Part shown: one piece after another, positions 1 through 35,338 of the stretch | Layout: every line of letters begins with the position of its first letter | Numbering within the stretch: position 1 is the stretch's first letter | From: Akkermansia muciniphila | GTDB lineage: Bacteria; Verrucomicrobiota; Verrucomicrobiia; Limisphaerales; UBA9464 | Reading direction: 5' to 3' | Length of the DNA stretch: 35,338 bases | Assembly: GCA_945900455.1 (NCBI GenBank) | Contig: CAMDJH010000033.1 | Span: 1-35,338, forward strand | Notes under the pieces: model-generated | Told to the model about the DNA's origin: nothing | Database searches by the model: none | The model's input: the letters and a program-made list of their open reading frames with translations, nothing else | Position numbers and translations under genes: made by a program

Positions 1-45
1 GCGGGGAAAGAGGATAGCCGAAGGCCAGGTGAGGGGGTGCTCCGG
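1..45. repeat. Partial REP-like G-rich repeat at window edge
   Basis: The first bases carry a GGGG(A)AAGAGG...CCGAAGGCC..GGTGAGGGG pattern. The same pattern occurs at 21256-21287 (GGGGGAGAG, then GGCCAAAGGCCGGGTGAGG) and in reduced form at 18431-18486. The GGCC-GAA-GGCC core is a small inverted repeat. The left part is cut by the window edge. I infer a dispersed intergenic repeat; copy number cannot be judged from three copies. Confidence 0.45.
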
Positions 46-134
46 GATCGCGTTCTGGAAAGCGCGCAGCTCTCTTTCCTGCACTGGTTCATGCAATCAC
101 GGCGAGCACTGTTAAGTTCGGTGGATTCTCACCC

Positions 135-242
135 GTGAAACCTATTCCCAACACGCTTACAGCAGTCAAGGATCACACGCGGGTCTTTGGCGATCTCACG
201 TTTGTCTACCCGGTCATCTCGCGTCGCTCGCGGAAAAAGTGA
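135..242 (+). pseudogene. Possible truncated N-terminus of a radical SAM protein
   Basis: The frame ending at TGA 240-242 reads protein-like (VKPIPNTLTAVKDHTRVF, then FVYPVISRRSR). This resembles, from memory, the segment just before the CxxxCxxC iron-sulfur motif of a radical SAM family in which YPVLSRR(S/A)RG is followed by GINLNPDK and the cysteines. Here the frame breaks after ISRRSR with Lys-Lys-stop, so the cysteines and the whole barrel are missing. The RAYT remnant begins at once downstream, so the break looks like an insertion or deletion junction. The start is uncertain; GTG 135 is one option and the frame stays open further upstream. Family assignment is tentative. Confidence 0.4.
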
Positions 243-245
243 CAG

Positions 246-708
246 GTTCAATTGCAATCCGATCCGAGCGGGATTGGTCCAGGACCCGAAGGATTATCGC
301 TTTTGCGGATACGCCGCGGCGTTAACGGGTGCGACAACGATTCGACAGGGCCTTATGAGCTTTTTGGATCCGGCGGATTGGGGGAAGGCGGCGGCGCAAT
401 ATCGGATGGTATTGTTCGTCGCGGCTGGAAGCGCCAACCGAAGCGACAAAGCGGTGTTGGATCCGCAGACAATCCGTGCGGAATTGGCCCGAGGGGGAGA
501 GTTGAGTTTAGGCCAGGTGTTGCGTTTGCGAGTGCGCCATATGACCGATGGGGTGGTTCTGGGCTCGAAGGACTTTGTGAATGAGATGTTCACCCGCCAC
601 CGGGACCGATTCAGTGTGCGGCGTAAAGACGGAGCCCGTCCGATTCGGGGCGTACCGTTGCCGGGGATTTGCGTGATGCGGGATCTGCGAGTGGACGCGA
701 TTGGATAG
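246..708 (+). pseudogene. RAYT (REP-associated tyrosine transposase) C-terminal remnant
   Basis: From about 252 the frame reads NPIRAGLVQDPKDYRFCGYA, which matches the conserved NPVRAGLV..P.DYRWSGY block of Y1-type (IS200-like) RAYT transposases. It then runs through the C-terminal extension of larger family members (GSKDFVNEMFTRHRDRF, then RRKDGAR and CVMRDLRVD) to TAG 706-708. The N-terminal half, with the HUH motif and the catalytic tyrosine helix, is absent. The nominal TTG start at 187 lies in foreign sequence shared with the upstream radical SAM fragment. The remnant cannot be an active transposase. Whether the C-terminal part is still translated is unknown. Confidence 0.75.
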
Positions 709-733
709 CGATGAAGACCCTTTAGTGAACCTC

Positions 734-1147
734 TCACTTTGTCTTAGATCCCACGAGGTCGGTCCTGAGGTTGCCTTCGAGGATGGCCACCGCCGCCGCA
801 TAGACCGCCGTGTGAGTAAGACTTAGGTGCAAGGTTTGTCCACCGCGACGGGCCAGCAGTTCCCGGCTGGATCCATGCAGTTCCACGATCGGCTGGCCCG
901 ATGGCAATCGGACGACTTCGATGTCCTGCCATCCCAATTCTGCGCCGATCCCCGTACCGAACGCCTTGCTGACCGCCTCCTTGGCGGCGAAGCGGGCTGC
1001 CAGGAAGGGGCCCGGTTGGGAATGGCGGGTGCAGTAGGCAATCTCGTTCGGGTGGAAAATTCGCTTTAGAAAGCGGTCCCCAAACCGTTCATAGGAAGCG
1101 GTTACCCGTGAAACTTCGATCACATCGATCCCGATGCCGAGAATCAT
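734..1147 (-). CDS. acpS: Holo-[acyl-carrier-protein] synthase
   Basis: AcpS transfers the 4'-phosphopantetheine group of CoA to a serine of acyl carrier protein, activating it for fatty acid synthesis in the cytoplasm. The 137-residue product has the normal family length. It shows the N-terminal GIGIDVIEVSR motif with the Mg-binding aspartate D8, and RFAAKEAVSKAFGTG at 52-66 with the second metal-binding acidic residue E57. LSLTHT near the C-terminus matches the conserved LS(I)SHT strand. It lies 31 bp downstream of pdxJ on the same strand. The pdxJ-acpS pairing is also known in enterobacteria, so one operon is likely. The ATG is preceded by a pyrimidine-rich leader and not by a purine-rich ribosome site. 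Confidence 0.96.
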   Translation of the reverse strand: MILGIGIDVIEVSRVTASYERFGDRFLKRIFHPNEIAYCTRHSQPGPFLAARFAAKEAVSKAFGTGIGAELGWQDIEVVRLPSGQPIVELHGSSRELLARRGGQTLHLSLTHTAVYAAAVAILEGNLRTDLVGSKTK

Positions 1148-1178
1148 AGCGGATGGGCGCGCATCGGTGAGACGGAAT

Positions 1179-1919
1179 TCATCCCGTATAGCCCTTCATG
1201 GCGTCCAGCATCTCCCGGACCGCGGTGGCAAGGCCGGTTTCGATCGCTCGGCTTACGAGGCTGTGTCCAATGTTGAGTTCGATCAAATGGGGAACGCCGT
1301 GCAGGAGCGGCACATTGCGGACATTCAATCCGTGGCCTGCGTTGACCCGGAGTCCGAGTTGGTTCGCCCGCCTGGCAGCGGCGACGAGTCGTTCGATCTC
1401 CCGGTGCCGTTCGGATGTTTGTTCGAAGTGTTCCGCGTAACTACCGGTGTGCAACTCGATGAATTGGGCGCCGATCAAGGCGGCGGCCTCGACTTGGCGG
1501 CCCTCCGGTGCAATGAACAGGCTGACTTCAATTCCTGCGTTGTTTAGCCGGCGACAAGTTTCGGTGAGCGCCGGAATGGCCGCCGCCGCATCCAATCCTC
1601 CCTCGGTTGTGACCTCTTCCCGGCGTTCGGGCACAAGGCACACAATTCCCGGATGCACGTCGAGTGCGACGACTACCATCTCGGGCGTGTTGGCCATTTC
1701 GAGATTGAGACGAGTGCGGATTTCTCGGCTGAGACGTTGGATATCCCCATCGACGATGTGACGGCGATCTTCGCGGAGATGGGCCGTAATACCATGCGCT
1801 CCAGCGGCCTCGCAAATGAGGGCAGCCGCCACCGGATCCGGTTCTCCATTGGGTTGCCCGCGGTAGCGAGCCTGCCGGAGGGTGGCTACATGGTCGATGT
1901 TGACTCCGAGTTTGAGCAT
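1179..1919 (-). CDS. pdxJ: Pyridoxine 5'-phosphate synthase
   Basis: PdxJ condenses 1-deoxyxylulose 5-phosphate with 3-amino-2-oxopropyl phosphate to form pyridoxine 5'-phosphate, the ring-closing step of DXP-dependent vitamin B6 synthesis. The 246-residue protein is full length for this TIM-barrel family. It begins with LGVNIDHVATLRQARY (phosphate and substrate binding). HGITAHLREDRRHI at 42-55 carries the conserved histidine and the arginine pair, LNLEMA carries the catalytic-type glutamate, and RVNAGHGLN lies near the C-terminal glycine-rich phosphate site. It sits 11 bp after an unknown secreted-protein gene and 31 bp before acpS, all on the minus strand. Of the other pdx genes, none is visible in this window. 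Confidence 0.97.
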   Translation of the reverse strand: MLKLGVNIDHVATLRQARYRGQPNGEPDPVAAALICEAAGAHGITAHLREDRRHIVDGDIQRLSREIRTRLNLEMANTPEMVVVALDVHPGIVCLVPERREEVTTEGGLDAAAAIPALTETCRRLNNAGIEVSLFIAPEGRQVEAAALIGAQFIELHTGSYAEHFEQTSERHREIERLVAAARRANQLGLRVNAGHGLNVRNVPLLHGVPHLIELNIGHSLVSRAIETGLATAVREMLDAMKGYTG

Positions 1920-1930
1920 GCGGGTATCCG

Positions 1931-3433
1931 TTAGGGAGGGGCTAGGAGGGAGGGCCTCGGTGCTATGCCTCTAGGCCTCACTGCGAACGGGGCGTCGAGC
2001 CAGCGGACCCATTGCATGAGTTCAAAGCCGGTGAAACCGAGGGCGGATTTCCGATTGAGCTCCAACTCAGCAGGGCCGGTCTGCAGCACTTCGGTTGACG
2101 CGTTGCGATCTTCCAATGAGAGGGCGGCCAACCAAGCGTTGGCCGGAAACTTCGCCTGAATGAGCCCCCCCAAAGTGAAAACATCCATAGTTTGCAAGAG
2201 TTGGCGCCAGTGATCGATTGACTCCTCCGTGTTTTCCCAGCTGTACGCGACGAGATTGGTGCGTTGAAGCTGGGCTACGAGAGCCTCAGGCGGAGGATTC
2301 GTCGATGGAAATCCGGGAGAAAATCCGCCGAAAACCCAACCTCCATTCGTCGTGTCGATCGGCAGCAGGAAGGGGGTGGTCGGAGGCCCGCCAGACAGGT
2401 TGATCCTGATGATGTGTTTCTCGACGATATGTTTCATTGAACCCATCACCCGGGGGAGTCCATTGGTCGGAACGAACAGCGGGCGCAAGCGATCGGCGAT
2501 GGTGTCAACCGTCGGGTTGGGGGACTCGGAGGGAAACGAGTAGAAAAGGCGGAACGGAGTTCCTGGCTGCATCCAGACGAACATTTGGTCCGGGGCATTG
2601 CTCAGTTGGAGCGAGCGAAACCAGGAGGCATTTTCGATGACAGGATGGATGCCCCGCGCGGCGCTAAAGCTGACCAGGGGATCACGAATGATCTGGGGAA
2701 ATTTCCAAGGGTCCAAATGCAGGTCCAGGGTGGCGGGAAACTTCAGGCGAAGGGTGGTGCGAAGATTGTCATTGGTTGCCAGGATGGAGAACTCGCCGCG
2801 GGCGGGTGTGAAGAGCCACGGGGGCCAAATTCCGGCGGGCCATTTCGCGGCGTCAAAGGTTCCGGAAAACAAGCCCGCTGGCATTGGGGCATGAATCAAT
2901 TCCTGCGCGCGCGCGAGGCCGAGGGGACCCGTTCCAGCCAGCAACCAGCCATTGGTGAATTCGAGTTGGACGGGCTGGGATGCGGCGGAAGCCAGGCCAT
3001 TGCTCCAGGTCACTGTATTCGGCGATTCGATCCGGATTGCGAACGCCCACTGCGTGCGGCTCAGAATTTCACCCACACTTTCTGCGGCGAGGAATTGGCG
3101 TACCGGCGGCACGAGGGTGGCGATTTCGGCCGGCAGGGGATTCGTTTCGCCACGTCCGAACCAGACGATGTTTCGCACGAGGTTTGTCGCCAGCAGGGCG
3201 GCGACCGGTTCCGAGTTGGTCGCGTTCACCGATTTTTGAACGAGCGTTGCATGGGTCTGCCCGGCGAGGTGGCGTCCGCCGGCGAAGTGCCATTGGAGTG
3301 CCGGCGGTGGTGGAGCTGTTGGCGGTTGAGATCGCGAAGAATTCGCCTCGGCGGCGGCGGCAACACGGTCACCGCAGCGGCCACTGAACAGGGCCGTCAG
3401 CAGGAGGCATACGAGAGGTAGCGAGCGAAACAT
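1931..3433 (-). CDS. Uncharacterised secreted protein
   Basis: I do not recognise a characterised family. The 500-residue product begins with a likely Sec signal peptide (MFRSLPLVCLLLTALFSG), with cleavage probably around residues 20-28. A Ser/Pro/Ala-rich linker with a run of prolines follows, near residues 35-45. The remainder is rich in Asn-Thr, Trp and Pro and looks like a soluble beta-rich periplasmic or outer-membrane-associated protein with no further membrane segment. It is the first gene of a probable operon with pdxJ (11 bp gap) and acpS. Its ATG lies only 32 bp from the divergent start of the lipoate ligase-family gene. Composition resembles the large AsmA-like protein elsewhere in the window, which may only reflect an envelope location. 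Confidence 0.75.
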   Translation of the reverse strand: MFRSLPLVCLLLTALFSGRCGDRVAAAAEANSSRSQPPTAPPPPALQWHFAGGRHLAGQTHATLVQKSVNATNSEPVAALLATNLVRNIVWFGRGETNPLPAEIATLVPPVRQFLAAESVGEILSRTQWAFAIRIESPNTVTWSNGLASAASQPVQLEFTNGWLLAGTGPLGLARAQELIHAPMPAGLFSGTFDAAKWPAGIWPPWLFTPARGEFSILATNDNLRTTLRLKFPATLDLHLDPWKFPQIIRDPLVSFSAARGIHPVIENASWFRSLQLSNAPDQMFVWMQPGTPFRLFYSFPSESPNPTVDTIADRLRPLFVPTNGLPRVMGSMKHIVEKHIIRINLSGGPPTTPFLLPIDTTNGGWVFGGFSPGFPSTNPPPEALVAQLQRTNLVAYSWENTEESIDHWRQLLQTMDVFTLGGLIQAKFPANAWLAALSLEDRNASTEVLQTGPAELELNRKSALGFTGFELMQWVRWLDAPFAVRPRGIAPRPSLLAPP

Positions 3434-3465
3434 GCGCCGCAGTCATTGCCAAACTGGGAGATTGA

Positions 3466-4236
3466 ATGCAATCGCGCTTTCCAGCCGACGCGAATCGCTT
3501 CCAGACTTCCGGTAGTACAATGCACACCGACGAACCGCTTGCGGGCGAACTTTGGCGAGTACTGGACACCGGTCCGGGCGAGCCGGCTTGGAATATGGCG
3601 CTGGATGAGGCTCTGCTGGAGCAAGGGAGTTTGGATTCCCGCGCCGTCCTCCGATTTTACGCATGGGATCGCCCCGCGGCTACGTTTGGCTACTTGCAGC
3701 GATATCAGGTGGTTTCGGAACTCACCGCGTTGCGTCCCCTGATCCGACGATGCACGGGTGGAGGACTCGTTTCGCATGCGGCTGACTGGACCTACAGTGT
3801 GATGGCGCCGGTGGGGCACCCTTGGTACCGGCTGAAGGCCGTCGCGAGTTACTGCCGTTTGCACGAGTGGCTGTGCGCAGCATTTCGGAGGGTTGGCGTC
3901 GAAACCGAATTGGCGGCGGTGACGGATCCCGTTGGCCCGGGCCAGTGCTTCATTGGGGCCGAGGAGGCGGATCTATTGTTGCGGGGACGAAAGCTGGCGG
4001 GGGCTGCCCAGCGGCGCAATCGGCATGGGTTGCTGATCCAGGGTTCGGTGCAACCGCCACCACCGGAGGTTCCTGTTGAAGCGTGGAGGGCGTCAATGAT
4101 TTCCATACTCCGGGAGCAGGGGGCTCAGGTGGAGGTCGTTCCCGGATCGAGCCCACTTGCAGTGGTTGTCGGCGATTCGGCTCGGCGGCTGAACGAGACC
4201 AAGTATTCGCGGCCCGAATACCAACAAAGGCGATGA
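3466..4236 (+). CDS. Lipoate-protein ligase / LipM-like octanoyltransferase family protein
   Basis: The 256-residue protein belongs to the biotin/lipoate protein ligase fold, which attaches lipoyl or octanoyl groups to lysines of lipoyl domains. Visible motifs are WNMALDEALLE (41-52), RRCTGGGLVSH (94-104, the RRxSGGGxVxH substrate loop) and GRKLAGAAQRR (174-184) with the conserved lysine K176. C161 in GQCFIGAEE sits 15 residues before that lysine. This recalls the catalytic cysteine of LipM-type octanoyltransferases and is not expected in LplA. ATG 3466 has a fair GGGAG five bases upstream; ATG 3520 would remove 18 residues that precede the recognised domain and is an alternative. It heads a plus-strand cluster with nadC, birA and coaX. 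Its exact substrate is unresolved. Confidence 0.85.
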   Translation: MQSRFPADANRFQTSGSTMHTDEPLAGELWRVLDTGPGEPAWNMALDEALLEQGSLDSRAVLRFYAWDRPAATFGYLQRYQVVSELTALRPLIRRCTGGGLVSHAADWTYSVMAPVGHPWYRLKAVASYCRLHEWLCAAFRRVGVETELAAVTDPVGPGQCFIGAEEADLLLRGRKLAGAAQRRNRHGLLIQGSVQPPPPEVPVEAWRASMISILREQGAQVEVVPGSSPLAVVVGDSARRLNETKYSRPEYQQRR

Positions 4237-4292
4237 CCGGATGAATCGGGGGAAAGATTGAATCGCATGGGTCTGGGGTGCCAGCCTTCGTC

Positions 4293-5147
4293 ATGGTCAT
4301 GCTAACACCATTGGAGATTCGCACGGCGGTGCGTGCCGCCCTGCAGGAGGACCTGGGGGACGGGGATGCCACCACGCTGGCATGCATTTCTGAGAATTCG
4401 ATTTCTCGGGCAGAAATGAATGCTCGCGAGCCTTTGGTGGTCGCTGGCTTGGCCTTTGCAGAAATGGCTTTACGTGAGTTGTCGACCAGCCTGCGGGTGA
4501 TTTTGCTCGTGCCGGACGGTGCCAGAGCCAATCCCGGGGAGGTACTCCTAACGGTGGAGGGAACCACTCGCGCAATTCTCGCGGCGGAACGGGTTGCGCT
4601 GAACTTCGTCCAACGGCTTTCGGGCATCGCGACCCTCACTTCGCAGTTTGTCGATGCCGTCGCGGGAACGTCCGTCCAGATTCTGGACACGCGGAAGACG
4701 ACGCCCGGATGGCGACGGTTCGAGAAATATGCGGTCGCCTGCGGCGGCGGTACCAATCATCGAGTCGGCCTTTTCGATTTGATTCTGATCAAGGACAATC
4801 ACCTCGCCGCCCTCCGCGACGAAATGCCCAATGCCGTGGCAGCGGCGGTCGGCCGAGCCCGGCGTTTGTATCCCCAGCTGCGGGTGGAGGTGGAAGCGGA
4901 CCAGTTGAGCCAGGTGCAGCAGGCGGTGGAAGCGGGGGCGGATATCATCCTCCTGGATAACATGACTCCGACCCAACTGCGGGCGGCGGTGGCGGTGGTC
5001 GCGGGACGTGCCCGGACTGAGGCGAGCGGTGGCGTGCGTCTCGAGACGGTGCGGGCGATCGCCGAAACTGGGGTAGACTTTATTTCCGTTGGAGCGCTCA
5101 CTCACTCGGCGCGCTCCATGGACATTGGACTCGATTTTACGATATGA
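4293..5147 (+). CDS. nadC: Nicotinate-nucleotide diphosphorylase (carboxylating)
   Basis: NadC converts quinolinate and PRPP to nicotinate mononucleotide, CO2 and pyrophosphate in de novo NAD synthesis. The product of about 284 residues is full length. It contains ALQEDLGDGDATT near the N-terminus, ILDTRKTTPGWR and KYAVACGGGTNHR (the quinolinate and PRPP binding region), LILIKDNHL, VEVEADQL and ILLDNMTP along the barrel, and the final FISVGALTHS strand. GTG 4278 or ATG 4299 are alternative starts; the recognisable domain begins at LTPLEIR just after 4299. Its TGA overlaps the ATG of birA (ATGA at 5144-5147), which indicates translational coupling. The nadA and nadB partners are not in this window. 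Confidence 0.97.
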   Translation: MVMLTPLEIRTAVRAALQEDLGDGDATTLACISENSISRAEMNAREPLVVAGLAFAEMALRELSTSLRVILLVPDGARANPGEVLLTVEGTTRAILAAERVALNFVQRLSGIATLTSQFVDAVAGTSVQILDTRKTTPGWRRFEKYAVACGGGTNHRVGLFDLILIKDNHLAALRDEMPNAVAAAVGRARRLYPQLRVEVEADQLSQVQQAVEAGADIILLDNMTPTQLRAAVAVVAGRARTEASGGVRLETVRAIAETGVDFISVGALTHSARSMDIGLDFTI

Positions 5148-6124
5148 CATCCGACGCGCTCATTCTCACCGCATTGCGGTCCGCTCCAGAATCCGGCGTC
5201 TCGGGTGCCAGCCTAGCCAGCGAGTTGGGTGTCAGCCGAGCGGCGGTCTGGAATCATATCGAGGAATTGCGGAAGTTGGGGTACGACATTGAAGCGAGTC
5301 CGCACCATGGCTACCGATTGCGGCGGGTTCCGGATTGTCTGCACGCGGATGACTTGATCTCACGACTTGGACCGGTGAAGGGCATTGGCCGGGATATCCG
5401 GGTTTTTGGCCAAACCACTTCCACCAACGATGTGGTGGAGAAACTGGCGCGCGATCACGTCTCAGAGGGCATTGTTGTTTTCGCCGAATCACAGACGAAG
5501 GGGCGAGGACGCCTCGGTCGTCAGTGGGTGTCGCCCGCCGGCAAGGGTCTCTGGTTCTCCGTGTTGCTCCGTCCCAAACTTCAGGTTTCAGCGGCAACAC
5601 AATTGACCGTCACCACGGCGGTGGCGGTGGTCCGCGCCATTGAACGGGAAACTGGTTTGCACCCCGAGATCAAATGGCCGAACGACATCGTCTTCGGAGC
5701 GCGGAAGTGCGCCGGAATCCTCCTCGAGCTAGGAGCTGAACTGGATCATATCCGGCATGTCGTTCTCGGGATTGGTGTCGACGTAAATCTGACGTCGGCG
5801 GAGTTCCCCGAGGAACTACGTTCGGTGGCGACATCGCTGCAGGAGCAACTCGGACGCCCGTTGGATCGAGCGGCGCTGGCGGTGGCATTACTTCGTGAGT
5901 TGGAAGCGGCTTACGCCCGGTTGCGGGCCGGCGATTTCCTGGAGATCGGGGACGAATGGATGCGGCGTTGCTCCACGCTTGGCAAGCGGGTGTCGATCCG
6001 CATGGCGGACCGCGTGGTTCGAGGATATGCCGAGGCTCTCGATGAAGAGGGAGCGCTTCGCGTCCGGACCGAACATGGGCGTCTTGAACGAATCATTGGC
6101 GGCGACGTGACGCTCGAAGAATAG
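5144..6124 (+). CDS. birA: Biotin-[acetyl-CoA-carboxylase] ligase / biotin operon repressor
   Basis: BirA forms biotinyl-AMP and transfers biotin to the carrier lysine of acetyl-CoA carboxylase. The 326-residue protein has the long bifunctional form. Residues 1-60 form a winged helix-turn-helix (SGASLASELGVSRAAVWNHI, then LGYDIEASPHHGYRL). The catalytic domain has GRGRLGRQWVSP at about 119-130 (ATP/biotin loop), KWPNDIVFGARKCAGILLE at about 177-195 and IGVDVNL. A C-terminal SH3-like domain of about 50 residues follows. The DNA-binding domain suggests that it also represses biotin genes, but no biotin biosynthesis gene or operator is visible here. It overlaps nadC by 4 bp and precedes coaX by 20 bp. 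birA next to coaX is a common arrangement in bacteria. Confidence 0.96.
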   Translation: MTSDALILTALRSAPESGVSGASLASELGVSRAAVWNHIEELRKLGYDIEASPHHGYRLRRVPDCLHADDLISRLGPVKGIGRDIRVFGQTTSTNDVVEKLARDHVSEGIVVFAESQTKGRGRLGRQWVSPAGKGLWFSVLLRPKLQVSAATQLTVTTAVAVVRAIERETGLHPEIKWPNDIVFGARKCAGILLELGAELDHIRHVVLGIGVDVNLTSAEFPEELRSVATSLQEQLGRPLDRAALAVALLRELEAAYARLRAGDFLEIGDEWMRRCSTLGKRVSIRMADRVVRGYAEALDEEGALRVRTEHGRLERIIGGDVTLEE

Positions 6125-6144
6125 CCCGAAATCGTTTTCAATTC

Positions 6145-6927
6145 ATGAGCAAACAAAGGATCGAGCGTCTTCTTCTGATCGATATCGGAAATACCCATAC
6201 GCACGTCGGTCTTGCGACGGTGCGGCGGATCATCAAGACGCGCGACTTCGAAACCACCCAGGTGCTGGCAGGGTGCGTGAAATCCAGCCTGGCGCAATTC
6301 ACCGATGGGCGCGACGTCACGGCTGCGTGTCTTTGCAGCGTCGTGCCGCGAGCCGTCCAGCCGATGCAACGGACGCTGCGAGACTTGTTCGGGGTGACAG
6401 CACTGCAGTTGACACCGAAGACCGTGCGGGGTGTCGGCATTCGCTACCGGCGTCCGGATTCGATTGGGCAGGATCGACTCGCGAATGCCGTGGCCGTGCG
6501 GGCCGCATTTGGCGCGCCCGCGGTCGTGGTTGATTTCGGAACGGCGGTCACGTTTGACGTCGTTGACACGAACGGGGACTACGTCGGTGGCATCATTGCG
6601 CCCGGGTTGGCGGCGATGACCGACTACTTGCACGAAAAAACTGCGCTGCTGCCAAAGATCCGGATTCGCGAGCCTGGACGCCTCATCGGTCGTAACACGG
6701 AAGAGGCAATGCTCATCGGGGCCGTCCAAGGATACCGCGGGCTCGTGCGAGAACTGATCGGCGGATTGAAGCGGGAACTTGGCGTCCGGAAACTGCCGGT
6801 GGTGGCCACGGGCGGGTACGCGCGGTTGATCGCTCGCGGGCTACCGGAAATTGATGCCGTCCGCCCTTTCCTGACACTTGAAGGTTTGCGGTTGACCTGG
6901 CTGGCGCACCGAGACTCGACGGCGTGA
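6145..6927 (+). CDS. coaX: Type III pantothenate kinase
   Basis: CoaX phosphorylates pantothenate with ATP, the first step of CoA synthesis. The 260-residue protein has the ASKHA-type phosphate motif LLIDIGNTHTHVGLA at 10-24, a pantothenate-binding segment GIRYRRPDSIGQDRLANA around 98-116, VVVDFGTAVTFDVVD around 127-141 with the catalytic aspartate, and GGIIAPGL immediately after. Type III kinases typically need a monovalent cation and resist feedback by CoA. It is the last gene of the lipoate/nadC/birA/coaX cluster and is followed by 274 bases without a gene. The start ATG follows an AT-rich stretch (TTTTCAATTC) without a clear ribosome site. Confidence 0.96.
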   Translation: MSKQRIERLLLIDIGNTHTHVGLATVRRIIKTRDFETTQVLAGCVKSSLAQFTDGRDVTAACLCSVVPRAVQPMQRTLRDLFGVTALQLTPKTVRGVGIRYRRPDSIGQDRLANAVAVRAAFGAPAVVVDFGTAVTFDVVDTNGDYVGGIIAPGLAAMTDYLHEKTALLPKIRIREPGRLIGRNTEEAMLIGAVQGYRGLVRELIGGLKRELGVRKLPVVATGGYARLIARGLPEIDAVRPFLTLEGLRLTWLAHRDSTA

Positions 6928-6949
6928 CTGGGTCACGGGAAAGACCCCC

Positions 6950-7195
6950 CACGGAACGGGTGTGAGGCAAAAATCTTCAAGAATTCCTCACACAAAGTTC
7001 ACAAAGGTCGCAAAGGAGAATGGGAGCTCACACTCGGAAGGCGCGGAGCGCCGCCAGATCGTAGCCCCAGGACTCCTGACATCGAGCCTTGGGAAAGCAG
7101 CGCGGCGGATCTGCAACCGACTTGGAGAACAAAACTCTGACAGTCCAACTCCACCGCCTTGCCAGCCCCAGCCATGACGAGGAACTCAAGCACCG
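6950..7195. repeat. Gene-free spacer with probable dispersed-repeat remnants
   Basis: Between the convergent coaX and the metallohydrolase gene I see no convincing gene. The stretch CACAAAGTTCACAAAGGTCG at 6990-7009, followed by CAAAGGAGAA, has the look of an A-rich intergenic repeat found scattered through many bacterial genomes. The segment from about 7040 on (GGCGC-GGA-GCGCC hairpin at 7040-7052, then ATCGTAGCCCCAGGACTCCT and GGCGGATCTGCAA) resembles another dispersed verrucomicrobial intergenic element. Both assignments come from memory of similar text and not from copies inside this window. No intrinsic terminator with a T-tract was found. Confidence 0.3.
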
Positions 7196-7201
7196 ATTCG
7201 G

Positions 7202-9451
7202 CTACGGCATCTGGGCTTCCGTAAGGCGTTTCCGATACACCTCGCGGGCGTGGTCGTAGGCGGCGACGGCGTCGGCATGTTCGGGTCCAACAAGGAATCG
7301 TTCCTTATTTTTCCAGCAATTTTCGACACCGGCCAGGCACCATTCGATACTTCGTCGCGAGGCCCGGATCGGTTTGTCGTCGACAACGACAAAAATGGGA
7401 TTCGTGTGGGCACTGGGCAGAATGCGGATCGCCAGCCAGCCACTCTGTGAAATATCGGTTCGAAACTCAATGTCATGGAACGATCCATCCGCCACGATGT
7501 TGGTGCGGCCGATGGAGATTCCATTCTGGATCAGCTCAACCGGTACTTCCCGGGTGCCATCGATCCGAGCCCGTTCGAGATGCCAATAGGGATGCTCGGT
7601 GAATTTCCGTTTCTTGATCTCAGGGAGGGCCGTTTCATCGAGTCGTGCCGCCACCCTGGCTCGGACGGTTACCGGGCCCGCCTTGTTGAGACGAAGTTCG
7701 CTGCCATGGACTCCCATTTCCACTCCTTCAACGCGAAAATCAAAGATGTGCCCAAGTCCGTCGCTGACATAGTTTCTGCCGGCACGGATTGCCTCGCACC
7801 AGTCGAAGTAGTTCAAGGGTCCGTTGAGTTTCACGTAGCTGCGCCCCAGACCCACGCGGTCGCTGTAGATGCAGGGGAAATCGGTCTCACCGCTGATCCG
7901 GGTGCGGAATCCCGCGTTGAGAGTGTGGTACCAGATATTGAGTTCCCAGGGGTAGGGGGTATCGACCATCGACAGGAAGTCCACCGCGGGGACGGCGTTG
8001 CCGTTCGGACCCGGCACCTCGTGAGTGACATCCACCACATACTCGTTGGCACCGATCCCATTAAACGGGGCCGGTGTGTAGTTGGGGAGATCCGTTGACG
8101 GCAGCTCCAGCCCCCATCCGCTGTGAGCGGGGCCGACGAGAGCGCCCTGTTTCTTGGCCCAACGGAGGGAATTCAGGCCCAATTTTGGCCAATGGTCTTT
8201 CGATTCTCCGCCGGGAAACATCTGTTCGCGCAACCGCAGCAGGCACAGATGCCCGGACTGGTGGGACCCGAAGCCGCTGATTTCGACGTCGTAATGGAGA
8301 AGAAATGGAAATTGCGACACGACGTCGTCCTTTCCGGTGAAGAACTGCTTTTGATAATCGAAGCAGGGTCCCCAGGTGAGGTTGGCGCCGATCTTGAGAT
8401 CCTCACCGAGCACGTGCCGCATCATATCGATGGCGTGAACACCTTCGGTCGGCTTGGTGTAATGGGCGCAGCCTGCGGCGTGAATGTGATGGTCGCCGGA
8501 CCACCAGCCCAGCGTCGATGGATCAATCCATCGAACCACCTGAAAGCGCCAGAGGTTGGGTGCGGGACCCACGACGAATTCGCCCAATTGAGGGATCGAT
8601 TCGGGACCGCGGCGAAATTCCACCTGGTACCGCCCCTCCGGCAGCCGGAGCATTTCGCCGTCAGCCCGGTATACTTGGTGGTGGAAGAAGAAATCCGGCG
8701 CGAGCCGCTTTTCAGGAGCGGGATAGACGCGGCCCCTTCCATCTCGGACCGTGAGGGCCGCTGTGGTCGGATTTCCGTGTTCGTCGAGAATCTTCAGCGC
8801 CACCTCGCGGGCCGGCAGAGCGGTGAACAACACGTCGGCGTCGCTTCGAAATCCGAGGTCCTGTGTGCCTTGGCCCACATTGAAGGAGAGCTTGGCTTCG
8901 CGCCGGCCAGCGTCCCGTGAATACAATTGAAGAATCCGATACTCGAGTGGCAGGCCTCCCAGTTCCTTCTTGAGGGGCGCACTATTGAATGATTCGAGCC
9001 ACAGCCAGCGGTCCGCCACCGTCTCGGCGGGCGAGTTGTGGAGCCGCGCGGCCTGGGGACTCGTGGCCCGCAGTTCAGCCGTGGTGCCCGAGTCGTTTTG
9101 CACCTTCACGAGAAACGGCCGCCACCCCCCCTCCACCATCTCCGGCTTCGCGTCCCCCACGGCCACTTTCACCCGCATCTCCGGATTGATCGTGACACCG
9201 ATCAAGACCCGCGCATCCAGGACGCCCTGCACTTGGGCGGCGGCCAGGGCGGTGTTGGTGCCAGTCAGTCCGGTTTCCACGGCTCTTCTTTCGGAAGCCG
9301 AAAGGGGTGTACCCAGCACCTCCAGGGCATCGATCACTCGCCGGATCTGCGCCGCGAAGGGTTGAAATTCCGGGACAGCAACCACCGGCAGAGCATTCGC
9401 GGATGAGGCCGCGATGACACTACCAGCCAGAAGGGTCAAAATTGTTTTCAT
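7202..9451 (-). CDS. Secreted CehA/McbA-family (PHP-like) metallohydrolase
   Basis: The protein of about 749 residues starts with a Sec signal peptide (MKTILTLLAGSVIAASSANA) from ATG 9451. An upstream in-frame TTG at 9493 would put 14 charged or polar residues before it and is unlikely. The N-terminal 300 residues look like beta-sandwich domains. WWSGDHHIHAAG near residue 320 is the metal-binding HxH of PHP-type phosphoesterase-like domains. IGANLTWGPCFDYQKQFF, GPAHSGWG and later GETDFPCIYSDRVG match the CehA/McbA layout, where a histidine and aspartates complete the metal site. CehA and McbA hydrolyse carbamate esters. The secreted verrucomicrobial members have no known substrate, so the activity here is inferred only as metal-dependent hydrolysis. 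It stands alone between convergent coaX and a decayed antitoxin gene. Confidence 0.85.
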   Translation of the reverse strand: MKTILTLLAGSVIAASSANALPVVAVPEFQPFAAQIRRVIDALEVLGTPLSASERRAVETGLTGTNTALAAAQVQGVLDARVLIGVTINPEMRVKVAVGDAKPEMVEGGWRPFLVKVQNDSGTTAELRATSPQAARLHNSPAETVADRWLWLESFNSAPLKKELGGLPLEYRILQLYSRDAGRREAKLSFNVGQGTQDLGFRSDADVLFTALPAREVALKILDEHGNPTTAALTVRDGRGRVYPAPEKRLAPDFFFHHQVYRADGEMLRLPEGRYQVEFRRGPESIPQLGEFVVGPAPNLWRFQVVRWIDPSTLGWWSGDHHIHAAGCAHYTKPTEGVHAIDMMRHVLGEDLKIGANLTWGPCFDYQKQFFTGKDDVVSQFPFLLHYDVEISGFGSHQSGHLCLLRLREQMFPGGESKDHWPKLGLNSLRWAKKQGALVGPAHSGWGLELPSTDLPNYTPAPFNGIGANEYVVDVTHEVPGPNGNAVPAVDFLSMVDTPYPWELNIWYHTLNAGFRTRISGETDFPCIYSDRVGLGRSYVKLNGPLNYFDWCEAIRAGRNYVSDGLGHIFDFRVEGVEMGVHGSELRLNKAGPVTVRARVAARLDETALPEIKKRKFTEHPYWHLERARIDGTREVPVELIQNGISIGRTNIVADGSFHDIEFRTDISQSGWLAIRILPSAHTNPIFVVVDDKPIRASRRSIEWCLAGVENCWKNKERFLVGPEHADAVAAYDHAREVYRKRLTEAQMP

Positions 9452-9571
9452 GGAGATCAAGGTGATTGGACCTGACGTTACGCAAAATGGCAATCACGAT
9501 GCTGCGTCAAGATTCGGTTTGGATGAGGGTGGACCATTGACGTCAACCCATAAAACCATGCTGTCACCCTT

Positions 9572-9718
9572 ATGAAAACCACGTTGGAGCTTCCGGATGA
9601 CCTCCTGATCGAGGTAAAAGCCGTTGCCGCGCGTCGCCGCGTTACCCTACGGCCATGATCGAGCACTCGTCGCGCAATCTCCCGTAACCCGACGGGACGC
9701 GTCGGGTCTTCCCCTTGA
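9572..9718 (+). pseudogene. Decayed VapB-type ribbon-helix-helix antitoxin
   Basis: ATG 9572 opens MKTTLELPDDLLIEVKAV, then AARRRVTL, a typical N-terminal strand and helix of VapB-like antitoxins (MKTTLDLPDDLL...A..R..TL). The frame then meets TGA 9656. The expected next helix (MIEHS) appears one frame over at 9655-9669. The original frame becomes protein-like again as RRAISRNPTGRVGSSP until TGA 9716. Two compensating indels about 15-20 bases apart would restore one reading frame. No PIN-domain toxin follows: the next gene starts at 9753. I read this as a dead orphan antitoxin; family naming is by motif only. Confidence 0.6.
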
Positions 9719-9752
9719 ACGATACGATCGAGATTCAAACGCTTGCCCCTCC

Positions 9753-10496
9753 ATGAAAACCTCACGTCACGCACTCCTCGCTGCCGGACTTGTCGCAGCC
9801 ATTTCTCTTCGAGCCGGTAGTCCGAAGGAGGACGTCGCCGCGGCCGCCAAGAAACTGGGGGACCAACCCAGTTATTCTTGGTCGACCACCACGGAAGTTG
9901 AGGGGGTGCAATTCAGGCCTGGACCGACGACCGGCAAGACCGAAAAAGGCGGCTTCACGGTTGTATCGCAAGAGGTTCAGGACACCACCGTCGTTGCCGT
10001 CCGAAAGGGGGACAAAGCAGTGGTCAAGACGTCGGCAGGATGGAAGACGGCCGATGAACTTCCCCAACCTGGGGGTGGTGGCGGTGGGCAGGATCCGGCC
10101 GTCCGTGCGGCGATGATGGGCCGCCGATTGCTGAACGCGAAGGCTCCTGCGGATGAGGCCGGCGGATATGCCGACAAGGTCAAGGATCTGAAATCGGCGG
10201 ACGGGGTAATTTGGGGTGAATTGACGGAAGAGGGAGCAAAGGAACTGGTGACCATGGGGCGTCGCGGTGGGGGCGGCGGCGGTGGAAATGCTGCGAAAGA
10301 TGCCAAGGGAACCGTGAAGTACTGGCTCAAGGACGGGATGCTTTCCAAGGTGGAACTTAAAGTATCCGGGAAAATAACGGGCCGTGATGGTGAAGAGCGG
10401 AATATGAGCCGAAATACGGTGACTGAGATCAAGAATATCGGGTCTACCCACGTGGACGTTGCAGAAGACGCGAGAAAAAAGCTGGGATTGCAGTAA
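9753..10496 (+). CDS. Uncharacterised Gly-rich secreted protein
   Basis: The 247-residue product from ATG 9753 has a signal peptide (MKTSRHALLAAGLVAAISLRAG). The frame is open further upstream to 9624, but that part overlaps the antitoxin remnant and lacks sense. The mature protein holds two short poly-glycine linkers (PGGGGGGQ near residue 110, RRGGGGGGGN near residue 172) separating blocks of mixed charge. The C-terminal block (TVKYWLKDGMLSKVELKVSG, then ITGRDGEERNMSRNTV) has alternating beta-strand character that could suit a periplasmic lipid- or polymer-binding fold, but I do not recognise a family. It lies 122 bp upstream of the efflux adaptor gene on the same strand, and both have Gly runs. 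A functional link is plausible but unproven. Confidence 0.7.
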   Translation: MKTSRHALLAAGLVAAISLRAGSPKEDVAAAAKKLGDQPSYSWSTTTEVEGVQFRPGPTTGKTEKGGFTVVSQEVQDTTVVAVRKGDKAVVKTSAGWKTADELPQPGGGGGGQDPAVRAAMMGRRLLNAKAPADEAGGYADKVKDLKSADGVIWGELTEEGAKELVTMGRRGGGGGGGNAAKDAKGTVKYWLKDGMLSKVELKVSGKITGRDGEERNMSRNTVTEIKNIGSTHVDVAEDARKKLGLQ

Positions 10497-10618
10497 ATCC
10501 CGCCCAGTTACTACGCCGTATGCCCGGACGCGGTGCCAAACTTGGGAACGCGCCGGGTATTGTGTTTTGCTGAAGCTGGCTTAGAGTCTCCCCCCGCGTA
10601 TCTCTGTTCCTATCGCCC

Positions 10619-12148
10619 ATGGAATCGTCCAAATCCTCCCGGTGGCTCAAGTGGTTCATCATTCTTGCCCTGGCTGCAGGGGGCTACTGGGGCTGGAAAA
10701 AGTACCGGCCGACAGGTGCCAGGACCGCAGCGATTGAATGGAAAACGAACGTCATCGCGCGGGGTGACATCATCCAGAGTGTCACGGCCAATGGGGCGCT
10801 CACTCCGGTCCGCAACGTCGAGGTTGGCAGCCAGGTTTCGGGGATCATCAAGGAACTCCGGGTGGACTTTAACGCCAAGGTCACGGAGGGGGACATCCTC
10901 GCCAAGATCGATCCCGCGACCTACGAGCGGGCTTTAGCTCGAGTGGATGCTGAGTTGCTAAACTCGAAAGCGGCTCACGAGTTGGCGGACTTTACCTACA
11001 AGCGCGCGAAACAACTCTTTGATTCCAAGCTCGTCTCCGAGACTGAATATACGCAGGCGTTGGTCGGCCTCCATCAGGCGGAAGCAAACGTCAAGATTCG
11101 TGAGGCGGCGGTCGAAAGCGCGAAGGTGGATCTCGACCGCACAACCATCGTGGCGCCGATCTCCGGGATCATCATCAGTCGAAGTATCGAAGCCGGCCAG
11201 ACGGTCGCGGCCAGCTTCAATACCCCCCGACTCTTCGTGATCGCGAATGATCTTGCCAAAATGCAGATCGAGGCAGCCGTATCGGAGGCGGATATTGGCA
11301 ACGTGCAGGAAGGACAAATGGTCAACTTTAGAGTCGATGCGTTTCCCGGCCGGCAGTTCAAGGGGAAAGTGCGTCAGGTCCGATTCGCCCCTAACACCAA
11401 CCAAAATGTGGTGACCTATACCACGATCGTGGCAGTCGATAATGCCGACCTGAAGTTGCGACCGGGCATGACTGCGGATGCCACCGTGGTTACGGCGGAG
11501 CGAAAAGGGGTCATCCGGATTCCCGTCGGTGCCTTCCGTGTTCGTCCACCGGAGGGCATTACGGTCATAAAGCCCACCAACTCCCCTCCGGGTGACGTCT
11601 CCGGATCGAATACGGTTCAGATTGCGACCACCGGACCTTTCGCGGGAATACCCATCGCCCCGTGGCGCGCCGAAAACCGGCAACCCTCTGAAGAGGAACG
11701 AAAGAAATGGACGGAATCGCTGACACCCGAGCAGCGCGAAAAGTATGATCAGGCCCGTGCTCGAATGCGCCAGATGGCGCAAGAGGGGGGTGGAGGTGGA
11801 ATGGGAGGCGGCGGTGGAATGGGTGGTGGAATGGGTGGTGGAATGGGTGGTGGAATGGGTGGTGGCGGCCGGCCCGCGACGGTTGAGGGGCCGATGACCC
11901 GGACGATCTACTTGTACGAGGAAGGGACAACGGCGGAGGGCAAGAAGCAGATCGTGCTGCGGCAGAAAACGATTCGCACCGGGATTACCGACGGGGCGAA
12001 TTACGCCGAAGTCCTCGAAGGGTTGAATGAAGGAGAAATTGTCGTGATGAGTGCTTTCAATCCGAGCGCTACAACCACGCCGGCCCCGGCCGCCGGGGGA
12101 AGTCCGTTTGGTGGCGGGCCGTTTGGTGGTGGCGGAATGCGACGGTAA
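10619..12148 (+). CDS. Efflux periplasmic adaptor, MacA/HlyD family, with Gly/Met-rich insert
   Basis: This 509-residue membrane fusion protein links an inner-membrane transporter to an outer-membrane channel. Residues 8-24 form the N-terminal membrane anchor (WLKWFIILALAAGGYWGW). The biotinyl-lipoyl half motif GNGALTPVRNVEVGSQVSG-like segment lies around 57-80, followed by a helical hairpin (YERALARVDAELLNSKAAHE onward) and the second lipoyl half (VAPISGIIISRSIEAGQTV). The beta-barrel runs to about 300 (LRPGMTADATVV). Between barrel and membrane-proximal domain there is an unusual insert (about 315-425) with LTPEQREKYDQARARMRQMA and then Gly/Met repeats. The C-terminus is also Gly-rich. The following ATP-binding and permease genes make a MacAB-type tripartite system; no TolC-like gene is in the window. 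Substrate unknown. Confidence 0.92.
   Translation: MESSKSSRWLKWFIILALAAGGYWGWKKYRPTGARTAAIEWKTNVIARGDIIQSVTANGALTPVRNVEVGSQVSGIIKELRVDFNAKVTEGDILAKIDPATYERALARVDAELLNSKAAHELADFTYKRAKQLFDSKLVSETEYTQALVGLHQAEANVKIREAAVESAKVDLDRTTIVAPISGIIISRSIEAGQTVAASFNTPRLFVIANDLAKMQIEAAVSEADIGNVQEGQMVNFRVDAFPGRQFKGKVRQVRFAPNTNQNVVTYTTIVAVDNADLKLRPGMTADATVVTAERKGVIRIPVGAFRVRPPEGITVIKPTNSPPGDVSGSNTVQIATTGPFAGIPIAPWRAENRQPSEEERKKWTESLTPEQREKYDQARARMRQMAQEGGGGGMGGGGGMGGGMGGGMGGGMGGGGRPATVEGPMTRTIYLYEEGTTAEGKKQIVLRQKTIRTGITDGANYAEVLEGLNEGEIVVMSAFNPSATTTPAPAAGGSPFGGGPFGGGGMRR
11813..11860 (+). repeat. Four perfect 12-bp tandem repeats inside the adaptor gene
   Basis: The unit GGTGGAATGGGT occurs four times without change (11813, 11825, 11837, 11849) and is preceded and followed by degenerate versions. 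It encodes Gly-Gly-Met-Gly repeats. The unit is a multiple of three, so copy-number change by slippage would lengthen or shorten the linker without a frameshift. Confidence 0.95.
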
Positions 12149-12197
12149 CGCTTCAAGATCGACACTGTTTTTCGGTTCGGGTGCATCCTTACCCATC

Positions 12198-12959
12198 ATG
12201 TCCCAAGCTGTCGTTCAACTCGAAGACTACCGGAAGACCTACGTGACCGGGGAGGTCGAGGTCCATGCGGTGCGAGGAGTGACGCTCGCGATTCAGCCTG
12301 GTGAATTTGTGGCGATCATGGGAGCCAGCGGGTCCGGCAAGAGCACGATGATGAATACCGTCGGGTGTCTGGATCGTCCGACGGGCGGCCGATTCCTCAT
12401 GGACGGGATCGATGTGCGGGCGTTGAGTCGGGATCAGTTGGCGGACTTGCGGAATCGGAAGATTGGTTTTGTGTTCCAGGGGTTCAATCTATTGTCGCGA
12501 ACCAGTGCGGTTGAGAATGTCGAGCTGCCGATGCTGTACGTGCGGCCTGCGATCAGTGGGATCGAGCAGCGAAAACGGGCGCTTAAGTCACTGGAATTGG
12601 TCGGGCTCGCCACGCGGGCGGATCACACCCCGAATCAACTGTCGGGTGGACAGCAGCAGCGAGTGGCCATTGCGCGGGCGCTCGTTAACGAACCCAAATT
12701 GCTGCTGGCGGATGAACCGACCGGCAATCTCGACACGCAGACGAGCTGTGAGATCATGGGAATCTTTCAAGAACTGAATGACCGGGGCATGACCGTGGTG
12801 ATGGTTACGCACGAACTGGACATTGCGCGCTATACCAAGCGGATCGTCGTGATGCGGGACGGGCGCATCGTGACGGATACGCCGGTGCACGACCGACTGA
12901 AAGCCAGTGTGGAGCTGGCCAAACTTCAGGAGGAGCAAAAAGCGGTGAAGCTCGCGTGA
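12198..12959 (+). CDS. ABC transporter ATP-binding protein (MacB-type, LolD-like)
   Basis: The 253-residue ATPase drives the MacB-type transporter encoded by the next gene. Walker A is GASGSGKST at about 41-49, the Q-loop lies in [20 protein letters not shown], the signature is [15 protein letters not shown] at about 148-162, and Walker B with its glutamate is [12 protein letters not shown] at about 168-179. VTHELD carries the switch histidine. ATG 12198 was chosen because the family begins a few residues before the first strand ([11 protein letters not shown]); the frame is open further upstream but overlaps the adaptor gene. It lies 49 bp after the adaptor and 25 bp before the permease. Unlike E. 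coli MacB, ATPase and permease are separate polypeptides here. Confidence 0.96.
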
Positions 12960-12984
12960 TTCCACAGCAACTCTAGACCCAGCC

Positions 12985-14205
12985 ATGCGCTTTTTCGCCA
13001 TTCTCAAAATCGCTTTTCGAGCTCTCCGCCGGAATTTGATGCGCACCCTGTTAACCATGCTGGGGATCATCTTCGGCATCCTGGCGGTCATTGCCGGCGT
13101 CAGCATGGGCGCGGGTGCCAAGGCGCAGGTGGAGGCGCGGATCGCCGGCTTGGGGCAAAACGTGGTGCAGGTCATTTCCGGCAATGTCAGCCGGGGGGGA
13201 TTCCGCATGGGCTACGGCAGTGCGCCGACGCTCACTCAAGCCGACCTGGACTCCATTCGACGGGACATCAATGGCATCAATGGCGTGAGCCCTGAGGTGC
13301 GTGCGTTTGCCCAGGTCGCCACCGGCAACCAAAATAACAATGTTCAGATCCAGGGCGTCGATGTGCCCTTCGTTGAGATCCGGTCCTGGCCGATTCTCAA
13401 CGGGGTCAATTTTTCGGAGGCGGATGTTCGGACTGCGGGAAAGGTCGCCCTCATCGGCAAGACCGCTTCGAAAACGTTGTTTGGGGACGGTGGCAATCCC
13501 GTGGGACAGATCATTCGAATCAAGAATGCGCCGTTCACGATCATCGGGGAGCTGGCGGCCAAGGGCACCAGCGGGTTTGGCAGTGATCAAGACGACACCA
13601 TCCTTGTTCCTTATACGAGTGCCATGAAACGGTTGTCTGGCCAGACGACCTTCCGAATGTTCTATATGCAGGCAAGCTCTCCGGCGCTGCTGGATAACGT
13701 CAAGGCACAGGTCAATGAACTCCTGCGGGACCGGCACAAAATTGCGGAAGGAAAGGACCCGGACTTCATGGTCATGACCCAGCAGGAATTGTCCGACACA
13801 ATGAGTGAGACCTCCCGGATCATGACGATCGTGCTGGGGGTCATTGCCAGTGTCTCGCTGCTGGTGGGCGGCATTGGTATCATGAACATCATGCTGGTGA
13901 GTGTCACGGAACGAACGCGTGAGATAGGGGTCCGGCTGGCGGTCGGTGCCCGCGGGCGTGACGTTTTGATGCAGTTTCTGACCGAGGCGGTCGTGTTAAG
14001 TGTCGTGGGAGGTGCTCTGGGCGTTCTCGGCGGAATCGGGTGTGCCTATCTCCTAACCAAGCAGTTCGGATTTCCGACGCTCGTTTCGAATTCAGCCGTG
14101 GTGGCGGCCTTCTGCGTCAGTGCCGCCATCGGCATTTTCTTCGGTTTTTATCCGGCGCGTAAGGCCGCCAGCTTGGATCCGATTGATGCGTTGCGTTTCG
14201 AATAG
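12985..14205 (+). CDS. ABC transporter permease, MacB/FtsX family
   Basis: The 406-residue membrane protein has the four-helix MacB/FtsX topology. One membrane segment lies near the N-terminus (LLTMLGIIFGILAVIAGVSM, about 21-40). A periplasmic MacB_PCD domain of about 220 residues follows. The remaining three helices follow ETSRIMTIVLGVIASVSLLV (about 277-296), with the conserved cytoplasmic RTREIGVRLAVGARGRDVLMQFL segment and the final FGFYPARKAASLDPIDALRFE tail. These mechanotransmission-type transporters move substrates from the periplasm through the adaptor and an outer-membrane channel, powered by the cytoplasmic ATPase. It ends the 9753-14205 plus-strand cluster and converges on a minus-strand PQQ-repeat gene 41 bp away. 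Confidence 0.95.
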   Translation: MRFFAILKIAFRALRRNLMRTLLTMLGIIFGILAVIAGVSMGAGAKAQVEARIAGLGQNVVQVISGNVSRGGFRMGYGSAPTLTQADLDSIRRDINGINGVSPEVRAFAQVATGNQNNNVQIQGVDVPFVEIRSWPILNGVNFSEADVRTAGKVALIGKTASKTLFGDGGNPVGQIIRIKNAPFTIIGELAAKGTSGFGSDQDDTILVPYTSAMKRLSGQTTFRMFYMQASSPALLDNVKAQVNELLRDRHKIAEGKDPDFMVMTQQELSDTMSETSRIMTIVLGVIASVSLLVGGIGIMNIMLVSVTERTREIGVRLAVGARGRDVLMQFLTEAVVLSVVGGALGVLGGIGCAYLLTKQFGFPTLVSNSAVVAAFCVSAAIGIFFGFYPARKAASLDPIDALRFE

Positions 14206-14246
14206 GCTGGGCACTCCGTACCGGGTTCCACGCCTGCGGCCGGGCA

Positions 14247-15509
14247 CTAGAGGCCGAGGCAGACCAGTTTCGACTTGTCGCGGCCGTACCACCGGCCGTT
14301 CGCGAAGGCGGGAACGGCCCGGGCGTTGCTCCCGAGTACCTGAGCTCGCGCCAGGACTTGGAATTCCTTGGGGTTCGTCGCCGCCAGGATCAACTCGCCC
14401 TTCTCGAGCAGGATCAGGAGCTTGTCGCTCGCTGCGAGAATGTGGCCGGCTCCAAGTCGGGCGGCGTCCCATCGAACGCGGCCGGTTGTCCATTCCACAC
14501 ACCGCAGGGAGGGAGTTTGCTCCTGACGCCCATGGAACCCATACAGGTATCCCTGCCGCAGGATCGGCGTCGCAATGTGGGCGGAAAGAATCTCATCGCC
14601 CGACCAAACTGCGGTAGCCTTCCCGGCGCGCAGTTGTAGGAGGATGGCTCCGACGCCGTAGCTGGACGTCAAGAGAATCTGGTCTCTCTGGAGAACCGGG
14701 GACGCCGCATTCACCGAAGCGTGCATTCGGGCTCTCCACGGGAATTCGGTTTCAACTTGACCCTTCGAGGGGTCTAATACGACCAATCCAGCCCGGTCGA
14801 AGCAGACCACTTGAAAATGGCCATTGAGTTCAGCGGCAATCGGAGCCGCATAGCCCGCCTCGTGATCCGTCGCCTTCCAGCGGACCCGGCCCGAATTTCG
14901 ATCGAATCCGACAATTCCCGCACCGTCGGCCCCTCCAATCTGCACGATCACCACATCCCCCTGGACCAACGGGGAGCAGGCGAATCCGAAAAACCCCTTG
15001 TCGGCCTTAAGATCTTTTACGGTGTCCACTTCCCAAAGGACGTGACCATCCGTTAGATCCAGTGATGTGAGGCGACCGTCCGCACTGAAAGTAAATACCT
15101 GGTTGGCGTCGACCGTCGGCGTCGCTCGTGGGCCATCGTCGGAGCCGAAATCGTCTGAAAAAGTGGCCGGGCGCGAGTGTCGCCACAGGCTCTTACCGCT
15201 GGCGGCATCCCACGCATTGACGACATCTTCGTCGCCGGGTCGGTGATGCAGGAGCATCCGGCCATTCGCCACGACGGGCCCGCTGTAGCCCTGCCCAACC
15301 GTCGCTTGCCAGATCACTGAGGGACCGCCCTTGGGCCAGATGTTGGTGATCGATTCGGACGAAACCCCATCCCGGTGAATTCCTCGAAACTGTGGCCAAT
15401 CGGCTCCGTGCGCATGTTCTCCGAGGAGGATTCCGAAGAGGCAGGCCCAGCAGCCGGAGAATACCGGGAAGGATTGTCTGGAACAAAAGCCGGATTGTTT
15501 GAGTGGCAT
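14247..15509 (-). CDS. Secreted PQQ-type beta-propeller repeat protein
   Basis: The product of about 420 residues carries an N-terminal hydrophobic signal region (SGCWACLFGILLGEHAHG) followed at once by ADWPQFRGIHRDGVS. This is the signature start of the large planctomycete/verrucomicrobial group of outer-membrane-bound or periplasmic beta-propellers. Repeats of the form (D)..SGK.LWR, LTDGHVLWEVDT, NSGRVRWKATDHE and TTGRVRWDAARLG are visible and give a likely seven- or eight-bladed propeller. It probably acts as a binding scaffold; there is no evidence for bound PQQ or enzymatic activity. ATG 15509 is preferred over the GTG one codon upstream. It follows exbD on the same strand after 156 bp and may be read from its own promoter. 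Confidence 0.9.
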   Translation of the reverse strand: MPLKQSGFCSRQSFPVFSGCWACLFGILLGEHAHGADWPQFRGIHRDGVSSESITNIWPKGGPSVIWQATVGQGYSGPVVANGRMLLHHRPGDEDVVNAWDAASGKSLWRHSRPATFSDDFGSDDGPRATPTVDANQVFTFSADGRLTSLDLTDGHVLWEVDTVKDLKADKGFFGFACSPLVQGDVVIVQIGGADGAGIVGFDRNSGRVRWKATDHEAGYAAPIAAELNGHFQVVCFDRAGLVVLDPSKGQVETEFPWRARMHASVNAASPVLQRDQILLTSSYGVGAILLQLRAGKATAVWSGDEILSAHIATPILRQGYLYGFHGRQEQTPSLRCVEWTTGRVRWDAARLGAGHILAASDKLLILLEKGELILAATNPKEFQVLARAQVLGSNARAVPAFANGRWYGRDKSKLVCLGL

Positions 15510-15665
15510 CACAAGGGGGCATCAAAACCCCGTCGGGCCGGCGAAGGAAGCAAACAGTTGAGAAACGAAAATCTGGGCTCAGGAATGCGACCGATTCCGG
15601 TTGGGTCTTCATTGCGCCAACATCGGGTGCACCGCGCGTGGGGTGCGCGCCGGGGGGCCTACCCT

Positions 15666-16079
15666 TCATTCCTTTGGAGGTTCGATGGCGAAGGATACTT
15701 TTTGCACTCCTGACCGGCGGACCATATCGAGCACTTCGATGACTCGGCCGTGCGTGGCCAGTTTGTCGCCGCTGATGGTGATAGTCAGATTGGAATTGCC
15801 TGCCAGGCGGTTTGTCACCATTCCCTCGATTTCGCGCATTGTTCTCCGTTCCTTGCCCGCGTAGAGGTCACCGAGTTGATCGACGCCGATGTTAAAAATC
15901 TCGGGTTTGAAATTTTTCTGGGCCGCGACCGCCGTGGGGAGGTTCATCTTGATTGTCTGCGTCTTTTGCATGGTGAGACTCACCATCATGAAGGCCGCGA
16001 GCAGGAAAAACATCACATCAATCAAGGGGATGATTTCGATGCGAGCCTTCCTTCGGGGCAGTGGCGAATTGAAGCGCAT
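15666..16079 (-). CDS. Biopolymer transport protein ExbD/TolR family
   Basis: The 137-residue protein has one N-terminal membrane helix with the essential aspartate D21 in IIPLIDVMFFLLAAFMMVS. This residue is the proton-path residue of ExbD, TolR and MotB-like motors. The periplasmic C-terminal domain (about 45-135) has the ExbD-type pattern (ITISGDKLATHGRVIEVLDM, then VSFAIEP). It follows the exbB-like gene by 62 bp and lies in the same directon as a TonB-like gene. Together these form an energy-transducing complex in the inner membrane. Members with this order serve either TonB-dependent receptors or Tol-like functions; the TonB-like partner favours the former. Confidence 0.93.
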   Translation of the reverse strand: MRFNSPLPRRKARIEIIPLIDVMFFLLAAFMMVSLTMQKTQTIKMNLPTAVAAQKNFKPEIFNIGVDQLGDLYAGKERRTMREIEGMVTNRLAGNSNLTITISGDKLATHGRVIEVLDMVRRSGVQKVSFAIEPPKE

Positions 16080-16141
16080 GACAGCGTGGTGTGGGTGGTG
16101 GAATTGTTAGCCCGCCGGAATCGGCGAGGCCGCGGGGGACT

Positions 16142-16807
16142 CTATTTTTTCGGGGACCCTGCTTCACGGGGACATCCCACGGGATCGGCACCTTGGGCCT
16201 TCGCTTTGTCCACCAGCACTTCGACATGGGTTGCCGCCGTCTCGAGCTCGAATTGGAGTTTGGTCAACCGTTCCGTGAGGTAGTTAAAGGGCAGCAGGCA
16301 GAAAATCGCGATCCCCAAACCACAGGCAGTGGCAATGAGCGCCTCGCCAATGCCGCCAGAAACCGCCTCGACCCCGAATTCATTTTTTCCAATGGATCCA
16401 AAGGTGCTCATGATGCCGGTGACGGTGCCCAGCAAGCCGAGCAGCGGTGCCAGGGTGATGCAGGTATCCATCAGGACAAGAAATCGGCCAGCCCGCTTGA
16501 TTTCACCGCCGGCGGCGACGGTCAGCGCCCCGCGCAGGGACGAGTTTATGTGGTTCAATCCATGCCAGATCATGCGGATGAGCGGATCCTCGGAGCCCTC
16601 CGAATCCCGGGCAGCCGTGGCGAAATCCCCATTCTCCAACGCCGCAAATATTGATTCCAACCGAGCTGGATCTCGCTTCCGAATTTCCCGGATCCACCAG
16701 AAGACGCGTTCGCCGACGACGGCGACCGCGACCAAAGCCACCACGAGAATGGGCCACATCATCGGCCCGCCCCGTTGGAAGTACGTGACGAATAGGTTGG
16801 CGAACAT
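16142..16807 (-). CDS. MotA/TolQ/ExbB proton channel family protein
   Basis: The 221-residue protein from ATG 16807 has three membrane segments: MMWPILVVALVAVAVVGERV (about 15-34), LVLMDTCITLAPLLGLLGTV (about 109-128) and EALIATACGLGIAIFCLLPF (about 149-168). The loop with LLGLLGTVTGIMSTF and the IGEALIATACGLGIAI helix are hallmark ExbB/TolQ motifs; the threonines there line the proton path. The frame remains open upstream to 17017, but that part lies inside the TonB-like gene and has no family features. It starts 14 bp after the TonB-like stop and is followed by exbD. The ATG is preceded by CCCTCCCTCCT, the opposite of a Shine-Dalgarno sequence. Confidence 0.93.
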   Translation of the reverse strand: MFANLFVTYFQRGGPMMWPILVVALVAVAVVGERVFWWIREIRKRDPARLESIFAALENGDFATAARDSEGSEDPLIRMIWHGLNHINSSLRGALTVAAGGEIKRAGRFLVLMDTCITLAPLLGLLGTVTGIMSTFGSIGKNEFGVEAVSGGIGEALIATACGLGIAIFCLLPFNYLTERLTKLQFELETAATHVEVLVDKAKAQGADPVGCPREAGSPKK

Positions 16808-16821
16808 AGGAGGGAGGGTTT

Positions 16822-17664
16822 TCAGCGGAGAGAGAACGGAGAACGGTCGGGCTCGTTCGATTGTTTGACATCTTGGAATAGCACAAAGGGTTGGCCGGGT
16901 GGATCGAATCGGTATTTTCGCTTCATCCAGCGAATGACTTCGCGCTCGAACTCGGGCGCACCCGAAGCCTTTAGGACCAGAAAATTCTTGGCCACCCCCT
17001 CCGGGGTGAGTTCCCACTGGATACGGGCTGAAAGGGATTTTCCGCGGTTACGAACGCGAAAATCATTGGAGAAATCTTCGAACCGCATGTCAGGAAATTC
17101 ACCCGTAAAACGGCCGCGACTAAACTTTGCCGCCCCCGATGGCGTCTCCGGGTTCTCCGGCGAGGCCTTGAGGAGGGTGCCCCCCGTATTGGAGGGTGCC
17201 CGGTTTCGTGGGGAAGGATCTGCTTTCAAGGTTTCCCGGACGATATTCCGAGGCACTTTAATCGGAATGGCAAACGTCACGTCGGCGGTGACGGCCGCAA
17301 TCGGAGGTGCCACCGGCGGTGGCTCCCCGGGTGGCGTCTCGGAAGCGTCCGTTGGCAATTGTTCGACGGGCTGAACCGCCTGATGGGTCGGTGGTGAGGG
17401 GGATTTGATCTCTTCAATCGGAACGATAAACCGTTCCGACCTGGGCCGGTTCATCACAACCTCGACAGGCGCTTGTGCGCCGAAGAATCCGATTGCGAGG
17501 ACGCCAAGGCAGAGTGCGTTGGCCCACGCCACCTTCCGGAGGGGTTCCGGATGAGAGTCGGGCAGACTATACTGCGCCAAATCGTATGGCCGCCGGCAAC
17601 GGTGAGGAATCGAATTGGCGGTCGAACCGGAACACGGTGCGGTTGATGTGGGAAGGCTCAGCAT
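16822..17664 (-). CDS. TonB-like energy transducer
   Basis: The 280-residue protein has a single membrane helix (ALCLGVLAIGFFGAQ, about 49-63). A Pro-rich periplasmic linker follows (SPSPPTHQAV, then PPGEPPPVAPPIAAV). A C-terminal domain at about 205-265 has the TonB pattern: ARIQWELTPEGVAKNFLVLK, then SGAPEFEREVIRWMKRKYRF and DPPGQP. TonB couples the ExbB/ExbD motor to outer-membrane receptors. The N-terminal cytoplasmic stretch is unusually long, about 45 residues. ATG 17664 lies two bases after the stop of the SIS gene (TAG-GA-ATG), which fits reinitiation and supports this start. No TonB-dependent receptor gene is in the window, so its client is unknown. Confidence 0.82.
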   Translation of the reverse strand: MLSLPTSTAPCSGSTANSIPHRCRRPYDLAQYSLPDSHPEPLRKVAWANALCLGVLAIGFFGAQAPVEVVMNRPRSERFIVPIEEIKSPSPPTHQAVQPVEQLPTDASETPPGEPPPVAPPIAAVTADVTFAIPIKVPRNIVRETLKADPSPRNRAPSNTGGTLLKASPENPETPSGAAKFSRGRFTGEFPDMRFEDFSNDFRVRNRGKSLSARIQWELTPEGVAKNFLVLKASGAPEFEREVIRWMKRKYRFDPPGQPFVLFQDVKQSNEPDRSPFSLR

Positions 17665-17666
17665 TC

Positions 17667-18401
17667 CTAGAGATGCCGGATGTGGCTTCGATATTGCTCC
17701 AGCAACCGTTCATTGTGATCGTCCCCCCGCGTGTTACTGCTGATATAGACCTCCGGAAGATGGCCCGCCTGAACGCTATATTCAATTGCTTGCACGACGA
17801 CTAGATTGATTATCATGAGGGCGGTGAGACTTGATGTGGGGCCAATTCGGTGAGGAAAATCATCGATCGTGACGGCGGCGTCGCCGTCGACGCCGCAGGT
17901 ATCGATCACGAGGTCGACGACTTCAAACAGCCGCTTGCCGGAAGCATGGCGCGACGGCCACTGACGGCTTTGGGTGAGATTGGTGATCCCGACAACCTTG
18001 AGGCCTCGGGCTTTTCCACCCAGCGCCATTTCGATGGGGACTGCATTCCGGCCGCTGTTGGAGCCCACGACGAGCACATCGCCTGTGGCGAGGGGATGCT
18101 GCAACAGGATTTCCTCGGCATAGCCTGATTTGCGTTCGAGGTACGTCGCCTCGATTGCTTCGTCGTGGAGCATCAATTTGGGTGCGAGAATGGGAGCACC
18201 CCGGGCGAGACCGCCCGCGCGGTAGAAGATTTCCTCGGCGATCATGTGGGAATGACCGGTGCCGAAAGCCCAAAGAAATCGATCCCGCATCAGGGCGTCG
18301 GCCACCCAGCGGGCTGTCTGTTCGATGGCGGGTCGTTGGGAGGTTTCGACCTGATGAAGCTGGCGGTGGATTTCAGCGGCGTATTGGTCGTAGGTGCTCA
18401 T
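17667..18401 (-). CDS. SIS-domain sugar-phosphate-binding protein (UPF0309-like)
   Basis: The 244-residue protein carries a sugar isomerase (SIS) fold. FLWAFGTGHSHMIAEEIFYRAGG (about 43-65) holds the first phosphosugar loop and GDVLVVGSNSGRNAVPIEMA (about 106-125) the second, with the serine-rich SNSGRN motif. HxxxSGKRLFEVVDLVIDT and the C-terminal helix are also typical. The layout without a second SIS domain or a DNA-binding domain matches the UPF0309 family, whose substrate is not established. ATG 18401 begins MSTYDQYAAEIHRQL; the frame runs further upstream through repeat DNA and is not credible there. It is directly coupled to the TonB-like gene downstream. A role in amino-sugar phosphate metabolism is inference. 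Confidence 0.85.
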   Translation of the reverse strand: MSTYDQYAAEIHRQLHQVETSQRPAIEQTARWVADALMRDRFLWAFGTGHSHMIAEEIFYRAGGLARGAPILAPKLMLHDEAIEATYLERKSGYAEEILLQHPLATGDVLVVGSNSGRNAVPIEMALGGKARGLKVVGITNLTQSRQWPSRHASGKRLFEVVDLVIDTCGVDGDAAVTIDDFPHRIGPTSSLTALMIINLVVVQAIEYSVQAGHLPEVYISSNTRGDDHNERLLEQYRSHIRHL

Positions 18402-18430
18402 GGATATGGACACGTGGCAAATCGGCACTT

Positions 18431-18486
18431 GGGGGGGAAAGCAGGGAGAGAACGAGTAGAGGGGGAGAGGGCAGGGTGAGGGGGGC
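18431..18486. repeat. REP-like G-rich repeat between SIS and O-antigen ligase genes
   Basis: This segment (GCAGGGAGAGAACGAGTAGA, then GGGGGAGAGGGCAGGGTGAG) shares the order GAGT-G-GGGGAGAG-GG-C-GGGTGAGG with 21251-21287 and in part with 1-40. It fills the 109-bp gap between two minus-strand genes. The palindrome is degenerate in this copy. Confidence 0.5.
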
Positions 18487-18510
18487 GATTCATGGGAGGA
18501 TCGACGGCGA

Positions 18511-20004
18511 CTACCGCAGCGTTGGGCGCAACACGGTGAGAACAGCACAAGCCAGCACAAAGAAGAGTTGGAGGATGAACATCTGGAAGGGAAAGTCGGC
18601 ACGCGCATGGACGAGCAGTCCGAGAAGGCTCAGTCCAACGAATGTTGGGAAAGGCCACCAGACGCGAATTCCGGTGCCGCGGAAGACTTGCCAGGGAATG
18701 CATCCAAGGAGGATCACCATGGCGGCGAGGCCGATGGTGCCGAACGTGATCTGTATTTCCAGATAGTCATTGTGTGCGTAGCCCGCCCAGACTTCCTCGG
18801 CGGAACGCCGATAAAAGCCGAAGAGAGTGGAGAACGTTTCGGGCCCGCTGCCCAGCCAACGGAAATCATCCAGCATGCGATGTGCGGTGACGTAGATCTC
18901 GGAACGTCCGCTGCCGTGATCGGTAAAAATCGTGCGGAACCGTTCCGCGAGCATGTCACCGCCCAGGATCCATCCCAGGCCGATGCTGAAAAGAAAAACG
19001 AGCCCCCCGCCGACCGTGGCCCAGCGACCCGCCCGGCCGCCGGACACGGCGAGCACCCCCAATGCGGGGATCACAAGCGCGGCGAGTACGAGGACTCCTC
19101 CCCGGCTGGCAGATAGGAGCGGCGCCAAGAACATGATGGCGAGACACGGAATCAACATGGCGTGGGCGCCGCCGCCCAGCCGCACGTTGGGCCCTTGTTC
19201 GATTGTCGCCTTCCGCCCAGCCCACCAAAATCCCAGGCAGATGGGCCAGATCAAGTTGAAGTATTGGGAGGCGTTGGCCCGGTAACTGAACGGGCCAAAC
19301 GCAAGACTCTTCTCGCTGCCCTCTCTCATGGGCAGCAACCACAGCAATCGGTCCGTGCCATCCGCTCGTTGCATTACGGAAACAAGCGACAAGAGCGCTC
19401 CGCTTCCGCACACGATCCAAAGCCACAACCGCAGCCGGGCAGGGAGGCCGGGAATCGTCGAGGCCGCATCCGAGGAATGCCGCTCGTGGCGCGATTTGCC
19501 GAGGAACCAATGGCGGGCTGAACCAAAAATGAGAGCCAGAGCCAGATACCGCCAGAAGCCCTTTTGTGAAGCTGGCCGGTCGAAGCTTTGCGGCAACCAC
19601 GCCACGGCCTCCCGGTAAGTCAACTCGGGCCGGCCGTCGACGAACTCGACTGCAGAACGCCAGTTTAGTGCGCTGGTTAGGCTCCACGCGAGTAGCAGGA
19701 AAGCCAGGGTCCACAACACGCGCATGGGCCAAGGCGATGCTCCTGCGTCCCGGCTCCCTCCTGGATCAAAGGACTGGGAGCGCATGTAAAGCAGCTTGGC
19801 CACCCACAAAGCACCCATTACGTATCCCCCGGCGCAGACGGACCAGATTGCCCACGGCACCGTGCAGGCGAGAGCCCAGGGGGCAAAAACCGTAATCACG
19901 AGTAGCCACCAACCGGAGAGTTCGTCCAGCCACGCGTACGCTGCCGGATATCGTTCCGATGACCGTCGCCGCCGGGCGGGCTTGGGGAAATCCATTTGGA
20001 GCAT
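18511..20004 (-). CDS. O-antigen ligase / polymerase family membrane protein
   Basis: The protein of about 497 residues is polytopic, with at least ten hydrophobic segments (for example WWLLVITVFAPWALACTVPW, LAIMFLAPLLSASRGGVLVL and IGLAAMVILLGCIPW). SRGG on a membrane helix, the periplasmic segment with GSGRSEIYVTAHRMLDDFRW and GPETFSTLF, and YAHNDYLEIQITFGTIGL with the H-N-D-x-L-E motif are hallmarks of the Wzy_C/WaaL family. That family ligates or polymerises lipid-linked glycans at the periplasmic face. Verrucomicrobial members may act in exopolysaccharide or O-antigen export; the exact glycan is unknown. ATG 20004 or 19995 are the best starts; the longer open frame crosses the divergent mnmA promoter region. 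It is the first gene of the minus-strand directon. Confidence 0.88.
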   Translation of the reverse strand: MLQMDFPKPARRRRSSERYPAAYAWLDELSGWWLLVITVFAPWALACTVPWAIWSVCAGGYVMGALWVAKLLYMRSQSFDPGGSRDAGASPWPMRVLWTLAFLLLAWSLTSALNWRSAVEFVDGRPELTYREAVAWLPQSFDRPASQKGFWRYLALALIFGSARHWFLGKSRHERHSSDAASTIPGLPARLRLWLWIVCGSGALLSLVSVMQRADGTDRLLWLLPMREGSEKSLAFGPFSYRANASQYFNLIWPICLGFWWAGRKATIEQGPNVRLGGGAHAMLIPCLAIMFLAPLLSASRGGVLVLAALVIPALGVLAVSGGRAGRWATVGGGLVFLFSIGLGWILGGDMLAERFRTIFTDHGSGRSEIYVTAHRMLDDFRWLGSGPETFSTLFGFYRRSAEEVWAGYAHNDYLEIQITFGTIGLAAMVILLGCIPWQVFRGTGIRVWWPFPTFVGLSLLGLLVHARADFPFQMFILQLFFVLACAVLTVLRPTLR

Positions 20005-20064
20005 TTCAAGGGTGCGCGGGCGATGGAACAAGCCGGAAAGGCGGGAGTTGTCATTTTGTCGACA

Positions 20065-20079
20065 GGACGGGCTCCGTCC
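20065..20079 (+). other. Short hairpin in the mnmA leader
   Basis: GGACGG-GCT-CCGTCC forms a six-bp stem with a three-base loop, 14 bases before the GTG start. It lies within the 89-bp divergent region between mnmA and the O-antigen ligase gene. There is no T-tract. It may be chance in GC-rich DNA or a weak leader structure. Confidence 0.35.
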
Positions 20080-20093
20080 GCTTAGTTGCTCCG

Positions 20094-21182
20094 GTGGATC
20101 GTTCGCAGAAGACGCGCGTACTGGTGGGCATGAGTGGCGGAGTGGATTCCTCGGCCACGGCGGCGCTATTAATCGAACAAGGCTACGAGGTGATCGGGGT
20201 AACTCTGAAGCTTTGGCCGCAGGACTGTGTTTCACGGGCGGACGACAAGTGCTGCGGACCGCAGGCGGTGATGGATGCCCGGAGTGTCTGCCACACGCTC
20301 GGGATTCCTTATTACCTCGTGGACGAGTCCGCTGAATTTCAACAACGGGTCATCGGCTACTTTGCCGCGGAGTACAAGGCTGGCAGGACGCCCAATCCGT
20401 GCGTCATGTGCAACCAACACCTAAAGTTCGGCACGTTGCTGGATCGCGCGCAGCAGTTGGGGGCGGAATTCATCGCCACCGGCCATTTTGCACGGATCGA
20501 AACGGCCTCCGATGGTCGCGCCTTGCTGCACAAGGGTCGGGATCCGCGGAAGGATCAAAGTTACTTCCTGTTCAGCCTGCGACAGGAACAGTTGAAACGG
20601 TCCCTGTTTCCTCTCGGCAATCACACCAAATCGGACACACGTGACGTGGCTCGCCACTGCGGCCTGCGCACCGCAGACAAGGAGGAGAGTATGGAAATCT
20701 GCTTTGTTCCGGACAACGACTATGGGAGGTTCCTCGAGCAGTCCCGACTCGTGGAACGACACCGTGGCGATATTGTCGATACCCAGGGCCGCAAGCTTGG
20801 CGAACACGATGGCATTGAATTTTTTACGGTCGGTCAACGCAAGGGGCTTGGCATTTCGCATCCGACTCCGCTGTACGTCCTCGAATTGAATGCCGTCGAG
20901 AATCGCGTCATCGTCGGTGATGAAGCCGGGCTGAATCGGGACGAGTTCTCGATTGTGAACTGCAATTGGATCCCCTGGGATCAACCGCCGGAAGCGATCG
21001 ACTGCACCGCCAAGATTCGGTACAATCACCCGGGGAGTCCGGCACGCGTTGTTCCGGGGGCTAATGGCAGCGCTCACGTGACTCTCCGTGAGCCGGGTCG
21101 AGCCGTAACTCCGGGACAGGCCTGTGTTCTATACGATGGCAGCCAGGTCCTGGGCGGGGGCTGGATATCGAGCCGCCGCTAG
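20094..21182 (+). CDS. mnmA: tRNA-specific 2-thiouridylase
   Basis: MnmA makes 2-thiouridine at wobble position 34 of tRNAs for Lys, Glu and Gln, using ATP and sulfur relayed from a persulfide donor. The product of about 362 residues shows the PP-loop GMSGGVDSSATAALL (about 12-26). The first catalytic cysteine is C106 in NPCVMCNQHLKFG, GHFARIE follows, DQSYFLFSL is the tRNA-binding region, and the second catalytic cysteine is about C203 in MEICFVPDNDYGRFL. The C-terminal beta-barrel domain is complete. GTG 20094 is preferred; the frame is open upstream to 19959 but that part overlaps the divergent gene and its promoter region. A REP-like palindrome follows the gene. Confidence 0.95.
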   Translation: MDRSQKTRVLVGMSGGVDSSATAALLIEQGYEVIGVTLKLWPQDCVSRADDKCCGPQAVMDARSVCHTLGIPYYLVDESAEFQQRVIGYFAAEYKAGRTPNPCVMCNQHLKFGTLLDRAQQLGAEFIATGHFARIETASDGRALLHKGRDPRKDQSYFLFSLRQEQLKRSLFPLGNHTKSDTRDVARHCGLRTADKEESMEICFVPDNDYGRFLEQSRLVERHRGDIVDTQGRKLGEHDGIEFFTVGQRKGLGISHPTPLYVLELNAVENRVIVGDEAGLNRDEFSIVNCNWIPWDQPPEAIDCTAKIRYNHPGSPARVVPGANGSAHVTLREPGRAVTPGQACVLYDGSQVLGGGWISSRR

Positions 21183-21230
21183 TTCGAGCCGCCCCCATTT
21201 TATGACCCTTTCCATGGACCGGACCGCTTC

Positions 21231-21290
21231 TTCGCCCTCTCCGCCACTCCGAGTGGGGGAGAGCGTGGCCAAAGGCCGGGTGAGGTGGCG
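21231..21290. repeat. REP-like palindromic repeat
   Basis: Bases 21237-21263 form a near-perfect palindrome, CTCTCC-G-CCACTC-C-GAGTGG-G-GGAGAG, with one G/G mismatch. It is followed by GGCCAAAGGCCGGGTGAGG, which recurs at 1-40 and, in degraded form, at 18431-18486. It lies between mnmA and the CAP-domain gene. It could stabilise or terminate the mnmA transcript, but there is no T-run. Confidence 0.6.
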
Positions 21291-21342
21291 CTTGGGTTCA
21301 GGGTCCCTATTCATGTCCATTCTTTGGAAAACTTTGCTACCC

Positions 21343-23421
21343 ATGATCCGTTTATGCATTGCGGTCTTGGTTGCCGTGACGCTTCTTCCCGGCCGTGCCG
21401 CCGGCGGAGAGGATCCGGCGATGATGCCGGGGCTTCCCGCCGTTCGCCTGGGTGACGCTCCCCGGGCGCCGGATCGGACGGACTCATTAAACGTGAGGAA
21501 CTCTGCGCCAAGGCTGCTCTCGACCACGGGAGGATTCTCCGTTAACACGGCGTCTCGCGAGGCGGTGCGCAATTTCTTCCGCGGCGTCTTCGGGACCTCC
21601 GATGGCGTACCCCTGGATTCCACGGCGGACGTCGCCAACTGTGTTGCCGGCAATACCTCCTCCTCGTATCAGGAAGCGGTCCTCCGACGGATCAACTGGT
21701 ACCGCGCCATGGCGGGAGTGCCCGCAGACGTCTCCTTGGACCCTGCCAACCACTGGAAATGTCAGGAGACCGCCCTGATGATGAGCGCCGAGAACGGCCT
21801 CAGTCATTTTCCACCGATCGAGTGGGCTTGCTATACGGACGACGGTGCGCTCGGTGCCCGCAACTCCAATATCGCCATCGGTAATGCCGGTCCGGACGCG
21901 ATCACGGCCTATATGATGGATCACGGAGGCAACAACGCTGCGGTGGGCCACCGCCGCTGGATTCTTTATCCACAAACGCAAATCATGGCCACCGGGGATG
22001 TGCCCAGTCAGGGAAATTTCGCACTGGCCAATGCGGTGTGGGTTTTCGATGCTCACTATGGAGGTTCGCGTCCGTCCGTCCGCGATTCGTTTGTTGCCTG
22101 GCCGCCGCCGGGTTTTGTTCCTTACTCCAGCGTGTTTCCCCGGTGGTCTTTTGCCATACCCGACGCCGATTTCTCCGGGGCGAAAGTGACGATGCGGAGC
22201 AATGGGGTTGTGGTGCCCGTCTCCTTGGAATTGTACGATCCTGGGGCTGGCGAAAACACGCTGGTCTGGTACCCGGTCGGGTTTGACAATCAGGTCCCGG
22301 CAATCTGGCCCAAGCCGCTTCAGGATACGGTATTTCAAATCAAAATCGACGGCATTCTGTCCGCTCCTGCTTCGAGCTATTCCTATCTTGTGACGGTCTT
22401 CGATCCAGCAGTACCCGGGTCCGATACGGTGCTCCCGGCGGTCGGTGGCACGTCCCACCCCGAGGTCGGCCAGGGAAACGCTTATTCTTTCCCCGAGGTC
22501 GAGGATGCCTCCGGCTACCGGTGGCGATCTTCCCGGCGGCAGGCGTTTAGCCTGTCGGACGGCGCCGAAGATGGAACGGCTAATTTTTATGTGAACGCGT
22601 CGACCAATGGCTATTCCGTGATCACCGACCGTCCTGTCTCCGCTGGCAGTCATTCATTCCATCTCGCCCATCCCGCACCTCCGGTCTCGCAATCGCTCGC
22701 GCTCCGCCAGGTTTTTATTCCAAAATCGGACACCGTATTGACGTTCAAGAGCCGGTTGGGTTGGGCTTCCGAAAAACAGATGGCCCTCGTTGAAATTTCG
22801 GTCGATGACGGCGCATCGTGGACGGTTGTCTATAGCCAGGCAGGAACGGGGACGGCCGGGGAAACAGTTTTCCAACCCAGGACGATTCCTCTGTCGGGAC
22901 AGGCCAATCGCAGCACTCAGCTTCGATTCCGGTATGGGTACGATTCATTTGGCAGTTACTTTCCACAGACTGAGGCTGGAGTGGGTTGGTATATTGATCA
23001 GATCGCAATCAATGGTGCTGATATCGGATTGGATCCTGTTTCCTCCAACATCACCGCTCCGAATTTTTCGTTCGTTCCGCCGCAGGTGGGCGATTACCTG
23101 CTGGAGGTGCGGGGCCTGCTTTATGGTGAGTTTCCGCTCGAATGGGGGCCAGCGCTCCGTGTGACCGCCGTTGGTTCAGGCACGGGCTCGCGGGTGATAC
23201 GGATGGGGCAACCGATCCTCTCGGCCGTCCCATTGCAACTGCCGTTTGATCTGGTATCCGGATCTGTCGGGACGTTTCATCTGCAGCGATCCGCGGCGGC
23301 AGGAGGCGCGTGGGAGGATGATGCGAGTGCCAGCCTGCAAACGATCCGGGCCGGCAGTTCCTATCGCTACACATTGCCGAGGCCCCCGACGGCGAGGTTT
23401 TTTCGAGTGCGGGTTGATTAA
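21343..23421 (+). CDS. Secreted CAP/SCP-domain protein
   Basis: The protein of about 692 residues has a classic Sec signal peptide (MIRLCIAVLVAVTLLPGRAA) from ATG 21343. ATG 21313 would add ten residues and is also possible. A CAP (SCP/TAPS) domain spans about 105-245: YQEAVLRRINWYRAMAGVP, then CQETALMMSAENGLSHFPP and AVGHRRWILYPQ, with the His/Glu pattern of the CAP cavity. Ig- or MAM-like beta domains follow (SDGAEDGTANFYVNASTNGY and ALVEISVDDGASWTVVYSQA, ending GVGWYIDQIAI), as in secreted peptidase-associated modules. The end (TARFFRVRVD) recalls verrucomicrobial C-terminal beta domains. Bacterial CAP proteins have varied and mostly unproven roles. It stands between mnmA and the ClpX-like gene. 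Confidence 0.82.
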   Translation: MIRLCIAVLVAVTLLPGRAAGGEDPAMMPGLPAVRLGDAPRAPDRTDSLNVRNSAPRLLSTTGGFSVNTASREAVRNFFRGVFGTSDGVPLDSTADVANCVAGNTSSSYQEAVLRRINWYRAMAGVPADVSLDPANHWKCQETALMMSAENGLSHFPPIEWACYTDDGALGARNSNIAIGNAGPDAITAYMMDHGGNNAAVGHRRWILYPQTQIMATGDVPSQGNFALANAVWVFDAHYGGSRPSVRDSFVAWPPPGFVPYSSVFPRWSFAIPDADFSGAKVTMRSNGVVVPVSLELYDPGAGENTLVWYPVGFDNQVPAIWPKPLQDTVFQIKIDGILSAPASSYSYLVTVFDPAVPGSDTVLPAVGGTSHPEVGQGNAYSFPEVEDASGYRWRSSRRQAFSLSDGAEDGTANFYVNASTNGYSVITDRPVSAGSHSFHLAHPAPPVSQSLALRQVFIPKSDTVLTFKSRLGWASEKQMALVEISVDDGASWTVVYSQAGTGTAGETVFQPRTIPLSGQANRSTQLRFRYGYDSFGSYFPQTEAGVGWYIDQIAINGADIGLDPVSSNITAPNFSFVPPQVGDYLLEVRGLLYGEFPLEWGPALRVTAVGSGTGSRVIRMGQPILSAVPLQLPFDLVSGSVGTFHLQRSAAAGGAWEDDASASLQTIRAGSSYRYTLPRPPTARFFRVRVD

Positions 23422-23450
23422 CGGTTCCATCGGTCGCGAACACCTCCAAA

Positions 23451-24683
23451 ATGGCCAGACATCGCAAGCAATCACCCCCGAGCGGGCATCCGGATGCCCT
23501 CGGACCGGTCACTCGCGGCCCGAAGGTTACCGCGCCGATTCCACCGCTGCCGGTAATACCCGCCGCCACGGAGACCGACGGCTCACGGACAACATCGGCG
23601 ACGTTTTCCTTTTCTCTCCGACCTCAGGAAGTCGCTCGCCATCTTGACCGGTTTGTGATCGGCCAAACCGAGGCAAAAAAGGTGTTGAGTGTGGCGTTGT
23701 GTGACCATTTTCAGCATGTGCGCCTGACACGGGAAGGGAAGCCCGCCCGATTTTACCAAAAGCAAAATGTACTCTTGTTGGGCCCGACTGGCGTCGGCAA
23801 GACCCACCTCGTTCGCTCGGCCGCGGACTTGATCGGAGTGCCGTTTGTGAAGGCGGATGCGACCCGTTTCAGCGAAACGGGCTATGTCGGTGCGGATGTG
23901 GATGACTTGGTCCGCGACCTCATACGCCGGGCCGGCGGAGACATCTGCCAGGCGGAGCACGGGATCATCTACCTGGATGAAGCCGACAAGTTGGCAACTC
24001 GCGAGGCGGGCGCGGGACGGGATGTTTCGGGGCGCGGAGTGCAGACGAACTTGTTGAAATTGATGGAGGATGCAGACGTTCCAATTGTTTCGCCGAATGA
24101 CGTTACGGGGCAGCTTCAGGGAGCCATGGCGGCGATGCGGGGTGGTGCTCCGGCGAGTGATACGATTAACACCCGGCACATCCTTTTTATCGTGAGCGGT
24201 GCCTTCGCGGGGATGGAGCAGGTGGTGCGTCGGCGTTTGACGGCGGCGGGCGATACGTCCGGGACTGCGGCGGCTCTCACCGGTGCTCAATTGCTTAGTG
24301 CGGCCGGGACCGCGGATTTTGTGGCCTATGGATTTGAGCCTGAATTCATCGGCCGTTTACCGGTACGGGTGGCCTGTCACGGATTAAGTACGGAGGATTT
24401 GTTCAACGTGCTGCTGAAGAGCGAGAGCAGTTTGATCCATCAGTACGAGCGGGCATTTTCGGCCTATGGGATTCGGGTGAAATTCAAAGCCAGCGGCTTG
24501 CGTCGCCTGGCTCAAATAGCGACTTCTGAAAACATTGGTGCCCGCGGGTTGATGACCGCTTGCGAGCGGGTGTTTCGGGACTTCAAGTTCCAGTTGCCAT
24601 CGGCTTCGGTGAAAGAATTTACCGTAACCCGAGAATTGGTGGACGACCCGGCCGGAGAATTGCGCAGGTTGCTTGAAAGATGA
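23451..24683 (+). CDS. ClpX-like AAA+ ATPase without zinc finger or ClpP-docking loop
   Basis: The 410-residue protein matches the AAA+ core of ClpX. Walker A is GPTGVGKT (111-118), pore loop 1 is GYVG (144-147), Walker B is IIYLDEADK (172-180), the sensor 1 region is ILFIVSGAF (244-252), the arginine finger R302 lies in EPEFIGRLPV, and sensor 2 R365 lies in GARGL. It differs from true ClpX in three ways: residues 1-55 are a Pro/Thr-rich tail in place of the four-cysteine zinc domain, no IGF loop follows sensor 1 (262-275 reads RLTAAGDTSGTAAA), and the RKH pore loop is replaced by SPNDVTGQLQGAM. It is probably an ATP-driven unfoldase or remodeller that does not feed ClpP. It lies between the CAP-domain gene and the AsmA-like gene. 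Confidence 0.88.
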   Translation: MARHRKQSPPSGHPDALGPVTRGPKVTAPIPPLPVIPAATETDGSRTTSATFSFSLRPQEVARHLDRFVIGQTEAKKVLSVALCDHFQHVRLTREGKPARFYQKQNVLLLGPTGVGKTHLVRSAADLIGVPFVKADATRFSETGYVGADVDDLVRDLIRRAGGDICQAEHGIIYLDEADKLATREAGAGRDVSGRGVQTNLLKLMEDADVPIVSPNDVTGQLQGAMAAMRGGAPASDTINTRHILFIVSGAFAGMEQVVRRRLTAAGDTSGTAAALTGAQLLSAAGTADFVAYGFEPEFIGRLPVRVACHGLSTEDLFNVLLKSESSLIHQYERAFSAYGIRVKFKASGLRRLAQIATSENIGARGLMTACERVFRDFKFQLPSASVKEFTVTRELVDDPAGELRRLLER

Positions 24684-24780
24684 GCGCCGTATCCACATCC
24701 AGTGTTGCGGCCGCCGAGTTTTGTGATTTCTTAAGGACCACTTGCCTGGTAGCGAATCCAATGAGTCGCCGAGTCGTCCC

Positions 24781-27700
24781 GTGAGCGTACTGAATGGGCG
24801 GCGCATTTTCCGATGGTGCAGGCGGTCGAGCCTGCTGGGTCTCCTCGTTTTGATCCTAGCGGGGGGCGCTTTCCTCTATGTCAATAAGGTGGGGATTCCA
24901 GATTTTGCAAAGGGTCCGATTCTTGCCCAACTGCGGGAGCGTGGGGTCGAGCTGGAATTCGGTCGGATGCGATTCCGCATTGGCCGCGGAATCGTGGCGG
25001 AACACGTGAACCTGGGACGGGCGGGTCAGAGGGTGGCTGAGCAGTTTTACGCCGACCAAGTTCTGCTCAAGTTCAACAATCGATCGCTCCTCCGCTTGCG
25101 GCCGGAGGTGGAATCGCTGCGTCTGTCGGCCGGCCGGCTGGTTTATCCCTTGGCAGCGCTGACGAACGAGGCTGTCGTCAAAGTCGTGATTGACGACCTT
25201 GAGGCTGGCTTGCGCTTGGTTGATACGAATAACTGGGTGCTGGATCACCTGAGCGGTCGGGCGCTGGGGGCGGAGTTTTCGGCGTCGGGAAGCGTTACGA
25301 ATGTTTCTGTGTGGCGACGGAGCAAGGTCGCCTCATCGATGGCGTGGCAGAGGGTAGTTCACCAAATCGTTCAGCAGTTGGAATCGATGCAGTTTAGCGG
25401 GATGCCCAAGCTTGAGCTGGATTTCCTTGTGGACGCCCGCGCGCCAGAAAGGTCCTCGGCGGAGGTTCGGTTGACGGCGCCGGGTGCGGAAAGTCCACAG
25501 GGCGGATTCATGATGTTGGATTGGAAAGCTCGACTCAATCGCCCTTCGGGCACCAATGGGTTGCTATCGATCGAGACTCGCCTGGAGGCGCGAGGTGCGC
25601 GAGCGGCGGGAGGTGAATTGACGGGCTTGCTGGTCCTGGCAGCGTGGCAGCAGCCTCCGACCAATCAGCCGCCGCAACAAATCGCGTGGACGGTGGAAGT
25701 CCAGGATCTGGATTCGCGTTGGGGCAGCATCCAGAATCTGCACGCCACCGGGCAATCGTACCCAACCAATACGGTTGAGTCGGAGGGAACTCCGGCATCG
25801 CGCCGGAACTGGACGCAGTTTTCGGCGACCGCCACGGGCATGACCTCCCGATGGGTTTCGGCGGCCTCACCCCGGATTTCAGCGTCGGCGTGGCACAGTT
25901 GGACCCACTGGGATCGGATGGAATTTGTCGTCGATGCCCTTCAAACCGTCGGTGCATTCACGCAGCGCGGCGTCGCGCAGTCGGTGTCGGTGGACTCACT
26001 CCGTCTGAGCGGGTGGACCACTCCGCGTCAGCCCCCGTGGGGGCCGACCAACAATTGGGGGCCGTGGGCGATCGTGGCGCCATACGCGATGGCCGCAGAA
26101 CTTGCGGTGACCAACGTCCGTCATTCGACGTTGGAGTTGAAGTCAGGGAGGGTCGCCGTCGACTGGTCGGCGCCTGAAGTTTCCCTGCGAGAGTTTGAGT
26201 TGCGGACAGCGGCGGGGATGCTCGCTGGTTCGGCCCATTTGGGAGTGGACAGCCGGGAGGCGACGGCCCACTTGGATTCCTGGGCGGATCCCCGGGTGGT
26301 CCTGCCATTTCTCACCACCAATGCCAGTCGGTGGCTTCGACAATTCGAGTGGGCAACCAACCAGGCTCCCGAGATCCATGCGGACGGGCGGATCCACCTG
26401 CCAGCCTGGACCGATTCGACTCCCGACTGGCGCCGTGAGGTGCAGCCAACGGTTCAGTTGGTGGGTGATTTTCGCGGGACCAACGTCGCGTTTCGTGGAC
26501 TGCCGGCGGATCGCGGTTACGGCCGGTTTTCTTACACCAATCGAATATGGCATCTACCGTCGGTATTGGTGGAACGACCGGAGGGCCGGTTGGAATTCGG
26601 TTATACCGGGGATGAGCGGTCTCGGAATTATCATTTCTCCGGTGTGAGCAGCCTGGACCTTCGGATTGTGAGATCGTTGTTGGAACAGGAGACCCACCGT
26701 CGGGCGATGGACCAGGTCAGTCTGCCGGTGCCACCGACGCTTCAGGGGGATGTTTGGGGGCGTTGGAGATCGCCGGAATTGACGAGTTTCAAAGTCCAGA
26801 TCGCGGCGACCAATGTTGGATGGCGTCGAGAGGTGGCAGACTCCCTGTCGGGCGAGATCAGCTACACAAATCGTCAGGTCCTGTTCCGGGATGTCATTGT
26901 TCGACAGGCACCGGGAGAGGTTCGAGCCGATGGGGGCTTGTTTGACATGGACCGGCAGCTGATTCGAATCACGAACGGTGTCAGCACCGTGTTGCCGGAG
27001 CATGTGACGCGGCTGATTGGGCCGAAGGTGGCCCGGTGGCTGGAGCCCTATGTGTTTCGAAAACCGCCCCGAGTGGTGATGAACGGAGTGCTGCCCACAC
27101 GGGGGAAAACCGGGACGGATGCTCGGTGGGAGATCACGGGGGAGGATTTTCAGTGGTGGAAACTTCGCGCCCCTGCAATCCAGGCCACGCTCGTGACCAA
27201 GGATTCGTTGATCCAACTCACGAATTTGCAAGCCCATCTCTACGGAGGGCGGTTGGTGGGCGAACTGCACTTCGATGTCAGTCCGCCGGAGGGGACGACG
27301 ATTGGGTTCACTCTGGCGGTGACCAACGCGGACCTGAGGCCGCTGATGATGGATATCTTGCCGAAAACCAACCGCCTGGAGGGACGTGCCACGGCGGTGG
27401 TCAACATTGACTCCGCCAACAGTTGGGAAACGAACAGCTGGCAGGGACACGGGTGGATAAAATTGGAGGAAGGATTCCTCTGGGATTTTCCTCTGTTCGG
27501 AGTTTTTTCACCCATCTTGAACGGGTTGTCACCCGGTTCCGGTCAGGGCCGCTTCAGTCAGGGGCAGGGGCATTTTGTGCTGACCAACAGCGTGCTGCGC
27601 TCGGACGATCTCGAACTGCGATCTTCGGCTGTCCGATTGCACTATTCTGGAATCTTACGCCTCGACACCACACTGGAGGCTCGCATGGAGGCGGATTTGT

Positions 27701-27897
27701 TGAAGGATGCGCCGCTGGTGGGTCCTGTATTGAATCTGGCGTTGGCCCCTTTTACGAGGCTTTTTGGCTACCGGGTAACGGGAAAACTTGCCAAACCGGA
27801 GACGGAACCGATTTACATTCCACGGCTCCTCATGGTTCCACTCCATCCGTTTAGGACTTTGAAGAATCTCTTCTCCAATGACGCAGCGCCCCCCTAG
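24781..27897 (+). CDS. Large AsmA-like envelope protein
   Basis: The product of about 1038 residues has one N-terminal membrane helix (LLGLLVLILAGGAFLYVNKV). A very long periplasmic beta-rich region follows, with the AsmA/TamB-like pattern of repeated strands (for example LELRSSAVRLHYSGILRLDT). The final 250 residues (QLTNLQAHLYGGRLVGELHF, then LEGRATAVVNIDSAN and GWIKLEEGFLWDFPLFGVFS) resemble the AsmA-like C-terminal domain. Such proteins form hydrophobic grooves thought to carry phospholipids between inner and outer membranes. Two starts are possible: TTG 24742 and GTG 24781; I chose GTG because it has a CCC leader like many genes here. Trp/Thr/Asn content is high. Its TAG lies inside CTAG and is shared with the stop of convergent panB. 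Confidence 0.8.
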   Translation: MSVLNGRRIFRWCRRSSLLGLLVLILAGGAFLYVNKVGIPDFAKGPILAQLRERGVELEFGRMRFRIGRGIVAEHVNLGRAGQRVAEQFYADQVLLKFNNRSLLRLRPEVESLRLSAGRLVYPLAALTNEAVVKVVIDDLEAGLRLVDTNNWVLDHLSGRALGAEFSASGSVTNVSVWRRSKVASSMAWQRVVHQIVQQLESMQFSGMPKLELDFLVDARAPERSSAEVRLTAPGAESPQGGFMMLDWKARLNRPSGTNGLLSIETRLEARGARAAGGELTGLLVLAAWQQPPTNQPPQQIAWTVEVQDLDSRWGSIQNLHATGQSYPTNTVESEGTPASRRNWTQFSATATGMTSRWVSAASPRISASAWHSWTHWDRMEFVVDALQTVGAFTQRGVAQSVSVDSLRLSGWTTPRQPPWGPTNNWGPWAIVAPYAMAAELAVTNVRHSTLELKSGRVAVDWSAPEVSLREFELRTAAGMLAGSAHLGVDSREATAHLDSWADPRVVLPFLTTNASRWLRQFEWATNQAPEIHADGRIHLPAWTDSTPDWRREVQPTVQLVGDFRGTNVAFRGLPADRGYGRFSYTNRIWHLPSVLVERPEGRLEFGYTGDERSRNYHFSGVSSLDLRIVRSLLEQETHRRAMDQVSLPVPPTLQGDVWGRWRSPELTSFKVQIAATNVGWRREVADSLSGEISYTNRQVLFRDVIVRQAPGEVRADGGLFDMDRQLIRITNGVSTVLPEHVTRLIGPKVARWLEPYVFRKPPRVVMNGVLPTRGKTGTDARWEITGEDFQWWKLRAPAIQATLVTKDSLIQLTNLQAHLYGGRLVGELHFDVSPPEGTTIGFTLAVTNADLRPLMMDILPKTNRLEGRATAVVNIDSANSWETNSWQGHGWIKLEEGFLWDFPLFGVFSPILNGLSPGSGQGRFSQGQGHFVLTNSVLRSDDLELRSSAVRLHYSGILRLDTTLEARMEADLLKDAPLVGPVLNLALAPFTRLFGYRVTGKLAKPETEPIYIPRLLMVPLHPFRTLKNLFSNDAAPP

Positions 27898-28694
27898 TCG
27901 CGGCTGTGCCGAGCGGGAGCCAGTACCTGCCCGGCTGATAATTCAGCCAGCCACCCGACCACCGCCTGCCGCGCCGCAGCCACGGTCTGCACTCGCGGCT
28001 TCACGAAGCGAGGGGTGAACCAAGGGAATGCTCCGATGAGATCCGAGGTTACGAGGATCTGCCCATCGCAATCGGGTCCGGAGCCGATCCCGATCGTGGG
28101 AATGGAAATCGCGCGGGTGATTTCAGAGGCGACCGGCGGGGTAACCAGTTCCAACACAACTGCAAAGGCGCCAGCGGCCTCCAGGAGCCGGGCATCCGAG
28201 AGCAGTCGCTCGTGCTCCGTATCGGTCCGGCCTTTGATTCGATACGCCCCCTCTTCGAGAATGTGTTGAGGCAGCATGCCGAGGTGGCCGCAAAAGTGGA
28301 TCCCGGCTGCGGTGATCGCTCGGACGTGGGTTTCGATTTCCCGTCCACCCTCGGCCTTCACAAATTCGGCCCCGGCCGCCACGAGGCGTTGCGCATTCAG
28401 AACGGCTTCCGCGGGAGTTTCGTAGGATCGGTACGGAAGATCGCCGCCAAGGCATCCGTTGGGTTGGGAGCGCGCGGCCGCACGGATGTGATGTTCCATG
28501 TCATTCATCGAAACATGCGTTGTATCGGGATGCCCCAATACGACCATTCCCACCGAATCTCCCACCAAGAGCAGGGGTACCCCTGCTTCATCCAGCCAAC
28601 GAGCCATCGGGTAATCGTATGCCGTGAGAGCGCCAAAGCGTCGGACACCCTTCCAGCTGCGGATGATTTCAGGGGTAATCTTTGGACTCGTCAC
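27894..28694 (-). CDS. panB: 3-methyl-2-oxobutanoate hydroxymethyltransferase
   Basis: PanB adds a hydroxymethyl group from methylene-tetrahydrofolate to ketoisovalerate, the first committed step of pantothenate synthesis. Conserved motifs are LTAYDYPMARWLDEAGV, LLVGDSVGMVVLGHPDTTHV (metal-binding aspartate in GDS), GDLPYRSYETPAEAV, GAEFVKAEGG (normally VKLEGG), CGHLGMLPQHI and VLELVTPPVASEIT with the catalytic glutamate. GTG 28694 (VTSPKITPEII) starts just before the family's first conserved segment. GTG 28730 is a second choice. The open frame to 28808 would overlap the upstream lipoprotein gene. panC and panD are not in the window. Its stop overlaps that of the AsmA-like gene by four bases (CTAG). 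Confidence 0.93.
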   Translation of the reverse strand: MTSPKITPEIIRSWKGVRRFGALTAYDYPMARWLDEAGVPLLLVGDSVGMVVLGHPDTTHVSMNDMEHHIRAAARSQPNGCLGGDLPYRSYETPAEAVLNAQRLVAAGAEFVKAEGGREIETHVRAITAAGIHFCGHLGMLPQHILEEGAYRIKGRTDTEHERLLSDARLLEAAGAFAVVLELVTPPVASEITRAISIPTIGIGSGPDCDGQILVTSDLIGAFPWFTPRFVKPRVQTVAAARQAVVGWLAELSAGQVLAPARHSRD

Positions 28695-28764
28695 CCAGTC
28701 AAGGTGGGGCGGAATAAGGACGTTGTCCACGAGCGAGGTTGTGCTCAGCCCTGAATGGCATTTC

Positions 28765-29208
28765 CTATTCCGCCCGAGCTTCGTCTCCGAATTGGAGTTC
28801 TCCCTCAAGGATTTCAGCGGTCGCGAGGTCGCCTCGGGTCTGCGCTCCCAGTCGAACTTCGCCTACTTTGTTGCCCGCTCGATACACCGACATCACTCGA
28901 CCGGTCGGGGGCATCTGATTCAATGAAAAATCAACGACGACGAACCGGAGCCTGGAGTTTATCGAGAGAATTCGCCCGGAACCTCCACCCATGGGTCTGG
29001 CTGAGGGAGCGCTATTGGTTAAAGTTCGAACGTTGGGAGATTTGAGGCTATTATCAGTCGCAACACTCTTATTGTCAGATAATTGGCACCCACACAATGT
29101 CAACGATGCAATGGCAATAATGGCCGGTTTTGAGGTCAGGGAAAAGGGGGTGCGAACAGGGTGCAAGGCGACATTTCTCTTTCCTGGAGGGCAATGGACG
29201 CGGGTCAT
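28765..29208 (-). CDS. Small putative lipoprotein
   Basis: The 147-residue product from ATG 29208 has a hydrophobic stretch PAIIAIASLTLCGC ending in a lipobox-like L-C-G-C, so lipid attachment at the second cysteine is likely. The mature part has a Ser/Thr/Asn linker. A compact C-terminal beta domain follows (ILSINSRLRFVVVDFSLNQM, then PTGRVMSVYRAGNKVGEVRL and TAEILEGELQFGDEARAE). It resembles short verrucomicrobial lipoproteins of unknown role with a sequence like LRFVVIDFSL. The n-region before the hydrophobic stretch is long (about 27 residues), so a later start such as TTG 29166 is possible. It precedes panB by 70 bp and is divergent from the 15-residue-repeat protein gene. Confidence 0.65.
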   Translation of the reverse strand: MTRVHCPPGKRNVALHPVRTPFSLTSKPAIIAIASLTLCGCQLSDNKSVATDNSLKSPNVRTLTNSAPSARPMGGGSGRILSINSRLRFVVVDFSLNQMPPTGRVMSVYRAGNKVGEVRLGAQTRGDLATAEILEGELQFGDEARAE

Positions 29209-29229
29209 GATGTTATTTTCCAAAAACGA

Positions 29230-29258
29230 TTGACTTGATGTTCTCACCTTGTCATAAA
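29230..29258 (+). promoter_or_regulatory. Sigma70-type promoter for the repeat-protein gene
   Basis: TTGACT (29230-29235, five of six consensus bases) is followed after exactly 17 bases by CATAAA (29253-29258, four of six). Transcription would start near 29265, giving a leader of about 20 bases to ATG 29285. The GTG at 29270 would be almost leaderless, which is why I prefer the ATG. Confidence 0.7.
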
Positions 29259-29284
29259 GAGGCCCGTTAGTGAAATTTTTGCTT

Positions 29285-29860
29285 ATGAACACTAAATCTT
29301 GCATCCAAGTTGCTGCTGTCGTGGCGGCTGTGCTTATTTCCCTTCCCGCTTTCGCACTGACCACAGATCAGTCGAAATCTCTGACCGCTTCGATTAGCAC
29401 TGCCAGGGCTGTCGAGGTTCCGGCTAAAGCTGCAGCTCTTGTAGCCAAGGCTATTAGGCAAGACCGTTCGGATGTGGCATCCGTCGTTGTCTCATCGGCT
29501 GCGGCATCGCACCCCTCCACTTTGGTTAATGTTGTTTCCAGCATCCTTGAGAAATTTCCGAAGGAGCTGATGCCGGTTGTCACGGCCGCCATTTCAGGCG
29601 CACCGGACAGTTCGATCCTCATTGTCGCGGCGGCTGTGAACGCGGTACCGGATCGCGCTGAGGAAGTGGTTGCTCTCGCAAGCAAGCTTTCCCCGGCCCG
29701 TACCGCCGCGTTCCAGAAGGAAGCCGCCTCGGCGAAACAGCGTCGAGTTGTTTCGAGCGCTGCAGTTATCACCGGTGGAACGATCGTTCAGACCACTCGT
29801 GAAGGCGCAGCGGTTGTCAATTTGTACGCGATCCCCGGATCGGATCCAGGCCGTCCCTGA
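29285..29860 (+). CDS. Secreted alpha-helical protein with 15-residue tandem repeats
   Basis: The 191-residue product from ATG 29285 has a clean signal peptide (MNTKSCIQVAAVVAAVLISL, then PAFA, cleavage after residue 24). The mature protein holds about six tandem repeats of the pattern VVxxAxxxxPxxxxx. Prolines stand at 77, 92, 107, 122 and 137, exactly 15 residues apart, with P46 two units earlier (15 + 16). Each unit would form one short amphipathic helix capped by Pro, giving a helical solenoid. An Ala/Lys/Arg segment (about 138-155) and a Gly/Thr-rich tail follow. I do not recognise a named family. It has its own promoter (29230-29258) and a perfect terminator (29878-29910), so it is a monocistronic, probably well expressed, exported protein. 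Confidence 0.8.
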   Translation: MNTKSCIQVAAVVAAVLISLPAFALTTDQSKSLTASISTARAVEVPAKAAALVAKAIRQDRSDVASVVVSSAAASHPSTLVNVVSSILEKFPKELMPVVTAAISGAPDSSILIVAAAVNAVPDRAEEVVALASKLSPARTAAFQKEAASAKQRRVVSSAAVITGGTIVQTTREGAAVVNLYAIPGSDPGRP

Positions 29861-29877
29861 TCGCCTTTTAATCTCTG

Positions 29878-29910
29878 AGGCCTGCCCGTTTATCGGGCAG
29901 GCCTTTTTTG
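29878..29910 (+). terminator. Rho-independent terminator
   Basis: An 11-bp perfect stem (AGGCCTGCCCG / CGGGCAGGCCT) with loop TTTAT is followed by TTTTTT. It closes the 15-residue-repeat gene 17 bases after its stop, and ends five bases before the GTG start of the M50-like gene. Confidence 0.95.
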
Positions 29911-29914
29911 TTTC

Positions 29915-30595
29915 GTGAGATCCCGCTCGCCCCGCCCCGGTAATCATTTTTTAAGGTGGTTGCTGGCAATCTTGCTCCTCCCGTTTTGCGTCGGGGTGAC
30001 GATCACCATCCTCCGTGTTATCCGGTCGATGGAGGGTGCTTTTAATTTTTGGGCTGCGTTCCTTTCAGGCGCTGTCGCTTGGTTGCTTCTATTCGTGAGC
30101 CTCCCGAAGCCCATGTGGGTCTATGTGGTGGGCCACGAACTGACTCACGCACTCGGGACCTGGACTTTCGGCGGGAAGGTCCGACGATTCAGAGTATCTC
30201 CCAGTGGCGGGCATGTGGTGATCAGTCGGAGTAATTTCTTAATCTCGCTGGCGCCATACTTCTTTCCGCTGTACGCGGCGCTTTGGTGGATCGCGTTCTA
30301 CCTCGGAGACTTGCTTTGGCATTGGCATCGCTACCTCTTCGTTTTTCACTTTGGTCTGGGGATGGCATACGCTTTCCACGCCACACTGACCGCGCACATC
30401 CTTCGTATTCGGCAGCCGGATCTGGAGGGCGAAGGTTGGGTATTTTCCGCGGCCGTGATCTGGCTCGGAAACGGTCTCGTGTTGCTGATGGGACTTTCAA
30501 CGCTGTCCTCAAGCGTTCCCGTCTTAACTGCGTTGGGTTGGTTTCTTCAGGAGACCGGCACTTGGGTCTCCCAGGTCGGACGCTGGCTTCGATAG
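29915..30595 (+). CDS. M50-like integral membrane metalloprotease
   Basis: The 226-residue protein is almost entirely membrane-embedded, with about six hydrophobic segments. The zinc motif HExxH is H74-E75-L76-T77-H78 in VYVVGHELTHALGTWTFGG, inside or next to a membrane helix as in site-2 proteases (M50). D169 in RQPDLEGEGWVFS is a possible third zinc ligand, but the usual NPDG/LDG motif is not clear. The substrate is unknown; such enzymes often cut membrane-anchored regulators. GTG 29915 is the only plausible start that keeps the first helix, although it lies right after the terminator of the preceding gene. A later ATG at residue 39 would delete one helix. It precedes the DUF1800 gene by 69 bp. 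Confidence 0.78.
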   Translation: MRSRSPRPGNHFLRWLLAILLLPFCVGVTITILRVIRSMEGAFNFWAAFLSGAVAWLLLFVSLPKPMWVYVVGHELTHALGTWTFGGKVRRFRVSPSGGHVVISRSNFLISLAPYFFPLYAALWWIAFYLGDLLWHWHRYLFVFHFGLGMAYAFHATLTAHILRIRQPDLEGEGWVFSAAVIWLGNGLVLLMGLSTLSSSVPVLTALGWFLQETGTWVSQVGRWLR

Positions 30596-30664
30596 TCAAT
30601 GAATCGATGATAACTTGGCGCGAATATTGCTCTTTCGAGTCAATTCTTAACGTCAACCCCCATC

Positions 30665-33304
30665 ATGATCCCGTTTCCATCTCCTCCTTGGTTTTGCGTG
30701 GCGCTTGCCGCCTTCGTCTTCCTGGGTGCAGCTCCGGGAAGAGCGATCGAGAGTGGTATTGCGGGGATTCAGATCGAAACGGGGCACGTCAGGCTCAGCG
30801 TGAATCCCGAACCAGCGGCGGTGCACTATCGGGTGCTGCGGACGGATGCACTCGGAGGGGGATTCACCGAGGATAAGGGGGGAGTGTTCGACGGCCTCGC
30901 TTGGTTGGGGGTGCCTGCGGGGGAGCAGGCGTTCTACAAAGTGGATGTCACTCAGATGACGTCTGAAGAACTGCTGATTTCGACCGTTCTAAATCGGCTC
31001 GCCTATGGGCCGTCACCGGATGAATTGGAGAGGTTGCGCAGGATTGGGGCGGACGCCTATATACATGAACAACTGGCGCCAGAGAACATCCGGGAGGATC
31101 TGGAGGAATATGTGGTGATTCCCCCCGATGCAGCCGGGTGGCAGAAGGTGGTCATCACCGGATTGGCAACCTCGACCTCGTTTCACATTTACTTGAATGA
31201 ACCCGGAGAGGCCTATGTGGACGAGGTTCGCATGGTCAGCGGGGGGCGGGAAAATTCAGGACTACCAAATCTAGTAAAAAACGGAGAGTTCGACGTCGGC
31301 CTTGCCCCGGCCTGGACGGTGGGTAAGAACCTTGCCTCATCCGCGGTGAGTTCGGATTCGATCTACGCCGGAGTCGGCGCCTTGCATTTGATCGCAGCTG
31401 CGGCCGGGACCTCGACGGCGAGCAATCGAGTCTCTCAGACGATCGCGTCACTGGTCACGGGGAACACGTACACGCTGAGTTATTATTACCTCACAGCACC
31501 GGGGTTGTCGCCTCCGGTAGTCCGCCTCAGCTCCACCGGAACTTCGGAGAGTGGAGATGTCCTCACGACTGCCATCAGTAGCGAGCAGCCCCCAAGCAAT
31601 CCCGGGCAAGTTGTCGGTCAAATCCTTTCCGGCGAGGGGAGCATGGCCTCGCTACGTTCCTGGCACATCCAGCACGCCGTCAAATCAAAGCGCCAGTTAC
31701 TCGAGGTGATGCGTCAATTCGTGGAGAACCACTTTGTCACCGAGTACTCGAAGTCCCGGAGCTATCTCGATTCATACTATAGCAGCGATAGTGGGCAGTC
31801 CGCTCGCCAGGCGGCTCGCATGGAACTTGTGGAAAACCTGAAATGGCGGCAGGCATTGATGAATCCCCAATGCACCTTTTACGATCTTCTCCAGATCAGC
31901 GCTGAGAGCCCGGCAATGATTCTATTCCTGGATACCGTGGCCTCCAAGGGAACGGTCAAATCGAATTCTCCGGCCAAAATCGCTGACGTCAATGCACTAT
32001 CGCCTTCGGCGGCGGGTGCTAACATCACCCAGATTGCAAATGAGAACTATGCCCGGGAGATCTGCGAGCTGTTCTGTTTTGGAGTGGATAACGGCTATGA
32101 CCAGCAGGATATCGTCCAGATTTCCCGGATTTGGACTGGCTGGACGGTTGGTTACGTGGATCGCGACAGAACGAATGATCCGTTCGCTACGAACTATGTT
32201 GATCGCGAGCTTCGGAAGCAGTTTATCGGAACGATTCTGGAGACGAACAACACCATCACTAATTTCGTCGGCGAATGGTCCATGGTGTACAAGGCAACCA
32301 ATCATCATCAGGGGCCCAAGTGGTGTTTCTATGAGCAATTGGCCAACGGAAACGTGGATACCAACACCCCGAAGCGAGTTCCCGCGCGGTTCGGTCCACC
32401 TTGGGCTGGCCGGGAATACGGACTGCTCGTCCGAGGCGGTCTCAAGGAGACGAATACCTTGACGGAAGCCTATCAATTGATTCACCACCTGGCAGACCAG
32501 CCATTCACCGAAGAGTATCTATCGGTGAAATTATGCCGCCTGCTGGTTCATGAAGAGTTTCGTCACGGGTACGATTTCACGGATGACCAGATCTCGCCGG
32601 AGGAGGCGTTGGTGCATGCCTGCATGATGGCTTGGGAACAACCTCGCGCGGGTGGCCCCAAGGGTCAGATTCGCGAGGTGCTCAAGGTAATATTTGCATC
32701 GGACTTGTTTCGATCTCACACCGCTTCGATGCAAAAAGTCCGAACCCCCTTGGAGTATGCAGTGGCCACGGTCCGCGCGTTGCGGGCGGCCAAGCCGGAC
32801 GGTAGTTACACGGCAGAGTTGGACTCGGGAGACGTTGGTGGTGGGATTCTGTTGCGAGCCGGCAATATGCGCCTCTTCGATCGGGCGGAGCCGGATGGGT
32901 ATCCGGAAGATGGGGCCGGGTGGATCAGTGCAGGTTCCCTCGCCGAACGACTGCGTTTTATCCAATCCGCGTTATCGGCGGCAGGCGATTCGGATGCCGG
33001 CGCCGGCACGGTCACCGACCCCGCGGGGTTGTTAAAGCTGAAGGCACCGGAAAGTGTGTCCGATGCGGGTGCGGTCGCGGATTTCTTTCTCGGCATTCTC
33101 TTCCCGGCCGAGGGGGCCGCAAATCTCGCGCCATTTCGGAAACTGGCCATCGACTTTCTGAATTCCGCAGAGTCCCTGAACGTAAGCGGCCAGATGGTCA
33201 ATTCTCCGTTCAGAAATTTGCAGCCATCCTCTACTGCGTACGATACGCGGATTCGAGCTTTGGTGTCTTGGCTGATGACGTCCCAACGATTTCAGGAGCA
33301 ATAG
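30665..33304 (+). CDS. Secreted DUF1800 protein with carbohydrate-binding-like insert
   Basis: The 879-residue protein has a signal peptide (VALAAFVFLGAAPGRA). DUF1800 begins near residue 98 with TSEELLISTVLNRLAYGPSP. It is interrupted at about 145-315 by a beta-sandwich-like insert (VYVDEVRM-type strand: EPGEAYVDEVRMVSGG, then LVKNGEFDVGLAPAWTVG and NTYTLSYYYL) like CBM/galactose-binding modules common in secreted verrucomicrobial proteins. DUF1800 resumes with LRSWHIQHAVKSKRQLLEVM, NPQCTFYDLLQISAESPAMI, NYAREICELFCFGVDNGYDQ and HHQGPKW. The function of DUF1800 is not established. The DUF1501 gene follows after 47 bp; this pairing is very common in Planctomycetes, Verrucomicrobia and others and points to an exported two-protein unit. 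ATG 30665 has a CCCCCATC leader. Confidence 0.9.
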   Translation: MIPFPSPPWFCVALAAFVFLGAAPGRAIESGIAGIQIETGHVRLSVNPEPAAVHYRVLRTDALGGGFTEDKGGVFDGLAWLGVPAGEQAFYKVDVTQMTSEELLISTVLNRLAYGPSPDELERLRRIGADAYIHEQLAPENIREDLEEYVVIPPDAAGWQKVVITGLATSTSFHIYLNEPGEAYVDEVRMVSGGRENSGLPNLVKNGEFDVGLAPAWTVGKNLASSAVSSDSIYAGVGALHLIAAAAGTSTASNRVSQTIASLVTGNTYTLSYYYLTAPGLSPPVVRLSSTGTSESGDVLTTAISSEQPPSNPGQVVGQILSGEGSMASLRSWHIQHAVKSKRQLLEVMRQFVENHFVTEYSKSRSYLDSYYSSDSGQSARQAARMELVENLKWRQALMNPQCTFYDLLQISAESPAMILFLDTVASKGTVKSNSPAKIADVNALSPSAAGANITQIANENYAREICELFCFGVDNGYDQQDIVQISRIWTGWTVGYVDRDRTNDPFATNYVDRELRKQFIGTILETNNTITNFVGEWSMVYKATNHHQGPKWCFYEQLANGNVDTNTPKRVPARFGPPWAGREYGLLVRGGLKETNTLTEAYQLIHHLADQPFTEEYLSVKLCRLLVHEEFRHGYDFTDDQISPEEALVHACMMAWEQPRAGGPKGQIREVLKVIFASDLFRSHTASMQKVRTPLEYAVATVRALRAAKPDGSYTAELDSGDVGGGILLRAGNMRLFDRAEPDGYPEDGAGWISAGSLAERLRFIQSALSAAGDSDAGAGTVTDPAGLLKLKAPESVSDAGAVADFFLGILFPAEGAANLAPFRKLAIDFLNSAESLNVSGQMVNSPFRNLQPSSTAYDTRIRALVSWLMTSQRFQEQ

Positions 33305-33351
33305 CGCCGTTGTCACCCGCTCTGCCTTTCCGAATTTGATCCTCTGATCCC

Positions 33352-34956
33352 ATGAATTCCTCGTTTCAAATCCTCACCCGCCGGGATTTTCTCTCACGTA
33401 GCACGCGGTTGGCGGCGGCCGGAGCGCTTGCGGCGCTGGCCGATGTACCGTTCTTCGTGAAGCAAGCACTGGCCGATGGCAGCATTGGGAAGCCCCTCGC
33501 CAATGGACGGGTGAAAAAGCTGCTCTTTGTCTTCCTTCGCGGCGGTAACGACGCGCTCAACTGCGTTGCCCCGCTGGAAGATGATGCCTACGTACGGAAT
33601 CGTCCCACGATTGCCATCGCGAAAAATCCCAGTTGGAGCTATGGGGGCGGTACTCCCGCACTCTGGACTCCCAGCGGTGCCACAGGTCCGGTCTACTCGC
33701 AGTTTGGAATTCCACTCGGGAATGGATTCGCCGCCCTGCATCCGGCGTTGAAGTTCATGGTCCCAGCGTATAATTCCGGTGAGTTGGCCATTATCCACCG
33801 CGTCGCCTACCCAAAACAATCTCGGTCGCATTTTGATTCCCAGGTATACTGGGAGACGGGGGTCCCCTCCAATAGCGCCTTCCGGGAGGGCATCCTCTAC
33901 CGAGCCATGGTGGAGAGCGGTCGCGCCCGCATCGCGCCCTTGACGGGTGTGTCGTTCCAATCCTCGCTGCCAATGATCCTTCGCGGGTCCGGCGCCGCCA
34001 TGACCAATCTGACCAGTCCCGAGCGTTACGACCTGTCTGGCATCCCGGACAATGCCAAGGGCGGGGCCAAAGCCGATCTGTTCTTGCGTGCAGCAAACCA
34101 GATTCCGTCGGCTGACAAACGCGATCGTGAATTGCTCCAACTGCAATACGGCAATCTCTCCGATACGCTCGCGTTGTTCCAGGATCTGATCGCCGGTGAC
34201 TTCAAGCGACAATTCCTTGATGACGTCGATACCGACGGAGATCGCCCGTACAATCTTTTTCCAGATTCGAATGATACCAACGGCGGATGGAAACGGACAC
34301 CGGCCAATGACCCGGCGAAGTATGTGGTTCCGGCCAACACCTATGGATTCATGAAGAATTTGAAATCGGCGGCGGTGGTGCTGAACAAGACGGATGCAAT
34401 TGTCGCCGGTACCCAATTGGATAATTTTGACACGCACTCCAAGCAGGGCGGTGCCACCGGCAGCCAGGCGCGCCTCTTGCAACAGGTTGGATGGGGCATG
34501 TACGCGTTGAAAAAATACTTCTCCGCCTATGGTGACAAATGCCGCTGGGAAGATGTCGTCGTCGTCACGCTGAGCGAATTTGGGCGTACTTCGAAGGAGA
34601 ATAACGACAACGGCACCGACCATGCCGAAGCCAATGTGATGTGGGTCGCCGGCGGCGGTGTAAAGGGATTCCAGGCGGGGCAGCGGAGCGGCGTGTTCAA
34701 TTGCGGTCCCAGCGACCCAATCGCCTGGAATACCGGGGACACCGGCACGATGTTCGGCGTCGAGAAGCGGTATCTCAAGCGGGCTACCGACTACCGGAGT
34801 GTGCTGGGAGAACTCATCCGCGATCACCTCGGTGCCACCCAGGAGCAGCTGAACCGGATCATTCCAGGGTATGCCCAAGGAAGCGAAGTCTTGAAGGACG
34901 GCGGCACTCAAACCCGGGACAGTACCAGGGCGACCGGGGAGCTTGGATTGGTTTAG
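33352..34956 (+). CDS. Tat-exported DUF1501 (sulfatase-like fold) protein
   Basis: The 534-residue protein begins with a twin-arginine signal (LTRRDFLSRSTRLAAAGALA, R10-R11) ending near ALADG at residue 40. The mature part has LLFVFLRGGNDALNCVAPLE, the usual N-terminal motif of DUF1501. YPKQSRSHFDSQVYWETG, DNFDTHSKQGG and VVVTLSEFGRTSKENNDNGT, followed by DHAEANVMWVAGGGVKG, are the alkaline-phosphatase/sulfatase-like metal-site segments (D, H, E and D-H). The fold suggests a metal-dependent hydrolase, but no activity is established for the family. It follows the DUF1800 gene by 47 bp, so the two are probably co-transcribed. Tat export suggests folding with a bound metal in the cytoplasm. The last 30 residues (Gly/Thr-rich) are variable. 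Confidence 0.93.
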   Translation: MNSSFQILTRRDFLSRSTRLAAAGALAALADVPFFVKQALADGSIGKPLANGRVKKLLFVFLRGGNDALNCVAPLEDDAYVRNRPTIAIAKNPSWSYGGGTPALWTPSGATGPVYSQFGIPLGNGFAALHPALKFMVPAYNSGELAIIHRVAYPKQSRSHFDSQVYWETGVPSNSAFREGILYRAMVESGRARIAPLTGVSFQSSLPMILRGSGAAMTNLTSPERYDLSGIPDNAKGGAKADLFLRAANQIPSADKRDRELLQLQYGNLSDTLALFQDLIAGDFKRQFLDDVDTDGDRPYNLFPDSNDTNGGWKRTPANDPAKYVVPANTYGFMKNLKSAAVVLNKTDAIVAGTQLDNFDTHSKQGGATGSQARLLQQVGWGMYALKKYFSAYGDKCRWEDVVVVTLSEFGRTSKENNDNGTDHAEANVMWVAGGGVKGFQAGQRSGVFNCGPSDPIAWNTGDTGTMFGVEKRYLKRATDYRSVLGELIRDHLGATQEQLNRIIPGYAQGSEVLKDGGTQTRDSTRATGELGLV

Positions 34957-35338
34957 TTGAGCCGTCACCCACCGGGTATTCTTGGGATCAAAGCGATGGC
35001 AGGTCCGTGCTGGACTGGATCCCGGGCGCATGGAGATGGCGTGTCACGTGTCCTGCACTGGACCCAGGGCATCGGCCCTGTGGGCCTCAGCCCTGGCCCT
35101 GATCCGCGGATAGGAATCTGAAAATGAGGGAAAAAGCTCTCTACTGTGCTTTTTTCGCTTGCATATGTTATATATGCTGTATCGAACACGAATGCGCCGC
35201 GCGCATACCACTGCAGTCCAAGACCGCGTTCGGGGCACTTCCCAACACGGGCACGCAGCGCTATTTCCGCGTAGACGGTGCTTGCCTTGAGAATGGAATT
35301 TGTCGCCACCGACTATTGAGGAATGAGAACCACGGATA
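34957..35338. other. Gene-free right end with palindromes
   Basis: I see no convincing gene in these 382 bases. The stretch holds a two-tier palindrome (35064-35096), an A/T hairpin AAAAAGC...GCTTTTTT (35131-35155) that could be a weak terminator, and two further inverted repeats, GCATAT-GTTAT-ATATGC (35161-35177) and ATGCGC-CGC-GCGCAT (35192-35206). The final bases (GAACCACGGATA) look like the start of a common intergenic repeat, but the window ends there. Confidence 0.5.
35064..35096. repeat. Two-tier palindrome downstream of DUF1501 gene
   Basis: CCAGGGC-ATC-GGCCC-TGT-GGGCC-TCA-GCCCTGG forms two perfect stems (7 bp and 5 bp) separated by a symmetric 3x3 internal loop, 107 bases after the DUF1501 stop. 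There is no T-tract. It could be a REP-like element or a transcript-stabilising hairpin. Confidence 0.75.

Follow-up and report, generated by a model that had tools for sequence, protein, structure and literature searches.

The gene at positions 29285–29860 (+ strand) of the window, the whole 35,338-nucleotide stretch of DNA that was analysed, encodes a 191-residue protein with an export signal and a 15-residue repeat, and is judged here to represent a new, unnamed, order-restricted family of exported helical repeat proteins. The role that we favour, at a probability of roughly 45%, is that of a periplasmic or secreted alpha-solenoid scaffold with a docking tail, which would be produced from its own transcription unit and would act in a protease-linked pathway.

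The gene, its export signal and its transcription unit

The open reading frame runs from ATG 29285 to the stop codon at 29858–29860, and ATG 29285 is the correct start rather than the upstream GTG at 29270, because the latter is out of frame in the homologue L005. Comparison with two close relatives yields dN/dS values of 0.105 and 0.120, which indicate purifying selection, and the differences fall mainly at third codon positions; the frame is therefore a real gene. Its product starts with a signal peptide (MNTKSCIQVAAVVAAVLISLPAFA, 29285–29356, + strand) which, read directly, is of typical form with AFA at its end, and homologues carry an N-terminus of the same type that closes with A-x-A. 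Judged by this comparison, the protein carries a Sec-type export signal; the frame from ATG 29285 and the conserved form of the signal peptide agree on the 191-residue exported product that an earlier, sequence-only reading had proposed. The mature form comprises 167 residues and is without a recognisable anchor.

Upstream of the gene, a promoter can be read directly at 29230–29258 (+ strand), consisting of TTGACT (29230–29235), a 17-bp spacer and CATAAA (29253–29258). Its earlier description as near-consensus holds for the spacer and the −35 element, but the −10 hexamer matches at only four of six positions. TTGAC lies 55–80 nt upstream of the ATG in 30/30 family members, with a chance of about 0.11 for each, and among homologues a degenerate −10 element usually follows it after 17 nt. 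Downstream, an intrinsic terminator (29877–29911, + strand) combines a 12-bp stem (29877–29905), containing nine G-C pairs, with a T run; no other in the window approaches it in strength, it merits the label of textbook terminator that it had received, and a hairpin with a T run also follows the gene in no fewer than 24 of the 30 homologues. The conservation of these two elements argues for the self-contained transcription unit that had been suggested, and high expression of the gene is a fair guess from such signals.

The putative 5' leader of five homologues (L008, L015, L017, L022 and L028, from genera g3, g5, g7 and g8) carries the element GTTGGTTG, without an obvious Shine-Dalgarno sequence. 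The combination of promoter and leader element was considered as the mark of a regulon and rejected, its matches in eight genomes being no commoner than those of a reversed-pattern control; no repeated target besides the repeat gene was seen in these genomes. On the minus strand, a possible lipoprotein gene (28765–29208), whose product starts with MTRVHC and contains a lipobox-like LCGC, is divergent from the repeat gene, and sequences similar to it (~61–71%) were seen only in the two relatives of the same genus.

The fifteen-residue repeat and its predicted fold

Prolines 77, 92, 107, 122 and 137 are spaced by exactly 15 residues, and random placement of the same number of prolines would yield five with equal spacing, whatever the step, with a probability of about 7e-5. 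Self-similarity of the protein is strongest at lag 15, followed by the multiples 30 and 45, with z values at lag 15 of 4.9 for the single sequence and 8.2 for the family profile, so that the exact spacing first noticed by eye stands. P46, which had been placed two units earlier, is one residue out of register, since 31 residues rather than 30 separate it from P77. The VVxxA signature attributed to every unit precedes P77, P107 and P137 in exact form; the corresponding residues are VVSSI ahead of P92 and IVAAA ahead of P122. Across the homologues of the own family the spacing is conserved, P77, P92, P107 and P137 being present in 30/30 sequences and P122 being lost in one genus (g7), in three sequences through a one-residue deletion. 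Units that begin with proline start at residues 77, 92, 107 and 122, while P137 opens the last helix of a core that covers residues 27–158 (29363–29758, + strand) and is predicted to contain eight helices. A period of 34–40 residues, as expected for the two-helix repeats of TPR, Sel1 or HEAT proteins, was not found, the strongest period being 15.

The AlphaFold model, for which the input consisted of two near-identical sequences, has a mean pLDDT of 69 and a pTM of 0.60, with values of 84–89 in the core and low confidence in the tail. Its eight helices are mostly 14 residues long and are separated by one-residue breaks, and those at 53–66, 68–81, 83–96 and 98–111 (mature numbering) are in line, at the level of a prediction, with the proposal of one helix per 15-residue unit. 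The hydrophobic moment of the unit peaks at 100 degrees and its conserved hydrophobic face is formed by unit positions 4, 7, 8 and 11, a pattern that would agree with amphipathic helices that pack through one face. The protein is thus predicted to be an alpha-solenoid. With HEAT/ARM and TPR alpha-solenoids, the known examples of which usually bind other proteins, it would share stacked short helices, two of its units (30 residues) being about the size of one helical hairpin there; it differs from them in having one 15-residue unit per helix, in being exported and restricted to one order, and in that no member of its family has a Pfam match with a meaningful score.

The best solved structural matches of the predicted model are designed helical repeats, namely DHR4 (PDB 5cwb) and 8cwy, with Z scores of 12.2–12.6 and rmsd values of 2.4–2.9 over 133–135 residues. 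A Z score of about 12 is moderate for helical repeats and lies within the range that they reach without relationship; the two matches are artificial, longer per unit, and unrelated by descent. A Foldseek search of the model against the PDB gave no match at E <0.001.

An exported, Ala/Val-rich protein with amphipathic helices could also be a membrane-active protein that acts on other cells, and a phmmer search does return the MakA and NheL1 chains, with E values of 0.2–0.3 that correspond to chance level. Helices of 14 residues are, however, too short to span a membrane, the gene is mostly present in single copy and under purifying selection, and searches of phages, plasmids and viral contigs recovered no relatives, so that we consider this reading very improbable.

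Family membership and repeat number

Homologues occur in 39/50 genomes of the same GTDB family and, in a search with a profile that combines members of eleven GTDB families, in 148/293 genomes and 78/118 genera of the same order. The remainder of the class (about 150 genomes) gave one borderline match (E 2e-6), and a profile search of a phylum-level genome sample gave no match except for the own genome. It is of note that the same genome holds a second, distant member (L079, G000:C346, 1697–2146), which has about three units and ends in a lysine-rich stretch.

Neither the window protein nor alignments of 30 and 26 members matched a curated family of Pfam or NCBIfam at cut-off, including the TPR, Sel1 and HEAT profiles of both collections; only scattered weak matches appeared, such as INTS1_R4 (E 0.0024) and HEAT_ATR (E 0.09). 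No known domain was found across residues 46–150 in these family searches, PDB sequences yielded no match, a PHROGs search found no family, and nothing relevant to the family was found in the literature. The suspicion that the protein lacks a named family is thereby borne out by the curated profiles and the PDB sequences.

Within the own GTDB family, the number of units is fixed and core lengths are constant except for one-residue gaps at P122 (three sequences) and position 32 (two sequences). In other GTDB families, the core can be aligned to about P137 and is followed by extra whole 15-residue units, the proline series extending to 154 in L060, 149 in L075, 168 in L077 and 172 in L066, and comprising three prolines in L079. 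A unit profile, which was built from the own family and for that reason undercounts distant members, counts as many as seven units in register (in L154 and L160), against almost never more than two in random sequences of matched composition. The expectation that repeat number would vary in steps of 15 residues therefore holds between GTDB families but not within the own one. As read from these sequences, the repeat architecture of the family is well supported, as is its transcription unit.

The sequence-only reading had mentioned, as speculation, a structural or surface-coat role for a protein that it held likely to be abundant; such a protein might be a structural or surface-layer component that assembles by way of its repeats. 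In favour of this are the signal peptide, the repeats, a promoter of its own and the strength of the terminator, and designed helical-repeat filaments and crystals are among the best solved structural matches. A mature chain of only 167 residues with no recognisable anchor argues against this role, as does the distribution of the gene, which is usually present in one copy per genome and is undetected in half of the order; we regard it as unlikely.

The C-terminal peptide, the neighbouring genes and possible functions

After a variable linker that is modelled with low confidence, the protein ends with the peptide YAIPGSDPGRP (29825–29857, + strand). The C-terminus is conserved, in a form resembling Y..PG.DP.RP within the own family and frequently as Y..P in members from other families, while the linker is not conserved. 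Neither motif behaves as a general sorting tag: DPxRP has nine DNA matches in the genome of the window (G000), with a long open frame only at the repeat gene, and YxxP closes 2/572 open reading frames in 0.8 Mb of G144, one of them the family member. The simplest reading of the tail would be that of a family-specific docking or recognition peptide. The sequence-only reading mentioned neither this peptide nor the conserved neighbour described below.

The gene that follows (29915–30595, + strand) encodes an M50B-like membrane protein with an HELTH motif and a conserved downstream aspartate, D169, which we assume from knowledge of the family to be a possible third metal ligand. It resembles M50B-like peptidases (PF13398) in its HExxH motif, hydrophobic membrane segments and downstream Asp, and differs from them in scoring below the curated Pfam cut-off (E 1.1e-4; 22.4 bits against a cut-off of 26), its predicted model being too poor to compare. 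Of 34 sequences, 97% keep H74, E75, H78 and D169, and the one deviating row had been extracted incorrectly. The M50-like gene lies directly after the repeat gene on the same strand in 22/38 genomes of the own family, including all tested members of six genera, 1/3 in g9 and 0/14 in g7, and the two are also adjacent in four other families (f14, f29, f52 and f57); in g7 and most other families it is located elsewhere. It is found in 203/293 genomes of the order, as compared to 148/293 for the repeat gene, and many genomes carry it without the repeat protein. Because the M50-like gene is the more widespread of the two and the genes are not linked in g7 or in most other families, it is no obligate partner of the repeat gene. 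In genomes without a match, no diverged repeat gene was seen just upstream of the M50-like gene, some contigs being short at that point.

A ClpX-like AAA ATPase gene (23451–24683, + strand), whose product scores below both NCBIfam ClpX cut-offs, has homologues directly upstream of the repeat gene in g7 and g8. In G043 and G044 (L103, L104), the ClpX-like gene is directly followed by the M50-like gene, and the repeat gene is absent exactly between them. The order of the three genes suggests a shared pathway in which the link is not obligate.

Several further arrangements were observed in the vicinity of these genes. In one genome (L068, G197:C98) two repeat-family genes flank the M50-like gene on one strand, and the ClpX-like homologue of G043 has a CxxC zinc-finger-like N-terminus. 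A DUF1800 and DUF1501 pair lies downstream of the M50-like gene in the window (30665–34956), and in genus g3 (L084, L086, L099) such a pair occupies the opposite flank of the repeat gene and is oriented divergently.

The recurrent order of repeat and M50-like genes on one strand, the retention of HExxH and D169 in nearly all M50-like sequences, and the ClpX-like gene that adjoins one or the other could also be explained if the repeat protein were a substrate or regulator of the M50-like membrane protease, trimmed by it or controlling it, as part of envelope signalling or quality control, possibly together with the ClpX-like ATPase. A direct relationship of this kind appears improbable in view of the strong terminator between the two genes, their lack of linkage in g7 and most other families, and their unequal distribution within the order.

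According to the scaffold reading that we prefer, the gene would be transcribed from its own sigma-70-type promoter, with the terminator insulating it from its M50-like neighbour, and the protein, once exported by the Sec route, would fold into a small alpha-solenoid whose helices, mostly 14 residues long, each correspond to one 15-residue unit and start with a proline; a flexible linker and the short conserved C-terminal peptide would come after the solenoid. The solenoid may bind one partner while the tail docks to a second, and the protein probably shares a pathway with the membrane-metalloprotease-like neighbour.

Tentatively, and with considerable doubt, one may see here an order-specific class of exported alpha-solenoids with a single-helix 15-residue unit, growth by whole units and a family-specific docking peptide, which would work with a conserved membrane metalloprotease in an undescribed envelope pathway. 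What emerges is an exported family without a name that roughly half of the genomes sampled from a large bacterial order possess, an order known here mainly through draft genomes. Its minimal one-helix unit, with changes by whole units between lineages, is a counterpart in nature to designed helical repeats. Both the conserved tail and the conserved metalloprotease-like neighbour provide concrete handles for finding the function of the protein, which, if its expression is as strong as the transcription unit suggests, could also be used to mark the order in proteomic data.
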